From Gammaproteobacteria bacterium (lineage in GTDB: Bacteria; Pseudomonadota; Gammaproteobacteria; S012-40): a DNA stretch of 64,000 nt. Below are positions 1 through 64,000 of the stretch, piece after piece. The stretch spans positions 62,001-126,000 of the forward strand of contig JAOUMY010000008.1 of NCBI GenBank assembly GCA_029881255.1, in the 5' to 3' direction. The position numbers were made by a program, and so were the translations under genes. The notes beneath the pieces were generated by a model. It was not told where the DNA came from and searched no databases. It saw nothing but the letters and a program-made list of their open reading frames with translations. Position 1 is the first letter of the stretch. Every line of letters begins with the position of its first letter.

Positions 1-2977
1 TCAGTGTCACATCAGCACACTCACTGGCAGACCAGCGAAGTCTTTTACTTACCGGAAAATTTTCATTCTTAATCGATTGGCTGCCTTTGTTACACGCCAG
101 GTCCAGAGACGTTAAGAAAGGGAGTTCCCCAGCCTCTGGATTTACACTGGTAGGCAGTGTTGAAATGTATACATCAACCTCACCTTCCAATATGCTGTCG
201 TCCAACTTTCCACGATTCAACAAGCCGATAAATTCTTTACTCAAACCTAGTGCTTTACCGCGCACAATCCGTTCGACATACTTTTTCTGGCGTGTGATCT
301 CTAGAAAGGGAGCCAGAGTGTTGTTAGTGAACTCCCAGATCAGACCGTTCTTTCCACGCGCCACCCGATTCTTTTCCCATCCGCCGACATTTCCCAACTC
401 AAGAAGAACATTGCTCACCCATAAGGACTGAATATACTTTTGCGTATTTCCTATGAGGAAAGCGACTACATAATCGGATTCACTTGCAAGCAAGTCGTCT
501 AGAACCGGTTCGCCGGAGACATGGGTATACAAGGCATGATTGATTTTCGACTCTATCCAATCAAGTCGGTTTAGTAAGGCTTTTGGTTGTTTGATACTGC
601 TTTTGTTCTCACTTTCAAGATAGCTCTCGGATAGCAGATTATAGGCGACACGCTCCTCTTCTTGAGTCAATGCTGCAAGTTCCTTGAGGATATCTTCCCT
701 TTCCTTTAGCAAAGGATATAGATCTTTGTCTTTCTCATAGTCGCTGGACTTAGAAAACTGGTTGTCTCTAAACAATCCCGTCACACTAGAGACCGCTACC
801 GTCCCCTTGTCCGCAATTCCCCCAACCAAACCTTTCGCCTGGAGTTGATCGCGATATTGCGGCTCTAACAAGCGAGCATAGCGTTTAACGGTGTCCATCC
901 ACAGTCCTTGCTCGTTAAACAGATCCCGGTGGGGTTCAAGTACAAGAAGATGGGTATTAGCCGTTTGTACGAATCGATTTAGGGCCGATGTTTGAGTGGA
1001 AACAACTCGGATGTAGTCAGAGGCTCTGGCTTTTTCCACATTTTCCAGGTAGCGAGGGAATGACCTTAGAGCCGAATGCCACGCCTGTTGGTACTCTCTC
1101 AGGTAGTATGCACGTACAGCCTCTACCTGCGTGTCAATATCCTTCAATGAAGATATGCCATTAAACATATTGACTATCGATGCATAGGCTTCATCTGTGA
1201 ACGCGCCACTGACAAGTGTCGCCTGCTCATGTTTCCCAAGTTCCAGATAATTACCAATATCGATATTATTTGTCTGAAATCGCGCTCTAGCCCAATCCAC
1301 AAACCAGGACTTGTCACTGTTTTCATTTCTCAACATGAGTGCAATTCGTTCACTAGTCATCTGAAGGTCTGCGGCCAAAGTCTCTTTACCTTCCGCCCAC
1401 TCTACATAGCGCCGGCTATTCTTTTCCAGTTGACTCGTTATCCCATCCGGGACAAGTACAAACTCATGGGCTACTAATCGGGAATACATTGTTGTCGAAT
1501 GTGTGGTATTGACGGTGCTGCCACTGAGCACATCTCTCAAGAACAGTAGTGTTTCAAACAACTCCCCTATCTGGCTGTTATCGCTTTCCCTGGATAATTT
1601 CATTGCCACCATATCGAGAAACGGACTGATTACCGCTTTGCGATACATCTGAACGAAGCGTTGTTTTGCAGCGGAAACAAGATGTGCACCGACGCCAAAG
1701 ATATCCAAACCGTTTTCGAGTCCAAGCCTTTCTACCGGGGCTGCAATTCCGTCAAGTATCGCTAAATCCTCAACAATATTTCCTTGCAATTCCCCAAGAG
1801 AATTGAAATCTTGCGCGAGTGACTCGAGGCTCGCTTTTTGTTCAACAAAGACACTGGTCATAAATACTAATGACAATAGCCCGACAAGTACACCCACCAC
1901 TATTCCATTACGCGTACTACGACTTATCCCCGGACCTAACGCAAAGCCCGCATCCCTACTCAGAACGCGGTGGATGTTTCGGTTTACACGCTTCCCAAGC
2001 CTGTTTTCCGTTTCTGTAGATCGAACAAATACACCGCGTATAGATATCTCGTGACTTTGTAATTTTGAATTCCAGCGTGATTGCGTGTAGGTGATACGTG
2101 TTTGAAACTTTCTCCATAGCGCCAAAACCGGGATAGCCTTGCTACCAAAATTCTTTATTGAATTGATTTTTAGACTTTCAACGCGTTTGCTCATACGCGT
2201 GAAAGCGTTCTCGACAGACCCAAGGTCTGTTCCTGACAACGTACCAAATGGCAATTTGTTGAGTATAGACCCGGCTTCGTCGTCTAATTCCATGATGCTG
2301 GGTAGGGCGCCGTCGTCATCAATAAGCAAATATAGCGGAAGCTTTCTGCCAGTTTCTCTTTCAGATAGTGTAAGCAGATCGACAAGAGCAGATGCATTTA
2401 CATCAAGCAGTCTCGTTGCCGTATCGTCTTCTCTATCATCATAGACTATCCCACCTACCCTGCCTGTTCCGACCTTGCCTATCAGATTTTGTAAGTGACT
2501 ATAGTTCTTCGAGTCCTTAGTCCATTCCATTGAAGGAATTTCAATGAAATAGATGCCTTCACCAAGCCAAATATTAGTAAACTCAGGACAATACCTTTCA
2601 CCCATAACCGGTAGACCTAGCAACTGTCTTTTATCAGCGAAGTCATTTTGTTGTCGTGAGACATAAATATAATACGGAAACAGCTTGAGGGGTTGACCAA
2701 TCTGGGATAGTCCCGACTTTTTGAGCACCCTAAGACTTTCTGATTCGTAGCTCTTTGCCTTGCTACTGTCTATGTTATGCCTACGACGATAAATGGCCAG
2801 AAAGCGTATCGTTAAGTATGTGGTGACAAGTAACAATATGGACAAAAACCCATAGAGTCCATATGAAAGCAATGTCGAAATTTGATCTAAATTGTTTTGA
2901 GAATAATAGAGTGCAAGCCCAGCTATAAAAATTAGCAGGATTAGGAGACCTATCCACTTTATTATTCTTTTAAACAT
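1..2977 (-). CDS. tssM: TssM (IcmF/ImpL) T6SS inner-membrane protein, partial
   Basis: This frame is open from an ATG at 2977 down to the left edge, about 992 codons, so the C-terminus is missing. It starts 13 bases after the tssL stop. TssM is the large inner-membrane component that joins TssL and TssJ in the T6SS membrane complex. Two membrane helices lie near residues 6-24 and 37-57, and a third near 350-375 precedes the long periplasmic part. In the cytoplasmic NTPase-like domain the usual GxxGxGKT Walker A is replaced by a sequence around YYIYVSRQQNDFADK, and the Walker B region reads IYFIEIPS, so nucleotide binding looks lost. The identity rests on operon position, helix layout and the pattern of the region after helix 3. 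The start is the first Met of the open frame. Confidence 0.85.
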   Translation of the reverse strand, partial: MFKRIIKWIGLLILLIFIAGLALYYSQNNLDQISTLLSYGLYGFLSILLLVTTYLTIRFLAIYRRRHNIDSSKAKSYESESLRVLKKSGLSQIGQPLKLFPYYIYVSRQQNDFADKRQLLGLPVMGERYCPEFTNIWLGEGIYFIEIPSMEWTKDSKNYSHLQNLIGKVGTGRVGGIVYDDREDDTATRLLDVNASALVDLLTLSERETGRKLPLYLLIDDDGALPSIMELDDEAGSILNKLPFGTLSGTDLGSVENAFTRMSKRVESLKINSIKNFGSKAIPVLALWRKFQTRITYTQSRWNSKLQSHEISIRGVFVRSTETENRLGKRVNRNIHRVLSRDAGFALGPGISRSTRNGIVVGVLVGLLSLVFMTSVFVEQKASLESLAQDFNSLGELQGNIVEDLAILDGIAAPVERLGLENGLDIFGVGAHLVSAAKQRFVQMYRKAVISPFLDMVAMKLSRESDNSQIGELFETLLFLRDVLSGSTVNTTHSTTMYSRLVAHEFVLVPDGITSQLEKNSRRYVEWAEGKETLAADLQMTSERIALMLRNENSDKSWFVDWARARFQTNNIDIGNYLELGKHEQATLVSGAFTDEAYASIVNMFNGISSLKDIDTQVEAVRAYYLREYQQAWHSALRSFPRYLENVEKARASDYIRVVSTQTSALNRFVQTANTHLLVLEPHRDLFNEQGLWMDTVKRYARLLEPQYRDQLQAKGLVGGIADKGTVAVSSVTGLFRDNQFSKSSDYEKDKDLYPLLKEREDILKELAALTQEEERVAYNLLSESYLESENKSSIKQPKALLNRLDWIESKINHALYTHVSGEPVLDDLLASESDYVVAFLIGNTQKYIQSLWVSNVLLELGNVGGWEKNRVARGKNGLIWEFTNNTLAPFLEITRQKKYVERIVRGKALGLSKEFIGLLNRGKLDDSILEGEVDVYISTLPTSVNPEAGELPFLTSLDLACNKGSQSIKNENFPVSKRLRWSASECADVTL

Positions 2978-2990
2978 GGTCTTTAACTAG

Positions 2991-3632
2991 TTACAAACCC
3001 AAATATGCCTGTTCCTGCAATATATAACGAAATAACAGGTAAGCGGCGATATTGCAGAACAATGCTATCGTCACTACCGCAAATAAAATGCGACTCGCGT
3101 TTTTTCCAGGAGTAGAGGATACGAGTTGATTTAGTTCCTTACCTATTGAAGCCACCGTGTCTTCAACAGACCCGTCTGCCTTTTGCAGCTTGCTGAAATA
3201 AGTACTCTTGAGGCCCATGAGAATACCTTGGTCTTCCTTTTCGCTATACTTACCTCTATATCCAAACTCCAGACAGGTATAGAAAACACGTAAAACATCG
3301 ATTGCCGAATCCGGTAACGCCTCTAAACGTAAAAAAAACTGTTCCCCCGCTTGGGTCGTATCATAGAAACGCTTCTGCAATAGCTGAGAGGACCAACTTA
3401 TTGGGTTTTCCTGATACACACGCGATACCGCTTCATCGATCCAGGCAGTGACTGCAAAACGGGCACTATCAAAATTCCTGGGGTCAACGCCGTCTCCCAC
3501 CGCGTTCTTCATGGCGTCATTCAATTGGGATTCCAAGTTCTCCCGTAGCGATGAGGGTTCTACACCATTAGAATTTCCAACATCCTCTAATTCTTTCACG
3601 TAGCTGAACACCGTGGAAAAATAGTTCAACAT
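2991..3632 (-). CDS. tssL: TssL (DotU) T6SS inner-membrane protein
   Basis: TssL is the C-tail-anchored inner-membrane partner of TssM and links the membrane complex to the baseplate. The 213 residues carry the DotU signature: AVTAWIDEAV near residue 60, then AGEQFFLRLE, and FYTCLEFGYRGKY near 117-129. One hydrophobic helix sits at about 181-203, close to the C-terminus. No peptidoglycan-binding OmpA-like extension follows, so this is the short form. The gene abuts tssK directly and precedes tssM by 13 bases, which fits one transcript. Confidence 0.93.
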   Translation of the reverse strand: MLNYFSTVFSYVKELEDVGNSNGVEPSSLRENLESQLNDAMKNAVGDGVDPRNFDSARFAVTAWIDEAVSRVYQENPISWSSQLLQKRFYDTTQAGEQFFLRLEALPDSAIDVLRVFYTCLEFGYRGKYSEKEDQGILMGLKSTYFSKLQKADGSVEDTVASIGKELNQLVSSTPGKNASRILFAVVTIALFCNIAAYLLFRYILQEQAYLGL

Positions 3633-5012
3633 CTACTTCAACCCCACGACGAAAAATCGGATATCTGACGGAACGCTGTCTATATAGACTGAGATATTCT
3701 CTTCTTCACGCGCTTGTTTCCATAACTCACCCATAGTATCCAATTCAAAATATACTGAACCCGATTTGATCGGAATACGTGAGTTTCCGCTTACATCTAA
3801 TCTCTTTAACTCAATACCGGGTAAGGAACGTGAAACCAGGCGCGGCAATCCTTGACGCGAACCGATTTTTATATTTTCGCCAATAACCTCTTCGACATAG
3901 TCCTTCGGCAAGGTCGTTCGAATTTCTAAATAGAAATGCTGGCATCTATCGAATTCATTGTGTTTGAAACCGGCGTTAAAGTAACTACCGTCGAATTCCA
4001 TCTCCACTTCCAGGTCAACCCCTCCCGTGAGTTCGTCCATACAAACCTTCCAGTAGGATATAAGCCTACGCATGAGTTCTTCAGGATGATAATGTTGGTA
4101 GCGCAGCTCTTTTTCGCGAGAAATAAGCTTTCCTGGATTGTCATTCTTCCGATAAATACTTAGGGAAAACAACATATCGGTTACAAGACTGTAGAAGGCA
4201 TAGGGAGAAATTCTTCCAGTTTCCCTGGCCGCGTCTAACTTTGCCAACGCGCTGGCCAGAATCGTAGAAATCGAATTCTGCTTTATTGCTTCTAGAATGC
4301 CTTTCGCTTCCACTAACTCTGTCAAATCCTTCTCTTCAATGCGCTGAACGACTTCTGTCAGAAAGTTGTCGAAGTGCTTTTTCAGAGGGGTGTGGTCCAA
4401 AAGATTTATACACGGCGGTACAAATTGAGTATCAAACACCATGCGCGCACCAACACGGCGCATTCTAGCAACAGGTATCAGATCGAATTCGCTGGCCAAC
4501 GCAATCTCTTCACTAAAAAATATTTGCAGGTTATAGGTTAGAAACCGCAACTCTTCTCGGCTATTTTCGCGATAGATATCGTATACAGCGGCGATATTGT
4601 TTTTGTAGACAAATCTTGGCTTTTCCAGACGAGATAGCTCCAGATTCTTTTCGGTCTGAAGGCTGTTTCGATAGTCGTCTTTTATCTTGCGCATCCCAAC
4701 ATATATCGTGGTCTTATCACCGAGCTCACGTATATCCTCCTCGATGCTGCGACTTTCGACAATCGCGTTTTGGCCGATGTCCAGAATTTCGCCATCATGG
4801 GTTCGCCAACGTAGCTGGTTAAATAAAACAATATTGTTTGCTAACGCATTTTCGTTGAGAGACACTTGTTCAACACCATAGTGGTAGGGATCCACAAAAG
4901 CCGTCAACGAAGTAATTCTAGCCTTGTACAAATTGTCCTGGTATTGAAAATGCTGGGGTCTCAGAAAGACTCCTTCATACCATTCCAGCTCTCTTATCAT
5001 ATCTTTTTTCAC
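3633..5012 (-). CDS. tssK: TssK T6SS baseplate component
   Basis: TssK is a trimeric cytoplasmic baseplate protein that connects the sheath baseplate to the TssJLM membrane complex. The N-terminal signature EWYEGVFLRPQHFQ (residues 10-23) is diagnostic for the family, and 459 residues is a normal length. The start overlaps the end of tssJ by four bases (ATGA type), indicating translational coupling. The C-terminal part includes the family pattern around SVYFELDTMGELW. There is nothing degenerate here, unlike the TssM and TssJ encoded in the same operon. Confidence 0.95.
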   Translation of the reverse strand: MKKDMIRELEWYEGVFLRPQHFQYQDNLYKARITSLTAFVDPYHYGVEQVSLNENALANNIVLFNQLRWRTHDGEILDIGQNAIVESRSIEEDIRELGDKTTIYVGMRKIKDDYRNSLQTEKNLELSRLEKPRFVYKNNIAAVYDIYRENSREELRFLTYNLQIFFSEEIALASEFDLIPVARMRRVGARMVFDTQFVPPCINLLDHTPLKKHFDNFLTEVVQRIEEKDLTELVEAKGILEAIKQNSISTILASALAKLDAARETGRISPYAFYSLVTDMLFSLSIYRKNDNPGKLISREKELRYQHYHPEELMRRLISYWKVCMDELTGGVDLEVEMEFDGSYFNAGFKHNEFDRCQHFYLEIRTTLPKDYVEEVIGENIKIGSRQGLPRLVSRSLPGIELKRLDVSGNSRIPIKSGSVYFELDTMGELWKQAREEENISVYIDSVPSDIRFFVVGLK

Positions 5013-5503
5013 TCGATGGCCCTTCTTCCGAGTTGAATATGAACAACGGTATCCGCTCTTTCCGGATTTTTCGGTTTCCAGAAAAACGAGTGCTTTTTTC
5101 GTGTTTTTAACGTAAATACTTTTACTTTTCTCTGCATCTCACTTATAAAGTATCCAGCAACCGCCGCCACATATTTAGCCGATTTGTGCCTATCCCAATA
5201 GAAGCTACGATTGACTCCAGGCGGTATAATCTCTTTTCTAACCATCAACACGTCATCGTTAAAGCTCTCCCCCTTCAAAAGAATTTCCATCCCATTCATC
5301 TCATTCGTCAATCTTTTTAGGCTATCCAAGGTCTTGAACTGATAGAGCACTAGCACCGTTGTATGAGACAAATTGTCAAACAAATTTGCATCTTTGCTAC
5401 TATTCAGTTCAATGCGTATTCCGTCTTCGACAACGCTATCTACCATTGCAAATACATTGATCGAGAACAACATAGAAACTATTAACGCAAAATTCCGAGT
5501 CAT
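5009..5503 (-). CDS. tssJ: TssJ-like T6SS protein without a lipobox
   Basis: TssJ is normally an outer-membrane lipoprotein that binds the periplasmic domain of TssM. This 164-residue product occupies the tssJ position between a TagH-like gene and tssK and overlaps both neighbours by four bases. It shows the expected beta-sandwich pattern: VLVLYQFKTLDSLKRL near residue 50, a middle VRKEIIPPGVNRSF, then AKYVAAVAGYF. The N-terminus is a signal peptide (ALIVSMLFSINVFA) but there is no Cys at the cleavage site, so lipidation is not predicted. The assignment is good by position and pattern. The missing lipobox is the oddity. Confidence 0.75.
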   Translation of the reverse strand: MTRNFALIVSMLFSINVFAMVDSVVEDGIRIELNSSKDANLFDNLSHTTVLVLYQFKTLDSLKRLTNEMNGMEILLKGESFNDDVLMVRKEIIPPGVNRSFYWDRHKSAKYVAAVAGYFISEMQRKVKVFTLKTRKKHSFFWKPKNPERADTVVHIQLGRRAIE

Positions 5504-6135
5504 ATTCCCATCGATTGTTTCATCTTGTACATAATCCAGAAATCTCGAACAAATGTCCCAGATGATTTGTATTTCTCAATAGCTTCATATTTCTCAAGAA
5601 TCGCTATAAACAGGTCGTTTTTTTCCAGCCATTTTCGATCTTCTTCACTTGATGACAATCTGCGTAATATTCCATTAGGTTCAAACGCATCTAGAACTGT
5701 AGATATCAGTTCCTCCAATGCCAATTCAGTATTTCTTTTTCTTTGCGTTTGTTCAGACTCTAGCATTGCGATATATTCGCTCATACTCCTCTTAGAGTTT
5801 GATCGACACAATTTCGCAATGGCTGCACGCATTAGTTCTAGCTCTGATTTCAACACAGGTATCCAGTCATTAGGATTTTCGGGAATTAAGTATCCACTTC
5901 GATTTCCCAGTATGCTAAGACACATCAATAGACTGTCGTGATCTAACGCAGTGGCATTGTCGTCATTATCCAGGCGCGATATCACGATTCTGAGATACTC
6001 CCCGACTTCAATTGCACTTTGGGTATTTCTTAGCTTATAGCGTAGAAAAACATCAAAGACACGCCTTCTATCGTTTGGGGAGAAAATCGATAATTTACCA
6101 GCAATGCGCCGGAGCTGGTGAATAGTCTCCAACAT
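5500..6135 (-). CDS. TagH C-terminal-like T6SS accessory protein (no FHA domain)
   Basis: This 211-residue cytoplasmic protein lies inside the T6SS operon, 10 bases after the kinase-like gene and overlapping tssJ by four bases. The last 70 residues match the pattern I know from the C-terminal domain of TagH/FHA proteins: DAFEPNGILRRL, a charged linker, a helix ending AILEKYEAIEKYK, then FVRDFWIMYK. The N-terminal FHA phosphothreonine-binding domain of TagH is absent, and the N-terminal 130 residues are helical and unrecognised. The inferred role is post-translational control or assembly of the secretion apparatus. It could instead be an unrelated T6SS-associated protein, since the match is by eye only. 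Confidence 0.55.
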   Translation of the reverse strand: MLETIHQLRRIAGKLSIFSPNDRRRVFDVFLRYKLRNTQSAIEVGEYLRIVISRLDNDDNATALDHDSLLMCLSILGNRSGYLIPENPNDWIPVLKSELELMRAAIAKLCRSNSKRSMSEYIAMLESEQTQRKRNTELALEELISTVLDAFEPNGILRRLSSSEEDRKWLEKNDLFIAILEKYEAIEKYKSSGTFVRDFWIMYKMKQSMGI

Positions 6136-6145
6136 GTCCCTATCT

Positions 6146-7411
6146 CTATTTTATTATTAGCGTCTCTTCCACGATTGAAAGTTGTGGTTTTTCCACACTC
6201 TTGTTCTTTTTCAGTGGTTTCCCAGCAATCACGACCGTGTCATCCAGTTGCGGTATCAACTCGTATTCTTTTTCCAAGCCGGGAATATTTTCCTTTTCTC
6301 TACCTGAGCTATCTTTAACCCCTATTGCCGATTCCAACCACTCACGATCCTCTACAAATTCTGACAACAAAGAAATGAGTTCCTGATTGGTCATACCCTT
6401 GCCTTTTATTAGTTCCATATTTTTATCCTTAGATTGGTGTATTCTTTCGGCTCGAATGTCGTCCTCTGGTTGCAAAGACAAATCTTTCAGCTCTCCCGCA
6501 AAAGTCCTCAGCGCGTCCGATATCCCTCGTTTTCCGTTGAAATATGACCAATCTTCCATCGTTATCGCCAGACGCATCACCAGGCACATTGCATATAGCT
6601 TTGAACTCGTTGGCTCAAACATTTGACTGCGCAGTGTCTCTTGATGAACGATATTTTTCAAACCTTCACCAGAGATGGCACTTAAATCGTACTGAGTCGG
6701 AATCTGATGCAACATTGCTTTAAACTTTCGCGCGGTCTCTGACATATCACACTGACGAGTAAACAAACCCGTTGTCATCAAAACAGCAATATTATGGAAT
6801 AGGTCAACGAGGTCCTTGTCGGTATACATATCCTGTCTGTTGACGAATGGCGTAATGCGAATATTATCGACAGTTTGTCTTTCCCCATTTCGCCGTGAAA
6901 AGTAATTTGATATTTCTATCCCTGAAGGTTCTATCTTGACATGGTCTAGCAATGTCGCAGTAAATACCGCCAGACGTTGGACAAGCGAAACTCTTTCAGA
7001 GAAAGTTAGATTAGGGAGTATTTGGGAAAACTCATCGAATCGATTGTTTGGGTTTTCGACGAATTGCAGCGTGGTAATTTCACTAGCGCTTTGTACCAGA
7101 TGAAGGCTTGGGTATTTCTTTAGTTCTTTTGTGCTAACCGACGCATTTATTTGTCGCAGGAAAAGGTCTTGTCGATCAAACAAACCAATATATTGAGCTT
7201 CGTTTGAGGAAAGAATGCGCAACAAGGCTTTCTGCTCAAAAAATCCGTCCTGTGATCTGATCACGCCTGGATAACTTTCAGGCGAAAATGATTTGTCAGT
7301 AGATTGATTTGACGACGCCAGCTGACGATTGTCGTCAGAGAATTCGAACTCCAGCCCTGGTGTCGAGTTGATCCGCTCGACGACTAATATTTTATTGTCA
7401 ACGTTATACAT
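6146..7411 (-). CDS. T6SS-operon protein with a degenerate kinase-like region
   Basis: First gene of the T6SS operon, 421 residues, soluble, no signal peptide. Residues about 105-195 resemble a Ser/Thr kinase lobe: a hinge-like SEITTLQFVENP, a helix SERVSLVQRLAVFTATLLDH, then VKIEPSGIEISNYF where a kinase would have the HRDxKPxN loop, and NIRITPF where DFG is expected. The catalytic Asp, the Asn and DFG are all absent, so if homologous it is a pseudokinase. The C-terminal 80 residues are charged and low in structure. Its place beside a TagH-like protein recalls the PpkA/TagH phosphorylation switch of other T6SSs. Both family and function are inference; no close match is recognised. Confidence 0.45.
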   Translation of the reverse strand: MYNVDNKILVVERINSTPGLEFEFSDDNRQLASSNQSTDKSFSPESYPGVIRSQDGFFEQKALLRILSSNEAQYIGLFDRQDLFLRQINASVSTKELKKYPSLHLVQSASEITTLQFVENPNNRFDEFSQILPNLTFSERVSLVQRLAVFTATLLDHVKIEPSGIEISNYFSRRNGERQTVDNIRITPFVNRQDMYTDKDLVDLFHNIAVLMTTGLFTRQCDMSETARKFKAMLHQIPTQYDLSAISGEGLKNIVHQETLRSQMFEPTSSKLYAMCLVMRLAITMEDWSYFNGKRGISDALRTFAGELKDLSLQPEDDIRAERIHQSKDKNMELIKGKGMTNQELISLLSEFVEDREWLESAIGVKDSSGREKENIPGLEKEYELIPQLDDTVVIAGKPLKKNKSVEKPQLSIVEETLIIK

Positions 7412-7521
7412 TCATTATTTTTCTTTATTTATAACGGGTTAAACGCTTATCCGTACCAACAAGCGCTTGCGAGAGCCCCGCCCTGGCCCCAGATAAACTG
7501 AGAAGCTCGCAAAAGATGTTT

Positions 7522-7551
7522 ACTATCGGATAATTATGTCGCATACGTCAA
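7522..7551 (-). promoter_or_regulatory. Candidate sigma-70 promoter for the T6SS operon
   Basis: On the minus strand TTGACG (7551-7546) is followed after 18 bases by GATAGT (7527-7522), about 110 bases upstream of the first T6SS gene. The -35 is close to consensus and the -10 is a moderate match. No other good promoter was seen in this 190-base gap. Confidence 0.35.
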
Positions 7552-7601
7552 GTAAAAACTAACAAGATTAAACTTGATCTACAGCAACCTGTGAAATGGA
7601 C

Positions 7602-9164
7602 TTAGTCCTTGCGCAATTGTTTCAGATAGGTTCTCGCTGCTTGAATAACACTCGCGTCCAATCCTATGCGTTCGGCAATCGTTAAACCCATGGACTGCCC
7701 AGATTTACCCATGATGAGTTGAAAGGTCGGGGAAAGATGCTGCATATCGAAAGACATGCTGGCGTTGCTTATCGCCTGTTGTGTATTTGCGTAGGACTTC
7801 AAAGGCGTAAGATGTGTGTTGACAATGCCCTGTACTTTGCATCTAAGTAAATAGTCGAGTAATCCCATAGCGAGCGCTGCGCCCTCGTCGGGATCGGTTC
7901 CTGTACCTAGCTCATCAAGTAACAACAAACTGTTTTCATTAGCGTGTTTTAGTATATGAATCATGGCTTCAACATGACCGGCGAATGTTGACAATTCATG
8001 ATAGAGGCTTTGCCTGTCTCCCATATCGACCATCACCGATTGATACCAGCCTATTGTGCACTGCCCTTCGGCGGGAATGTGCAATCCACTTAATGACATG
8101 GTTGTCAACAAGCCTGCAGTTTTTAACGCAACGGTTTTGCCGCCTGTATTCGGGCCGGTAACGAGCAATAAACGTTTTTCGTCTGTCAATTTCAGACTCA
8201 ACGCAACTGGCTTGTCGACTTGTCCTTGCAGATAACGCGTCCACAGTAACGGATGATAGGCACTATCCAAAACCAAACCGGGCTTTTCACTCAGTTGCGG
8301 AGCAATTGCATTCCAGGCCAGACTTAATTTCCCTCCCGCAATGGCCAGGTCTGCCCAGGTAATGGCATCGATCAACTGATTTAGCACATTGATTTGTTGG
8401 CGCACTTCGTTTGTCAGTTCACGCAATAGACGTTGGTGTTCGATTGCGATTTTTCCGGCGATTTTTTCTAACTGATTATTGAGTGCAATGGCTGCAACTG
8501 GCTCAACTAACTGCAAGGAAGCAAGACCCGACGAACCGCGTCTGACGCCTTTGATTTTATCAACGCAGGCTGGCTTCACGGCAAGGTTTGCGCGCTCACC
8601 TTGCCAGTGGATGACGTTACCAGAATCAAAACATGCTTTTCGATCCAGGGAGTTTATTTGCTGTTGCAACACCTCATCCACCGACTGTCGCATTTTCTGA
8701 TATTCCATATCCAGTTCTCGCAATGTGGATGAGGCATCAATACGTATTCCGCGCGTTCCATCAAGGATGTCGTCAATTCGCTTGAGCAAGGATTCGGGAA
8801 TCTTCTGAGAGTTGTAGGTTTCGGTGAGAATTGATGAATTTATGCGCGCGTATTCCAATAACTTTGTCGCGAAGACGATTGTGTCTCTGATATGAATAAA
8901 TGCCGAAACCTTTAAGACGCTACCACTGGCGTCTGCCTGCCGCAGTGCAGGTCGAATATTGTGTAGCTCGGGAAAATCTACTTCTTTGTCTTGCTCGATG
9001 AGTCTACGCGCTACGCTAATGGCATTTTGCATGGCCTGTGCTACTGCAAGTGACGGGGCGGGTTCGAGTGCATGTGCAGCTTCTTTTCCGTAGACGCTGC
9101 AAGCATAGGTAGCGAGTAATTTTTGGACTTGAGGAAAATCGAGTAGTTTCAGTTCATATGTCAT
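7602..9164 (-). CDS. MutS2-like ATPase lacking the Smr domain
   Basis: MutS2 proteins are DNA-binding ABC-type ATPases linked to recombination control and ribosome rescue. The sequence carries the MutS core and clamp followed by the ATPase: Walker A TGPNTGGKTVALK near residue 335, Walker B LLLLDELGTGTDPDEGAA, and the following HLTPLK switch. The product ends right after the ATPase helix (YLKQLRKD) at about 520 residues, whereas MutS2 is usually near 780 with KOW and Smr nuclease domains. I chose the ATG at 9164 (MTYELKLLDF) because it matches the family N-terminus and avoids the preceding coding region; an in-frame ATG at 9203 would overlap it by 32 bases. Whether it is a natural short form or a truncation cannot be told here. 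Confidence 0.85.
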   Translation of the reverse strand: MTYELKLLDFPQVQKLLATYACSVYGKEAAHALEPAPSLAVAQAMQNAISVARRLIEQDKEVDFPELHNIRPALRQADASGSVLKVSAFIHIRDTIVFATKLLEYARINSSILTETYNSQKIPESLLKRIDDILDGTRGIRIDASSTLRELDMEYQKMRQSVDEVLQQQINSLDRKACFDSGNVIHWQGERANLAVKPACVDKIKGVRRGSSGLASLQLVEPVAAIALNNQLEKIAGKIAIEHQRLLRELTNEVRQQINVLNQLIDAITWADLAIAGGKLSLAWNAIAPQLSEKPGLVLDSAYHPLLWTRYLQGQVDKPVALSLKLTDEKRLLLVTGPNTGGKTVALKTAGLLTTMSLSGLHIPAEGQCTIGWYQSVMVDMGDRQSLYHELSTFAGHVEAMIHILKHANENSLLLLDELGTGTDPDEGAALAMGLLDYLLRCKVQGIVNTHLTPLKSYANTQQAISNASMSFDMQHLSPTFQLIMGKSGQSMGLTIAERIGLDASVIQAARTYLKQLRKD

Positions 9165-9171
9165 CTTTGGT

Positions 9172-10155
9172 TCACGCGTTAAGAGGGCTGACACCTTTTC
9201 CACTTCGCCAGAAACGCCAGCGACTGGATCGGTCTGCTGCTATCCGTATGCCATTGGGCAAGTCGCACACGACTTCCTTTATGCGACCCTGCATCAACAA
9301 ATCATTTATCGGTGTGATCCATTCACTGTCGACAAAGCGCGCCATGACCGTTCCGATGTCTGGCCCAGGCACGCAGAGTATGCGTGTTTGTTTGTCTGCA
9401 TAACTTTCTGGCGAGTCAAAAAATTCTTCGCCACTACACACTGGAACGTCCAACCATCGCGCAACGCCTCGGACAAACAAGTTATCGCTAACAATCAAGT
9501 CCCATGGCGAATCTGGAACGAAACTTGGCAACACGCCACTTCCCCACAGCCATAAACTATTATAGTCGGCGCTAGCGTTTTGGTGAGATTTCGCTACGCT
9601 ACTATGCAACCACATTTGCATTTCGTTATTCCAGTTTATCCATAGTCTGGCGTCATCACCCTCGAATAGTGAAACGACAATTTTTTTCGTTATGGCCTCA
9701 ATAAACGGAGAGGTCCGTAGGCAATAGTGTGTATTGCTGCGTATATGCCAGTTGGATCTGGCGATATGAATAAACTGTAGGCCATTATCTTTGAAAAATT
9801 CATTCAACCCGCTAATCAATATTTTCTCCTGATCGCCAGCAATCGAGTTATCGCTGCCGTCATTTATCACCAGATGGGCACGATCTGGAACGAGATTGAT
9901 GGGGCGCGCCTTTATAAACCACGCCCCATCACTGCGCTCGGTCAAGGCAAGATTCTCGAACGCCGCAACCGGTACATCTTGCGTCTCAATATCTATACCT
10001 AGCAGTTGAAACAGCAATTTCCCTAATTCTAATGGCGGAACCTGTAGACTATCGCCGCGCTTATACCAGTTGTCCAGAACCGGCGTATCGCGGGAATCGT
10101 CGGTGGTAATATAGAGTCCGTGCGGCAACAATAAATGCAATGTGCTGTTTTTCAT
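9172..10155 (-). CDS. RpfE-like / phosphoglycerate-mutase-annotated protein
   Basis: This 327-residue soluble protein belongs to the gammaproteobacterial family variously annotated as RpfE-type regulatory protein or ApgM-like phosphoglycerate mutase. Family landmarks are ARPINLVPDRAHLVI near residue 83, the NEMQMWLHSS segment near 178, and LWLWGSGVLP near 200. The conserved Asp/His/Arg set of true alkaline-phosphatase-superfamily mutases is not apparent to me, so enzymatic activity is doubtful. It sits upstream of the MutS2-like gene, seven bases from its chosen start, and diverges from xseB. The biochemical role is not established. Confidence 0.65.
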   Translation of the reverse strand: MKNSTLHLLLPHGLYITTDDSRDTPVLDNWYKRGDSLQVPPLELGKLLFQLLGIDIETQDVPVAAFENLALTERSDGAWFIKARPINLVPDRAHLVINDGSDNSIAGDQEKILISGLNEFFKDNGLQFIHIARSNWHIRSNTHYCLRTSPFIEAITKKIVVSLFEGDDARLWINWNNEMQMWLHSSVAKSHQNASADYNSLWLWGSGVLPSFVPDSPWDLIVSDNLFVRGVARWLDVPVCSGEEFFDSPESYADKQTRILCVPGPDIGTVMARFVDSEWITPINDLLMQGRIKEVVCDLPNGIRIAADRSSRWRFWRSGKGVSPLNA

Positions 10156-10278
10156 CCGCGCATTCTACTCAATACCCAAACCAGTTTCCTCCTTATCGTG
10201 TTGATTACTGGATATGTCGTGCAGGTTGACCGCCCAGGAGTGCTGGGTTAACGTACGCGTTTTTTCCGGGCCGGGGAT

Positions 10279-10521
10279 ATGGCAAAAAAGACCAAACCGA
10301 TTAATTTTGAGCAGGCGCTTTCCGAACTGGAAAGCATCGTCAAGCAGATGGAAAAAGGCGATATGCCGCTCGAAGACTCTCTGGCGGCCTTCGAGAAAGG
10401 CGTGGAACTAACACGCATTTGCCAGTCTGCTCTGAAAGAGGCTGAACAGCGCATCAACATACTCACTCAACAGCCGGAAGGCGAAACCCTTACCCCGTTT
10501 GATGCCGGGAAAGACGCTTGA
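10279..10521 (+). CDS. xseB: Exodeoxyribonuclease VII small subunit
   Basis: XseB associates in several copies with XseA to form exonuclease VII, which degrades single-stranded DNA from both ends. The 80-residue protein has the full family pattern: INFEQALSELESIVKQME, then GDMPLEDSLAAFEKGVEL, then a coiled C-terminal helix ALKEAEQRI. Its length equals the usual size. The stop overlaps the following ispA reading frame, the common xseB-ispA-dxs arrangement of gammaproteobacteria. No xseA is in this window. Confidence 0.96.
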   Translation: MAKKTKPINFEQALSELESIVKQMEKGDMPLEDSLAAFEKGVELTRICQSALKEAEQRINILTQQPEGETLTPFDAGKDA

Positions 10522-10529
10522 ATACCACT

Positions 10530-11429
10530 ATGAATAGCACAGATTTATCTAAGAAATTCAATCTCCTGGCCGATCGAACAGAGAGTGCTTTGGAGCGCTG
10601 GTTGCCATCGACTGATACCGCCCCTCAGCGTCTGCATGAGGCCATGCGCTATGCCAGTCTCGGCGGCGGTAAACGCGTTCGCCCCTTTCTGGTTTATGCC
10701 ACCGGTGAGGCACTCGGCACATCGCTGGATCAACTCGATGGTGCAGCAGTGGCAATCGAATGTATACATGCCTACTCCCTGGTTCACGACGACCTTCCAG
10801 CTATGGACGACGATGATTTACGCCGCGGACGACCCACTTGCCATATCGCCTACGATGAAGCAACCGCCATTCTTGTGGGCGATGCTCTACAAACACTGGC
10901 ATTCCAGGTCCTGGCAGAAGACCCTAAACTTATCGCCGATCACGCCTTTCGCATGCGGATGATAAAGGCGTTAGCGCAGGCCAGTGGTTCACACGGCATG
11001 GTTGGTGGTCAGGCGATCGACCTGCAGTCCGTGGGTAAAACGCTGCAATTACATGAACTGGAAGACATGCATAGTCGCAAGACTGGTGCGCTCATACGTT
11101 GCGCAGTGGAACTGGGTTGCCTTGGTTCGGGTGTCGACAGGGAGGATCTCACCCAGGCTCTGGGAACCTATGCCCGGGCAATTGGACTCGCCTTCCAGGT
11201 CAGAGACGATATCCTGGACGTAGAGGGAGACACTGCCGTCATTGGCAAAACCCAGGGTTCTGATATCGACAGAAACAAACCAACTTATCCCGCGTTGCTC
11301 GGCATGGATCGCGCAAAGCAAATTGCATTGGAATTACACCAGCAGGCCATCGATAGTCTTGTTCTTTTTGACAGCCGCGCCGATACCCTGAGAGAGTTGT
11401 CCGCATTTATTGTGGAACGTCATAAATAA
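10530..11429 (+). CDS. ispA: Farnesyl/geranyl diphosphate synthase
   Basis: This trans-prenyltransferase condenses IPP with DMAPP and GPP to give farnesyl diphosphate for quinone, undecaprenyl and other isoprenoid synthesis. Both Asp-rich motifs are present: DDLPAMDDDD with the following RRGRPTCH near residue 90, and DDILDVEGD near 230. The GGKRVRPFL motif near residue 50 binds IPP. The ATG at 10530 gives a 299-residue protein. An upstream TTG at 10518, in frame and overlapping the xseB stop, is an alternative that adds four residues. It lies between xseB and dxs, so two steps of isoprenoid synthesis are linked. Confidence 0.96.
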   Translation: MNSTDLSKKFNLLADRTESALERWLPSTDTAPQRLHEAMRYASLGGGKRVRPFLVYATGEALGTSLDQLDGAAVAIECIHAYSLVHDDLPAMDDDDLRRGRPTCHIAYDEATAILVGDALQTLAFQVLAEDPKLIADHAFRMRMIKALAQASGSHGMVGGQAIDLQSVGKTLQLHELEDMHSRKTGALIRCAVELGCLGSGVDREDLTQALGTYARAIGLAFQVRDDILDVEGDTAVIGKTQGSDIDRNKPTYPALLGMDRAKQIALELHQQAIDSLVLFDSRADTLRELSAFIVERHK

Positions 11430-11566
11430 TCGCTTTAGAACCTGTTTTATAAAGAGTTTTAATTAATTGATATGTGGATGGATTCACTTAATAAATACTT
11501 GCATATGCTTAGCAATGGCCTCATCATTAGCGCAACTTCCAGTCGACTTTCGGAACCACGTAACTA

Positions 11567-13474
11567 ATGTTTGATAAGAATCGTTTTCCATTACTTGGCG
11601 CGGTCGATACGCCAGAACAACTTCGCCATTTGAAAGTCGAGGAACTGAGTACACTTGCCAGTGAATTGCGTGAATTCCTGATCGAATCTGTTGGACGCAC
11701 CGGTGGCCATCTTTCTGCAGGTTTGGGCACGATTGAGCTCACTATTGCACTACATTACATCTATGACACGCCAAACGATCGCCTCGTATGGGATGTCGGT
11801 CACCAGAGCTACCCACATAAAATCCTCACTGGTCGCCGCGATCAAATGGACTCCTTGCGACAAAAAGATGGCCTTGCCGGATTTCCCAAGCGCGGTGAAA
11901 GCGAATACGACACCTTTGGTGTAGGACACTCCAGTACTTCCATTAGTGCGGCACTCGGAATGGCACTCGCCTCACGTCAGACCAATAGTGAGCGACGCGT
12001 GGTTGCCGTTATAGGTGATGGCGCGATGACTGCTGGTATGGCGTTTGAAGCCCTTAATCATGCTGGCGACCTGGATGCCAATCTGTTGGTAATTCTGAAT
12101 GATAATGATATGTCCATCTCACCTAATGTCGGTGGACTTTCTAATTATCTGGCCAAGATACTCTCAGGCAAACTCTACTCACAGGTTCGTGAGGGCAGTA
12201 AAAAAGTCCTGAAGAGTATGCCGACGGTGTCAGAACTGGCGCGCCGTGCCGAAGAACATGTAAAAGGTATGGTGGTACCGGGAACGCTATTTGAGGAGCT
12301 GGGATTTAATTATGTCGGCCCGATTGATGGCCACGACATCGAAACCCTGACCACGACCTTGCGCAATATGCGTGGTCTGGAAGGCCCGCAGTTCCTTCAC
12401 GTTATCACCACTAAAGGCAAGGGCTACGCACCTGCAGAAGACAATCCATGTAAATACCATGGTGTCACCGCCTTTGACCCAAACACGGGAAAATCCGAAA
12501 AAACCGCATCAAAGCCATCGACGCCCACATACACAGAAGTGTTTGGCCAATGGCTATGCGACATGGCCAGCGCCGACGAGCGTCTGGTTGGTATCACACC
12601 GGCCATGCGTGAAGGCTCAGGCATGGTGGAGTTTTCAGAACGTTTCAAAGACCGTTATTTCGACGTTGGTATCGCTGAGCAACACGCGGTAACACTTGCC
12701 GCAGGTCTCGCCTGTGAAAAGCTCAAGCCGGTTGTTGCGATCTACTCGACTTTCTTGCAGCGCGCCTATGACCAGTTGGTACACGATGTGGCACTACAAG
12801 ATCTGCCCGTACTATTTGCCATAGATCGCGCCGGTCTCGTTGGACCTGATGGCCCTACACATGCGGGCTCATTCGATATCAGTTTCATGCGTTGCATACC
12901 GAATATGTTGATTATGGCGCCGTCGGATGAGAACGAATGCCGTCAGATGTTGTATACGGGTTTTCAGCATAACGGTCCCGCTGCCGTCAGATACCCTCGC
13001 GGAAAAGGTCCATGCGTTGAAGTTCAGTCGCGTATGGAAGTCATTCCCCATGGCGTAGCGGAAACCCGACGTCAGGGCAAAGGTGTCGCTATTCTCGCGT
13101 TTGGTAGTGTATTGACCGCATGCCTGGAAGCCGCGGAGCAATTGGATGCGACTGTCCTAAATATGCGATTTATCAAACCGCTGGATGAAAAAGCTATCAT
13201 CGACTTGCTCGATACACACGAATTATTGGTAACTGTGGAAGAAAACGCTGTCATGGGTGGTGCGGGAAGCGCGGTTAACGAATTATTGGTTTCCTTACCT
13301 AAACACCCTCGCATATTAAATATCGGCATCCCAGATTACTTTATCGATCACGGGACGCGCGAGGAACTACTGGAAACTGCCGGATTGACCGCTGCGACCA
13401 TAGTTTCGCGCATCCATGATGAAATTGATGTGCATCTGCCACAAATACTACCCGCCAAGGCAATTTCCAAGTAA
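11567..13474 (+). CDS. dxs: 1-deoxy-D-xylulose-5-phosphate synthase
   Basis: Dxs is the thiamine-diphosphate enzyme that joins pyruvate and glyceraldehyde 3-phosphate in the first step of the MEP isoprenoid pathway. The 635-residue protein shows [13 protein letters not shown] near residue 80, the TPP motif [15 protein letters not shown] near 150 with [14 protein letters not shown], and the transketolase central motif [17 protein letters not shown] near 370. All key regions are intact. It follows ispA after 137 bases, so a separate promoter in that gap is possible but none was clear. Confidence 0.97.
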
Positions 13475-13486
13475 AATACTCGACAA

Positions 13487-13867
13487 ATGCCAGCACGTTA
13501 TACCCTTAGAATATTTACCGACTTTTCCGCTGCCCATTTTCTTCGGAATTACGAAGGCAAATGTGCACGGCTGCATGGTCATAACTGGAAGATCGAAGTC
13601 GAAGTCATTACTACTAAACTCGATGAGGTAGGTATGGGACTGGATTTTCAGATCATGAAGGGTGAAACGAAAACTTTGCTGGAAGAACTCGACCATTACA
13701 ATCTGAATGACATGCCCCCGTTTGACAAAATAAATCCGACGGCTGAAAACCTGGCCGCTTATATTTATCAGCGTCTGTCTGAGCGGATCAATGATGGCCG
13801 AGTCACACTATCTGCCATTACCGTTTGGGAAACCGACCGGGCCTGTGTCCGTTATACAGAGGAATAA
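13487..13867 (+). CDS. queD: 6-carboxy-tetrahydropterin synthase family (QueD)
   Basis: QueD converts dihydroneopterin triphosphate to 6-carboxytetrahydropterin on the route to preQ0 and queuosine; the fold is shared with PTPS-type pterin enzymes. The 126 residues have the zinc ligands in FSAAHFL and LHGHNW and the catalytic Cys in [10 protein letters not shown], plus a C-terminal [10 protein letters not shown]. It is followed two bases later by folE2, whose product makes its substrate, so the pair forms a small pterin module. A role in tetrahydrobiopterin-type chemistry cannot be excluded from sequence alone. Confidence 0.93.
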
Positions 13868-13869
13868 AC

Positions 13870-14667
13870 ATGAATGACTCCAGCACCATCGCCGATGTGC
13901 AAAACAGTTCGGATACGCGTCGCATTCCTATCGACAAGGTCGGCATCAAAGACATCCGTCATCCGGTTCGAGTCAAAGACCGCTCTGGCGGCGAGCAGCA
14001 CACCATTGCGTTATTCAATATGTATGTGAATTTGCCTCATAACTTTAAAGGCACTCACATGTCACGCTTCGTGGAGATACTCAATCAGCATGAACGGGAA
14101 ATTTCCGTCGACTCTTTTGGAGACATGCTTGCGGAAATGACCGAAAAACTGGAAGCGGAATCTGGGCACATCGAAATGAGTTTTCCTTATTTCGTCAATA
14201 AAGAGGCCCCAATCTCCAAGGTTTCTGCATTAATGGATTATGAGGTGACCTTTATCGGAGAAATCACCGGTGACAAGTCAGATCTGATCATTAAAGTAAT
14301 CGTACCGGTCACCAGCTTGTGTCCATGCTCGAAGAAAATTTCTGATTACGGTGCACACAACCAGCGCTCCCATGTCACTATCACCGTGCGCACTGAAGGG
14401 TTCGTATGGATAGAAGAATTAATCGATCTGGTGGAAAAAGAAGCTTCTTGTGAACTCTATGGATTGCTCAAGCGTCCCGACGAAAAATATGTCACCGAAC
14501 GCGCCTATGATAATCCTAAGTTTGTTGAAGATATGGTCAGAGACATTGCCTCACGCCTGAACGCTGACAAACGGATAGTGGCATACACGGTGGAAAGCGA
14601 AAATTTTGAGTCTATCCACAATCATTCCGCCTACGCACTTATTGAAAAAGTAAAACAGCCGAATTGA
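13870..14667 (+). CDS. folE2: GTP cyclohydrolase FolE2 (type IB)
   Basis: FolE2 converts GTP to 7,8-dihydroneopterin triphosphate and works with metals other than zinc, so it often replaces FolE under zinc limitation. The catalytic Cys region [20 protein letters not shown] near residue 145 is intact, as are [19 protein letters not shown] at the N-terminus and the MFSYF-like [13 protein letters not shown]. The ATG at 13870 lies two bases after the queD stop. An upstream in-frame start at 13825 is an extension into queD. No Zur box was recognised upstream of queD. Confidence 0.96.
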
Positions 14668-14669
14668 TC

Positions 14670-15611
14670 TTAAGGGCGCACTATCGTCCCTGATCGACGA
14701 ATTGAGCCACTCTTCACGGCATCTTTAAATTCGCTAGGTGTGATAACCGCACCGGGTTGGTTTAACGCGCGCTGTCCCGATTCGTCATGATAAATCTGTT
14801 GTTCCGCCTTGCGGTTCAATATCACGATACTGATACGCCGATTAATCGGATCCAGTGGATTTTCCTTATTGAATAAAACCTTGTTGGCCAAACCCACTAC
14901 TCTACTAATCCGCTCAGCCGGATATCCGCCATTGAGTAATTCCCGTCTTGCTGCGTTCGCCCGGTCCGCCGACAATTCCCAGTTGCTATAGCCGTCCTCG
15001 CGAAAATATTTTCGCCCATCGGTATGGCCAGACATGCTTATTTTATTGGGAACCTGCACCAGAACCTTGGCAAACTCCCGCAAAATTGTCTTTGCATACG
15101 ACTTGAGTTGCGCGCTAGCCAGATCGAACATGGGACGGTTATCCTTATCTACAATTTGTATACGCAGACCGTCTTCCGTCACATCTAACAACAACTGATC
15201 TTTAAATGGAATCAAAGCATCGGTGGTATCGATCACATACTCGATATCTTCCTTGAGTGACTTTAATTGACGCATTTCCATTGCTTCGTATTCTTCACTG
15301 TAGAGATCCGACTCTATGCTCTCTCGCGCCATGTCTCCCTCACCTTTGGACACGTCAACATTAGAGCCTAGTTCAATAACACTGGTACTGTGGCCACCGC
15401 TGGCGGTCACCATGCTCGGGTTTTGAAAATAGCGTGCAATCCCTTCTAATAAAGCCTTATTGGAAGCGTTAAGAAGCCACAGCAGAAGGAAGAACGCCAT
15501 CATGGCAGTTACGAAGTCGGCATAGGCCACTTTCCACGAACCGCCATGGTGTCCTCCATGACCCACCTTTTTGACCTTTTTGACGATTATCGGTTGGCCG
15601 TTTTCTGCCAT
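14670..15611 (-). CDS. motB: Flagellar motor stator protein MotB
   Basis: MotB forms the proton-conducting stator with MotA and anchors it to peptidoglycan. The single membrane helix near residues 29-50 contains the proton-carrying Asp in YADFVTAMMAFFLLLWLL. The C-terminal OmpA-like peptidoglycan-binding domain has MSGHTDGRKYF, LSADRANAARREL and RRISIVIL. The 313-residue length is typical. It begins 11 bases after motA ends and is transcribed with it. It converges with folE2, separated by only two bases. Confidence 0.96.
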   Translation of the reverse strand: MAENGQPIIVKKVKKVGHGGHHGGSWKVAYADFVTAMMAFFLLLWLLNASNKALLEGIARYFQNPSMVTASGGHSTSVIELGSNVDVSKGEGDMARESIESDLYSEEYEAMEMRQLKSLKEDIEYVIDTTDALIPFKDQLLLDVTEDGLRIQIVDKDNRPMFDLASAQLKSYAKTILREFAKVLVQVPNKISMSGHTDGRKYFREDGYSNWELSADRANAARRELLNGGYPAERISRVVGLANKVLFNKENPLDPINRRISIVILNRKAEQQIYHDESGQRALNQPGAVITPSEFKDAVKSGSIRRSGTIVRP

Positions 15612-15622
15612 AGCTAGCGCAC

Positions 15623-16477
15623 CTAAGACTTACGCTTGACGTAGTCTTCAAGTTCAAGAAAACCGGGACGTTCGGCGTTGAAGATAACTTTGCGCCCGAA
15701 TTCGATCGCTATCTGTGGACTGTATCCATTGAGCGAAGCAAGTAACGCAACCTTTATTACCTCGATGCACTTACTCTGTTCCGCTGAACGAAAGCCCAAC
15801 GCTGCGGCCAAAGGACCGGCGAAACCATAGGCCAACAATATCCCTACGAATGTACCAACCAGGGCCGCGCCAACCTTTGCACCGATTACCTCAGGGCCTT
15901 CCGTGATCGATGCCATGGTGATAACAACACCCATTACCGCAGCAACGATACCAAACCCCGGCAAACCGTCAGCAAGCGTCTGTACAGACGCTGACGGTTG
16001 ATGTCCTTCCGCGTGATGGGTCTCCAATTCCATGTCCATCAGGTTTTCCATCTCGAAAGCATTGGCCGCACCAGTGACCATCAATCGCAGGTAATCGGTG
16101 ATAAATTCAATTACGTGGTGGTCCTTCAGGATAGCTGGATACTTGGTAAAAATCGGGCTCTTATCAGGTTCTTCGATATGCGCTTCCAAAGACATCAAGC
16201 CCTCTTTCCGCGCCTTGTTAAACAGCTCAAACAGCAGCGAAAGAAGATTGAGATAGAATTGCTTGTTATATGCCGAAGGTGAGAACAGGGTAGGAATGCC
16301 AGAGGTCACCGCTTTAATCACTGAAGGTGGATTAGCGATAATAAAACCGCCTGTTGCACCACCTGCGATAATCAGCAGCTCAGGCGGGTGAAAAAGCGCA
16401 AGCAGGTTTCCACCCGACCACATAAAGCCGCCGAACACACAAATCAATACGGTAAGGACACCAATGATGATTTTCAT
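15623..16477 (-). CDS. motA: Flagellar motor stator protein MotA
   Basis: MotA supplies four membrane helices of the stator and the cytoplasmic loop that acts on FliG. Helices are visible at about residues 3-20, 32-50, 170-190 and 205-225. The Pro-containing signatures ADGLPGFGIVAAVMGV and GTFVGILLAYGFAGPLA are conserved, and charged residues populate the 90-160 loop. The 284-residue length is normal. No chemotaxis or flagellin genes are adjacent; the stator genes form an isolated pair with a flagellar-type promoter candidate upstream. Confidence 0.96.
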   Translation of the reverse strand: MKIIIGVLTVLICVFGGFMWSGGNLLALFHPPELLIIAGGATGGFIIANPPSVIKAVTSGIPTLFSPSAYNKQFYLNLLSLLFELFNKARKEGLMSLEAHIEEPDKSPIFTKYPAILKDHHVIEFITDYLRLMVTGAANAFEMENLMDMELETHHAEGHQPSASVQTLADGLPGFGIVAAVMGVVITMASITEGPEVIGAKVGAALVGTFVGILLAYGFAGPLAAALGFRSAEQSKCIEVIKVALLASLNGYSPQIAIEFGRKVIFNAERPGFLELEDYVKRKS

Positions 16478-16533
16478 GAGTCTATTCCGTTATTCCCTAA
16501 TTCCCTGCATAAATAATTATCTGAATACCTGTA

Positions 16534-16561
16534 CTATCGACAGCTCAGCTAAGAGTCTTGA
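16534..16561 (-). promoter_or_regulatory. Candidate sigma-28 (FliA) promoter for motAB
   Basis: The minus strand reads TCAAGACT (16561-16554), a 12-base spacer, then GTCGATAG (16541-16534). This resembles the FliA consensus TAAAGTTT-N11-GCCGATAA, with six of eight matches in the -10 box but a spacer one base long. It lies about 57 bases upstream of motA, a sensible distance for a class III flagellar gene. Confidence 0.45.
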
Positions 16562-16651
16562 CTCAGTTTATGTCGACAGCTCGTTACAAATAGTTAATTG
16601 AAAAGCCAAAATTTTGTATGATTCACGCTTCGTGTTTGCTGGAGTACCGGG

Positions 16652-17722
16652 ATGTCTGCAATAATTACCCTTTTCTATCGTATGGATTTGGCGTTTTTCG
16701 TCATACTGACCTTGCTATCTGGCGGGGTACAGGCCTACGACTATCTCCAGCCTCTACCCTCTCAGCCACAAATTCCGGCTGATAATCCGCAGTCCAAGGC
16801 GAAAATCGCATTGGGGAAGCAGCTGTTTTTTGATACCCGTCTTTCAAAAGATGGCACCCTGTCCTGCAACAGCTGCCACAATCTTGCGGCGGGCGGAGAT
16901 GATGATGGGAGTGTAGGCAAAATCAGCCAGGGCAAGTTGAAGCGTTCCGCGCCTGGTTTATGGAATGTAGGCCATATGTCCGTGTATTACTGGGATTCCA
17001 GAGCGACGTCGCTAGAGACTCAAGCAGCGGACCACATCCTGGACCCTGCAGTAATGGGGATGAGTTCAGAAGAGGCGTTAATCGCCCGGTTCAGTGCCAT
17101 CCCGGGTTATGCAAAGGAATTTTCAAATGCCTTTAGTGGCAGCAAAGCGCTCAACCTAAAGAATATCGCCCGTGCGATTGCCAGCTTTGAGCGTACTTTG
17201 AATACCCCGGACAGTCGCTTCGATCAATACATTCAGGGTAAAGAGTCCATACTCACAAAACAGGAAAAACGAGGCATACAGCTATTCAATGATGTCGGGT
17301 GTCTTGCCTGCCATTTTGGAGGAAACTTTGCCGGACCCGCACCTGGGCCGGCACTGAAAATGGGAGATGGTTTTTACGAGCTATTCCCAAATCACATGGG
17401 AAGCCATTATGACAAGAAATATGATCTTGTAGCCGATCTGGGACTGTATCACATTACCTTGAATCCAGCGGATAAGCGTCTGTGGCGAGTTCCGTCTATG
17501 CGCAACATCGTGCTCACCGCACCTTACTTTCATAACGGTTCGGTTGCCAGTCTGGAGGAAGCGGTTCGGGTGATGGCTAAGACACAATTGCAAAAAGAAT
17601 TGGATGAAAAGGAAGTTATGGACATTGTCGCCTTCCTCAAAACCTTGACTGGTGAGATACCTGAAATCACCCTGCCCCAGCTACCGGATACAGAGGGTTT
17701 GAGTTTACTCACAAAAAACTAA
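16652..17722 (+). CDS. Dihaem cytochrome c peroxidase (MauG/CcpA family)
   Basis: This exported dihaem protein would reduce hydrogen peroxide in the periplasm using electrons from small cytochromes. A signal sequence ends near AYDYLQPLP. The high-spin haem motif CNSCH is near residue 75 and CLACH near 211. Flanking family patterns are GKQLFFDTRLSKDGTLSC, YWDSRATSLE, DPAVMGMS, IPGYAKEF, RGIQLF and the C-terminal RVPSMRNIVLTAPYFHNGS. The 356-residue length is usual. It converges with the next gene and the two overlap by 14 bases. Confidence 0.92.
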   Translation: MSAIITLFYRMDLAFFVILTLLSGGVQAYDYLQPLPSQPQIPADNPQSKAKIALGKQLFFDTRLSKDGTLSCNSCHNLAAGGDDDGSVGKISQGKLKRSAPGLWNVGHMSVYYWDSRATSLETQAADHILDPAVMGMSSEEALIARFSAIPGYAKEFSNAFSGSKALNLKNIARAIASFERTLNTPDSRFDQYIQGKESILTKQEKRGIQLFNDVGCLACHFGGNFAGPAPGPALKMGDGFYELFPNHMGSHYDKKYDLVADLGLYHITLNPADKRLWRVPSMRNIVLTAPYFHNGSVASLEEAVRVMAKTQLQKELDEKEVMDIVAFLKTLTGEIPEITLPQLPDTEGLSLLTKN

Positions 17723-18224
17723 AAACAGTGGTGTTGAAATCCAATAGATAAAGTTCGTAATAAATCAGCAAAGCGTACAACATAAACACCGCATACAGAA
17801 TGTGATAGCCGCTAATCATAGACAAGATACGAAAATGTTTATGTACGATGGTAAACAATAAACAAATCGACGTGATAGAAAACTTGACCGAAAAAAATAA
17901 CACGACGTCTTTTTCCAACAGCATGCGCATAAAAGGGTTAACCTCTTCGCCGCCCCGGTCAATGATGTTCAATGTGAAGAAAGCGTCTGCGACGCAAAGA
18001 AGGGTTATAGCAATTGTCAGGATAATAACGACGGGCTCGTGAAAATCAACATATTGCCCTAACCCGTTATCAAGCTCCCGGCGTGGCCCACGACGACGTT
18101 TTTTGAACAGCGAATAAATCATCGCCCGCGAATGATCTCGCCGCCTGTCTTCACCGGCGCGGCGACACGCTTCCAGATTTATCCCGTCACTTTCTTCTAC
18201 AGATGCTCTTTTGAAAATTCCCAT
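17709..18224 (-). CDS. DUF5658 membrane protein
   Basis: This 171-residue protein has a charged N-terminal 60 residues and three membrane helices after about residue 70. The DUF5658 pattern is visible: ADAFFTLNIIDRGGEEVNPFMRMLL, here split by helix one, followed by the helix KFSITSICLLFTIVHKHF. Function of the family is unknown. Its end overlaps the end of the dihaem peroxidase gene on the other strand. Confidence 0.7.
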   Translation of the reverse strand: MGIFKRASVEESDGINLEACRRAGEDRRRDHSRAMIYSLFKKRRRGPRRELDNGLGQYVDFHEPVVIILTIAITLLCVADAFFTLNIIDRGGEEVNPFMRMLLEKDVVLFFSVKFSITSICLLFTIVHKHFRILSMISGYHILYAVFMLYALLIYYELYLLDFNTTVFSFL

Positions 18225-18308
18225 ACAAGCGACTAGCCCACCTTGCCCTGAAAAACCCTCTACAATACATCCGCCACACCGGGAAATTCTTTAGTAAAAA
18301 GAAGTAAC

Positions 18309-18749
18309 TTATTGATTTCTTAGAGACGGTATTTGGCCGCATGACCGATATGAAAGATAGTCATTGAGAATGGCTTTATGATCAAAAGCCAGCTGTTCGG
18401 GCAAATTCTCAATGGAGAAAACCTGAACATTTCTGGCGTCGTCAGCAGCGACTGGTTTTCCACTTGCCTCAGCCACATAGACCAGGCTTACCGTGTGCCC
18501 TCGTGGATCTCGGGATGGTTGTGAGTAACAGCCCAGCAAGGCCTTTAGTGAAATTTGTAACGTCACTTCTTCCATTGCTTCCCTTACGGTAGCGTCCTCG
18601 ACAGTTTCACCAATGTCGACGAAGCCACCTGGTATTGCCCAACCCAATGGAGGATATTTACGCTCAATCAGCACAATCGGGCGACCTGGTAACTCACTTA
18701 GCTCAATTATGGCATCCACAGTTAATGATGGCGTTTGCGGACGAGGCAT
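18309..18749 (-). CDS. Nudix hydrolase
   Basis: Nudix enzymes hydrolyse nucleoside diphosphates linked to another moiety. The Nudix box begins at GFVDIGETVED and continues TVREAMEEVTL; the usual Gly after EEx is Thr here, a tolerated change. The protein aligns best in style with NUDIX proteins that act on ADP-ribose or similar compounds, but the substrate cannot be told. I chose the ATG at 18749 (MPRPQTPS) because it leaves a normal N-terminal beta strand LTVDAIIEL; an upstream ATG at 18812 would overlap the protease-like gene. Confidence 0.85.
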   Translation of the reverse strand: MPRPQTPSLTVDAIIELSELPGRPIVLIERKYPPLGWAIPGGFVDIGETVEDATVREAMEEVTLQISLKALLGCYSQPSRDPRGHTVSLVYVAEASGKPVAADDARNVQVFSIENLPEQLAFDHKAILNDYLSYRSCGQIPSLRNQ

Positions 18750-18768
18750 CGACTTCCTTTCAGCGGAT

Positions 18769-19530
18769 TTAGATAAATCCCTTTTCGCGGAGATAGGCGC
18801 GTATGGTCTCAAGAACGGAGTCCAGCTTCAACATCACTGACATTGAACCAGGGTCCACTATCGTGTGGTCAAGGTCCTGGTCGTCACTAACACCACCACT
18901 GGTCAACAGGCCCATTAGTTTAATCTTCTTACCTTCACGTACTAATACGGGGGCACCGAGCCAACCACTTTGCATCGGCATGTCCAGTAATAGCTGGTGC
19001 CGCTCGTTGTAATCCAGGGTTGGTATGGATGCTATTCCTGCTTCTTTTGATACTGCCAACAGTTGTTTTCTATCCCAGTACCCGCTTGGATAGCCGACGA
19101 GGCTGACTCGTTGACCTAAATCAGCATTATCGTAAAACGACGCCGCTATCCCGTCGTCGGCAGTAAATGCGTTAAAAAAGATACGCGTGCCGGTGTTTTC
19201 TACATGCCTGACGAATGGGACGAAGGGTGTAACAGCAACGGCTTGCTGCGGATCAGGATGGGCATACCATAGCTTGGAGAATTGATCGATATCCAGGGTA
19301 TAGCCTTTACCCAGCAGAGGTTCTTTACCTTTCGCCTGCATAAGCGCAATCCGGCCTTCCGCAGAATCCTCCACCAGAGAACGTGCTGTCACCAGAAAGG
19401 GGAACGCGTTATCGTCGGTAACATATTCATAGACGAAAGCGGTCCCGTTGGTGGCGGAACCTGCCTCCGTTATCGTACGAATCCGTACCAGCGACAACAG
19501 CGCTTTATCGTATATTGACTTCAGACTCAT
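18769..19530 (-). CDS. Trypsin-like fold protein with degenerate catalytic residues
   Basis: The 253-residue cytoplasmic protein has the two-barrel pattern of S1 peptidases: NGTAFVYEYV and FLVTARSLVE where GTGF and the catalytic His normally lie, and SGWLGAPVL where GNSGSP normally surrounds the catalytic Ser. The His position is Ser and the Ser position is Leu, so proteolysis is not expected. Similar inactive trypsin-like proteins act as binding modules. There is no signal peptide. It sits 19 bases before the Nudix gene and may be cotranscribed with it. The fold assignment is by eye. Confidence 0.6.
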   Translation of the reverse strand: MSLKSIYDKALLSLVRIRTITEAGSATNGTAFVYEYVTDDNAFPFLVTARSLVEDSAEGRIALMQAKGKEPLLGKGYTLDIDQFSKLWYAHPDPQQAVAVTPFVPFVRHVENTGTRIFFNAFTADDGIAASFYDNADLGQRVSLVGYPSGYWDRKQLLAVSKEAGIASIPTLDYNERHQLLLDMPMQSGWLGAPVLVREGKKIKLMGLLTSGGVSDDQDLDHTIVDPGSMSVMLKLDSVLETIRAYLREKGFI

Positions 19531-19599
19531 TCAAATGCGTTTCTTGTTGTCAAAACTCTTTCGATTGTCGCATTCTAGAGATCTAATCTTTCGTAAAGA

Positions 19600-19968
19600 T
19601 TATGAGCTACTATCTTGATCTTCAATCTCTTTTCTCACCTCTTGCATGTCCAGTTCAATGACCTTGCCCACAATTTCATTGAGTGCACTCGCCGGCAAAG
19701 CGCCTGGCTGAGAAAAGACGATCACCTGCTCCTTAATCGCCATAAGGGTAGGAATGGAGCGAATCTGAAACTGCGCAGCCAGCTCTTGCTGGGCCTCGGT
19801 ATCCACCTTGGCAAACACTACATTCTCATGTGCGTTTGAGGCTTCCTCAAATATGGGCCCGAACATTTTGCAGGGACCGCACCAGGTCGCCCAAAAATCG
19901 ATGAGCACTATATCATTATTTTTGATAGTTTCTTCAAAATTATCATTAGTCAGTTCGATAGTCGCCAT
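19600..19968 (-). CDS. Thioredoxin
   Basis: A 122-residue cytoplasmic thioredoxin with the active site FWATWCGPCKMFGP near residue 30 and the cis-Pro in IRSIPTLM near 75. It reduces protein disulfides using thioredoxin reductase. The C-terminal helix is extended and acidic (KEIEDQDSSS). It stands alone, with its own SD (GGAGCAA) before the ATG. Confidence 0.95.
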   Translation of the reverse strand: MATIELTNDNFEETIKNNDIVLIDFWATWCGPCKMFGPIFEEASNAHENVVFAKVDTEAQQELAAQFQIRSIPTLMAIKEQVIVFSQPGALPASALNEIVGKVIELDMQEVRKEIEDQDSSS

Positions 19969-20096
19969 TGCTTGCTCCTTATGGAAAAGTGCCTAAATAC
20001 GTCAATAAACCTTTCCCAAATGGAGTTTGGCGCATTCAAACAGTTACAGTATATTAGTAGTCGCTAATCTTACCCTAAACCCTTGATGGGGTCGAA

Positions 20097-21005
20097 TTAG
20101 CTAACATCAAGCCAGAGCAGATAAACAGTCGGTTGCAAGCTGATGAGAAATGTCCAGAAGTAGATGCTGAAACTGTGCATACGTTTGGTAAGAGAATATG
20201 TACCCAATACGGCGACCAGTATGCCAATGGCTAGTGAGGCATACAGTGAGATAGCAAATACCACCGCTGAAATTAACGTAATATCCAGGCCCGAACTAAC
20301 CAGAGACCTGGCATTTATCGCCCAATGGCTAAAAAAGAAGACTCCGGCTACCGCACAGGAAGCAGCTAGAAAATACCAACTGGTAAAATCCGTCAGATGT
20401 GTGACGCTTTGTGCTTTCTGGGAATCTATATAGGCCTTTAACTCGGTCAACACTTCCTTGTTCTGCTTAATTGCCTCCTTAAAGGCATTATAAATATTGT
20501 CAGTCAATGTCTTAACCGCGCTTTCCAAGGTGGCACCGCGTCTACGTCCTGTTGAGCTGCTGGCGTCCAGGGTTTCTATTGAAGTCATACGAGTGGCGCG
20601 CATCTTCAGCATTTTGACAATTTCGACGAAGTTCTGCTCTGCAACTGAAGTCTTATTCATGAGCGTAAAATCTTTATGCGCGAACGCCATCGGCAGCGCT
20701 TTCATATCGAGACAAGGAAATCCCTCGTGAATAATAACGGGTTCCACCGTAAAGGCCCTTCGTGAACTTTTCTCTTTTGGCCCGAAATGTTCGCGATACA
20801 AGGTTTGCATACGCTCCAACTGACTGGAAAGTACAAACGCGCTATGTTCAAGCGCCTGAAACCGTACGTCCTTCGACTTGCTAATCTCCTGATGATGGTG
20901 TTGTTTGAAAGCAATCCATACCCCTAGAAATGTTGCCAGTACCAGTGGCCACATATCGTTGAATGCGGTGACCAGAAATTCTAGCCCTGCGTTTACATGT
21001 CCCAT
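20097..21005 (-). CDS. Membrane protein of unknown function with a soluble middle
   Basis: I do not recognise a family. The 302-residue protein has one helix near residues 12-28 (MWPLVLATFLGVWIAF), a mainly helical charged middle of about 170 residues with a likely coiled coil near 160-195, and three C-terminal helices near 205-225, 240-265 and 280-298. The topology suggests the middle faces the cytoplasm with the His-rich patch FKQHHHQE at its start. It lies alone between thioredoxin and the SBBP gene. Confidence 0.6.
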   Translation of the reverse strand: MGHVNAGLEFLVTAFNDMWPLVLATFLGVWIAFKQHHHQEISKSKDVRFQALEHSAFVLSSQLERMQTLYREHFGPKEKSSRRAFTVEPVIIHEGFPCLDMKALPMAFAHKDFTLMNKTSVAEQNFVEIVKMLKMRATRMTSIETLDASSSTGRRRGATLESAVKTLTDNIYNAFKEAIKQNKEVLTELKAYIDSQKAQSVTHLTDFTSWYFLAASCAVAGVFFFSHWAINARSLVSSGLDITLISAVVFAISLYASLAIGILVAVLGTYSLTKRMHSFSIYFWTFLISLQPTVYLLWLDVS

Positions 21006-21110
21006 AAATGTGCGGTGTACCTTGTCAGAGATTTATAATTCGCAGAGGTGGCAATTATCATACCGTGAGTGGTTTTCACTACCGGGCTGGATTCCAGGGC
21101 TAAAAGTGAC

Positions 21111-24100
21111 TCAGTTTCGTCGTGTTACTGCAACAGAGTAAATCACAAACGATAGTAATATGAATAATCCCAACGCACTCAAGCTGCTCTTTTGTATGGA
21201 TTCGATGATCGTAAATTCAACATCCACTGAGTTTGATTTCTTTTCTTTGCCGTCTACGGTACTTATCGTACCTACATCAGTATCAAAACTTAACGACATC
21301 ACGCTTGCCGTGATAATCATTTCGCCCTCGCGCAAAACATTGAAACTTAGCTTTACCGTTTTTCTGAAGCTATGACCAGGTTCTATATCGCCTAATAAAC
21401 AATACGTCGGACTTCCAAGTAGCACGCAGTTACTACTTGCAGAAACGGTTAGAGGTACATCGTCCGAGGTTTTGGAAATTCCCGAAGTGGGTAGATCGAT
21501 GAAAAGGCGCGCTTCCTGTGCAGTTTCAGTCCCCTTGTTTTCCACGGTATATGTCAAACTTACGGAGTTTCCAGAAAAAATATTACCACTTACACTCTTA
21601 CTGACTTCCAATGTCAAATTGCTATCTGTTGTGGTAGCCGGGTTAACCGTACCCACAAATAAATCTGTCGTTACCACCACCTTGTTCACGTCTTTATCAA
21701 GCAGCGGCGCTCGCTTCCTGATGACAACATCTCTTGTCTGTATTGCTGATCCCAGTTGGGGATTCATCAACGGCAGGTATTCGGATCGCGTTCCACCTAC
21801 AAATAGAATTTTGCCGTTACTATCGACGTCAAGTGCATCGATAAAATCGAACGATTCACCACCATAAAGTGTTCCGAATCCTTGAACAGGGAGCCGGGTA
21901 TCCGGATCTTCATCGATCCTAATGATAAAACCATCACCTGACATTGAGTGAGCCTGGAAAGCGGCCGACAAAACCAAGTCTTGAGAGTCCGTGTTGCCTG
22001 CCAGATAGACGCTGTTATCCCGCAATACCATGTTCCCCAGTCCATCATTACCACTTCCACCGACGAAGGTTGAATACAAAAGCGTATCCAGCGCTGCATT
22101 AAATTTAGCGACAAAAACACTTGTATCAACCGCGTCTTCTTTTGTGACGAATTCAACGGGGTTAACCAAAGGAAAACGTGCCAGGACAAATTCGCGCAGT
22201 TCATCTCCCTGAAGAACCGTCTCACCCTCTTTTAACAAATCCTGTCCGTCAGTGTTGGGATTTATCATCCCGTCACCTCTGACTCGCATACCCTGACTTT
22301 TACTAACGCCACCAATAAACACGTTGCCAAAATTATCTACATCGACGTCAACGGCCGATTCATCCCGGTCACCACCAATAAAGGTAGCTGCAATAACGGA
22401 TTTCGCGTCTCTGGACAGAGAAATGACAAATACATCTTCGCAAGGATGCGCATCTACATCGAAAGGTGGTTCGGCTCGACTGCAAAGCTCACTACCGGCT
22501 CTATAATCTCGAAAAGTGGTACCACTTCCCATTGGAAAATCTGCCGAGCCCGTGTTCCCTACCAAAATTACGCTATTTGTACCTACGTCGTTCAAGGTAA
22601 TGGCACTCGGCCAATCGTCCTGTCGTCCACCAAGATAGGTGACATAGCTGATTATGCCCGAGCCGGAAATGCGCGCTAGAAATGCGTCTGCCGCCGAGGT
22701 ATTAAACCAGTCATCTGGGTCGCGCGGCTCTTGATCAAGTGAGTGCGTACACTGTAGTACGCTGTTTCCCTCTTCGCACGGACCTATATCCGACCATATC
22801 CGCGAATGAGTATAGCCTGCGACGTAAATAAAGCCATTTTGATCAACATCAATCGCTCGCCCACCTTCAATGCCTTCTCCACCAAGATATGTGGACAGCT
22901 TTACATCCACGGATTCATAGGTCTCCAAGGTATCTGGGTCAGTTTTTTGCAAAAACTGGAATTGTGCAACAAATGCATCCGCCGTATTCTTTTCCGGATG
23001 TCCCCCGGGACTAAGACGCTGTTGAGGTGCGTTTACTCTCGGAAAATCAGGAGATGTCGTCAACCCTGTTACGTACACGAATAAGTCAGCTGCATCCTGT
23101 CTCAACACCAGGTCTTTCACTGTATCGTTACCACAACCACCAAAATAGGTCGCCGCTACCAATTGGTGACTGGAATCAAAACGGGCAATAAAGGCGTCGT
23201 AGTCAGAAAAGCTTTCCTGTTGGGTTTGAGTAGTGTCCAGCTGTGCTGCGCATTTGTTTATCCCGTGCAAACTTACCGGTGATGCTAAAAACCCACTTTC
23301 AATCGGTGTAACTTCGCTTTGTTCCATATCGGCCAAATTTGCGAACGTTACCGTGTTGCCTGCAATATAGTAGTCACCACTGCCATCGGGCGCTAAGCGC
23401 AGAACTTTTGCCGCCTCATTGCCTGAGCCCCCCCAATAGGTCGCGTAGTCAATCACCGGATCAATGACTAACTCTCTACTCTGATCAAAACCGCCCAAAA
23501 CAAAATTGACTCGGTCATGATCGATTGCATACGCAACTTCTACCGCCTGTCTCAAAGAATCATCACCTATTTGATAGGCCACTGGTGGCTTAATGGCTAT
23601 CGTCTCTCCACCGATAGACAGAATCAGACTTCCATTATCGTTTATTGCCAATCGATCGACTCCCTCAACCTTGAAGCCTGCACTTTTTAGCTCAGCCCCT
23701 GGCTTGAGCCGAAAATCATATTCCACGGTGTCATTATTGAAATAAAAAACCACCTCAGTATCTCCGCTCGTGGAGCGATAGAAGACTTCTTTGTAGGCCG
23801 GGATATTGCGATACCATGTGTGACTATTGCTACCTTTTATGACATTAGTAGTAACCGCAGAGACGTTACGGCCCTCAGGCGCCATGAATGCCTTATCGAG
23901 TACGAGCGTGAAAGTCACCAAATTGGATTTAATAGCCTGATTTTTCCCCTCGACGCGTACGAGCACCTTGTCCTTGAGAAAGGACAAGCCATAACCCTCG
24001 CCGCGCATGCGATAAAATTCATTGTGGGCTAGCTGGCCAATATTTTTCTCATAATGTGTCGAACTGAGGTGCTGGAGTGACGCAAGTGCAGGGTGAGCCA

Positions 24101-24293
24101 AGGACAGAACGCAGAACATGACTACGACGAGCGCTTTCCAGGAAACATCAATCGTTCTCAAAGTACATAAAGCGCCGTTTGAGCACTCAGACGTTTTTTT
24201 TTGAGTGTATGGTTTCATATCTTCTAAAGAACCCGTATAACGGTAATATTCACCGATCGAGAAATTCTTGATTTTTTTCAAAGAAACACGCAT
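21111..24293 (-). CDS. Large exported SBBP-repeat (beta-propeller) protein with DUF11-like domain
   Basis: This 1060-residue protein is exported: the hydrophobic stretch WKALVVVMFCVLSLAHPALA ends near residue 70. Residues about 75-270 fit the N-terminal domain that often precedes SBBP repeats (NIGQLAHNEFYRM, then GDTEVVFYFNNDTVEYDFRL). SBBP propeller repeats with the YLGG/FGG pattern recur to about residue 830. A DUF11/CARDB-like Ig domain follows (SLTYTVENKGTETAQEARLF). The end is a single helix SALGLFILLSFVIYSVAV followed by TRRN, like a C-terminal sorting or anchoring tail. The start is uncertain: an ATG at 24218 would shorten the n-region by 25 residues. A surface or periplasmic role is inferred. 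Confidence 0.8.
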   Translation of the reverse strand: MRVSLKKIKNFSIGEYYRYTGSLEDMKPYTQKKTSECSNGALCTLRTIDVSWKALVVVMFCVLSLAHPALASLQHLSSTHYEKNIGQLAHNEFYRMRGEGYGLSFLKDKVLVRVEGKNQAIKSNLVTFTLVLDKAFMAPEGRNVSAVTTNVIKGSNSHTWYRNIPAYKEVFYRSTSGDTEVVFYFNNDTVEYDFRLKPGAELKSAGFKVEGVDRLAINDNGSLILSIGGETIAIKPPVAYQIGDDSLRQAVEVAYAIDHDRVNFVLGGFDQSRELVIDPVIDYATYWGGSGNEAAKVLRLAPDGSGDYYIAGNTVTFANLADMEQSEVTPIESGFLASPVSLHGINKCAAQLDTTQTQQESFSDYDAFIARFDSSHQLVAATYFGGCGNDTVKDLVLRQDAADLFVYVTGLTTSPDFPRVNAPQQRLSPGGHPEKNTADAFVAQFQFLQKTDPDTLETYESVDVKLSTYLGGEGIEGGRAIDVDQNGFIYVAGYTHSRIWSDIGPCEEGNSVLQCTHSLDQEPRDPDDWFNTSAADAFLARISGSGIISYVTYLGGRQDDWPSAITLNDVGTNSVILVGNTGSADFPMGSGTTFRDYRAGSELCSRAEPPFDVDAHPCEDVFVISLSRDAKSVIAATFIGGDRDESAVDVDVDNFGNVFIGGVSKSQGMRVRGDGMINPNTDGQDLLKEGETVLQGDELREFVLARFPLVNPVEFVTKEDAVDTSVFVAKFNAALDTLLYSTFVGGSGNDGLGNMVLRDNSVYLAGNTDSQDLVLSAAFQAHSMSGDGFIIRIDEDPDTRLPVQGFGTLYGGESFDFIDALDVDSNGKILFVGGTRSEYLPLMNPQLGSAIQTRDVVIRKRAPLLDKDVNKVVVTTDLFVGTVNPATTTDSNLTLEVSKSVSGNIFSGNSVSLTYTVENKGTETAQEARLFIDLPTSGISKTSDDVPLTVSASSNCVLLGSPTYCLLGDIEPGHSFRKTVKLSFNVLREGEMIITASVMSLSFDTDVGTISTVDGKEKKSNSVDVEFTIIESIQKSSLSALGLFILLSFVIYSVAVTRRN

Positions 24294-24390
24294 ATAGAGG
24301 GTCTGTATATTACTGATGTTTTCTATTTATGTTTGGCCAGAATATAACAATTTATCGGTTCAAGCCATCCCTTGGCCGCCTTGATTCAAA

Positions 24391-26973
24391 ATGTGTATTT
24401 CTATGCAAACAGTACAGCAGTCCGAATTTTTAAGGAAAATCATCCTTCCCACATCTGGCATGCGCCATGGGGCTCGCCTCGTTTCCTTGTTATACGACCA
24501 AGCTCCGTCGGCCATCTTCGCTATGCCTATTTGTGCGATTTTGGTTGTACTGGGGGTTCACGACTCTATGTCATTCACCCCACCGTTGATCTGGCTTTCA
24601 TTTATATTGCTTATTACTTTGGGCCGAGCGATCGCCGTATACCGTTATAACGCCAGTGACAATCAGGAAACCAAATATACAACTTGGTTGATTTACTATT
24701 TAATAATCGAGATCGCATCCGGTCTTGCCTGGGCGTCTTCTGCGATATTTCTCCCGTTTCTTAGTGAAGGACAACAGTTTTTCATCTATTTTGCGGCCGG
24801 TGGCATGTTAATGGGAGCGACGGTTATATTGGCTCCCGTCGTCAGCACATATATTGCTTTTGCCATACCCTTCACAGTCGTCTACGTCATCACAACGCTT
24901 CTGTTGGAAAGTCACAATAGTTACGCAATGGCATCAATGGCCATGGTCTATTGCATCGTCCTTATCTACATCACCCTGCTGATGAATCGTCGAATTATTG
25001 AAATCATGAATTTGTCTGAGAAAAATCATCAACTGCTGGATGACATCCAAAATACAAATTCTGAGCTTCAACTCCGCATCACCGAAAAGGAACAAATTGA
25101 AAAAAAGCTATTGCATTCGCGTAACGAGCTTTCGCGAATCATTGAGCATATGCAAGATACATATTTTCGACTAGATAGTAGAGGCAGAATTATCACCATT
25201 TCACCATCTGTCGAACCTTTGCTTAGTTACCGTCAGAAAGACTTATCCAATACGCAATTTGTTCACCTGTTCTCTGGACAAGCCAGTTTCGATGACTTCA
25301 TGGAGCTCATTCGCGCAAATCGTGGGCAAGTAAGAAATTTTGAAACCCAATTAGTAACTCAGGAAGAGCACCCGATTTGGGTTTCCATCAATGCACAATA
25401 CTTCTATGATAAACAAAACAACATTGGCGGCATTGAAGGCACTATGCGTGATGTTTCAGAGAACCGCATGGCAGCAGACGCATTATTCAAAGCGCGTAAT
25501 CAGTACAAGAGTCTCTATGAATACAATCTAAAAATTCTTGAACACGCGCCGGTTGGCATCATCACTCTGGATGAAAATAATCGCGTTAGCTATCTCAACC
25601 CCGTATTACTGGAAATGACAGGAAATCCAAAAGATACTGCGTCGCCAGCTACCGGAAGAGAAATCGCCAGTCTGCCATCAATACAGCGCGCCAAATTAGG
25701 CAATGTGTTATCACGTCTGACACAAGGTTCTCAGGTTGAATTCGTTACTGAGTTCACCTCCATGTTTGACAAAACCATCGTTATGGAGGTGAAAGGCGTA
25801 CCTATTATTGAGAAATCTCGCTATCAGGGAAGTCTGGTATTTATCACTGACGTTACGAAGCAAGCGCAGGAAAAGGAAGACCTCTCACAGGCGAAAACGC
25901 AAGCTGAACTAAATAACCAAAGCAAAAGCTTATTCATTGAAAAATTAAGCGCTGAATTGCGTTCACCGCTGGCTGATATCCTTGGAATTTCCGAAACCCT
26001 TATTCAGGATCAAAGACACTCGGAGCTTATCCACGAATTCGAACGAATCCATAGCGCCGGCCAAAGCATCCTCGATTATATAAATACTGTCAGCAGTGTG
26101 GCGACGCTTCAGGAAAGTATAAAACAGGAAGAAAGCAACGCGACAAATCTCGAAACTTTTATCAAAACAACGATTACACCGTTGCAAAGAAAAGCGACCG
26201 AAGTTGGCACCCAGTTGGAGATACATACTGGTGACAATACACCTCGCTACATCAATATCGACTATCGATGGTTTCACAATATCTTCACCCATATCCTGAA
26301 TGATTTTATTGCTAATGGCGAATCCGGGGAGATAAAAGTCAATATCAATTTCGATGAAAAACATAATCTCTATATCCAGCTTTATCACAGCAAGTATAAA
26401 GTGTCTGCTTTCTATTTTAATGGCCCATCCAATGACCAAAATGAACCTCAAGGTAACTACAATATAAACCTGTCTATATGTCGCCAGTTAATCGAGTCTC
26501 TGGGCGGAAAAGCGTGGACAGAACAAATGGGGAAACAGGGCTCGATGATACACATCGTCATCCCATTACAAAGCACCGATGTGGAGACAGAATCGAACCC
26601 CGAATTTTCACATCTCAATATATTGCTCGTCGAAGATAACAAAGCCAGCCAAGCGGTGTTGAGCAGTATGCTTCAGAATCTAGGACACAACCCTATTCTG
26701 GCTGAAAGCGGTAAAATTGCCATCGAGCAAATTGGAAAACTGAATCTAGACCTCGTCTTAATGGATATCAACCTTCCTGATATCGATGGTATGGAAACCA
26801 CCCGTGCCATTCGAGCAATGGATCATAAAAACGCCAAGCTACCTATTGTTGCTATAACAGGCAGCTCTATCTATAACCGAGAAAAGTGGCTGAATGCAGG
26901 AATTGACTCTTACCTGTTGAAACCCGTCTCCCTGAACGACCTCAGCACCGCTATTAACCGCATTTTCGCCTGA
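24391..26973 (+). CDS. Hybrid sensor histidine kinase with lost kinase residues and an intact receiver
   Basis: The 860-residue protein has about five or six N-terminal membrane helices (residues 40-205), a coiled coil, two PAS domains (about 245-370 and 385-490), a HisKA-like dimerisation helix, an HATPase-like domain and a C-terminal receiver. In the H-box the normal SHELRTPLN reads SAELRSPLAD near residue 522, so the phosphoacceptor His is Ala. The ATPase N-box and both glycine motifs are also replaced: the G2 region reads GNYNINLSICRQL. The receiver keeps LVLMDINLPDIDG, AITGSS and LLKPVS, the Asp, Ser/Thr and Lys of an active domain. It likely acts by PAS sensing and accepts phosphate from another kinase. 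It diverges from the SBBP gene. Confidence 0.88.
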   Translation: MCISMQTVQQSEFLRKIILPTSGMRHGARLVSLLYDQAPSAIFAMPICAILVVLGVHDSMSFTPPLIWLSFILLITLGRAIAVYRYNASDNQETKYTTWLIYYLIIEIASGLAWASSAIFLPFLSEGQQFFIYFAAGGMLMGATVILAPVVSTYIAFAIPFTVVYVITTLLLESHNSYAMASMAMVYCIVLIYITLLMNRRIIEIMNLSEKNHQLLDDIQNTNSELQLRITEKEQIEKKLLHSRNELSRIIEHMQDTYFRLDSRGRIITISPSVEPLLSYRQKDLSNTQFVHLFSGQASFDDFMELIRANRGQVRNFETQLVTQEEHPIWVSINAQYFYDKQNNIGGIEGTMRDVSENRMAADALFKARNQYKSLYEYNLKILEHAPVGIITLDENNRVSYLNPVLLEMTGNPKDTASPATGREIASLPSIQRAKLGNVLSRLTQGSQVEFVTEFTSMFDKTIVMEVKGVPIIEKSRYQGSLVFITDVTKQAQEKEDLSQAKTQAELNNQSKSLFIEKLSAELRSPLADILGISETLIQDQRHSELIHEFERIHSAGQSILDYINTVSSVATLQESIKQEESNATNLETFIKTTITPLQRKATEVGTQLEIHTGDNTPRYINIDYRWFHNIFTHILNDFIANGESGEIKVNINFDEKHNLYIQLYHSKYKVSAFYFNGPSNDQNEPQGNYNINLSICRQLIESLGGKAWTEQMGKQGSMIHIVIPLQSTDVETESNPEFSHLNILLVEDNKASQAVLSSMLQNLGHNPILAESGKIAIEQIGKLNLDLVLMDINLPDIDGMETTRAIRAMDHKNAKLPIVAITGSSIYNREKWLNAGIDSYLLKPVSLNDLSTAINRIFA

Positions 26974-27085
26974 TATTCCAAAATAAATAAGTCAGTTTTT
27001 CCGGGTCTAAAGCCGCGGACGATGTATGCCGACATAATCTGAGGAGGATTCTTTCGTGAATCCCGTAACATACGCGTATACATGA

Positions 27086-30000
27086 GTGATGAATAATATA
27101 ACGTCTATCGCCATTCCACTGCCGCCTAGGTGTAAAAAACCGCCAATACAGGCACTCTCGCGGCCGGAACCGGTACTTATTAATCTTTTAGATGGTAAGT
27201 CGCTGACAGGCGAGCTGGTTTCCTACAATGACATGTCTGACTTTATTGAAGTCAAACCAGTTAACGATGGGCCATCCCATAAAATCCCTTTTAGCGCCAT
27301 AAAAAATATGCAGTTACTCAACTCTCGATATTTTGAGAGTGAGGACGAAAACGAAAATGTTGGTAGCAATAGTCTTAAAACCGAATATGTGCTGGAATAC
27401 ATCGACGGTACCAGCGATATGGGTGAAACCTTAGGTTATATAAGTGATCACCAAGGAATACACCTGTTTGTTGCCCAGGCATTTAATAGTTACAAACATC
27501 TCTTTATTTCTTCAAATGCGCTAAGTCGCAAGAAGATACTTGGAGCGGTGGAAATTCCGCCGCCTTCTACCCGGGTTGTTTCCCCTGTAGCAAAAACACA
27601 TCAAATTGACGAACTCCCCCCTGTGTCTCGTGAAACATCGATTCCTAGCGAATTGATTGATGAAGAAGCTGTAACAGAGATTCAGGCAATGTCTGATTTT
27701 GAAGCTATACTACCTTCGTCAACAGACAGCTCTGGAGAACCAGAACCGAGAGATTCCTTCGAACCGTTACCGACTTCGGCAGTGTCGGACTTCCAGTCTG
27801 TGCCACCACAGTTTGAAACAATTGACGAGTTCGACTCGCCAGACCTGCACGCCACTCCAGCACAACCGGAGCAAACACTATTCGATGAGAAACCTGGAGT
27901 CGATGTTCAGGCACCATCAAAACCTAGTACTCCAGCCCCTCCTGTACAAACGATAACGCCTGCTCCGTTGCTTAACGACGAGCAGAGAACTTTAGACAAT
28001 GATATTGAACAGATTGCGATACCATACCAGGCAGCCGAGCATGAGCCAGTTGACCACACACCGGCGGTAGAAGAGTTTGCGCCAGATGCACAATCTATTG
28101 AAAATGCGATAACTGATCGAAATTCCGGGGAAATCAAAAAGCCAGTTGCACCAACCACTCGCAATCGCGCAGTTTTTATCCCGGCCGAAGATTCAGTTCC
28201 TTTTGAAGATGCTATACCAGGCAATCAAGCACGGCCGACAAAAAAACCGCAGCAACAAAAACAGGAAAAGAAGCTCAGCGAGATCCTACAAGATAGAGCG
28301 ATAGAATCCGTTCGCAAACTCGAAGAAGTGCTAAACAATCAAGCTGAACGCCCAAGCATGCGTTTAGGCGAAGCGCTAATCCAGGACGGCATCATTACAG
28401 AACATCAATTGCTTGAAGCGTTGGAACTTCAGAAAGAAGACCGAAGCAAGCCCATTGGTGAAATTCTGAAAGAAATGGGCGCTGTTTCTGATATTGAAAT
28501 CCGCAAAACACTGGCGAGTAAACTTGGGATACCGTTTATCAATCTACGCAAGTTTGATATCGATCCGAAAGCGGTGGAACTGGTACCGCTCAAAATGGCG
28601 CGCAAGCATAAAATCATGCCGACTTGCATGTTCGATAATAAACTCATCATTGCTATCGACAACCCCATGAATCGCGCACCGGTGGATGATATACGTTTTC
28701 ATACCAAAATGTTCGTCGAACCCGTAATGGCAATGGAAGAGGACGTGGAATGGGCCTTAAATCACTACTACGGTTCCCACATCGAGTCACTCGCGGAAGA
28801 GTTGACTCTCGTCGACAATCACGCTCTCGAATCTGATGATTCACTTGAGTCCGAAGTAACCGAATCGGACAACACTCTGGTAAAACTGGTCAACAAAATG
28901 ATTATGGATGCGTATGACATGAAGGCATCTGATATTCATGTGGAACCAGGAAGCGGACGCAAGAACACGCTGATTCGTTTCCGCAAGGACGGTACCTTAC
29001 AGCCTTATGTCGAATTGCCAGCGACATATCGAAATGCACTGGTGTCACGTATAAAAATCATGTGTGATCTCGACATTTCCGAACGTCGTAAACCCCAAGA
29101 CGGGAAGATCGAATTTCGTAAGTTCGGACCACTCAATATTGAACTACGCGTTGCCACACTGCCAACATCAGGCAATGTCGAGGACGTTGTCCTCCGTGTA
29201 CTCGCACATGGTGAACCGCTGCCTTTGGAAAACATGCGCTTCAACCAACGCAACCTGGAATTAATACGCAAGTTAACTGACAAGCCATATGGACTGTTTC
29301 TGGTTTGCGGCCCAACCGGTTCAGGTAAAACCACTACCTTGCACTCGGTACTCAAGCGTATCAATACTGGTGACCGAAAAATTTGGACCGCTGAAGACCC
29401 TGTGGAAATCACACAATCAGGCTTGCGTCAGGTGCAAGTAAATACAAAAATCAATCTCACTTTTGCAACTGCAATGAGGGCTTTCCTGCGTGCCGACCCC
29501 GATGTAATCATGGTGGGTGAGATGCGTGACAAAGAAACAACCAGTATCGGTGTCGAGGCCTCCCTAACCGGTCACCTGGTATTCTCTACCTTGCATACTA
29601 ACAGTGCGCCTGAAAGTATCGTGCGTTTGTTAGACATGGGCATGGATCCGTTCAATTTCGCTGACGCATTACTCGGCATACTTGCTCAGCGACTTGCCAA
29701 GACCTATTGTAGTGCCTGTAAAACCTCATATATCGCCGACGAACACGAGTTGCGCGAACTCATCAAGGAATACCTATCCGAATTCCCTGAACTTCTCGGC
29801 AGTTCAGTTAAAATGGATGAGCTTCTAGAGTCCTGGCGCAATGAATACGGCGACGTCAATGGCGACATCCATCTATATGAGGCACACGGCTGTGAAGAAT
29901 GTGGCAATACCGGCCTAAGCGGACGTATTGCCTTACACGAATTACTCGTTGCCTCGGATAGAATAAAATTACTTATCCAGGACCGAGGCAAAGTTGCAGA

Positions 30001-30115
30001 GATTCTTGCCGTTGCCCTAAACGAAGGTATGCTCACCTTGAAACAGGACGGCATCCTTAAAGTGCTTCAGGGCTTTACAAACATCCATCAGGTACACGCG
30101 GTTTGTATTAAATAA
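27086..30115 (+). CDS. PilB/GspE-family assembly ATPase with a long N-terminal extension
   Basis: Hexameric ATPases of this family power pilus or type II secretion pseudopilus assembly from the inner membrane. The 1009-residue product is about 400 longer than usual. Residues 30-150 hold two similar beta-rich segments (LLDGKSLTGELVSYND and YIDGTSDMGETLGYISD), followed by a Pro/Glu-rich linker to about 400. Then come the MshEN-type domain (420-520), Walker A CGPTGSGKTTTLHS near 745, Walker B MVGEMRDKETT, and the zinc-binding CxxC pairs near 875 and 936 (CSACK, CEECGNTG). No other pilus genes are nearby. The annotated start is GTG/ATG right after an in-frame TGA; see findings. Confidence 0.9.
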   Translation: MMNNITSIAIPLPPRCKKPPIQALSRPEPVLINLLDGKSLTGELVSYNDMSDFIEVKPVNDGPSHKIPFSAIKNMQLLNSRYFESEDENENVGSNSLKTEYVLEYIDGTSDMGETLGYISDHQGIHLFVAQAFNSYKHLFISSNALSRKKILGAVEIPPPSTRVVSPVAKTHQIDELPPVSRETSIPSELIDEEAVTEIQAMSDFEAILPSSTDSSGEPEPRDSFEPLPTSAVSDFQSVPPQFETIDEFDSPDLHATPAQPEQTLFDEKPGVDVQAPSKPSTPAPPVQTITPAPLLNDEQRTLDNDIEQIAIPYQAAEHEPVDHTPAVEEFAPDAQSIENAITDRNSGEIKKPVAPTTRNRAVFIPAEDSVPFEDAIPGNQARPTKKPQQQKQEKKLSEILQDRAIESVRKLEEVLNNQAERPSMRLGEALIQDGIITEHQLLEALELQKEDRSKPIGEILKEMGAVSDIEIRKTLASKLGIPFINLRKFDIDPKAVELVPLKMARKHKIMPTCMFDNKLIIAIDNPMNRAPVDDIRFHTKMFVEPVMAMEEDVEWALNHYYGSHIESLAEELTLVDNHALESDDSLESEVTESDNTLVKLVNKMIMDAYDMKASDIHVEPGSGRKNTLIRFRKDGTLQPYVELPATYRNALVSRIKIMCDLDISERRKPQDGKIEFRKFGPLNIELRVATLPTSGNVEDVVLRVLAHGEPLPLENMRFNQRNLELIRKLTDKPYGLFLVCGPTGSGKTTTLHSVLKRINTGDRKIWTAEDPVEITQSGLRQVQVNTKINLTFATAMRAFLRADPDVIMVGEMRDKETTSIGVEASLTGHLVFSTLHTNSAPESIVRLLDMGMDPFNFADALLGILAQRLAKTYCSACKTSYIADEHELRELIKEYLSEFPELLGSSVKMDELLESWRNEYGDVNGDIHLYEAHGCEECGNTGLSGRIALHELLVASDRIKLLIQDRGKVAEILAVALNEGMLTLKQDGILKVLQGFTNIHQVHAVCIK

Positions 30116-30152
30116 TCCTAAGCTTGCCTTTTTGCTTACATAAAGCCATTTT

Positions 30153-30806
30153 CTATTTACGCGTCATCAACCAGATTCTTTCCTTCAATTGACTCAGTCC
30201 CCGTTCACGAAACTGCGGATTAAGTGCAAGAATATCACTCTCTTCCAGACACTCGAGATCAAACGTTGACTGATACAATTCCATGACTTCGTCTTTATGG
30301 ACAGCGAAAGGTGGCCCGTTCATTTCTTCTTGTGGATATTCCATTGTGACCAGCAATACTTTGCTCTTAGATGGTAATAAAGATGCCAAATGCTTTGCGT
30401 ATTGCTGACGCATAGAAGGTGGCAACGCTATAAGCGAAGCTCGATCAAACACTGTAACGATACCTTCGATGTCGCTAGCTTGAAGACTAAAAAAGTCTCC
30501 ACACCACAATGAAAACGCGCCACTATCGTAGCGAATAAAGTTACCCTTTTCCGTTTTCTCTACGGCAAGCTTGTTCTCTGAAAAGAATGCCTCTACTGCC
30601 AATTGACTTATTTCTACGCCAGTCACTTTACAGCCCTGCTCTGCAAGCCATAGCATATCCTTACTCTTGCCACACAAAGTGACCAGGACTCGTTTGACAT
30701 CGCTGCCCAATTTCGGCCAATGTCTGGTCAGATATTCGTTGACTTGCTGCTGGTGGAAACCGATTTGCCCCTCCTGCCAACGCTGTATCCAGAACTCACG
30801 TTCCAT
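30153..30806 (-). CDS. tpm: Thiopurine S-methyltransferase family
   Basis: TPMT-family enzymes transfer a methyl group from SAM to thiopurines and, in bacteria, to tellurite and selenium compounds. The N-terminus EFWIQRWQEGQIGFHQQ is the family signature, followed by the SAM site VLVTLCGKSKDMLWLAEQG and VTGVEISQLAVEAF, and GDFFSLQ. The 217-residue length is exact for the bacterial form. It converges with the PilB-like gene across a 37-base gap and stands alone. Confidence 0.95.
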   Translation of the reverse strand: MEREFWIQRWQEGQIGFHQQQVNEYLTRHWPKLGSDVKRVLVTLCGKSKDMLWLAEQGCKVTGVEISQLAVEAFFSENKLAVEKTEKGNFIRYDSGAFSLWCGDFFSLQASDIEGIVTVFDRASLIALPPSMRQQYAKHLASLLPSKSKVLLVTMEYPQEEMNGPPFAVHKDEVMELYQSTFDLECLEESDILALNPQFRERGLSQLKERIWLMTRK

Positions 30807-30906
30807 AGTTCACCTCTCCATCTGTAGGAATATTAAAAATAAAAACGAATGACTGTTCTTTTGCCATGTACCAACCGCTATACTTTTGCTAGCACATGAT
30901 GATGAT

Positions 30907-31662
30907 ATGAAAAATTCGCTCTATTATACGATATCTCCGCTTCTTCTGTTCCTGACATGGGAAATATTGTCCCGTACAGGCATGCTGGATATTCGTTTTT
31001 TTCCGCCCCCGTCTTCTATCCTGTATCACTTGTTCACTGAAAGCCCAGACGAAGGAATTTTTCGAGATATCGTCGCCAGTCTAACCCGAATCTTCTGGGG
31101 CTATCTTCTCGGTTGCTTGCTCGGCGCCGGGGTCGGAATAATCATGGGTCTGTCCCCATTTTCCTTTCGTCTGATTTACCCCGTCGTGGCAATGCTTTAT
31201 CCCTTGCCAAAAATTGCGATTCTACCGTTGATCATGCTGGTATTCGGAATCGGCGATTTGTCTAAAATCGTTGTAGTCGCGATTGGCAGCTTTTTTTTGG
31301 TATTAATGAGTACTCTCAACGGCGTTAGAAATCTATCGCCCGTCTACTTCGATATTGCCCAAATACATTCCGTGGGCCTGCGCTCCAGAGTCTGGCATAT
31401 CGTCCTACCAGGTAGTCTGCCTTCAATTTTTACTGGCCTGAAACTAGCCATAGGCTACAGTCTTGTCATCGTCGTTGCCGCAGAATTTTCGGGGGCTAAC
31501 GAGGGAATTGGTTATTTGATCTGGCAGTCCTGGGAGACCTTCAGCATTAAGTCCATGTACGCCGGTATTTTTGTCATTGGATTTTTTGGCATCATGTTCG
31601 CCTATCTACTGGATTCCCTGGAAAACCGCTTGGTAACCTGGAAACCTTCGTCCTATCGTTAG
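30907..31662 (+). CDS. ABC transporter permease (SsuC/TauC/NrtB type)
   Basis: An inner-membrane permease with six helices and the BPD_transp_1 loop EAA-like motif (DIAQIHSVGLRSRVWHIVLPGSLPSIFTG near residue 155-185, here described by its ends). FFPPPSSI near residue 32 is common in nitrate, sulfonate and taurine permeases. I use the ATG at 30907; an upstream TTG at 30886 is possible. No ATPase or binding protein lies next to it, so it is an orphan that must pair with partners elsewhere or be a remnant. A truncated NasT-like gene downstream hints at a former nitrogen-uptake locus. Confidence 0.88.
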   Translation: MKNSLYYTISPLLLFLTWEILSRTGMLDIRFFPPPSSILYHLFTESPDEGIFRDIVASLTRIFWGYLLGCLLGAGVGIIMGLSPFSFRLIYPVVAMLYPLPKIAILPLIMLVFGIGDLSKIVVVAIGSFFLVLMSTLNGVRNLSPVYFDIAQIHSVGLRSRVWHIVLPGSLPSIFTGLKLAIGYSLVIVVAAEFSGANEGIGYLIWQSWETFSIKSMYAGIFVIGFFGIMFAYLLDSLENRLVTWKPSSYR

Positions 31663-31782
31663 CCGATCCACTCCACTCAGTCTATTTCTTCTTATAACGA
31701 GTCGAACTTCGCTTCATCGGGATTTAAAACACCACCCCTACAATGCGCCGCAAGTTAATTGGCAGTCCCCTGGAATACTGAG

Positions 31783-31983
31783 ATGGTTAAAGAACGCGTT
31801 CTGGTTTTCAATGACAATAGCGAACGTATTGCGTTGTTAAGCGACAGTCTATCCGGGATGGGATATGAAGTTGTTGTACTGGACTGTCTCAACGGTTTAG
31901 AAATGCAGAGACAGATTTATCTTTATCATCCTGACTACATCGTTATGGATGACGATGAACTCATCGCCCTTCGACGCCATTAA
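31783..31983 (+). CDS. Truncated NasT/AmiR-like receiver fragment
   Basis: The 66-residue product (ATG at 31783) reads like the first half of the receiver domain of ANTAR regulators such as NasT: RVLVFNDNSERIALLSD, then GYEVVVLDC, then HPDYIVMDDDEL with the phosphoacceptor-strand Asp. It stops at a TAA after LRRH, well before the remaining receiver strands and the RNA-binding ANTAR domain. No continuation was seen in the following 200 bases. It may be a decayed gene or a very small protein. An upstream in-frame ATG at 31759 is also possible. Confidence 0.5.
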   Translation: MVKERVLVFNDNSERIALLSDSLSGMGYEVVVLDCLNGLEMQRQIYLYHPDYIVMDDDELIALRRH

Positions 31984-32054
31984 ACGGCAATTTCTGGTTT
32001 TATTCTAAATACTCCTCTTTTGTTCTTGATTATGTAAGGTTTTGGCGTTATTGT

Positions 32055-32090
32055 GCCCGTAGAGTACCTAGTACGTTCGGGCTAGTTTTT
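32055..32090 (+). terminator. Rho-independent terminator
   Basis: GCCCG (32055-32059) pairs with CGGGC (32078-32082), with a self-complementary GTAC pair inside the loop, and the stem is followed by TAGTTTTT. It lies about 70 bases after the truncated receiver gene and before slyD, so it would end transcription from the permease side. Confidence 0.6.
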
Positions 32091-32191
32091 CAGTGGTCGT
32101 AGGTTCATATCAATTTTGTGAATACTCGATCCATGATGTGTTGCCGTATTGCCAAGTAGGCAGTTGAAATTTATTTGGGAAGGTACCGTTT

Positions 32192-32671
32192 ATGATCAAT
32201 GACGGAAAAGTCGTTTCAATACACTACACCCTCAAAGATGATGAGGGGAATATCTTAGACTCGTCGGAAGGCAAATCTCCGCTCGACTATCTACACGGGG
32301 CCAGCAATATCATTTCTGGACTCGAAGATGCGTTGCTAGGTAAAGCTGTTGGCGAAAAAGTCAGTGTGCGTATCGCGCCAGAAGACGCCTATGGCATGAC
32401 GGACGACGGAAAAAAACAAGTCGTTTCCCGTGAAATGTTTGGAGACCATGCCGTTGAGGTAGGACAGCAGTTTCACGCAGCGGATCCGGAAGGAAATAGC
32501 ATTGTGGTCACTGTCACACACATTGACAAAGACGAAATTACCGTCGATGGCAATCACCCACTGGCCGGTATGCATCTCACCTTTGATGTCGAGATTGTCA
32601 ATATACGTGATGCCAGTGAAGACGAGAAATCTCACGGGCACGCTCATGGCCCAGGTGGACACCACCACTAA
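32192..32671 (+). CDS. slyD: FKBP-type peptidyl-prolyl isomerase SlyD
   Basis: SlyD is a cytoplasmic prolyl isomerase and chaperone with an inserted-in-flap domain, often involved in nickel handling. The 159 residues show VVSIHYTLKDDEGNILDSS, SPLDYLHGASNIISGLEDAL, APEDAYG, the IF domain around residues 75-120, and NHPLAGMHLTFDVEI. The C-terminal tail HGHAHGPGGHHH is a short metal-binding His-rich end. The gene follows a terminator and has its own SD (GGGAAGG). Confidence 0.95.
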   Translation: MINDGKVVSIHYTLKDDEGNILDSSEGKSPLDYLHGASNIISGLEDALLGKAVGEKVSVRIAPEDAYGMTDDGKKQVVSREMFGDHAVEVGQQFHAADPEGNSIVVTVTHIDKDEITVDGNHPLAGMHLTFDVEIVNIRDASEDEKSHGHAHGPGGHHH

Positions 32672-32813
32672 ACGTAGTTTGTAAGATGTTAGTCGAAAAC
32701 CGGGGGAATTCCCGGTTTTGGCACATGTGTTTCCTTCACTGACCTCACCTCTACTGGAAAAGTCCGTGGTCTCTTGTATACTCAAATCACATGGGTTACA
32801 GATCGGATTACTG

Positions 32814-33872
32814 ATGAAGCAATTAATAACTCTTCTTTGTTTTCTTACGATTATTTTCGGTAGTACGTCGTTTTCCTACGCCGAGACCGAAAAAGGAAAA
32901 TTTTTTGGCGCCAAAGAAACCGAATATCCTAGCTGGTTTAAAAACAGTTTTCTTGATTTAAAGGAAGACGTTGCCGAAGCTGCGCAAGAAGGAAAACGCC
33001 TTCTAATCTTCTTTCATCAAGATGGTTGTCCCTATTGCAATGCATTAGTCGATCGCAACCTGGCGCAAAAAGACATTCAGGAAAAAGTCCGCAAACATTT
33101 TGACGTTGTTTCAATCAATATGTGGGGAGATCGTGAAGTAATAGACTTTGATGGCACTACCTATTCAGAAAAAACCTTCGCCGCCAAAATGCGTGTTCAG
33201 TTCACCCCCACTCTGGTCTTTTTCAATGAGTCACAAGAAGTGGTTCTTCGTCTCAACGGATATCGATCGCCTGACCGGTTTACCCATGATCTGGACTATG
33301 TGGCCCTGAAGAAAGAAAAAGAATTCAGCTATCGGGACTACATAAAAGCCAACTTCAAAGAAAATAGTTCATCGAAGAAGCTTCACAGTGAGAACTTTTT
33401 CAGCGCCAACTTCGACTTGACGCGTAAAGGAAAGAAGCCGGTAGCCGTGTTTTTCGAACAAAAAGATTGTCCAAATTGCGATATCTTGCATACGAAGGTG
33501 CTGCCCGACAAAACCACGCAGGACATAATAGCCAAGTTCGATGTTGTTCAATTGGATATGTGGAGTACCACGCCAGTCACAACACCAAAAGGAAAGAAAA
33601 CAACCGCAAAAACTTGGGCAAAAGAAATTAACATACAATTTGCACCGTCTATCGTTATATTTAACGAGCTTGGCGAAGAGATTATTCGATCCGAGGCTTT
33701 CTTCAAGAATTTTCACACTCAGAGTATTTTTGATTATGTGCTAAGCGGCGCGTATAAGAAAGAACCTAGCTTTCAGCGATATCTGAGTGAGCGGGCTGAA
33801 CATTTGCGTGAGAGTGGTAAAAACGTGGACATCTGGCGCTTTGCCGACGAAGCTCCCGGAGAACGTAAATAA
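32814..33872 (+). CDS. Exported tandem thioredoxin-like protein (SoxW-like)
   Basis: The product has a signal peptide (LITLLCFLTIIFGSTSFSYA) and two thioredoxin-like domains in tandem. Domain one has the active site GCPYCNALV near residue 72, domain two DCPNCDIL near 218. Each is followed by the same pattern: a WGDR or WSTT loop, then QFTPTLVFFNE and QFAPSIVIFNE with the cis-Pro. This is a duplication of the SoxW/thioredoxin_2 type domain. A periplasmic disulfide reductase role, perhaps in cytochrome c haem-site reduction, is inferred from the window's cytochrome content. I chose the ATG at 32814 because it begins the signal peptide. Confidence 0.85.
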   Translation: MKQLITLLCFLTIIFGSTSFSYAETEKGKFFGAKETEYPSWFKNSFLDLKEDVAEAAQEGKRLLIFFHQDGCPYCNALVDRNLAQKDIQEKVRKHFDVVSINMWGDREVIDFDGTTYSEKTFAAKMRVQFTPTLVFFNESQEVVLRLNGYRSPDRFTHDLDYVALKKEKEFSYRDYIKANFKENSSSKKLHSENFFSANFDLTRKGKKPVAVFFEQKDCPNCDILHTKVLPDKTTQDIIAKFDVVQLDMWSTTPVTTPKGKKTTAKTWAKEINIQFAPSIVIFNELGEEIIRSEAFFKNFHTQSIFDYVLSGAYKKEPSFQRYLSERAEHLRESGKNVDIWRFADEAPGERK

Positions 33873-33887
33873 GGTAACGCAATACTC

Positions 33888-34109
33888 TTATTCCTGGTCA
33901 TCGCGGTACAGATGCTCTACAAGTTGGAAACGTAAACGCTGATTGCGGCGATAAATCACCACTAGATTGATAAGACTCAAGACACCCTTGGCGGCGAATA
34001 ATGCTGCCAGGGCAATATACCCTCCTAACATTGAAACCACGGTCGCCAAGGCCATAAACAGCATATCTGCGATTCGAGACAGCATCCAGTCTGTACTGAG
34101 TTTCAGCAT
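33888..34109 (-). CDS. Small membrane protein, unknown
   Basis: A 73-residue protein with two hydrophobic segments (about residues 12-29 and 31-50) and a basic C-terminal tail RRNQRLRFQLVEHL. I recognise no family. The start has an SD-like GGGGAGG upstream, which supports it as real. It converges with the tandem thioredoxin gene across a 15-base gap. Confidence 0.55.
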   Translation of the reverse strand: MLKLSTDWMLSRIADMLFMALATVVSMLGGYIALAALFAAKGVLSLINLVVIYRRNQRLRFQLVEHLYRDDQE

Positions 34110-34308
34110 TCTACCTCCCCAACAAGGTTGACTTCTCCTTTCCTTATCGGAGTCTGGCGACCATTGATTAGGCCCAAAAAGGAGTTTAGAACGGGTTTAG
34201 TGGCGGAGCTGCGGGCTAGATCACACTTATACAAATAGCAATAATTTATATCTGTGACGTTGATAAACCTGGATTTTTTGACTAAATAGCGACCGGTCGA
34301 CTTAGGTC

Positions 34309-34620
34309 TCAATTCTCAACAACTTCCTGCACAACCACCCATGGCGCAGCCACTACAGCCCAGAACAAATGGTGTGATGTGCTCCAGCGTCGCGCGTCCT
34401 CGTCGTCGGCGCGCCTGACTTTTCGTTCCTCTATCCATGCCTCTACTTTTGACTTGTCATCACGAACCATTATGGCTGCCACTTCGATAAGATCTAGATG
34501 GGCATCCACAAGAATTACTGCACCACGCGCAAAATGAGGAGCCAATTCACGCCATTCGAGTTTGCCGGTTTCTTTGTTCAGCTGCTGACGTAATTCGTCG
34601 TCTGTTAAATCTTCATTCAT
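34309..34620 (-). CDS. DUF2288 protein
   Basis: The 103 residues match the DUF2288 pattern throughout: LNKETGKLEWRELAPHFARGAVILVDAHLDLIEVA, described by its ends, then the D..KVEAWIEE stretch, and a C-terminal HHLFWAVVAAPWVVVQEVVE. It is a soluble small protein of unknown function that is common in gammaproteobacteria and cyanobacteria. It follows the small cytochrome gene by 14 bases and is probably cotranscribed with it. Confidence 0.85.
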   Translation of the reverse strand: MNEDLTDDELRQQLNKETGKLEWRELAPHFARGAVILVDAHLDLIEVAAIMVRDDKSKVEAWIEERKVRRADDEDARRWSTSHHLFWAVVAAPWVVVQEVVEN

Positions 34621-34634
34621 TTTGTCATACCGTC

Positions 34635-35003
34635 TCAGCGTTTCAGGCTCAGAATATATTCTACTAATTGTTCTATGTGTTCACTGGACACCCGTTTCTC
34701 GAGAGGCGGCATACCGTCTCCTCCTTTAAACGTTACATACTGCCCTTTGCTGCCTTCTTTAACACTCTTCACCAGCATCGCTTTGGCATCATCAAAAGAC
34801 GCATCTTTATAGCGTTCAGCAATCGCTTCCCAAGACGGACCGATAACGGTGGCACTGACGCGATGGCATTCCAGACAGCCATTCATATACGCCAGCTTAT
34901 ATAAGGAAGCATTGGTGTCTTGATTGATATCAGCGCCTTCACGCTTGAAATCGCAAGCAGCTAAACTGAAGAACAACATGAAAAGAACAAATACAACTCT
35001 CAT
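34635..35003 (-). CDS. Small cytochrome c lipoprotein
   Basis: The 122-residue protein has a lipoprotein signal (FMLFFSLAAC) and one CLECH haem motif near residue 43, with the axial Met in the loop GGDGMPP near 96. The pattern KLAYMNGCLECHRV, then VIGPSWEAIAERY, fits the cytochrome c551/c552 class I group. It would shuttle electrons near a membrane, for example to the dihaem peroxidase or a terminal oxidase. It starts 14 bases after asnS ends. Confidence 0.9.
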   Translation of the reverse strand: MRVVFVLFMLFFSLAACDFKREGADINQDTNASLYKLAYMNGCLECHRVSATVIGPSWEAIAERYKDASFDDAKAMLVKSVKEGSKGQYVTFKGGDGMPPLEKRVSSEHIEQLVEYILSLKR

Positions 35004-35017
35004 CTGAAATACCTAGT

Positions 35018-36412
35018 CTAAAACGGCGCGCTCTTCGGCACGCGCGGAAAAGGAATTACATCACGTACATTTTCCATACCAGTGATGTAGGCAATAAAAC
35101 GTTCGAAGCCAAGCCCAAACCCGGCGTGTGGAACTGTACCGTAACGACGCAAGTCTCGATACCACCACAAGTCGTCGCCAAGCCCCTGTGCCGCCATTTT
35201 TTCATCAAGCACATCCAGGCGCTCTTCGCGTTGGCTGCCGCCGATGATTTCACCGATACCCGGAACCAGCACGTCCATCGCTGCGCAAGTTTTGCCATCC
35301 TCATTTCGACGCATGTAAAAGGCTTTGATAGCTTCTGGATAATTCTGAATGATGACAGGACCTTTCACATGTTCCTCAGCGATAAAGCGTTCATGCTCGG
35401 ATTGTAGATCTTTGCCCCACTCGACCGGAAACTCAAACTTCTTACCCGATTTCTTGAGTAGATCAATCGCATCAGTGTAATCCATGCGCACGAAGGTGCT
35501 GTCTGCCATCTGCGTCAAACGATCAATCAAGCCTTTCGAAAGGTGCTGGTTAAAAAAGTCGATTTCCTGTTCGCACTCTATGAGCACGCTACGCACAACG
35601 CTTTTTAGAAAATCTTCGGCAAGGTCTGCATCGCCTTGCAAATCCGTAAACGCAACTTCGGGCTCAATCATCCAGAACTCAGCGAGATGACGACTGGTAT
35701 TGGAGTTTTCTGCACGAAACGTCGGCCCGAAAGTATAAACACGGGAGAGGGCCAGACAATAGGCTTCTACGTTGAGCTGACCGGACACCGTAAGATAGGA
35801 ACGATTACCAAAAAAATCATGCGTGTAATCAATGCCGTTTTCATTACGCGGCAAATTCATCATATCCAGCGTCGATACCTGAAACAACTCCCCTGCGCCT
35901 TCACAATCACTCGCTGTAATAATCGGCGTATGCACCCAGTGAAAATGTTGTTCACTCAAATAGCGATGCATAGCCTGGGCACTGTGATGACGAATTCGCG
36001 CGATGGCACCAAAGGCATTGGTGCGTGGTCGTAAATGGGCAATGGTGCGCAGATATTCAAAGGTATGGCGTTTCTTGGCAACCGGATAATGCTCTGGATC
36101 GTCGACCCAGCCATATATTGATATTTCACTTGCCTGAACTTCGACCGATTGTCCCTTGCCCTGGCTCGCTACGAGTTTACCTTTTACGTTAACACTGCAC
36201 CCGGTTTGCAGCTGTTGAATCTCGTTTTCATAATTCGCGAGCGAGCTATCCGCAATCACCTGGATACCACTAAAACTCGAACCATCGTGAAGATCAATAA
36301 AAGAAAATCCACCTTTCGAATCACGACGTGAGCGCACCCAACCGTTTAACTCCACGTCACTGTCGACGGAGAGCTTGCCCGACAAAATCTCTTTAATCAG
36401 ATGTCCATTCAT
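35018..36412 (-). CDS. asnS: Asparaginyl-tRNA synthetase
   Basis: AsnRS charges tRNA-Asn. The N-terminal OB-fold anticodon domain is visible ([20 protein letters not shown]) and the class II core has motif 2 [21 protein letters not shown] (ends given) and motif 3 [15 protein letters not shown]. The 464-residue length is usual. The gene lies between glnS and the small cytochrome; a 248-base gap with an inverted-repeat element separates it from glnS. Confidence 0.98.
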
Positions 36413-36534
36413 AAATGTATCGCCACCTTATTTCATCGCTTCATTGGATCTGACTAGCCTAGTGCTGGAGACGTATTGGTCTCGAGCTTTGGAGTAGTTG
36501 AAAGCAAATCAATCTGTAGTGTCTGGCACTGAGG

Positions 36535-36640
36535 GCAGGAATCAGCTTGTGTTTACGAAACCGTCGGCCGCATGGACGCGGCCGTCGAGCGCACACGGAC
36601 GTGTTCACAGCGAGTTTCGTAAATACAAGCTGATTCCTGC
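36535..36640. repeat. 106-bp inverted-repeat element with internal hairpins
   Basis: Arms at 36535-36561 and 36614-36640 are 27 bases each and complementary except for one position. Between them lie two further hairpins: CGGCCGC / GCGGCCG with a six-base loop, and ACACG / CGTGT with a two-base loop. The whole could fold as a cruciform with two inner stems. There is no open reading frame of note. It sits in the asnS-glnS gap, so it could also end glnS transcription. The GC-rich core resembles interspersed repeats I recall from marine gammaproteobacteria, which is memory and not a search. Confidence 0.75.
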
Positions 36641-36660
36641 TCGGAGCTAAAACAAGCAAA

Positions 36661-38349
36661 CTATTTCCCCTCGGTCTTCGCCCAACTATCCCGCAACGTG
36701 ACCGTACGATTAAACACCGGCTTGTTTCCCGCCTGATGCATAGGATCCAGCACGAAATATCCTTCACGCTCAAACTGAAACGCATCTCCCGGCTGACACT
36801 CGCCGAGACACTGCTCCACAAAGCACTGTGTCAACGTGCGCAATGAATCCGGATTGATATGCACTTTCCAGTCCTCGACTGTCTTATCCGCATCCGGTGT
36901 CGGATGCGAAAACAATCTATCGTAAAGGCGCACCTCCGCCTCAACACTGTGTCGTACCGATACCCAGTGAACGACGCCCTTCACTTTGCGTCCCTCGGGA
37001 TTCTTGCCCAATGTATCCGGGTCATAGGAACAACGTAGCTCTATCACATTGCCGTGACCATCCTTGATGATCTCGTCACAGCGAATAACATAACCGCCTC
37101 GTAGTCGCACCTCGCCGCCAGGGATGAGACGTTTGAAGCCCTTTGGTGGCACCTCCTCGAAATCGGTCTGATCGATATAGATTTCCTTGCAGAAAGGAAT
37201 CTCGCGACGCCCCATCTCCTCCTTCTGAGGGTGATTGGCAACTGACAACATTTCCACCTGCTCTTCAGGGTAATTCGTAATAACGACTTTGAGTGGATGC
37301 AAGACTGCCATACGACGCGGGGCATTTTCATTCAAATCATCACGGATACAGGCCTCCAGCATCCCCATCTCGACAACATTGTCGGCGCGGGTCACACCGA
37401 TGCGATAGCAAAATTCACGCACCGCCCAGGGGGTATAACCGCGACGTCTCAGACCTGCGATGGTCGGCATGCGCGGATCATCCCAGCCTTCCACATGGCC
37501 ATCCGATACCAATTGCGTCAATTTCCGCTTACTGGTAACCGTGTATTCCAGTGTCAGGCGAGAGAACTCAATCTGCTGCGGTCGTGCGGGTGTCTCGAGC
37601 TCTTCGAGAAACCAGTTATACAGTGGACGATGATCCTCAAACTCCAGGGTGCATAACGAATGGGTGATGTTTTCCAAGGCGTCGGAAATACAGTGGGTGT
37701 AGTCATACATCGGATAGATACACCACTCGGAACCGGTTTGATGATGGATGACCCCATGACGTATGCGATATAGGGTTGGATCACGCATATTGATATTGGG
37801 CGAGGCCATGTCGATCTTGGCGCGCAACACCTTTTCGCCGTCCTGGAAATCGCCACCGCGCATACGACGGAACAAATCCAGATTTTCATCCACCGAGCGA
37901 TCACGATACGGGCTGTTCTTGCCTGCCTCGGTCAGCGTACCGCGGTATTCGCGGATTTGCTCGGCGTTGAGGTCACAGACATAGGCCTTGCCCTTTTTTA
38001 TCAACTGTTCTGCATAGGAGTACAATTTCTCGAAGTAATCCGAGGCGAAGTACAGTCGATCATCCCAGCTATAGCCCAGCCACTTGACGTCCTTCTGGAT
38101 AGCCTCGACAAATTCGAGATTCTCTTTGTGTGGATTGGTGTCGTCGAAGCGCAGGTTGCACGTTCCCTGGTAATCCTCGGCAACACCAAAGTTGAGCACG
38201 ATGGACTTGGCGTGCCCGACATGCAGATATCCGTTGGGCTCGGGAGGGAAACGCGTCGCTACCCGCCCCCCGTGTTTACCGTTGGCATTGTCCTCATCGA
38301 TGATGTGGCGGATGAAATTTGAGGGTTTCTTGAGGTCTGCGTCGCTCAT
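36661..38349 (-). CDS. glnS: Glutaminyl-tRNA synthetase
   Basis: GlnRS charges tRNA-Gln directly, as in other gammaproteobacteria. The class I signatures are [15 protein letters not shown] near residue 33 and the KMSKS-type VTSKRKL near 270. [16 protein letters not shown] and the anticodon-binding beta-barrels in the C-terminal 200 residues complete it. The 562-residue length matches the family. An ATG at 38349 gives [16 protein letters not shown], the common N-terminus. Confidence 0.98.
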
Positions 38350-38429
38350 ACCGGCTTTAATCCTGATCTCGGAGGTGATTGATAATGGGGCAGAATTATA
38401 TCAGCTTGTGCCCCTGAGACGACATAGCA

Positions 38430-38458
38430 AAAAATAGCCCGCTCCGAAGAGCGGGCTG
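38430..38458 (-). terminator. Strong Rho-independent terminator upstream of glnS
   Basis: On the minus strand AGCCCGCT pairs with AGCGGGCT around a six-base loop and is followed by ATTTTTT. It is well formed and lies upstream of glnS, so it must end a transcript that begins higher up in the gap: the candidate RNA at 38437-38712. Confidence 0.8.
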
Positions 38459-38712
38459 ACTCATCGCACTCCATCGCGATGATTGGGACACGGCTGCGAG
38501 CAGGAGGAACTTCGGAGGTGCTCGCGAAAGTGCCGGAGATCCGGGCAAGGGGAACTCCGAGGCCACCTGGCCGTATGGTATGCAAAGCCTGAACGGATCG
38601 GACGAGCTTCCTGACCTTATGGCCAGTTACCCTATCCTTGTATCAGGCGGAGTTACGATAAAGCCTGATCTAGCGAGTTTCAAATGGAGAAAAATGGTGA
38701 CGGACGAGAATT
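38437..38712 (-). ncRNA. Candidate structured small RNA upstream of glnS
   Basis: There is no protein gene from 38350 to 38806. The minus strand holds several hairpins: ATCAGGC/GCCTGAT, GCGAGCA/TGCTCGC with two CCTCC runs in its loop, CATCGC/GCGATG, and the final terminator. A possible promoter is TTGTGT (38748-38743), 18 bases, CAATAT (38724-38719), giving a transcript of roughly 275 bases. It does not match RNase P, tmRNA, 6S or SRP RNA as I know them. A GATACAAGGATAGG stretch near the 5' end resembles a CsrA-binding site. The class is unknown. Confidence 0.4.
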
Positions 38713-38755
38713 AGTCCATATTGGCAAGCAGTAATTAATATACACAAGACAGATC

Positions 38756-38784
38756 GTGACCCCGTATAGTTACTGGGGTCACGG
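38756..38784. repeat. REP-like palindrome next to the transposase
   Basis: CGTGACCCC (38756-38764) is exactly complementary to GGGGTCACG (38776-38784) around an 11-base loop. It lies 22 bases after the stop of the REP-associated transposase. No T-run follows on either strand, so a terminator is less likely than a REP-type element recognised by the transposase. Confidence 0.55.
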
Positions 38785-38806
38785 CTGTATTGGTGTTTTG
38801 TATGTA

Positions 38807-39505
38807 TTAACTGTAGGCGAGAATCTTTTTCGGCCGCCCTCTTTTTCGGTTGGCAACCGGCAGGCCATATACCTTGGCGATACTCAGTATAAATTCGGAA
38901 TTACCGGTCGCAGATTCTCTCGCAATCGCTGCGCGGATCAAATTCCACTCTTCTTTGTCTATGGGCGACAATAAATAGTGGTGGTAATTTCTCTGCTTTT
39001 CGTCTGCGGTATCTCCAAACTCATCAAAGCACTCACAGATATCCAGCCAACGATAACGATTCAAAAAGCGCTCCTGGTAACTGGACCACTTGTAGAGCTC
39101 GAAACCATCACATCCCTCCATTCTGTCGGGATGAAGCTCAATATAACGGCAACAAGCAACGAGATAACGCTTGGTTTCGATAGGGCTGGACTTATATCGC
39201 CCTTCCCATATTGTCCCCGTCTTCCCGTATTTTCGATTGATAAATCGCGTCTGACGACCTGCTAACCGTTTCATCATCAACGCGATCGCGTCAGGTTGAG
39301 AACCTGGATCGAGAATAAGATGGACGTGATTGTCAAACAGACAGAAGGCAAATACCTTCACATTGTGTTCGTACTTCAGAGACCGAAGATTCTCGATATA
39401 GTAAAGATAATCTTCATCGTCAAAAAATACCGATTCTCTGTTATGTCCACGTTGGACGATATGATGCGGATGATCTTTCACGATGACTCTGGCTTGTCTC
39501 GGCAT
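38807..39505 (-). CDS. REP-associated tyrosine transposase (RAYT, IS200-like)
   Basis: RAYTs are domesticated Y1 transposases that act on REP palindromes. The 232-residue protein has the family N-terminus MPRQARVIVKDHPHHIVQRG, the HUH metal-binding pair in FDNHVHLIL near residue 70, and the catalytic-Tyr helix region RYLVACCRYIELHP near 125. The C-terminal KRGRPKK is the usual basic tail. I use the ATG at 39505; an upstream start at 39529 adds eight residues. It looks intact. It may mobilise the adjacent palindrome. Confidence 0.93.
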   Translation of the reverse strand: MPRQARVIVKDHPHHIVQRGHNRESVFFDDEDYLYYIENLRSLKYEHNVKVFAFCLFDNHVHLILDPGSQPDAIALMMKRLAGRQTRFINRKYGKTGTIWEGRYKSSPIETKRYLVACCRYIELHPDRMEGCDGFELYKWSSYQERFLNRYRWLDICECFDEFGDTADEKQRNYHHYLLSPIDKEEWNLIRAAIARESATGNSEFILSIAKVYGLPVANRKRGRPKKILAYS

Positions 39506-39961
39506 ACTACAACCTCCGCTACTGCTCAAGCCTATTATTTTTCACACTACGAAAAAGAATAAGTGCACAAGTATAAGAAAACCTGATAGGCAAATCACCC
39601 GTTTTTGTGAATATATTCTGAACAATTTTTCATTGTCCGTCCCTATTTTGAATGCCCCCACATTGGGATATCCACCTATCTCTTTTAGGTTATAGACAAG
39701 AATCATTATGCCTACCTTTAGAAAACAGTCGGTAATTTAAACTCTGTCCAAAAATAGCGCCCGTTTATTCTAAAATTTATCTATGTCAATGAAATAGCGT
39801 TGATTTTTTTTTGCTAATTTGAAGGAATAAAATAGCGCTAAATTACGTCGCAATGAATCTTCTACGAATATAGAAACATGCTTTTACGCGGGCAAAAGCG
39901 CGTGAATAATGCTTGCGATCCAAGCCCGCCGATAAATACTTATAGCGATAGTTTGTATGCT
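39506..39961. other. AT-rich gap without a recognised gene
   Basis: This gap lies between the transposase start and the end of the cytochrome operon. It is AT-rich with several short T runs. A weak hairpin, GCTTTT/AAAAGC at 39880-39899, lies about 60 bases after the last operon gene and may end its transcript, although no T-run follows. No coding frame is convincing on either strand. Confidence 0.5.
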
Positions 39962-41989
39962 TCAAAACGCATAGCGATAAACAAGATTAAATACTGCTTG
40001 TTCAAAATTATTTTCCGGACGTTGACGATTCCTCTGCCACTCGTAGCCAAGTTCCAATTGATTCCATACAGTCTTCTGCCATTGATAATTGAACTTTATC
40101 ACTGGTCTCAGGATGTACGATTCTTCGCCGCTATGGCTCACACGCACGCTGGCGATAACATTTTGGTCGATCACGAAACTCGTAACTGGCTTCATACTGT
40201 AGCGAAAATTAAAACGATAGTTTGTGGAATTCCGTGAAATAGTATACCTAACGCCCAGATCAACTCCATCATTCCAAGGTTTGTATATTTGTCGCTTCGA
40301 TACAGACGCATACACGTCGGTATTAGCATCGCTATCCTTAACTTCTTTTTCGCCATCCCGATAACGATAGGAATAGATGGATCGAAAGACATCGAGTTTA
40401 ATACTAAGTTGACGGGGAAAAGCGTACTCCGCGCCGGCATTGTAATATTCGCTAATACTACTATAGAGTTCCGCTCTTCTTTTTATCTCATCAATCTCTA
40501 TGATTTCCTGCAATGTCGAAAACTCATCAACGCGAAATTCTCCTATCATCGCATTCTCTATCTCAAGCATCGGGCTACGACGCATTTCAGCCGTAAAATA
40601 TGTAGTTAGCTTATCGAAGAAACGATAGTTCCCCTGTATAGATATAAGATTGAGTTTTTCGAAATACACATCGTAGTCTAAGGCTTGACGTACAAATCCG
40701 TTTTGGTCACTAAACGCTATTTCCTCTCCCAATGCCGCTCTCCCGGTCACATTGTTATACCGTTGGTAAGCGCCATAAGGCTGTACCTGCCATCCATTAC
40801 GTCGATATATCAGGCTGGCAGTGTTTACATACTTCTCGTATTGTATTCTGTCCTTACTATCAAAGCGCACAGGAAATCCGCCAGCAACAGCCATCGCAAG
40901 ACGGGAACCCAGCGCATATTCCAGGTACGCGCCGTCGTACTTACCAAACATGCCGCCATAAAGTCCTCTGTGTCTTCCCCCTCCCGCTTTCAGACCGGTA
41001 CCACTATTACGATATTCGAAAAAAACATCATTAAACTCTACGCCTTCACCGGCGCGATTAACCAGGTCATAGCGTTGATCCACTGCCATATCGAAACGCC
41101 ACATTTTTCGCTTGTCTGTCATGCGAGAACCGAGATTGATGCCGGATAAAACCATTGCCTGCTCCAGTCCGTTGGCATCGAGTCCACGTCGATCGGTTAC
41201 CAGCATCATTTGATTTAACGCCCCATACACTTTTTTCTGTCCGGGCTTGTTCTGCTGGATCGGGTTCAAAGCTACGATAGGCGCTTTTACTTCTAATTGA
41301 TTATTCAACAGTCCTGAAAGCCTCTGTCGAACGCGAACTATATTTTCGTCTTTTGGATATTCATCTAAAAATCGACGATACAAGGACGCTGCCTGAGCCT
41401 GCTGGCCGTTACGCTCTCGTGCAACGCCCAGTTTTTCCAACGCAATGGCGCTGTTGGGAGATATCTCCGCTAAAACGCCTTCTAATAATTGAATAGCGTC
41501 GTCGTAGCGTTGTTTTTGCAATGCCCTGTCAGCAATTAACAACTTCATTTGATGTTTGTAATACTTATCCTTCGCGCTCATTGACGGTGAAGAGAACACC
41601 AACGTCACCACATTTCGCGTTAGCCCGTGGTGAACGCGCGTACGCAGCGGATTGACGAATTGCATATCAAGCGAAATCTTTCCCTTTTTTGTTTTTACGT
41701 CAAACGATTTAACAAGATTTTGTTTTTTCAATTCCTCTAGTACCAATTTCAGATTGGCATTGTCGCACTTTCGCCTTAGTTTGAAAGAAAGTGCGAGTCT
41801 TTCCTGAACACGATCTTCTATTTGATCATGAGCAATACTGATCTTACTCGCAAGTTCCAACTCCAACATACGAAGCGCGTCATTTCCGTATGTGTCGACT
41901 TGTTGAAAACACATATGGGAAGTGGCGTAGGTTCTGGGCGTAACACCAAAAACCAAGACTAGTGAAAATAGGAGGACAAATTTTTTCAT
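39962..41989 (-). CDS. TPR plus outer-membrane beta-barrel protein of the multihaem operon
   Basis: The 675-residue protein has a signal peptide (VLLFSLVLVFGVTPRTYA), an N-terminal domain with TPR-like repeats at about 150-240 (YDDAIQLLEGVLAEISP, then NGQQAQAASLYRRFLDEYP), and from about 250 on alternating amphipathic strands typical of an outer-membrane barrel. It ends VFNLVYRYAF, with the C-terminal Phe used by the BAM machinery. There is no haem motif. The ATG overlaps the stop of the 64-haem gene by one base, so the two are coupled. By analogy with MtrB-type porin-cytochrome conduits it could house or export the cytochrome, but the barrel part (about 430 residues) is shorter than MtrB and sequence similarity to it was not seen. 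Confidence 0.75.
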   Translation of the reverse strand: MKKFVLLFSLVLVFGVTPRTYATSHMCFQQVDTYGNDALRMLELELASKISIAHDQIEDRVQERLALSFKLRRKCDNANLKLVLEELKKQNLVKSFDVKTKKGKISLDMQFVNPLRTRVHHGLTRNVVTLVFSSPSMSAKDKYYKHQMKLLIADRALQKQRYDDAIQLLEGVLAEISPNSAIALEKLGVARERNGQQAQAASLYRRFLDEYPKDENIVRVRQRLSGLLNNQLEVKAPIVALNPIQQNKPGQKKVYGALNQMMLVTDRRGLDANGLEQAMVLSGINLGSRMTDKRKMWRFDMAVDQRYDLVNRAGEGVEFNDVFFEYRNSGTGLKAGGGRHRGLYGGMFGKYDGAYLEYALGSRLAMAVAGGFPVRFDSKDRIQYEKYVNTASLIYRRNGWQVQPYGAYQRYNNVTGRAALGEEIAFSDQNGFVRQALDYDVYFEKLNLISIQGNYRFFDKLTTYFTAEMRRSPMLEIENAMIGEFRVDEFSTLQEIIEIDEIKRRAELYSSISEYYNAGAEYAFPRQLSIKLDVFRSIYSYRYRDGEKEVKDSDANTDVYASVSKRQIYKPWNDGVDLGVRYTISRNSTNYRFNFRYSMKPVTSFVIDQNVIASVRVSHSGEESYILRPVIKFNYQWQKTVWNQLELGYEWQRNRQRPENNFEQAVFNLVYRYAF

Positions 41990-44900
41990 TACCAGTCCCT
42001 CGATGAAGACGAGTGTTTGCCGCTGCGTCTGGTTAGAATACGTGTGAACGTATTATCACTATAAAGATGACATGCACCGGAACAATCACGGAGCTCGCTT
42101 ACTGTGTAAAATATTGTTGTAGGTACTTGCGTCTTTTTGTGTTGCGTGACTTCATAATCACCTGCATGACAGCCAGCGCAGTCCGGCGCATAGGCTGGAG
42201 ATCGCCATGGAATGACTTCGCTATTACTGGTATGACACGCCACGCATAGACGCCCTGCATGCCCGCCAGGATAGTTTGTCGATTCATGGGTAAAGAGTTT
42301 TGTCGGTGTCCAGCCGGTAGTGCTATGACAACGATCGCAGGCCGCCGTGGTGACAAAGTGAGAAGTCGAGTACTTCACCGCATAGGTGCCATTATGGCAA
42401 GTTGCGCACGCGAGGCTGGTCTGTGAGTGATTAAACGTACTAGGCCTCCAGGCACTGCTTCGGTGACAAGCGCTACAATCCAATGTGGTAGGAATATGCG
42501 TGTTCGTTTTGCCGGTGGCAGTAGTTCCGTTATGACACGTCTGACAATCGCTGGTTATACCCACATGACTGAAGTTCACATTGGACCAGTTCACAGTATC
42601 GTGACAATCCCCACAGCTATCACTGCTTGCGATATGCGTCGGTCCCTTACCCTGAACGCTGACGTTATTATGACAAGTTACACAACTCACAGTCGCATCG
42701 GCATGATTAAAGGTCGCGTTTGTCCATAGAGGATAGGAGTGGCAGTGAGCACAGTCGTTGTTACTCGCAATATGCGTCGGTGTCTTACCAGTCGCATAAG
42801 TATTGTTGTGACAGGTAAAACAACTTGTCGTAATTGTGCTGTGATTGACAGTTGCCCCCAACCAACTTGAGGTCGAAGTATGACAGCTAGCACAGTTGTC
42901 ATCGCTAGGTATATGAGTAACAGGTTTTCCAGAACGAATGACATTATTGTGACAATTTGAGCAACCAACTGTTGCATCAGCATGACTAAAAACCGCGTTC
43001 GTCCAAACTGGATACGTATGACAGTGCGCACAATCGTTGTTGCTCACAATGTGATTGCTATTTTTACCCGTCGCGTAGGTCCCGTTGTGACAGGTGAAGC
43101 AAGTAGCTGTCAACACATCATGATTAACTGTTGCCCCGATCCAGGTGCTCGTTGAACGATGACAGGCTGAGCAATCGTCTCCGCTTGGAATATGTGACGG
43201 ACTCTTTCCCGGCTTTATGACATTGTTGTGACACTGTACGCAAGCAACAGTCGCCTCAGCATGGTCAAATCGCGCGCCAGTCCATAGCGGATAGGTGTGA
43301 CAGTGAGCACAGTCATTATTGCTGATAATGTGTGTCGCTGACTTTCCAGTGGCGTATGTGCTGTTGTGGCAGGTAAAACAGGTAACACTTAGCGTATCGT
43401 GATTCACGCGTGCCCCGAGCCAACTCGTCGTCACGGTATGACACGATACGCAATCATCACCACTTGGAATGTGAGTGGGCGTCTTACCCGAACGAATCAC
43501 ATTGTTGTGACACTGCACACAGGCAACAGTTGCCTCTGCATGATCAAATCGCGCGCCTGTCCACACCGGATAGCTATGGCAGTGGGCGCAATCGTTATTA
43601 CTGACTATGTGTATCGCGGGCTTGCCACTGGCAAAGCTGCCGTTATGACAGGTGTAGCAATTACTGGTCAAACTATCATGATTTACCCTCGCGCCAAGCC
43701 AGCTAGCTGTCGAAGTATGGCATGAGGCACAATCATCGCTACTTGGAATATGCGAAGCGCTCTTACCCGATCGAATCACATTGTTGTGGCACTGAATACA
43801 ACTCACAGTAGCGTCTGCATGATCGAAACGTGCATTTGTCCATAACGGATAGCCATGGCAATGCGCGCAATCGTTATTGCTGATGATGTGATTGGCGGAC
43901 TTGCCTGTTGCGCCTGTACCGTTGTGGCAATTGAAACATCCACTACTGATGGCATCATGGTTGACTGTAGCACCGATCCAGCTGGTTGTTGTATGGCAAC
44001 TGCTGCAATCGTCACTACTCAGTATATGATCGGTCCCCTTGCCCTGTCGTATTACATTATTGTGACATTGAGAACAGGCGACGGTTGCTTCACTGTGATC
44101 AAAACGTGCGCCAGTCCAGTTGGGATAGCTATGGCAATGGGCACAATCATTGTTAGTAATGATGTGTGTATTGGATTTTCCTGTCGCATAGGTATTGTTA
44201 TGACAGCTAAAACAGGCCATCGAGATGGTAGCATGATTCACCTGAGCACCGATCCAGCTAGACGTTGAACTGTGACAACTGCCACAGTCGTCACCACTCG
44301 GGATATGTGTAGCCGTCTTACCAGACATAATCGTATTGTTATGGCACTGCACACAGGCGACCGTCGCATCCACATGGTCAAATCTTGCATTCGTCCAATT
44401 CGGATAGCTATGACAATGTGCACAATCATTATTACTGACGATATGATTGTTCGGTTTGCCAGTGGCCTGCCCACCGTTGTGACAACGGAAACAATTCGTG
44501 CCAACCGTACTGTGATCGACGGCTGTTGCATTCCAGTTCGCCGTTGTATGACAAGTCGCGCAACTGTCACTACTCACAATATGATTGGCGGGTTTGCCTT
44601 GCACAATCGTATTGTTATGACATACCGAGCACTCGGCACTGGTTTCAGCATGATCGAATACCGCATTTGACCAGGCAGGATAACGATGACAGTGCGCACA
44701 ATCATTATTGCTAATTATATGGTTCGCTGTCTTTCCACCGGCTATAGCGCCGTTATGGCAGGTAAAACAGTTGTCGACAATAAGGCTATGATCGACCTGA
44801 ACCGGCGTCCAACTCGTCGTGTTATGACAGTTCTCACAACTACTACTGCTGGCGACATGATTTGTCGGCTTACCTTCCCGAATTGTGTTGTCGTGACACT

Positions 44901-46644
44901 GGGCGCACGGCGTCGTGACATTACTATGACTAAAACGCGCGTTTGTCCATTGTGGGTAACTATGGCACTGGGCGCAGTCGTTATTGCTTACGATATGATT
45001 ATTGGTCTTGCCCGTAGCGTCACGTCCGTTATGGCAGGTATAACAATTATTGCCGACGCTAGCATGGTCAACCTGTGCCTGACTCCAGGACTGGCTCGTA
45101 TGACAGCTTTCGCAGGTGTTACCGCTGGCGATGTGATCAGAAGGTTTGCCTTCGACAATGGTGTTGTTATGACATTGAAAACAACCTGTACTTACGCCAC
45201 TATGATCGAATCTCGCACCTTTCCATCGCGGATATTGATGACAAAGAGCACAATCATTACTACTGATTATGTGCGATTCATTCTTACCTGAGGAAATTGA
45301 TCCGTTGTGGCAACTGTAACAGGCATCGCCAACGACATCGTGGTTAACGCGAGCACCAGTCCATACCGTGGTGTTATGGCATGATTCACAATCGTTTCCG
45401 CTGGGAATATGATTATTCGGTTTACCTCCAACGATTGCATTGTTGTGACATTGGACGCAATTGCTTGTTGTTTCATTATGCGAGAATTTTGCACCACGCC
45501 AGCTTGGATAGCTATGGCAACTGGCACAATCGTTATTGCTTACAATATGCGTATTATGCTTACCGGTAGCATCTTTGCCATTGTGACAGGTAAAACAGCC
45601 ACTACTGATATTACTGTGATCAACCTTTCCACCTTTCCATGAGATAACGCTGTGGCAGTCGCTACATTGATTGCCTGATTGAATGTGACCGGCCTGCTTT
45701 CCTGTGGCATAGCCTCCGTTGTGGCAGGAATAACATTGATCTCCGACGAAACTATGATCTACACGCGCGGGTTTCCACTTACCTGTCTGGTGACATTGTT
45801 CACATTGATTGGAGGCAGGCAAATGATTCTTGTCTTTACCCTTGGCAAAGCTGCTATTGTGACAGGTAATACACGCCTGTCCCTGGTTGTCATGATTCAT
45901 CTGCGCGTCCGTCCATCCACGCGTAGAATGACAGTCAACGCAAGCGTTCGTGGAAGGAATATGCTCTTTTGGTTTACCACTGACAATTTGATTGTTGTGG
46001 CAAGATAGGCAGTCATCGCCGGACTGCTGGTGCTCATATTGAACCGGCGACCAGCGTGTCTGATTGTGGCAGTCACCGCACTGGTTATTGCTCGGAATAT
46101 GTAGATTCGGTTTGCCGTTAGCGTTCACGTTATTGTGGCAGATAAAACACTCGAAATCTTCCTGGTGGGAAAAGCGCGCCGGCTTCCAGGACAAGGTACC
46201 GTGACAGGTATTACAATCGCTACGCACTTGAATGTGGTCGTGCGGCATTTCTCCGGCAATGCCCATTTTGTGACAAGACTGACAGCTACCACGCATGGAA
46301 TCGTGGTCAACCGTCCGCGTTTTCCATGAAAATACGGTATGACAGTTATCGCAGGTATGGTCACTGGGAATGTGTTGTGTATGCTTCCCACTGGCACGAT
46401 TGCCGTTATGACATGACTGACATCTTACCGGCGTACCACGAAACACGCCTCGCTGGTGACATTCTTCACAAGCCGTTGCCGCGTGGCGGCCGTTTAACGG
46501 AAATCCGGTTTCAAAGTGATCAAAATTGGCGTTAAACGCCAGGCTTTCACTGGAAAAAAAGAACGAGGAAAACGATATCAGTGTCAGCATCATCAGTTGC
46601 ACAACAATAGAATGCGTGCTGCGGTGTATCCTTGCTATTTGCAT
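41989..46644 (-). CDS. Giant exported multihaem cytochrome c (64 haem motifs)
   Basis: The 1551-residue protein starts with a long signal peptide (VVQLMMLTLISFSSFFF, cleaved near SLA-F). I count 63 CxxCH motifs plus one CxxxCH (CSGACH) near the C-terminus. From about residue 330 to 1380 the chain is built from a 93-residue module holding four motifs, for example CAHCH, CVQCH, CxSCH, CFTCH, with a conserved His outside each motif (FDH, HIPS, VNH, HIIS) that could be the second axial ligand. The first 330 residues follow the same spacing with more divergence. There is no transmembrane helix after the signal. It is followed by the barrel gene with a one-base overlap and preceded 51 bases away by the 21-haem gene. 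A periplasm-spanning or extracellular electron wire is inferred. Confidence 0.92.
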   Translation of the reverse strand: MQIARIHRSTHSIVVQLMMLTLISFSSFFFSSESLAFNANFDHFETGFPLNGRHAATACEECHQRGVFRGTPVRCQSCHNGNRASGKHTQHIPSDHTCDNCHTVFSWKTRTVDHDSMRGSCQSCHKMGIAGEMPHDHIQVRSDCNTCHGTLSWKPARFSHQEDFECFICHNNVNANGKPNLHIPSNNQCGDCHNQTRWSPVQYEHQQSGDDCLSCHNNQIVSGKPKEHIPSTNACVDCHSTRGWTDAQMNHDNQGQACITCHNSSFAKGKDKNHLPASNQCEQCHQTGKWKPARVDHSFVGDQCYSCHNGGYATGKQAGHIQSGNQCSDCHSVISWKGGKVDHSNISSGCFTCHNGKDATGKHNTHIVSNNDCASCHSYPSWRGAKFSHNETTSNCVQCHNNAIVGGKPNNHIPSGNDCESCHNTTVWTGARVNHDVVGDACYSCHNGSISSGKNESHIISSNDCALCHQYPRWKGARFDHSGVSTGCFQCHNNTIVEGKPSDHIASGNTCESCHTSQSWSQAQVDHASVGNNCYTCHNGRDATGKTNNHIVSNNDCAQCHSYPQWTNARFSHSNVTTPCAQCHDNTIREGKPTNHVASSSSCENCHNTTSWTPVQVDHSLIVDNCFTCHNGAIAGGKTANHIISNNDCAHCHRYPAWSNAVFDHAETSAECSVCHNNTIVQGKPANHIVSSDSCATCHTTANWNATAVDHSTVGTNCFRCHNGGQATGKPNNHIVSNNDCAHCHSYPNWTNARFDHVDATVACVQCHNNTIMSGKTATHIPSGDDCGSCHSSTSSWIGAQVNHATISMACFSCHNNTYATGKSNTHIITNNDCAHCHSYPNWTGARFDHSEATVACSQCHNNVIRQGKGTDHILSSDDCSSCHTTTSWIGATVNHDAISSGCFNCHNGTGATGKSANHIISNNDCAHCHGYPLWTNARFDHADATVSCIQCHNNVIRSGKSASHIPSSDDCASCHTSTASWLGARVNHDSLTSNCYTCHNGSFASGKPAIHIVSNNDCAHCHSYPVWTGARFDHAEATVACVQCHNNVIRSGKTPTHIPSGDDCVSCHTVTTSWLGARVNHDTLSVTCFTCHNSTYATGKSATHIISNNDCAHCHTYPLWTGARFDHAEATVACVQCHNNVIKPGKSPSHIPSGDDCSACHRSTSTWIGATVNHDVLTATCFTCHNGTYATGKNSNHIVSNNDCAHCHTYPVWTNAVFSHADATVGCSNCHNNVIRSGKPVTHIPSDDNCASCHTSTSSWLGATVNHSTITTSCFTCHNNTYATGKTPTHIASNNDCAHCHSYPLWTNATFNHADATVSCVTCHNNVSVQGKGPTHIASSDSCGDCHDTVNWSNVNFSHVGITSDCQTCHNGTTATGKTNTHIPTTLDCSACHRSSAWRPSTFNHSQTSLACATCHNGTYAVKYSTSHFVTTAACDRCHSTTGWTPTKLFTHESTNYPGGHAGRLCVACHTSNSEVIPWRSPAYAPDCAGCHAGDYEVTQHKKTQVPTTIFYTVSELRDCSGACHLYSDNTFTRILTRRSGKHSSSSRDW
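42390..45650 (-). repeat. Tandem 279-bp repeats encoding four-haem modules
   Basis: The coding DNA repeats with a period of about 279 bases (276 where one residue is missing), each unit encoding four CxxCH motifs. Central units are the most alike: SNNDCAHCH recurs with the same following YPxWTxARFDH in most copies, and the antisense word ACAATCGTTATTGCT or close variants appears repeatedly. The outer units are more varied. The limits given are approximate. Confidence 0.8.
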
Positions 46645-46695
46645 CTTTTACATCCCTAATTTCATCGTTCGCCTCGAATGTCGTCGGCGATTCCT

Positions 46696-48261
46696 CTAGT
46701 CAAATTGCACTTCTTTGAAGGTTTTTTCGTTATGGCAATTTCCACAGTTGCTTCCAAACTGTCCGTCATGCATATCATTCTGAAGATGACAGCTAACACA
46801 CTCGTCATCAATCTCGCGACTACCTTTTAGATGACAGGCATAACAGGTCTGCTTCTTGTGTTTTCCCTTTAATTCAAAATCGGTCTGGCGATTGTGATCA
46901 AACTTCCACGCCTTCCAGTCGGCTACCAGATGACAATCGGCACATTTGTCCCCAAACAGTTTTTCGTGAACCTCTGGATCCTTGTGACAGCCTTTGCACT
47001 TGTGTTCGGTATCGACATACTTCTGATCTTTGTGGCACTGTTCACACATAACAGTTTGATGCACACCGACGAGTGGGAAGTCGGTCAGACCATGATCAAA
47101 TTTCACTGTATCTATCCATTGCGTGGACGAATGACATTGTTGGCAACGCTTACCTAGCTCTTTATCATGCACATCGATCGCGCGGTGGCATGAGTAACAA
47201 TCCGCCGGGAGTGAATACAGCTTCCCCGTCTTTACATGGCAGTAGCTACAGTCAATATCCTTATGCTTACCAGTCAGTTCGAAACCAGTAGTTTCATGCT
47301 CAAACTTCTGTTTATCCCAGGCACGAGGACTATGGCAGGTCTCACACTTTTTTCCGAATCTGCGCAGATGTTTATCCCTAACATCGTGACAACTGACACA
47401 GGTCTTTTTGAGACTGACTTCGTAAGCATCCTCAACATGACAGTTCTCACAGGCAACGCTTTTGTGTTTGCCATTTAGATCGAACTTGGTGTCCTTATCA
47501 TGATCGAATCGAATCTTTCCCCACGCATCCTCTTTGTGACACTTATCGCACTTTGTCCCCATGCGCCCACGATGCACGTCTGTTTTTTCATGGCAACTAT
47601 GGCAACTGACTTTCTCGAAGGTATATCGATTGGCAGGGTGACAAGACGCGCAGGCGACTAAACGATGCGAGTCTTTTAACGTAAACTTCGTTTTGTCATG
47701 TTGAAAATCAGCAATCCGCCATTGATTATCGACATGGCAATCCTGACACCGATTTCCGAAATATCCGTCATGCGCGTCCTGTTCCTTATGGCACTCGGCA
47801 CAACTATACTTTGCCTCATGATATTTCTTACCCTTCTTATGGCAGGCATCACACTCGACAAATGCGTGAGTGCGATTCAGAGGGAAGTCGGTATCGTCGT
47901 GATTGAATAGACGTTCGTCCAGTAAAATCAAAGCCTGATTATCCTCACCCAAATGTTCACGATGACATTCCCTGCAATCTCGTTTGCGTATCGTTTCATT
48001 TTTTCCGTGGTAACCGCGCTTTTCCAACAAATCGTTGCGTATATTGCGATGATCGTGACAATCAACGCACAGACGATTTTGCGCTCCTTTATCAAACATC
48101 ACGTGGCAGTTATTACAATCCTCAGCAAATTTGGTATGCACTTTCGCCAGCTTTCCCGGCATAAGTGAACGCTCCAACATATTGGCGATATCAGCATCCG
48201 CAATCGTTGCCCAACACAAGGTCACAAACACCCAAACAACATAGAAACCAGGACGCCGCAT
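46696..48261 (-). CDS. 21-haem periplasmic cytochrome c
   Basis: The 521-residue protein has a signal peptide (VVWVFVTLCWATIADA) and 21 CxxCH motifs counted by eye. They lie in a repeating c3/c7-like pattern of about 70 residues: CxxCH, a KHK or HR His, CxxCH, DxH, FGxxCxxCH, W, FDH. Basic and acidic residues alternate, in contrast to the Ser/Thr/Asn-rich 64-haem partner. The start abuts the end of the membrane cytochrome gene. It probably takes electrons from that protein in the periplasm and passes them to the 64-haem cytochrome. Confidence 0.92.
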   Translation of the reverse strand: MRRPGFYVVWVFVTLCWATIADADIANMLERSLMPGKLAKVHTKFAEDCNNCHVMFDKGAQNRLCVDCHDHRNIRNDLLEKRGYHGKNETIRKRDCRECHREHLGEDNQALILLDERLFNHDDTDFPLNRTHAFVECDACHKKGKKYHEAKYSCAECHKEQDAHDGYFGNRCQDCHVDNQWRIADFQHDKTKFTLKDSHRLVACASCHPANRYTFEKVSCHSCHEKTDVHRGRMGTKCDKCHKEDAWGKIRFDHDKDTKFDLNGKHKSVACENCHVEDAYEVSLKKTCVSCHDVRDKHLRRFGKKCETCHSPRAWDKQKFEHETTGFELTGKHKDIDCSYCHVKTGKLYSLPADCYSCHRAIDVHDKELGKRCQQCHSSTQWIDTVKFDHGLTDFPLVGVHQTVMCEQCHKDQKYVDTEHKCKGCHKDPEVHEKLFGDKCADCHLVADWKAWKFDHNRQTDFELKGKHKKQTCYACHLKGSREIDDECVSCHLQNDMHDGQFGSNCGNCHNEKTFKEVQFD

Positions 48262-49152
48262 TTAGTACACATGAACCGCAAATACATGTATTGAACCGCT
48301 AGCAAAAAGCAGAACCAAAAGCGGCATGTGCGCATAACGCCAGATGCGGAAAAAGGACTCATAAATGCGCAGATATATCAGGCGATGCAAGGTATCCAGA
48401 TAGTGATTCATTAACGACCTTGCCACATCATCCAAATCCCTGGACAGCTCACGCAGCATTTTTCGGCGAGTCAACGGAAACGACAAATAGGTCAACATGG
48501 CAGATGACAAAGTAAACCGTCTTTGCAAAAATTTTTCGCGCATTTCCTGCGTACGCTGACTTATTGCGCTGCTACTCTCGAAGGAACTCAGTTCCTCTTC
48601 TATGCCCATCGCTATTAAATGACGATTGCCTATTCCATAATGAATTCTTGTGTATAGAAAACGACCGATTACACCGCTGACGAAGACCAGTAAGGCTGAC
48701 ACCAGGGCAACACCGCCATTGATTGAACCGATGTGGAAAGTACTGTGAATGACAATCAGATAAACCCCGACAACGCCAAACACAATGTGAAGAGAAAGTG
48801 ATCTGAGCAACAGTCCTTTTTGGCGTAGACCGGAGGAATGTTTCACAAAGGCATAGGCATAGGCGAAGAGCATGAGTATGCCGCCAGTCAATCCCAGGCC
48901 GTAGCCAAAACCTTCCTCAGGGACATAATATCGCTCGTCCCAGTACACCCGGCCAACGCCAAAGAGCACGATCATACTGCCCAGTAAGCACAAGGAAATC
49001 ATTACTGATCGCGTTGTTTTGACGCCGCGTTTGCCTGTGTTTTTTGAGCCGGCGTGACTCAATTGCACGACAGGCATATTTCCATTGTTTCCCATATTTC
49101 CTTTCTTCCCTGCAGACTGTTTGTCTGCCCTTACTTTGGCAGAAATTTTCAC
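48262..49152 (-). CDS. Five-helix membrane protein, putative b-type cytochrome
   Basis: First gene of the multihaem operon. The 296 residues have a basic N-terminal 45, helices near 50-70, 83-103, 118-140, 145-166 and 270-293, and a charged cytoplasmic segment at 170-265. Helix three contains H-x13-H (from SLHIVFG to VIHST) and helix five contains another H-x13-H (YAHMPLL to SIHVFA). Two helices each carrying two His with this spacing is the dihaem arrangement of ferric-reductase/NOX-like and related b cytochromes. No FAD domain is attached, but a flavoprotein is encoded divergently. I recognise no named family; the haem b assignment is inference from His spacing and context. Confidence 0.6.
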   Translation of the reverse strand: MKISAKVRADKQSAGKKGNMGNNGNMPVVQLSHAGSKNTGKRGVKTTRSVMISLCLLGSMIVLFGVGRVYWDERYYVPEEGFGYGLGLTGGILMLFAYAYAFVKHSSGLRQKGLLLRSLSLHIVFGVVGVYLIVIHSTFHIGSINGGVALVSALLVFVSGVIGRFLYTRIHYGIGNRHLIAMGIEEELSSFESSSAISQRTQEMREKFLQRRFTLSSAMLTYLSFPLTRRKMLRELSRDLDDVARSLMNHYLDTLHRLIYLRIYESFFRIWRYAHMPLLVLLFASGSIHVFAVHVY

Positions 49153-49301
49153 TGGTTTTTATTGTTTAATTTACAAAGACATAGAATAACTTCACAGACG
49201 TTAGCCAATACTGAGTATGCTGATTGGCATTTCCCTCGCTAACGAGAGGAAACTGTCATTTGCGTTGCCCCCTGTTTCCATTGCGATTATGATACCAATT
49301 T

Positions 49302-49317
49302 TGTGATTTTTTTCTCA
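49302..49317 (+). promoter_or_regulatory. CRP/FNR-like palindrome upstream of the flavoprotein gene
   Basis: TGTGA, six T bases, then TCTCA: nine of ten positions match the CRP consensus TGTGA-N6-TCACA. It lies 33 bases before the flavoprotein ATG, in the 197-base divergent region shared with the cytochrome operon. It is a single site seen by eye, and the run of T bases makes chance matching more likely. Confidence 0.35.
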
Positions 49318-49349
49318 AATATTATTTACCGTATAGAAGGGGAAATAAC

Positions 49350-50666
49350 ATGAGTGAAAGCTGGGAAACGCCAGCGCTGGTCAGTTTGTATCTGCTGCCT
49401 TTTCTCGGACTGGTGTTATGGCAAACCTCACGGAGACGCCAGATCAACCGCAGCAACAAGGCTCAAATTGATGAGAACAAAGCGAGCGGCCTCACCCAAC
49501 CCGCCTCGCTGCATCCGGTTATCGACAAGAATCTTTGTATCGGATGTAACTCCTGTGTCGCAGCCTGCCCCGAAGGCAATGTGTTAGGCATCGTCGACGA
49601 CAAAGCTGAGCTGGTAAACCCGACCTCATGTATCGGTCACGGAGCGTGCGCCCGTGCCTGTCCCATGGGCGGCATACGCCTGGTGTTTGGTAGTGCGGAG
49701 CGCGGCGTTGACATACCTCTACTTAGCGAAAATTTTGAGTCCAATGTTCCTGGGATTTTTCTCGTCGGTGAAGTGGGTGGAATGGGATTGATCCGGAATG
49801 CCATGGAACAAGGCAAGCGAGCCATAGACTACATACGCAATATCATCAACAAAAGTGACCGCAAATCACTCGACGTTCTGATAGTAGGCGCTGGTCCTGC
49901 CGGTATCTCCGCAAGCATTGCTGCCAAATACTATGGATTGCGGTATCGCACCATCGAGCAACAAAGTTTTGGTGGGACCGTTGCGCACTATCCGCGTGGA
50001 AAACTCGTTATGACGCAACCGGTGGACTTACCCGGCATCGGCAAGATTCGTATTGGAGAAATCAAAAAGGAAGATCTGTTATCCATTTGGGAAGATTTGA
50101 AATCGCGTGCAAATATTGAAATTCATTATCAGGAATCGTTTGTGTCGCTTGAAAAAGACGGCGCAAATTACCGTATAACAACCACTGCAGGCGAATTTGT
50201 TTGCAAAACGCTAGTGTTTGCAATTGGTAGGCGTGGTACGCCGCGCAAACTTGAAGTCCCCGGCGAATCTGATTCGAAAGTTGTCTATTCACTGGTTGAT
50301 CCAGCACAGTATCGCGGACAAAAGGTATTAGTCGTAGGTGGTGGTGACAGTGCGCTTGAGGCGGCGATTGCCCTGGCCGAAGAAGCCAACACCACGGTGA
50401 CCTTGTCCTACCGGGGCGATGCCTTCAATCGCGCAAAGTTAAAGAATCGCGATCGTCTAAAAAAACATGTGGACAAGGGACGAATTCGACTACTTCTCAG
50501 TTCAGTTGTGGAATCTATCCATAGTGACAAGGTGACAATCAAATTAAAAGAAGAACTGTTGACGCTTGAAAACGACGCCATACTCGTTAGCGTGGGCGGT
50601 ATACTGCCTACCAAAATGCTTACCGATTTGGGAATCGAAATAGAAACGAAATTTGGTACGGCATAA
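49350..50666 (+). CDS. Membrane-anchored iron-sulfur flavoprotein oxidoreductase
   Basis: The 438-residue protein has an N-terminal helix (LVSLYLLPFLGLVLW), then a ferredoxin-like domain with CIGCNSCVAACP at residues 63-74 and CIGHGACARACP at 94-105. In the second motif the second Cys is His97. A thioredoxin-reductase-like domain follows, with the FAD motif VGAGPAGIS near 174, the NAD(P) motif VVGGGDSALEA near 330, and a C-terminal GGILPT loop. It has no CxxC redox-active disulfide. It is divergent from the multihaem operon, so it may feed electrons from NAD(P)H into the membrane b cytochrome or take them back. SD GAAGGGG supports the start. Confidence 0.88.
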   Translation: MSESWETPALVSLYLLPFLGLVLWQTSRRRQINRSNKAQIDENKASGLTQPASLHPVIDKNLCIGCNSCVAACPEGNVLGIVDDKAELVNPTSCIGHGACARACPMGGIRLVFGSAERGVDIPLLSENFESNVPGIFLVGEVGGMGLIRNAMEQGKRAIDYIRNIINKSDRKSLDVLIVGAGPAGISASIAAKYYGLRYRTIEQQSFGGTVAHYPRGKLVMTQPVDLPGIGKIRIGEIKKEDLLSIWEDLKSRANIEIHYQESFVSLEKDGANYRITTTAGEFVCKTLVFAIGRRGTPRKLEVPGESDSKVVYSLVDPAQYRGQKVLVVGGGDSALEAAIALAEEANTTVTLSYRGDAFNRAKLKNRDRLKKHVDKGRIRLLLSSVVESIHSDKVTIKLKEELLTLENDAILVSVGGILPTKMLTDLGIEIETKFGTA

Positions 50667-50674
50667 ATACTCGC

Positions 50675-51373
50675 TCATCCCTGAAACGCGTTTGCAAACA
50701 CCTGTTGCTGAAACCACAGGATGGACGGATACGCAGAAATCCAGATCCAGAAGAAGCGATTCAAGCCAAACAAACAGGCATTCGTAAAATGAAAAATGGC
50801 AGTTATACACAAGGCAATCGTCAGCGCCGTCTGGGCGAACAGGGCCAATGGGAATAATAATTCAAATCCCATCACGCTCCATGACATTACAAAAAGCAAC
50901 CGCGGGTGATTGGCCCAGCCACGAAGCGACTCGCTCACCGGATATACAGAGAAGCGAAAAACGTCTTGTAAGGCAAGCCCATTACGCCATTCTGGATTAA
51001 CGACTTTTACCCAGCCCGAAATAAAATAGGATAAAGTCAGTTGCAGGGCGAGATAACCGATCGCTAATTCACGCCAATCATCATTTGGTGCGATATGCAC
51101 CAAAAACAGACACCAAAGCATCAATAGCCCCATGCGATCGGCACCGCCGTTATACGGCCCCTGAAACCGATGCAGTAGCGCCAGGGCCAATACAAACAAT
51201 AAACTCAGCACCCCACTGGGATATATATCAGCGATGAGCAACAGCGCCAACAAAAGACGGGGAAAATGGAGTATTTTCTCGCTGCGAAACGATCTCAGGT
51301 GCTCAATACTTTGCAGTGCGAATGCAAACCCCAACAATATTTCTGAGAGGCGCATCGCATCGACAAGATTCAT
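50675..51373 (-). CDS. HTTM-domain membrane protein
   Basis: The 232-residue protein has about six membrane helices and the HTTM pattern LTLSYFISGWVKVVNPEWRNGLAL (ends given) near residue 130, as in the membrane part of vitamin-K-dependent gamma-carboxylase relatives and DoxX-like proteins. There is no lumenal carboxylase domain. It overlaps the upstream gene by four bases. Function is unknown. Confidence 0.7.
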   Translation of the reverse strand: MNLVDAMRLSEILLGFAFALQSIEHLRSFRSEKILHFPRLLLALLLIADIYPSGVLSLLFVLALALLHRFQGPYNGGADRMGLLMLWCLFLVHIAPNDDWRELAIGYLALQLTLSYFISGWVKVVNPEWRNGLALQDVFRFSVYPVSESLRGWANHPRLLFVMSWSVMGFELLFPLALFAQTALTIALCITAIFHFTNACLFGLNRFFWIWISAYPSILWFQQQVFANAFQG

Positions 51374-51828
51374 GGTTCTTCCTGAGCCGGGAGCGATCTG
51401 ATGTCGGAATAGAATACCACTTCTTCAGTCAGTTGCTGCCCTTCACGTGACACCAGTAGTAAACGAAACTGTATTGCCGAATATTGCTTACGGGATATGC
51501 TGCTGTCAGCATTGAGATCTGCCAGGATACGCATAAAGATCTCGTTCTCACTATGAGGAGTTGGATTAATGAGAAGTCGCTCGGAACAACTCACCACAAA
51601 TAGTGATGCATTCCAATAGGGATTCCATATCATACGCCTGAGCATGGAAGCGAAACTAATATGGGCAGGCTTGGGCCGATACTCTTGCCAGTGAGACGCC
51701 GAGGAAGTTCGTGATTCTAACAAAGCAAACTGAACGCGTGGGGATGGGGCAATAAAATCAAAAAACCGCCACGAGGGAATAACAGCCGGTAACAGTAGTT
51801 TAAATGTCCGCCAAATCACACCCATCAC
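51370..51828 (-). CDS. Partner of the HTTM protein, unknown function
   Basis: This 152-residue protein has a hydrophobic N-terminus (VIWRTFKLLLPAVIPSWRFFDF) and a soluble remainder. The sequence IPSWRFFDFIAPSPRVQFAL recalls small proteins often encoded next to HTTM genes. The gene is coupled to its neighbours: 3 bases after the ankyrin gene and a four-base overlap with the HTTM gene. No catalytic motif is seen. Confidence 0.6.
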   Translation of the reverse strand: MMGVIWRTFKLLLPAVIPSWRFFDFIAPSPRVQFALLESRTSSASHWQEYRPKPAHISFASMLRRMIWNPYWNASLFVVSCSERLLINPTPHSENEIFMRILADLNADSSISRKQYSAIQFRLLLVSREGQQLTEEVVFYSDIRSLPAQEEP

Positions 51829-51831
51829 TTG

Positions 51832-54546
51832 TCAATCCGTATCGATAAATTGCGTCATCCCCTTCTCACGCGCGACATCACGTTGAGTTTTGCCAAAAAG
51901 GTTTTTCATCTTCGTACCCGCACCTGCCTTTACCAGTTGCTGCGCTGCGAGCCCCTGATCCGCATCCAGGGCGATATGTAAAGCGGTATCTCTGGCGCTG
52001 TTTTCCAAATCGAGCAATTCTGCCTCTGACAAAAGTCGCCTGATCAAGACCACGTTTCCAGACTTTGCAGCAAAGTGTAGTACACTGTCGCCCTGCCTGG
52101 TACGTAGCTCAGTTTTTGCGCCCTTGTTGAGTAATAGCGTGGCCACGTCATAACGCTGTTGCCTGACACTTTCCATTAAAGGGGTGACCCCTGCACGATC
52201 TGCTATGTCGATATCTGCACCGTGCCTGACGGCATATTCCAACATGAGACGATTTCCATCCCGAGCTGCCTGCCATACCACGCCTCTACCATGCTTGTCC
52301 TGCCAACTCCAGGGATTGATTTGTTTTCCCAACTGAGCGGCAAGCCCAGTTTGCTTGTTCACTACCGCATAGGAGAAAACTTCATAGTATGCATCCAGCG
52401 TCTCACCAAGCGCTCCCGCCTCAATGAGTGTAGAAAGCAGTTCCGCATAGCCGTATTCGAGCGCTAACATTAAGGCCGTTCGTTTATTGTGATCGATAAG
52501 CCCGGCATTGGCACCGCGTTTTAACAATAACAGTGCTATATCCCTATTTCCGATGCGTACTGCATGCATGAGTAAGGTCTGCTTACGAGTATCACGGCTA
52601 TCCACATGCATGCCCTTGTCCAAAAGCAACTGCACAATTTCTAATTTCCCTGCCTGTATGGCGACAATAGCGCAACGTACGCTGGCCTCATCAACAGGTA
52701 GTAGTTTTTTCTTTTCAAGTGCCAGGCGTAAAGTCGACACGTCACCCTGCCAGGCGGCATTCATCCACTCGTCCCAGCCGCTACTCTTGCGATGACGACT
52801 TTTAGCTAACCAGGAATAATCAAGCTCTGCCCGTATCTCCTCTTTGTCTTTGCCCAGTAGCAAACCTTTTTGCGCCAGATACGCACCCAACTGTGGGTTG
52901 GCTTCACTCAATCGATACATATCCATGCCGTGATTGTCCACGGCGTAGAGGTTTGCGCCGTGCTTAATCAAAAGATTAATCGCTTCGATAAACCCGTTTT
53001 TCATCGCTATAAGAAGCGCGGTTTCTCCTACTCTATTCCTGGTTTCAAGCATCGCTCTCTGGCCGATCAAATACTCAACTAAAGAGTATTGTTGATGACG
53101 TATCGCGACCATTAGTGGCGTGTCACCATTGCTATCCTTGGTATCAATTGCATAGCCCTGGGCCAATAGGCGCTCGACCAGAAGTTGACTGCCTGACTTG
53201 GCAGCCGCCAGCAGTATTCTCTCTCCGAAACTGGTATCCTCGTGCAAGGCTTTAGCGCCTCGCCACAATTTTTCCGCCTGATCTAAACGATTCGCTTGTA
53301 ATAATCCGACAATAATCTGCTCCAACATCCCGATACCTGGAGTCGCAATCTCAACAAAACGTGCCTGCGATTCTCCTTTATCCTCTGGGAAATAGTTGCG
53401 TACATATCGCAATACATCCTCTAAAATCGACTCCGATAAACGATGTTTTTGCAGTAGCAATAAAACAATTTCACTCTTCTTCTCTCTGATTAATGCATTT
53501 AAAATATAAGAAAGTTGTTCTGTTTCCAGTTGTAGTCCGGCATCGAGCAACAGCGACACGGTATCCTTGTGCATTTCCCGCAAGCCATAATAGAGCGCAT
53601 TGTAGCCAAATTTGTCAGCCAAATAATTTGAATGCCCTGCCTGTAACAGTTGCTTAGCAGCATCGGTGTTACCCGTTAAAGCAGCGATGTGCAGTGCGGT
53701 ACGATTATTGGCGTCGAGAAGATCAGCGGGAAAATTCGTTTGCTGTAACTCACGTACGTATACACCTGATTTTCTTGCTGCTGCCAGATGCATAAAGGAT
53801 TGCTCGTAGCTACTTCGAAATGTTTTGTCTATCTTCTGATCTTTTAGTACAACGGATACCGATATCTCGTCGCCAAAACGTAAGGCATCGGCCAGGACTT
53901 CTTCCCGTATATCTCGGGCATCAGGATCATGTTGCCACGATGACACGAATTGCAAATACTGCTTTGAGCGCAGCAGACTGGTATAAAACGCATGAGGATG
54001 TGCTGATTGCGTTTGTTTATTTTTCACTCCACGCAAACGGGCAATCAGAGCATCGCTATCGACGCCTTTTGTTGCAGACGTGGAACAGCTTGCCAGCGCT
54101 TTTTTCATGGCCTCATCGTCTGGATTGAACTCCAGCACTAAACGCTCCATCGTCTTGTGCGTGTCCTGATAGCCATTGCCCCAGGCACACAGCGCCCATT
54201 TTCGAGCGCCCACCATGTCTTTTTGGGTCCCCTGTCCGTTTCTCAACATACTCGATAAGGCAAATTGCGCCGGCGCATACCCCTGTTTTGCGGCATAGGT
54301 ATATAACAGATAGGCCTTTGCATCGTCACGAGCCAGTCCGCGCCCTTTACGAAACATCTCTCCAAGCGAATGCATTGACGCGACATCTTTATTCTTCTCG
54401 CCCGATCGCCATAGTTCGATCGCCCTGGCATAGTCCCCGTTTTTGTATGCCTGCTCGCCTTCCTGGTGAAAATCACGCGCGGACACACTGTCGAAGAACA
54501 TCAACAAAACCATGCATTGAAGGGCTGATTTGAACCAATATTTCAT
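51832..54546 (-). CDS. Exported Sel1/ankyrin-repeat protein
   Basis: The product of about 904 residues starts with a signal peptide (FKSALQCMVLLMFFDSVSA) at the ATG 54546; an upstream ATG at 54615 would add 23 residues. Residues 30-110 form TPR/Sel1 repeats (GDYARAIELW, then ASMHSLGEMFRKGRG, then GYAPAQFALSSMLRNG). From about 215 to the end there are many ankyrin repeats (RTALHIAALTGNTDAAKQLL, DTPLMVAIRHQQYSLVEYL, KTELRTRQGDSVLHFAAKSG). It is probably a periplasmic binding scaffold. It is the first gene of the operon with the HTTM pair. Confidence 0.85.
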   Translation of the reverse strand: MKYWFKSALQCMVLLMFFDSVSARDFHQEGEQAYKNGDYARAIELWRSGEKNKDVASMHSLGEMFRKGRGLARDDAKAYLLYTYAAKQGYAPAQFALSSMLRNGQGTQKDMVGARKWALCAWGNGYQDTHKTMERLVLEFNPDDEAMKKALASCSTSATKGVDSDALIARLRGVKNKQTQSAHPHAFYTSLLRSKQYLQFVSSWQHDPDARDIREEVLADALRFGDEISVSVVLKDQKIDKTFRSSYEQSFMHLAAARKSGVYVRELQQTNFPADLLDANNRTALHIAALTGNTDAAKQLLQAGHSNYLADKFGYNALYYGLREMHKDTVSLLLDAGLQLETEQLSYILNALIREKKSEIVLLLLQKHRLSESILEDVLRYVRNYFPEDKGESQARFVEIATPGIGMLEQIIVGLLQANRLDQAEKLWRGAKALHEDTSFGERILLAAAKSGSQLLVERLLAQGYAIDTKDSNGDTPLMVAIRHQQYSLVEYLIGQRAMLETRNRVGETALLIAMKNGFIEAINLLIKHGANLYAVDNHGMDMYRLSEANPQLGAYLAQKGLLLGKDKEEIRAELDYSWLAKSRHRKSSGWDEWMNAAWQGDVSTLRLALEKKKLLPVDEASVRCAIVAIQAGKLEIVQLLLDKGMHVDSRDTRKQTLLMHAVRIGNRDIALLLLKRGANAGLIDHNKRTALMLALEYGYAELLSTLIEAGALGETLDAYYEVFSYAVVNKQTGLAAQLGKQINPWSWQDKHGRGVVWQAARDGNRLMLEYAVRHGADIDIADRAGVTPLMESVRQQRYDVATLLLNKGAKTELRTRQGDSVLHFAAKSGNVVLIRRLLSEAELLDLENSARDTALHIALDADQGLAAQQLVKAGAGTKMKNLFGKTQRDVAREKGMTQFIDTD

Positions 54547-54682
54547 AGATTTCCTTCGATTCTCTCGCCAGGCTTTATGGTTAACCATCAATTTTACCAG
54601 TTGATACTTTTTCACTCAGGTCTTTAAATATAAATCGATTGCCGGAAGCAATTTTCTCACCATTCAAGCCAAGGAGTATGGT

Positions 54683-55003
54683 ATGCAATTTTTTCTGGAT
54701 TTCAATGTAGAGTATGGGGCTCATATGAGCCAAAACGATCTTTTTTCGACCTGGTCGCGGGAGGCCGATGTGGCGCTTGGCGCAAAAGCCGCCGGGGTAG
54801 TCGAAAACCTGTGGAAGTGCGTCGGGGAACGACGAGTGATCGCCGTCGTAAATGTTGAAACACCGGATCAACTCGATCAGATTTTGATGGATCTTCCCAT
54901 CATGAAAGAAATGGGACAGTTTGTTCGGGTAAATGTCACGCCTCTGCGTCGTTATGAAGACTTCGCCAGCGACGTTGGTAAACGACTACGAGACAACAAT
55001 TAA
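54683..55003 (+). CDS. Muconolactone-isomerase-like small protein
   Basis: The 106 residues fit the ferredoxin-like fold of muconolactone delta-isomerase relatives: MQFFLDFNVEYG, a helix WSREADVALGAKAAG, then VENLWKCVGERRVIAVVNVET and DQILMDLPIMKEMGQFVRVNVTPL (ends given). True isomerases act in catechol degradation, but no pathway genes are nearby, so the substrate is unknown. It is divergent from the ankyrin gene. It is likely a decameric or dimeric soluble protein of the same fold. Confidence 0.65.
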   Translation: MQFFLDFNVEYGAHMSQNDLFSTWSREADVALGAKAAGVVENLWKCVGERRVIAVVNVETPDQLDQILMDLPIMKEMGQFVRVNVTPLRRYEDFASDVGKRLRDNN

Positions 55004-55050
55004 GATAGGCCGGGCCCGTCGATGGCTTTTATTGGCGGGCCGGGATTTCT

Positions 55051-55317
55051 CTATTCCTTGCTACTATTCATCAAGCTGTCTAATTCGCCGTCCATTTTCA
55101 TCATGGTCAGTTCGCTAAAACTGCCTATCCATTCCCCTTGCACGACAATCTGGGGCACGCTGCGAGAACCATTGCTGATTTGCAACATTTCCACCAGCCA
55201 GGCGCGATTCTGATCGACCCTTTTTTCTTCAAACGAGATGCCCCATTTGGTCAACAATGCCTTGCTACGCTCACACAACGGACAGGTGCCGGTGCTATAA
55301 ATGACAACTGATGTCAT
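55051..55317 (-). CDS. Glutaredoxin
   Basis: An 88-residue glutaredoxin with the active site YSTGTCPLCERSKALL near residue 11 and the cis-Pro loop GSRSVPQIVVQGEWIG. The CPLC site is less common than CPYC. It reduces disulfides or glutathionylated proteins. It converges with the isomerase-like gene; the gap holds a GC-rich hairpin (GGCCCG/CGGGCC) that may serve as a terminator. Confidence 0.92.
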   Translation of the reverse strand: MTSVVIYSTGTCPLCERSKALLTKWGISFEEKRVDQNRAWLVEMLQISNGSRSVPQIVVQGEWIGSFSELTMMKMDGELDSLMNSSKE

Positions 55318-55440
55318 AGTCGTATATCTCTCAAAGTCAGTAAATAATTTTCAGGAGAGGCCGAAGAATAGCATTTATTTGCGCAATTTACAGAGCTATC
55401 ATGCCTGTAGATTCATTTATCGTAAAATGTTGGGTAAACC

Positions 55441-56289
55441 ATGTACAGAGAAATTATCAATATCAGTCAAGGGCGTGCCGCCTCAGATGGCGCAGGCGTG
55501 AAACTTACCCGAGTTTTCGGCGGTAGTCGAAATGCAGAACAGACCGATCCGTTTCTTATGCTTGACGCCTTTGGTTCAGATGAAGCGGCAGATTATATTG
55601 CGGGCTTTCCCTCACACCCACACCGAGGCTTCGAAACAGTGACCTATATGCTGGAAGGACGAGTGCTGCACGAAGACCATCTCGGCAATCGCGGCTTGCT
55701 GCAAAACGGAGATGTTCAGTGGATGACTGCAGCGCGAGGCATCATACATTCCGAAATGCCGCAGCAGGAAGAAGGTCGCATGAGCGGTTTCCAGTTGTGG
55801 GTGAATCTACCAGCGGCTGAAAAATTAAAAGATCCCAATTACCGCGACATCGCCTCTGCCGATATCCCTACCCGTACAGTTGAAAATGTATTTTATAAAA
55901 TCATCGCGGGAGATATTCAATTGGCTGGGGAAGCTATTCACGGCGCGGTGAGTGGCCTTTCCACGCGTCCTGTATTCGTCGATATTCATTTCAAAGAAGA
56001 CCAGCATATTGAACTCGACATTCCCTATGACCACACCTTGTTGGTCTATGTGTATCAGGGACGTGCCAGTGGCGGCAGTCGCAAAATCGAGATTAGCAAT
56101 GGCCAGCTCGCACTGTTCAATCGCGAAGGAAAACTGGCATTAGACGGAGATAAAGGAACACGACTGATTGTGCTGGCAGGCAAACCACTCAGAGAACCGG
56201 TTGTTCAATACGGTCCTTTCGTGATGAATACGGTAGAAGAAATCGAACAGGCCATCCAGGATTATCAGAGTGGTACACTCACTCAGTGA
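55441..56289 (+). CDS. Pirin family protein
   Basis: Pirins are metal-binding bicupins; some have quercetinase activity and others regulate metabolism. The 282 residues carry the metal-site pattern SHPHRGFETVTYMLEG near residue 58 and ARGIIHSEMPQQ near 103, with the usual DPFLMLDAFGS at the N-terminus. The C-terminal cupin and the final HGPFVMNT-like YGPFVMNTVEEI complete it. It is divergent from the glutaredoxin gene. Confidence 0.95.
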   Translation: MYREIINISQGRAASDGAGVKLTRVFGGSRNAEQTDPFLMLDAFGSDEAADYIAGFPSHPHRGFETVTYMLEGRVLHEDHLGNRGLLQNGDVQWMTAARGIIHSEMPQQEEGRMSGFQLWVNLPAAEKLKDPNYRDIASADIPTRTVENVFYKIIAGDIQLAGEAIHGAVSGLSTRPVFVDIHFKEDQHIELDIPYDHTLLVYVYQGRASGGSRKIEISNGQLALFNREGKLALDGDKGTRLIVLAGKPLREPVVQYGPFVMNTVEEIEQAIQDYQSGTLTQ

Positions 56290-56293
56290 TGGA

Positions 56294-56716
56294 TTAGTCG
56301 AGCGAGGCCGATTGGCTTTGGACCTGTAATGGCACCATGAAACCGTCACCACCGACGCCTTGCCCAATTAGTGTAAACGACTTTCCGTTGAGCCACTGTC
56401 TGGCACTACCACTACCCTCTACCTGCCATTTCAGGGTGACACGCTTACCACCAGGAAGAACTTCAACAGTAAGAGGCATAAGACGCGACATCAAATCCAG
56501 TTCTTCAACGTCTTTCATGTGGAAATGAACATAATTCAGATCAACACCGCCGTGGTTTGTGAGCGTTATAGCAAGTTCGAGATCAGATTTTCCGGCAAAG
56601 CCGTCTGTTGCCGAAAGGACCTGGTGTTCCGCAGTGACAATACCTGCCTGAACAAGAGATGGAAGGAGTAGACACCCCAAGAGGATTGAAAACATTGTTT
56701 TTTTTGTTTTTGGCAT
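56294..56716 (-). CDS. Exported protein of unknown function
   Basis: A 140-residue protein with a signal peptide (FSILLGCLLLPSLVQA) and a beta-sandwich-like body: DLELAITLTNHGGVDLNYVHFHM (ends given) and KRVTLKWQVEGSG. The pattern suggests an Ig-like or DUF-type periplasmic domain, but I recognise no family. It converges with the pirin gene across four bases. Confidence 0.6.
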   Translation of the reverse strand: MPKTKKTMFSILLGCLLLPSLVQAGIVTAEHQVLSATDGFAGKSDLELAITLTNHGGVDLNYVHFHMKDVEELDLMSRLMPLTVEVLPGGKRVTLKWQVEGSGSARQWLNGKSFTLIGQGVGGDGFMVPLQVQSQSASLD

Positions 56717-56787
56717 AATTACCGCTCATGATTTGGGTGGAGTGAAACCCATGCTAGAAGCGACGCATGAAGCTCGGCTTATGCCTG

Positions 56788-57123
56788 TTAGTGTTTCAAA
56801 GCCCAGCTATAGGCATCGAGATCCAGCGCGATTTCGAGCAACTTGTCTGTACCGATCAGCAGTAATGCATGAACCAGGACTTCTGCATCACTCAGTCGCT
56901 GTTTTTGACAACCCGCCAGCTTGACCAGATAGCGAACCAAACCTGCATCCAGGCTAACGACATCCCCCAGCTCTTTTAGTGAGGCCTTATTATGGATAAG
57001 TGCTGATATACGCTTACCCAGGCTACGACGATCATAGTACGCCGCTTTCTTTTCAGACTTAGACATCATAGACTTAGCATTCAAAACGCTGTGTCGGCGA
57101 TGAGAATTACAAATACTTGACAT
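56788..57123 (-). CDS. Small protein resembling half of an HDOD domain
   Basis: The 111-residue protein (ATG at 57123, preceded by AAGGAGCACG) contains SLKELGDVVSLDAGLVRYLVKLAG and a following VLVHALLLIGTDKLLEIALD. This matches the order of the N-terminal HDOD helices, where a phosphorylated-signalling output domain has LxELaxLIxxDPaLtxkLLrlaN and an AixxLG segment. The rest of HDOD is missing. The N-terminal 30 residues are basic. A regulatory role is a guess. An upstream ATG at 57162 is possible. Confidence 0.45.
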   Translation of the reverse strand: MSSICNSHRRHSVLNAKSMMSKSEKKAAYYDRRSLGKRISALIHNKASLKELGDVVSLDAGLVRYLVKLAGCQKQRLSDAEVLVHALLLIGTDKLLEIALDLDAYSWALKH

Positions 57124-57144
57124 AATCGTGCTCCTTTCCTTCAC

Positions 57145-57162
57145 TTGGGAATTATTTCCCAA
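57145..57162. promoter_or_regulatory. Operator-like inverted repeat
   Basis: TTGGGAA (57145-57151), four bases, then TTCCCAA (57156-57162) is a perfect palindrome about 22 bases upstream of the small HDOD-like gene and about 140 bases before the FKBP gene on the other strand. A related TTTCCCAAATG occurs near 57230. It may be a repressor site for this divergent region. Confidence 0.4.
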
Positions 57163-57297
57163 TCTACGTTTTATATGGCGGCGCGTCAGTGAAAAAGTGT
57201 AGACCTGATCTTTCGATTTTGTGACATTTTTCCCAAATGCCTTGAATTCATAGACTTAGTCCTGACACAGCAAAACTTTCATGGAAGGATTTCACGC

Positions 57298-57819
57298 GTG
57301 AACACAAAAGATAACACTTTGAATATATTTAGCTTTATTAAGACAGTAGTCGTGACTGGACTCTTGCTTGCGTCAGTTTCACTGCAAGCGGCGGTCGTTA
57401 AAACGGGCGATATAGTCGATATTCAATACACCTTGACGCTAGTCAATGGAAAACAGATCGCCGCCAGTCGCACCGGGCAGCCAATGCGGGTTGAAGTTGG
57501 CAAGAACACGACGTTTCCATTGGTAGAAATCACTTTACTGAACATGAAGGTTGGTGACGAAAAAAAGGTTATTTTACAGCCGAAGCATGCCTATGGGCTG
57601 ATTGATCCAAAGCGTATTCGAACGGTTGATTTGAATAAGTTACCGAAAAAATCCCGCAAAGTAGGGGCGACACTGTTTGCCACTGCGCCTGACGGTAAAG
57701 AACAGGAAGTCCTGGTCCAGTCTATCAATGGAGACAAAGCCGTACTGAATTTTAACCACCCCCTGGCAGGACAGACGTTGTTTTTCAATATGAAGGTCTT
57801 ATCCATAAAGCCTAAATGA
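57298..57819 (+). CDS. Periplasmic FKBP-type peptidyl-prolyl isomerase (SlyD-like)
   Basis: The 173-residue protein starts at a GTG and has a signal peptide (IKTVVVTGLLLASVSLQAA). The body is a SlyD-type FKBP with an IF insert: VDIQYTLTLVNGKQIAASR, EITLLNMKVGDEKKVILQPKHAYG (ends given), and FNHPLAGQTLFFNMKVLSI. It overlaps the GDSL esterase gene by four bases, so it may help fold that exported enzyme or cytochromes in the periplasm. Confidence 0.88.
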   Translation: MNTKDNTLNIFSFIKTVVVTGLLLASVSLQAAVVKTGDIVDIQYTLTLVNGKQIAASRTGQPMRVEVGKNTTFPLVEITLLNMKVGDEKKVILQPKHAYGLIDPKRIRTVDLNKLPKKSRKVGATLFATAPDGKEQEVLVQSINGDKAVLNFNHPLAGQTLFFNMKVLSIKPK

Positions 57820-58826
57820 AACCACTTTTGTTAACGCTGTTATTGCTACTTGCCAAAGTCGCGACTGCCGGCCCTTCAGGCCTTTATGTTTTTGGAGATA
57901 GTCTTTCAGATACCGGCAACTTTAAGCTCTTTTTGGGTGATTTATACAACGCCAATTTTGATGTCTACTACAATGGTCGTTTTTCCAACGGCCCGATTTA
58001 CGCCGATTTTCTTGCGGAAACCTTTGGCCTTTCCATAAATCCTTCGCTGAATAATGGTAGCAATTACGCGCGTGGCGGAGCCACCGCTCGTGACTTGGAT
58101 GAGCAAATTGACTGGTTTTTGAGGGTTTCCAACAATAGTGCGCCGCAGGACGGACTATATATCGTCTGGATTGGCGGAAACGATGTTCGGCTTATTGTAG
58201 ATCAACAAAAAGAGCCGGAAAGTATTGTAGATACCGTCTCCGATCTCAAAAATGCGATTGTCCAACTCCATACGACAGGCGCACGCTTTATTCTCGTGCC
58301 AACAATCCCCGACCTGGGCCTAGCGCCTTACTATCGTGAAATCGATCAGACTCAGTCCACATTACCAGACGTCGCGACAGAGATTTCCGTTGAGCTTAAC
58401 TTACAAGTGGAAACAATGCTTAAGGAGCTTGCCCTGGAGGGGATAGATACGATACGCGTCGACACTTTCGACATTATGCGCGAAATCAATGCCGATCCCG
58501 GTGTTTACGGATTTACAACAACAGATCTACCCTGTTTTTCCGGCAGTCTTTTGTCTACCGACAGTTCGACTTCTGAAATATGCGAATTCCCAGACGAGTA
58601 TCTTTTCTGGGACACATTACACCCGACATCAAAAGCACATCGTATTATTGCGGACAAAATGATTGAAGCCATACCAGAGATTCAAAGACTTCCACAGGAA
58701 AAATGGTTTCTTGGACTAGATGCTTTAGAATTGGTGCTGATTTGTCTAATTTCTACAATCTTTCGAAGAAAGCAGCCGCCAGATTTACGGAGTCCATTAC
58801 CGCATACAACATCTGGCGACTGTTAG
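57816..58826 (+). CDS. Exported GDSL-family esterase/lipase
   Basis: The 336-residue protein has a signal peptide (LLLTLLLLLAKVATA) and the four SGNH blocks: block I FGDSLSDTGNF, the block II Gly in NYARGGATARDL, block III WIGGNDVR, and block V FWDTLHPTSKAH with the catalytic Asp-His. The C-terminal end has a hydrophobic stretch (LELVLICLISTIF) and a basic tail FRRKQ, possibly an anchor or sorting signal. Substrate is unknown. It is coupled to the FKBP gene. Confidence 0.9.
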   Translation: MKPLLLTLLLLLAKVATAGPSGLYVFGDSLSDTGNFKLFLGDLYNANFDVYYNGRFSNGPIYADFLAETFGLSINPSLNNGSNYARGGATARDLDEQIDWFLRVSNNSAPQDGLYIVWIGGNDVRLIVDQQKEPESIVDTVSDLKNAIVQLHTTGARFILVPTIPDLGLAPYYREIDQTQSTLPDVATEISVELNLQVETMLKELALEGIDTIRVDTFDIMREINADPGVYGFTTTDLPCFSGSLLSTDSSTSEICEFPDEYLFWDTLHPTSKAHRIIADKMIEAIPEIQRLPQEKWFLGLDALELVLICLISTIFRRKQPPDLRSPLPHTTSGDC

Positions 58827-59408
58827 GGCTGCTCTTTTACAAACATTCCATGCCGTCTACTTTCTTACATTAATCGTATTTGATGCTGCGTATACTGTTG
58901 ATTAGAAATACCATATCTCTAGCGATCTCGCTTTTTCAAGACGTTGAATCTGAAAAATCCGAAACAACTTTTCGAGAGCCTGTGTTATTACACAGAATAT
59001 CAACAGCATGAAAAAGGGAAAGGTGTTATTGAGGTATCAGAAACATTTCGTGATCGTGACTTCCCTTTCCCCCCACACGTTATAGTTTTTGTAGAATAAG
59101 TATACATCTCACTCATATTTGGTCAAGTTATTTGCTGTTTTTTACCTCATTTATTCCGACTGGTTCCTATTCAAAAGTAACGATACGTGTTGCAAGTGCT
59201 TTCTCTGTATTTCCCCCGTCGCAAATTTGTTTCTGTCGTGAACAAACAACAAGTTAAGTAATTTTCTGTTGCAACAAAACGTGACAGGTTCGTCACTATC
59301 AAATTGACCCAATCCATAAAGTTTTGGTTCACCTCTGCCGTTATGCAATGTCAGTAATAAAACTTAATACACCAGAACTGATTTCACATATCGACGAGGA
59401 TTTCTAGA
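58827..59408. other. Gap of about 580 bases without a gene
   Basis: I see no convincing coding frame. A stem GGGAAAGG/CCTTTCCC at 59016-59071, with a loop of about 40 bases, is the only clear structure and might end transcription from the esterase side. The last 250 bases before the lipoprotein gene presumably hold its promoter, but no sharp match was seen. Confidence 0.5.
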
Positions 59409-59855
59409 ATGAAACGGATGGTAAGCCTGTTTTCCCTAATGATTATAATCGCCATTTTTAGTGGTTGTTCGGCAAAAATCAGTGGCGTTGTTCGTCTTAT
59501 CGACGCGAACTCCACACCTATCGCAGACGAGGTTCCGAGTGGGATCGTTGTGAATATGATCAATACATCGGGATCGCTGGAGTCTGCTTCTCACTCTGTA
59601 ACTACGAATGAGAAGGGTGAATTTATTTCAGAGAAAAAGAAAATTCTCCCTGGTGTATATAAAGTCGAAACGCAGCGTATAGGTTACAAAAGTACGACGC
59701 AAACCGTGGAAGTGGGCAAATTCAGCCACCGCAAGTTAGAACTGTTCCTAAGACAGATTAAAACTAACCGCTCCAGGTCTGTAAAAACCGATAACAGTGA
59801 TGCGAACAAAATCATCAATCCTGGTGAAGTGAATATTCAGCCACCAAGCATGTAA
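59409..59855 (+). CDS. Lipoprotein with a carboxypeptidase-regulatory-like domain
   Basis: The 148-residue protein has a lipobox (IIIAIFSGC, Cys near residue 20) and one CarboxypepD_reg-like Ig domain: ISGVVRLIDANSTPIADEV, VTTNEKGEFISE, GVYKVETQRIGYKSTTQTVEV (ends given). The C-terminal 35 residues are Ser/Asn-rich. It is the first of three genes for exported proteins of similar style and probably sits in the outer membrane. SD GAGG precedes the start. Confidence 0.78.
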   Translation: MKRMVSLFSLMIIIAIFSGCSAKISGVVRLIDANSTPIADEVPSGIVVNMINTSGSLESASHSVTTNEKGEFISEKKKILPGVYKVETQRIGYKSTTQTVEVGKFSHRKLELFLRQIKTNRSRSVKTDNSDANKIINPGEVNIQPPSM

Positions 59856-59932
59856 AACGAGACACTGCTCAATTCACTGAGTATACGTCACATTTTTGTG
59901 CTTAAAAATTACATCGAAAATGGAGTCTAGTC

Positions 59933-62497
59933 ATGTTGTCCCGCAATTTAATCTCTATCATAGTTATTGCGCTGTTTGCCCTGGTAAGCGCATGTTCTAA
60001 CGATCCTGTTGAAGTCGGTATTGATATCAATGCGACATTCAATGGTAAACCAGTGGCTGATGCAAACGTCATAATCGACGAGCAAAACGCCGGGGTGACA
60101 GATGCCCATGGCCGTTTTAACACCATTATTATGCGCAAGGAAGACACCACTATTAACTTAAAAGTGGAAAAAGTGGTAGAAGGCTATCGCGTGAACAACT
60201 GGTCTAACCAGGTTAACTTCAATGATCAGTCTGGCGACAAATTCTCAATGCTTGCCGATCTTACCGGTACCCCTTTTATTACATTTAAGGCAGTGGACGG
60301 AAAGTCACCGGTTAAAGGCGCCAAGATCAAGCTTGGAAAAGATGTCATCGGTAAGACAGACGATAATGGCGAATTAGTTTATGACTTACCGGAAGTCAAC
60401 GACAAGAAAGTTTCTGTAAGTTTAAGCAAATACGGATTCGACACTTTCAGTAAGAAACTCTCTTTTACACCTGGTGAAACCATTTCGGCCGCTATGCCTC
60501 GTCAATTACTTCTTCGCGTTGAGGTCAAGAGTGAAAAACTCAACGAGGAAGTTAATGTTAAAAATGCCGAAGTTTACCTGGGTAACAAATTACTTGGAAA
60601 AACAGACCAAAACGGACTTTTCCGTGTTGTACAGTCTGGTAAAAAGGGTAAGAAGGAACAATTGACTGTTAAGGCACCTGGATATCTTCCAGAATCCTGG
60701 TCAACAACGGTCAATCTTGAAGGCGAAGTCAAACACTCACACTACTTCTACCCTGTAAAGCAAGACCCTATACGCGTAGCGCTATTTCGCTTTGTGAGCA
60801 ACACTGCAGGCGAAGATATTGGAACCATTCCGACGCGTTTCCAGAAAGAGATCGAAAGTCGCGTCAAACAGATGAATGGTTTCAATCTGGTGGACAACGA
60901 TACGCTAATGGACTTATTCACCAAGTCAAAGCTTAGCCCAGAAGACTTAACTACCAAGGGCTGGGAAAAAACGAATATCTTTAACGAAGTCGATGTTATT
61001 GGCTTCGGTAGTGTTACTAAGGACTTAAAAGGCAAGTTCATTGTCGAAACAAAGTTCTATACAGCAGATGGACAAGTCGCGTTTAGCCAGATTGCCACCG
61101 CAAAGAACGGTGACAATATTGACCGCGCAGCAAAAGAAATCATGATTAATATGAAGGAATCATATCCCATCGTTGGACGAGTCGTTAAGGATTCTGGCAA
61201 TGAATATCGCATCAATCTAGGAAACGATCAGTTTCCAATTGAAGACAAAAACGAGTTCGTTGTCTACAACCCCAGTTTTGACGAAATCGGAAAAATCACT
61301 GGCTACAAGGAAGTCGGTGGCATAAAAGTCACTAATGATAAGGATGACTATTCTGTCGCTGAAATAAACGGCATGAAAGCCGGCGTTAAACCACTGGTTG
61401 GAGCACGCGTTATACGTACCAACATGCTGGATGATAACAATAAGCAATTTGTTACCATTCTTGCCAAGAGTGATATCCGCGGTAACATTCAGCCACTTCA
61501 AGGCGTAAACGTCTATGTTGATGAAAAGTGGGTCGGAGCAACTGGCCGAGATGGCAAAGCGAAGATTTCTGTTCGTCTGAACAAGGAATACAAGGTTTCC
61601 ATGTATCGCCACGGTTTCTCTCAAAAAACCGTTGAACTGGAAGTTGAGAAGAATGCTGAATTGAAAGAGTTCATGCTGGATTCTTACTATTCACTGTTGA
61701 AGGTCACTTCAGATCCAAGTAATGCGACTGTCTATATCGACGGTTCTTCTATAGGTACCACACCACTTACCGAAGGCAAGCCTGTATCGACTGGTTTCCA
61801 TACCGTACGCATCGCAGCGGGTGGTGACTGGAGAGATTTCGAGGAAGTCATTGAGTTTAGTGCAAACGAAGTGAACTGGACCGGTGACCAATCGATTATG
61901 TTCCACAAAGACTATCTACGTCTGGGTGACAAGGCCGCTGCAGCAGGACGTGTAGACGAAGCTATAGCGCTTTACCAAAAGGCAGAGAAGGATCATCCGG
62001 ATTATGCCGATATCCATCACAATCTTGCCCAACTCTATCTGGACGAGAAGAAGGATCCAACGGCTGCGGTAGCGGAGTTCGAAAAGGTTGTTGCGATTCC
62101 TGAAGTGCGTGAACTGATATACAAACACTTCTCGATTGCGTATACCAATCTAGGACATGCCTATCACGCACAGGCTGACAAAGTATTGCACACAGATAGT
62201 AAAGAGGCGGCACAACTTCTAGCCAAGTCTATCCAGACGCTGAACAAGGCGAAGGAAAACTCACGCTTCTTCCCTAACGATTTCTATGACGTGGCGGTAC
62301 ACGATACCTATTACTACATAGCTTTGTCTTATCAAAAACTTTACCAACTGTCGAAGAAATCTTCGATCATGACCAAGGCCGAACTTGCATGGCGTGACTA
62401 TCTCGACTTTTTCCCTGAGAAGCTGGCGAACAACCCGGACTACGTTGCCAGCCGCGAATCAGTAGATACCTTCATGGAACAATTAAAAGGTAACTAA
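59933..62497 (+). CDS. Large lipoprotein: regulatory-like, CsgG/TolB-N-like, PEGA and TPR domains
   Basis: The 854-residue protein has a lipobox (LFALVSAC, Cys near residue 21). Repeated Ig-like carboxypeptidase-regulatory domains fill about 25-270 (GKPVADANVIIDEQNAG; KGAKIKLGKDVIGKTDDNGE; NAEVYLGNKLLGKTDQNGL). Residues about 275-420 resemble the CsgG/TolB-N fold (IRVALFRFVSNTAGEDIGTI; FNEVDVIGFGSVTKD). A PEGA domain follows near 585-640 (VTSDPSNATVYIDGSSIGTT), then TPR repeats (DEAIALYQKAEKDHPDYADI). It lies 77 bases after the small lipoprotein. The combination suggests an outer-membrane assembly or envelope-sensing role; no named family fits the whole. Confidence 0.8.
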   Translation: MLSRNLISIIVIALFALVSACSNDPVEVGIDINATFNGKPVADANVIIDEQNAGVTDAHGRFNTIIMRKEDTTINLKVEKVVEGYRVNNWSNQVNFNDQSGDKFSMLADLTGTPFITFKAVDGKSPVKGAKIKLGKDVIGKTDDNGELVYDLPEVNDKKVSVSLSKYGFDTFSKKLSFTPGETISAAMPRQLLLRVEVKSEKLNEEVNVKNAEVYLGNKLLGKTDQNGLFRVVQSGKKGKKEQLTVKAPGYLPESWSTTVNLEGEVKHSHYFYPVKQDPIRVALFRFVSNTAGEDIGTIPTRFQKEIESRVKQMNGFNLVDNDTLMDLFTKSKLSPEDLTTKGWEKTNIFNEVDVIGFGSVTKDLKGKFIVETKFYTADGQVAFSQIATAKNGDNIDRAAKEIMINMKESYPIVGRVVKDSGNEYRINLGNDQFPIEDKNEFVVYNPSFDEIGKITGYKEVGGIKVTNDKDDYSVAEINGMKAGVKPLVGARVIRTNMLDDNNKQFVTILAKSDIRGNIQPLQGVNVYVDEKWVGATGRDGKAKISVRLNKEYKVSMYRHGFSQKTVELEVEKNAELKEFMLDSYYSLLKVTSDPSNATVYIDGSSIGTTPLTEGKPVSTGFHTVRIAAGGDWRDFEEVIEFSANEVNWTGDQSIMFHKDYLRLGDKAAAAGRVDEAIALYQKAEKDHPDYADIHHNLAQLYLDEKKDPTAAVAEFEKVVAIPEVRELIYKHFSIAYTNLGHAYHAQADKVLHTDSKEAAQLLAKSIQTLNKAKENSRFFPNDFYDVAVHDTYYYIALSYQKLYQLSKKSSIMTKAELAWRDYLDFFPEKLANNPDYVASRESVDTFMEQLKGN

Positions 62498-62525
62498 AAC
62501 AATACTGTTTTCGAAAGGTTAACCC

Positions 62526-64000
62526 ATGCGTTCTTTAAAGCTTACTGCTTTATCAGCCAGCCTGTCCCTGATACTGGGACAGGCCTGGGCTGAAAACCCA
62601 GACGTTGAGGCAGCTGCTGCCAGCAAGACTGGCGTAATTGTTCGTGACGAAGTACCGACTGTTAAAGTGACCACGCCTCATACCAAATTACCGGTGGCTT
62701 CACCACGAAGTAATTTCGTTGAAGAGTCTTTGGCGAAACAGTCGGCACAGACGCCGAAAACCGTTACTCAACAACATACGACGGTAAATGATGACGCAGA
62801 AAACGGCGTTATGGAACAAACGGACGACACGCTATCGCCTGCAGTGGTACAGGAAGTAAAGCCGGAAAGTAAATCGCCGCCGGTAGTTGCGCAGACCGAT
62901 GAGGATGATTCCCCGAGTCAAAAGGTGATCATTCCTGAATTCGTTCACAAAATCGAAACTGGCGAGAGTGGCTACAACCATTCGAATCCTACCTGGACAA
63001 ATGATGGTTCGATGTTGGGGTTTGAGCGTCACGATGAACGTAACAAAGAAATCCTCATCACAAAGGCAGATGGAGAAATCGTTCAAACCGTAAAGTATCA
63101 GTCAGACGAGGGTGACGATTTGGGCCTCGGAGCGTTACTACCCGACTTCGCTGAAAACGTCAGCTATAACGCTGGCCTGTCGTGGTCACCTGATAACCAA
63201 CAGTTCATCTTCATGAGTAATGGCTCGGAAGCCAATTATGATTTGTACATGGGCAGTATGGGACAAGAAAATCTGACGCGTCTGACGGACAACTCTGAAA
63301 AAGATGGTCACGCGAATTGGGCTCCATCTGGTGCTAGCGTTGCCTTCATTTCAGGACGCGGTGGAAATGCGGACATTTACCTGCTCGATACGATGACAAA
63401 ACAAGTCACGCAATTGGGCAAAAGCACGCAGCCGTTTCTCTACCCCACCTGGTCACCGAACGGTACGCAACTGGCGGTGATTCACGGAAGCAATGAAAAT
63501 CACAACATTTTCATTTATGACAACGTGCCCACCATCAACACCCAGCGCAAGTTGATTAGTTGGGACTACGATGACTTACGCCCGATGTGGTCGCCAGATG
63601 GGAAATACGTTGCCTTCTATACAAATTACAATGATCAAAACGATCCAAAACTATGGTCAATAGCGGTCGTCAACGCAAACGAGCACGAACTTAAAACGGT
63701 AGCTGAAATCGCACCTCTTGTTGTTGCGACCAACATCATACCCGACGTTGACAAAGGACCATCTTGGACACCGGATAGCCGTCATTTGGTATTCGTTGAA
63801 AACAATCGAAAAAAATATAATCCAATCATGATTGTAAATGTGGACACCAAGTCTTCCTATGAAGTGAAGACGGAAACACGAATTAATCACGATGTGAGTT
63901 GCTCTAAACAGGGAATTATCGCTTTTAGATCACAGGTAGATCAGTGGGATCATATCTTTGTGGCGAAAATTCCTGATTTGAACAATCTTGCACAAAATTC
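62526..64000 (+). CDS. TolB-like PD40 beta-propeller protein, partial
   Basis: The frame is open to the right edge (491 complete codons). It has a signal peptide (LTALSASLSLILGQAWA), an acidic, low-complexity stretch to about residue 150, and then PD40/WD40-like TolB repeats: YNHSNPTWTNDGSMLGFER, AGLSWSPDNQQFIFMS, GHANWAPSGASVAFIS, LYPTWSPNGTQLAVI, RPMWSPDGKYVAFYT. True TolB has an N-terminal domain that is here replaced by the low-complexity segment. It follows the large lipoprotein by 28 bases, so the propeller may bind it. The C-terminus lies outside the window. Confidence 0.85.
   Translation, partial: MRSLKLTALSASLSLILGQAWAENPDVEAAAASKTGVIVRDEVPTVKVTTPHTKLPVASPRSNFVEESLAKQSAQTPKTVTQQHTTVNDDAENGVMEQTDDTLSPAVVQEVKPESKSPPVVAQTDEDDSPSQKVIIPEFVHKIETGESGYNHSNPTWTNDGSMLGFERHDERNKEILITKADGEIVQTVKYQSDEGDDLGLGALLPDFAENVSYNAGLSWSPDNQQFIFMSNGSEANYDLYMGSMGQENLTRLTDNSEKDGHANWAPSGASVAFISGRGGNADIYLLDTMTKQVTQLGKSTQPFLYPTWSPNGTQLAVIHGSNENHNIFIYDNVPTINTQRKLISWDYDDLRPMWSPDGKYVAFYTNYNDQNDPKLWSIAVVNANEHELKTVAEIAPLVVATNIIPDVDKGPSWTPDSRHLVFVENNRKKYNPIMIVNVDTKSSYEVKTETRINHDVSCSKQGIIAFRSQVDQWDHIFVAKIPDLNNLAQN

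Follow-up and report, generated by a model that had tools for sequence, protein, structure and literature searches.

Does a group of five genes in a gammaproteobacterial genome encode a route for electrons through the whole cell envelope and, if so, has such a system been described before? The genes lie in a stretch of 64,000 nt (hereafter the window) from Gammaproteobacteria bacterium (S012-40; GCA_029881255.1, contig JAOUMY010000008.1, positions 62,001–126,000, forward strand), and an initial annotation had read them as a trans-envelope conduit with about 85 haems, for which it knew of no described system. All five open reading frames were confirmed at the coordinates it had given, and its haem count stands: 63 CXXCH motifs and one CXXXCH in one cytochrome plus 21 CXXCH in the other make 85 motifs. 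The conduit reading is indeed the one best supported by the gene set; for four of the genes it coincides with a published proposal, that of porin-cytochrome c complex 3 (PCC3), and is not new.

Gene layout and assignment to PCC3

In coordinate order, the minus strand encodes a 675-aa TPR/beta-barrel protein, predicted to be an outer-membrane porin of PCC3 type (39962..41989), a predicted extracellular multihaem cytochrome of 1551 aa with 64 haem motifs (41989..46644), a predicted periplasmic 21-haem cytochrome of 521 aa matching Cytochrome_C7 in Pfam (46696..48261), and a 296-aa inner-membrane protein with two HX13H helices, the “IMP” of PCC3 (48262..49152). The first two genes overlap by one base, 51 bp separate the two cytochrome genes, and the last two genes abut. 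A divergent intergenic region of 197 bp (49153..49349), with promoter-like matches on both strands (by consensus match only), leads to the fifth gene, on the plus strand (49350..50666), for a 438-aa FAD/NAD(P) oxidoreductase with two predicted [4Fe-4S] clusters and a putative membrane anchor, which we propose as a fifth subunit. The tight packing that had been put forward as evidence therefore describes the four minus-strand genes and does not apply to the flavoprotein gene, because the latter is divergent and set apart by the 197-bp gap.

The surroundings of the cluster include an IS200-like Y1 transposase gene (PF01797; 38807–39529) directly downstream of it and, on the other side, two small genes (50675–51828), one for a protein with an HTTM domain and one for a 152-aa protein assigned to no family, relatives of which were looked for in other loci and not found. 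Beyond them lies a possible accessory gene for a 927-aa Sel1/ankyrin-repeat protein (51832..54615, minus strand; Pfam Ank and Sel1). Of 38 flavoprotein loci, 24 have such a gene immediately downstream of the flavoprotein gene and in the same orientation; the copy in the window is on the opposite strand and is separated from the flavoprotein gene by the two small genes. Since ankyrin repeats match one another widely, the evidence for this association is one of position rather than similarity.

According to its main text, the paper that proposed PCC3 as a conduit (He et al., 2017; PMC5566968) defines it by four parts, namely a barrel, an extracellular and a periplasmic multihaem cytochrome, and a five-helix membrane protein of ~300 aa with WX3HX13H on TM3 and TM5 and SGXXG on TM4. 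The values published there are 10–85 haems for the extracellular cytochrome, a median of 21 for the periplasmic one and 22–39 residues per haem, and Amphritea atlantica is a case with 63 + 21 haems. A further paper on PCC3 is available (PMC10734462), and later papers keep the same four parts. The minus-strand genes of the window agree with this description in their 64 and 21 motifs, in the 24.2 (1551/64) and 24.8 (521/21) residues per haem, and in a 296-aa membrane protein with five hydrophobic segments and SGVIG. Assigned by these features rather than by alignment with a named PCC3 sequence, they almost certainly belong to PCC3, and the initial claim of an undescribed system therefore fails for four of the five genes. 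It holds for the flavoprotein, which lies beyond the four-part PCC3: the PCC3 literature in open-licence PubMed Central, including the main text of He et al. (PMC5566968), mentions no flavoprotein partner. A search of the same open-licence literature found neither biochemistry nor genetics of any PCC3.

The cytochromes and the barrel

The haem motifs far exceed chance expectation in both cytochromes, with 1.0 expected from composition shuffles for the 64-haem protein (maximum 5 in 1000) and 0.27 for the 21-haem protein (maximum 3 in 1000). The larger protein has a signal-like N-terminus and is built of repeats of 92–93 aa carrying four haems (autocorrelation peaks at 46 and 92 aa); a histidine stands exactly 7 residues upstream of 57 of its 64 motifs and it has 79 non-proximal histidines overall, so that bis-His ligation is possible throughout. 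Its C-terminal cap, DCSGACH...W, is common to 20 other extracellular-type cytochromes with 16–144 haems. In its general form, C-x-[AG]-x-CH ... [FW], the cap is present in 21 of the 31 extracellular-type cytochromes that are complete, and all 31 periplasmic-type proteins, a set that includes a few overlapping loci, lack it. In the PDB, the 64-haem protein found a weak match to MtrC and nothing else. The smaller cytochrome consists of seven c7-like units of ~67 aa with three haems each, and a sequence search of the PDB found no relative; nearly all homologous loci encode a 21- or 24-haem protein. Its stop codon marks a natural end, because homologues terminate at this position, too, and share the C-terminal motif, and a premature stop was accordingly rejected. 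We infer an extracellular location for the 64-haem cytochrome and a periplasmic one for the 21-haem cytochrome.

Some homologous loci encode still larger or additional cytochromes. At L087:1021–13236 (G213 contig 17, about 43021–55236), a single ORF of 4071 aa adjoining a PCC3-type barrel gene has a signal-like N-terminus, the conserved C-terminal cap and 133 CXXCH motifs, or 144 haem motifs if CX3-4CH is counted. It exceeds the 85 haems which He et al. (2017; PMC5566968) give as the maximum in one protein, and a limited literature search found no published cytochrome with more haems. Large cytochromes in tandem are found at L038/L085 (G036 contig 126; 46+, 34, 24 and 21 haems) and at L044 (70, 24 and 21 haems).

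The barrel protein has a signal-like N-terminus, TPR repeats at 151–214, a C-terminal part with alternating hydrophobicity (1.79 vs 1.18 shuffled) and an aromatic ending, -YRYAF, for which most of 18 homologues have a GYRWDF-type ending; a SPOR domain is present in 8 of the 18. A profile search of the PDB matched mainly TPR chains, and the AlphaFold2 model from a single sequence (pLDDT 32) was too poor for a fold search. Among NCBIfam models no MtrB/PioB-family match was found for the barrel; a search of the host genome for MtrB (TIGR03509) gave no match either, but since its control searches gave none, this does not demonstrate absence.

A proposed flavoprotein partner at the inner membrane

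The membrane protein carries the two H-x13-H helices noticed in the initial annotation, with the pairs H122/H136 and H275/H289, and its SGVIG lies at 159. These four histidines and the SG..G are kept in nearly all of 34 homologues. Of the two WX3HX13H motifs, that on TM5 is complete, and Ser118 replaces the tryptophan on TM3, which nearly all other homologues possess. The charge pattern puts the N-terminus inside, which would place H122 and H275 near the cytoplasm and H136 and H289 near the periplasm, and the protein is a probable di-haem b electron carrier. No Pfam family matched the window protein, and the ferric reductase domain PF01794 matched neither it nor 23 homologues; one homologue weakly matches Ni_hydr_CYTB (0.0013). 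A profile search of the PDB yielded nothing useful, and the AlphaFold2 model from three sequences (pLDDT 50) was too poor for a fold search.

The flavoprotein combines Fer4 and Pyr_redox_3 domains. A hydrophobic N-terminal segment is found in 26 of 29 members, and in 27 there is more positive charge after this segment than before it, a pattern consistent with a protein anchored on the cytoplasmic side. In the motif of the second cluster, CxxHxxCxxxCP, the His and Cys columns are invariant in all 29, and this [4Fe-4S] cluster is probably His-ligated. A CxxC beyond the cluster motifs, as in a disulfide centre, is absent from all 29 members. The closest solved relatives are YpdA, thioredoxin reductases and ferredoxin-NADP reductases, the top-scoring one being annotated as the disulfide reductase YpdA.

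Both proteins are inherited together. Among 274 genomes of the class, the membrane protein is present in 34, the flavoprotein in 35 and both in 33, leaving one genome with the membrane protein only and two with the flavoprotein only; two weak, distant membrane-protein matches (G167, G218) were set aside, and the next flavoprotein matches (E 1e-48 or weaker), other proteins of about 800 aa, were not counted. The Fisher p of 5e-39 is uncorrected for relatedness and overstates independence because the genomes are related, although they come from many families. In a phylum-wide draw of 349 genomes, strong matches to the two proteins coincided in four genomes, of which one is not a member of the class; the membrane-protein profile also gave weaker matches, to more distantly related proteins of smaller size. 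The two genes lie within 2 kb of each other in 28 of 38 homologous loci (27 of these divergent); in four they share a contig, in five the flavoprotein is on another contig, and one has no flavoprotein. The tree distances of the two proteins correlate as well (r 0.64, higher than in any of 2000 permutations). The initial annotation had named single, unlinked homologues as evidence against a conduit; this is not what we find. Its inclusion of the flavoprotein in the gene set was well judged and reaches beyond the four-part definition of PCC3.

The pairing reaches the Bacteroidota, where plasmid pEMTOL02 of Emticicia oligotrophica encodes, in a single operon, CcsA, the membrane protein (profile E 9e-42, both WX3HX13H), the flavoprotein (47%), a 23-haem and a 40-haem cytochrome, and an outer-membrane-like protein that does not match the barrel profile; a tblastn search of plasmid records with the window membrane protein gave no match. 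Co-inheritance shows the flavoprotein to be functionally tied to PCC3; it does not show electron transfer between flavoprotein and membrane protein.

A second PCC3 locus of the host genome, L035 (G000 contig 10, 45001–65000), comprises a divergent flavoprotein (55%), a membrane protein, a 21-haem cytochrome, a barrel, a 149-aa ORF and a 47-haem cytochrome without the C-terminal cap. CcmH/CcmI-like TPR genes, recognized by reading of the sequence, adjoin the membrane-protein gene at L057:5840–6742 and L064:10480–11433 and, together with the CcsA of the Emticicia operon, suggest that haem-attachment genes may travel with such loci. A distant relative of the membrane protein at L071 (G167 contig 42) has as neighbours 10-haem proteins and a protein of 789 aa, part of which is flavoprotein-like; this may be another type of conduit.

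Proposed electron path, direction and known systems

From the gene set, motifs, domains and co-inheritance, all directly readable in the DNA, we infer an electron path. The best explanation, with a probability of about 0.6, is a PCC3-type conduit with an NADPH-oxidase-like module at its inner-membrane end. At the cytoplasmic face, the flavoprotein would take two electrons from NAD(P)H via FAD and pass them on singly through its two [4Fe-4S] clusters, of which one probably has a His ligand. Two stacked b-haems in the five-helix membrane protein, held by H122/H275 towards the cytoplasm and by H136/H289 towards the periplasm, would take them across the inner membrane. The 21-haem cytochrome would bridge the periplasm, and the TPR/SPOR-type barrel would hold the passage through the outer membrane, beyond which the 64-haem cytochrome could extend as a linear wire, with its conserved C-terminal cap as a possible docking site. 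Such a module would feed the haem wire instead of, or besides, the published quinone link, and we regard a connection of the conduit to NAD(P)H as reasonably probable. An alternative role for the flavoprotein would be in redox sensing or in maturation.

As for direction, we slightly favour net outward flow, from NAD(P)H to an extracellular acceptor, over uptake from solid donors: the membrane potential assists electrons on their way out, and in Sideroxydans ES-1, the single organism examined, PCC3 was not induced by Fe(II). Expression of its PCC3 genes went down with Fe(II) (PMC8788666), and the amounts of those PCC3 proteins that were detected differed little among the samples, including those with magnetite. 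The host genome encodes RuBisCO and SoxB, which suit electron uptake by a lithoautotroph and count against our explanation. RuBisCO is found in 24 of 33 PCC3 genomes vs 118 of 241 others (p 0.015, not corrected for phylogeny), an association too weak to decide the direction.

Inward flow is the essence of the published model (He et al., 2017; PMC5566968), in which the cytochromes conduct electrons from an extracellular donor, e.g., mineral Fe(II), to the membrane protein, which delivers them to the quinone pool; on this view, the flavoprotein would be a side branch or have no part in the flow. Besides the two host genes and the modest RuBisCO enrichment, it draws on the frequency of PCC3 among iron-oxidising Gallionellaceae, on the HX13H pairs known in quinone-active cytochromes b and on the weak Ni_hydr_CYTB match of one homologue. 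It leaves, however, a near-obligate flavoprotein unexplained and sits badly with the response of ES-1 to Fe(II) and the level protein amounts, and we consider it rather unlikely.

More improbable is a flavoprotein that acts as a cytoplasmic redox sensor or as a cytochrome maturation enzyme, which might keep apocytochrome cysteines or haem reduced and be co-inherited since 85 haems need attaching. The CcsA and CcmH/CcmI-like neighbours and the YpdA annotation of the top-scoring solved relative fit such a role, but the lack of a disulfide centre does not, two [4Fe-4S] clusters and a membrane anchor are better suited to electron delivery, and reductant for cytochrome maturation is in any case available from general systems. 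The barrel, in turn, shares its TPR plus barrel architecture with polysaccharide secretion porins such as PgaA and BcsC and might export a polymer next to unrelated cytochromes; yet neither it nor 17 homologues match the families of these porins and in most PCC3-like loci a homologous barrel is clustered with the cytochromes, so that this reading is disfavoured and very improbable.

Extending the NADPH-oxidase-like module to PCC3 at large, one may speculate, at somewhat less than even odds, that PCC3 is a split NADPH-oxidase-like machine rather than a quinone-linked iron oxidase. It would then represent a widespread class of trans-envelope wires running straight from the cytoplasmic NAD(P)H pool to minerals, electrodes or cells outside, and the iron-sulfur flavoprotein would be an overlooked subunit, obligatory from Pseudomonadota to Bacteroidota. 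Few envelope systems are known to be as rich in haem as PCC3, and what is new beyond its four parts is a near-obligate NAD(P)H-type flavoprotein partner that would give it a concrete inner end. If the link to NAD(P)H is true, the pyridine-nucleotide pool would be joined to the outside, bypassing quinone, and the expected direction and energetics would change, which also bears on the use of PCC3 genes as markers of iron oxidation. The flavoprotein, a single enzyme, would offer a simple handle in cultured organisms such as Sideroxydans lithotrophicus ES-1.

Among known systems, PCC3 is the closest, as it has an outer-membrane barrel, predicted for the locus as well, an extracellular multihaem cytochrome, a periplasmic cytochrome with 21 haems and a membrane protein whose five helices carry SGXXG and two HX13H; the locus differs in the co-inherited flavoprotein and, often, a Sel1/ankyrin gene, and in a serine in place of the first conserved tryptophan. 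MtrCAB, MtoAB and PioAB resemble it in principle, with a barrel and periplasmic and outer cytochromes across the outer membrane, and the repeats of the 64-haem protein score on the decahaem DmsE/MtrA family model; in contrast to these systems, the barrel has no MtrB/PioB match, the 21-haem protein is not decahaem and has no DmsE/MtrA match, there are 2–6 times more haems, and the cluster has no CymA-type partner. NADPH oxidases and ferric reductases (NOX/FRD) resemble the membrane protein in that a pair of helices, each with HX13H, serves to hold two stacked b-haems; its proposed partner here is a cytoplasmic FAD/NAD(P) enzyme. PF01794, however, is not matched, the partner is a separate TrxR-type flavoprotein with [4Fe-4S] clusters, and electrons would reach a cytochrome wire and not oxygen or iron directly. 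The FAD and NAD(P) domains of that flavoprotein, finally, align over their length with those of TrxR-type ferredoxin-NADP reductases and YpdA, from which it is distinguished by its membrane anchor, the lack of a disulfide centre and a fused domain for two [4Fe-4S] clusters with a conserved histidine at a ligand position.

Follow-up and report, generated by a model that had tools for sequence, protein, structure and literature searches.

A 64-haem cytochrome in a gammaproteobacterial PCC3 locus: a probable outer electron wire and a linked flavin/iron-sulfur protein

The closest described system to the locus reported here is PCC3, a porin-cytochrome complex described by He et al. in 2017 (PMC5566968). 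In that description, the extracellular cytochromes carry up to 85 haems (median 34), contain 22-39 amino acids per haem and are built from internal repeats, while the periplasmic cytochrome has a median of 21 haems (PMC5566968). The inner-membrane protein is ~300 amino acids long, with five transmembrane (TM) helices, an SGXXG motif and two WX3HX13H motifs, whose HX13H pairs follow the ferric reductase domain pattern (PMC5566968). In AlphaFold2 (AF2) models, smaller PCC3 cytochromes take a long, mostly linear shape (PMC10734462), and the PCC3 extracellular cytochrome went undetected in the proteome of Sideroxydans ES-1 (PMC12016527). In the PCC3 papers surveyed, work after 2017 contributes expression measurements and AF2 models of short forms, and none describes a PCC3 tested by genetics or biochemistry.

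We analyzed a 64,000-nucleotide stretch of gammaproteobacterial DNA (the window; contig JAOUMY010000008.1, positions 62,001 to 126,000), in which a preliminary description had drawn attention to a single polypeptide with 64 haem motifs. The features of this locus are listed below.

39962..41989, minus strand: PCC3 porin, 675 aa (TPR matches; homologues adjoin multihaem genes)
41989..46644, minus strand: 64-haem cytochrome, 1551 aa, assigned as the PCC3 extracellular multihaem cytochrome (motif count and linkage to PCC3 genes)
42067..42084, minus strand: terminal CxxxCH haem motif of the 64-haem protein, CSGACH, residues 1521-1526 (motif count)
42325..46422, minus strand: array of 23-residue one-haem units in 2-haem (46 aa) and 4-haem (92-93 aa) super-repeats (lag identities)
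46408..46524, minus strand: N-terminal di-haem cap, residues 41-79, FDHxxTGFPLxGxH..CxxCH-11-CxxCH (spacing and motif conservation)
46537..46644, minus strand: predicted Sec-type signal peptide of the 64-haem protein, residues 1-36 (from the sequence)
46696..48261, minus strand: putative periplasmic 21-haem cytochrome, 521 aa, 21 CxxCH (motif count)
48262..49152, minus strand: PCC3 inner-membrane protein, 296 aa, five TM helices, two HX13H, SGXXG (motif conservation and AF2 model)
49350..50666, plus strand, divergent from the operon: FER, with an N-terminal TM anchor, a 2x[Fe-S] ferredoxin domain and an FNR/YpdA-like FAD/NAD(P) domain (domains, linkage and co-occurrence)
51832..54615, minus strand: ANK, a secreted Sel1/ankyrin-repeat protein (Pfam and PCC3 linkage)

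On the minus strand, the genes run from the inner-membrane protein through the 21-haem and 64-haem cytochromes to the porin. The first two genes abut and the porin start overlaps the stop of the 64-haem gene by 1 nt, an arrangement that is consistent with one operon. As the neighbors of the 64-haem gene encode a porin, a 21-haem cytochrome and a five-helix membrane protein, we identify the locus as PCC3. It fits the described features in having a haem-rich, repeated cytochrome with a predicted outer location, a second cytochrome, a porin and an inner-membrane protein. The 64-haem protein, although large, is an ordinary example of a kind already described and does not represent a new one. The preliminary description was right to call it a cytochrome but missed its membership of a porin-cytochrome cluster. 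Its statement that few proteins carry so many haems is true in general, although the kind had already been described with up to 85 haems, and its view that most very large ones come from other groups was half right, as the PCC3 family has many large gammaproteobacterial members.

The inner-membrane protein contains invariant H122, H136, H275 and H289 and the residues S159-G160-G163 (SGVIG). The second published motif is intact (W271-X3-H275-X13-H289), and the only departure from the PCC3 pattern is Ser118 in place of the first Trp. Both HX13H pairs and SGXXG were kept in 95 of 95 inner-membrane homologues. An AF2 model (pLDDT 81) contained five long hydrophobic helices; a Foldseek search with this model against the PDB gave no match below E 0.7. 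The NOX5 membrane domain (Z 7.7, 20% identity) and b561/b6f proteins (Z 7-9) appeared among unrelated helical bundles, and a Z of 7.7 is not significant, being below the level that separates helical bundles from one another. Searches against Pfam found no family for this protein and no ferric-reductase family among the matches. Its HX13H pairs resemble those of ferric reductase/NOX membrane domains, and the structural comparison is no more than suggestive.

The porin has a signal peptide, a TPR region and a beta-barrel-like C-terminal domain that ends in Phe, as do 62 of the 76 long matches to the porin profile. By profile comparison it is homologous to the gene at the porin position of the Amphritea atlantica locus (L092). 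In NCBIfam scans, the MtrB/PioB model TIGR03509 matched neither the porin nor 23 homologues; a search of the bacterium's own genome, which had no positive control, also returned no TIGR03509 match. A REP-associated tyrosine transposase (IS200-like) lies further downstream, ~430 bp from the porin gene (38807-39529, minus strand).

The open reading frame of the 64-haem protein starts with ATG, contains 1551 codons and has one stop, at its end. Counting by script returned 63 CxxCH motifs and one CxxxCH, exactly the 64 first reported, at 24.2 aa per haem; all 128 Cys residues lie within these motifs, and the five remaining frames contain 0-1 haem motifs each. The motifs are spaced by 23 residues, or 24 in five places, a regularity that excludes a chance origin. 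Identity between one-haem units rose from 0.23 for adjacent units (lag 1) to 0.37 (lag 2), 0.57 (lag 4) and 0.58 (lag 8), indicating a two-haem unit nested within a four-haem unit of 92-93 residues. The claim of a free His to match each motif proved almost literally true: exactly one occurs in 56 of 62 intervals between motifs, and 60 of the free His residues lie 16 or 17 positions after the first Cys (+16/+17). The sequence therefore gives good support to a bis-His multihaem wire.

The two ends of the protein are conserved among relatives. The opening two haems, 16 residues apart in an FDHxxTGFPLxGxH context, occur in 74 of 76 complete outer cytochromes, and the last motif is CX3CH in 39 of 76 complete outer-cytochrome homologues. 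We infer that the N-terminal di-haem cap is a candidate docking end. As read from the sequence, the protein has no lipobox Cys, the earliest Cys being residue 59.

We also considered if the array could be the product of assembly or of a misread frame. DNA identity between 4-haem blocks reaches 73% at most, and synonymous sites are saturated in most comparisons between them (34 of 38 pairs), which argues against an assembly artefact in the array length. Between Amphritea atlantica and A. pacifica, dN was 0.008 and dS 0.205 over all 64 haems, indicating strong purifying selection along the whole array. The exact count, the divergent repeats and this selection together rule out chance or a frame artefact.

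The nearest known counterpart is the PCC3 of A. atlantica DSM 18887 (L092), which we recovered with 21 + 64 haems (published as 63 + 21; PMC5566968) and which shares with the window its gene families and gene order. It differs in the arrays themselves, which match only near the ends, with unit identities of ~0.5 between the two proteins compared to 0.64 and 0.77 within them. The PCC3 of Sideroxydans lithotrophicus ES-1 has, by published description, the same four-gene set, whereas its clusters contain 17 + 21 and 24 + 28 haem sites and its outer cytochrome is much shorter (PMC8788666). The multihaem proteins of Methanoperedens are surface proteins with very high haem numbers (113 and 52; the S-layer protein with 113 haems has the highest count that we met in the literature), but they are archaeal S-layer fusions and have no porin (PMC7082337).

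MtrAB, MtoAB and PioAB share the principle of a porin joined to a multihaem cytochrome, but have 10 haems in place of 64, and the window porin lacks a match to the MtrB/PioB model. Searching solved structures with the repeat profile gave as best sequence match 6r2q chain A (E 8e-9), which we take to be MtrA of the MtrCAB structure. The DmsE/MtrA decahaem family TIGR03508 scored 227, above its cut-off of 192, because the repeats add up over 12 stretches; we rejected this assignment, as the protein has 64 haems and not ten. In the profile comparison suggested earlier, with c3/c7 and OmcS-type families, the protein scored with c7/c3 and MtrA-like models. PDB sequence searches with the 64-haem protein returned neither OmcS nor OmcE (polymerising subunits of 4-6 haems) among their matches.

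A scan of genome contigs with the 64-haem sequence itself gave no matches, probably because repeats make poor search patterns; when an alignment of 15 21-haem proteins served as query, 80 named loci were recovered. Across 95 related genomes, the porin and the 21-haem protein occurred in exactly the same 25. Taking the 80 loci together with the window, the haem number is exactly 21 in 78 of the 79 complete periplasmic homologues, and the 63 complete other multihaem proteins, a few of which may not be PCC3 outer cytochromes, have 8-64 haems (median 24). Outer-cytochrome length therefore varies widely across relatives while the periplasmic protein stays at 21. A longer relative has 70 haems (L028), and a Methylococcaceae MAG (L123, 10862-19642) contains a cytochrome with wider motif spacing and at least 80 haems in 2927 aa, stopped by the contig end, which may exceed the reported PCC3 maximum of 85. 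PCC3 was also found on MAG contigs labelled Janthinobacterium lividum (L095) and Candidatus Planktophila lacus (L125), labels that may be binning or naming errors.

The arrays of the window and A. atlantica showed no block-by-block match except near the ends, while the two Amphritea 64-haem proteins aligned on the diagonal. Units were more alike within proteins (0.64 and 0.77) than between the window and Amphritea proteins (0.49-0.53), pointing to independent expansion or to homogenisation of the arrays. The equal number of 64 is best read as convergence. Outer cytochromes would grow by tandem gain of the 4-haem, ~92-residue unit, and their length would be free to change between lineages, as is expected of a part that provides reach or charge storage rather than of a catalyst. 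The natural series from ~8 to 70 haems on a constant 21-haem base would be well suited to testing how length affects electron transfer.

Two further genes accompany PCC3. Of the 55 loci whose sequence reaches 6 kb or more upstream of the inner-membrane gene, 51 have FER beside PCC3 and 48 have an ANK homologue. FER (E <= 1e-40) occurred in 22 of 25 genomes with the 21-haem protein and in 0 of 70 without it (Fisher p = 1e-18, a value that overstates independence as the 95 genomes are related). The FER-PCC3 synteny spans several classes. In seven loci (L097, L100, L102, L106, L112, L114 and L122), FER, ANK and the inner-membrane, periplasmic and outer-cytochrome genes follow one another on one strand, with the porin after them where the contig reaches. 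Term searches of the main text of open-access PCC3 papers found four genes described and mention of neither FER nor ANK; the linkage of FER, and also of ANK, to PCC3 is new relative to these descriptions.

A PCC3-like operon is also present on plasmid pEMTOL02 of Emticicia oligotrophica (Bacteroidota; L132, 7959-19757), in the order CcsA, inner-membrane homologue, FER, 23-haem cytochrome, 40-haem cytochrome and barrel-like protein. Compared to the window, its inner-membrane homologue had a profile E of 7e-43 and its FER was 46% identical; the barrel-like protein showed no detectable relation to the window porin.

The nearest solved relatives of FER are YpdA-type reductases, thioredoxin reductases and ferredoxin-NADP reductases. 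Its flavin domain has no Cys pair and so would not form a thioredoxin-reductase-type redox disulfide. A predicted N-terminal TM helix followed by positive charges is present in 53 of 70 homologues, the window protein falling just under the threshold, and this topology would place the redox domains in the cytoplasm. In the second cluster motif, the second Cys is replaced by His in 78 matches (CxxHxxCxxxCP). We rejected a circular permutation of the flavin domain, as shifting the segment ahead of this domain to its end added only 2 bits in Pfam and the match became no longer.

On the basis of sequence, gene order, conservation and co-occurrence, from which haem loading, location, contacts and direction are proposed, we conclude that the 64-haem protein probably serves a PCC3 porin-cytochrome conduit as its outer electron wire. 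The proposed electron path joins the inner-membrane protein, with two b haems predicted from its four invariant His, to the 21-haem cytochrome, the outer-membrane porin and the external 64-haem chain. Two observations in Sideroxydans ES-1 count against this reading: the decrease of both PCC3 clusters on Fe(II) (PMC8788666) and the missing extracellular cytochrome in the proteome (PMC12016527). A haem occupies about 8 Å of chain in MtrA and OmcS, so 21 haems would span ~16 nm, long enough to cross the periplasm, and 64 haems would extend ~50 nm outward from a chain docked through its N-terminal di-haem cap. The presumed location at the outer surface draws on the porin and on published predictions. 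Our AF2 model of residues 738-1201 (20 haems, 50-row alignment; pLDDT 51.6) was unusable and did not confirm a linear wire, so linearity is taken from the published models of shorter relatives (PMC10734462). If correct, a single-chain 64-haem wire would be a candidate natural conductor tens of nanometers long.

At the cytoplasmic end, FER may exchange electrons with the inner-membrane protein, a contact that would couple the NAD(P)H or ferredoxin pool, and not quinones alone, to the conduit. We tentatively propose that PCC3 is a system of five to six genes and not a four-gene, quinone-linked conduit. Its cytoplasmic end would be FER, acting with a NOX-like dihaem inner-membrane protein, and the 21-haem and 64-haem wires would link this pool directly to the outside; the core (inner-membrane protein, FER and two cytochromes) would be common across phyla, including the Bacteroidota plasmid. 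The linkage of FER offers a concrete biochemical entry point to the direction and electron source of PCC3.

The direction of flow could be either inward or outward, and we rate the two about equal. He et al. (2017) modelled an inward flow, in which the wire would draw electrons from Fe(II), minerals, electrodes or partner cells and the inner-membrane protein would pass them to quinone, and on to oxygen or into reverse transport. PCC3 is present in iron oxidisers (PMC5566968), its inner-membrane gene is up in iron-oxidising Sideroxydans CL21 (PMC12442390), and RuBisCO in the bacterium's own genome makes electron uptake for autotrophy plausible. However, both PCC3 clusters of ES-1 go down on Fe(II) (PMC8788666), the published model has no dedicated cytoplasmic NAD(P)H-type flavoprotein such as FER, and driving electrons inward to NAD(P)+ against the membrane potential would be energetically costly; we regard inward flow as a real possibility at somewhat under an even chance. 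The same holds for outward flow from NAD(P)H or ferredoxin through FER, the NOX/ferric-reductase-like inner-membrane protein and the 21-haem and 64-haem cytochromes to external acceptors. It would account for the tight association of FER with PCC3 and for the reductases among its closest solved relatives, would be energetically easier if FER uses NAD(P)H, and is in keeping with the ferric-reductase-type HX13H pairs (PMC5566968) and the NOX5 membrane domain among the structural matches, although that match is not significant for a helical bundle, FER may serve another step, the host carries RuBisCO and other PCC3 hosts oxidise iron.

That the haems of the outer cytochrome mainly buffer charge near the envelope, with no long-distance conduction, appears unlikely: their number is large and freely varying, and a capacitor role has been proposed (PMC10734462), but the adjacent porin and the one-dimensional repeat of constant spacing suit conduction, and the two roles are not exclusive. 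A secreted, polymerising filament of the OmcS/OmcE type would also be a large secreted multihaem protein, and the low-confidence model predicts little secondary structure; given that the PDB sequence searches returned no such match and that each molecule is already a 64-haem chain genetically tied to a porin, we consider such a filament very improbable next to an outer wire of PCC3.

ANK perhaps has an assembly role for PCC3. Between FER and ANK (50675-51828, minus strand), the window encodes an HTTM-domain protein and a 152-aa protein, which are absent from the widely shared neighbor families. Further clusters of neighbor open reading frames, besides ANK and a CcmI-like TPR protein, were rejected, as they looked like antisense frames of conserved genes. 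In two loci (L057 and L058), the inner-membrane protein, 21-haem protein and porin are present and the outer cytochrome is absent between them. The genome that contains the window has a second PCC3 locus (L021; G000:C10:50000-69000), in the order FER, inner-membrane protein, 21-haem protein, porin and 47-haem cytochrome.
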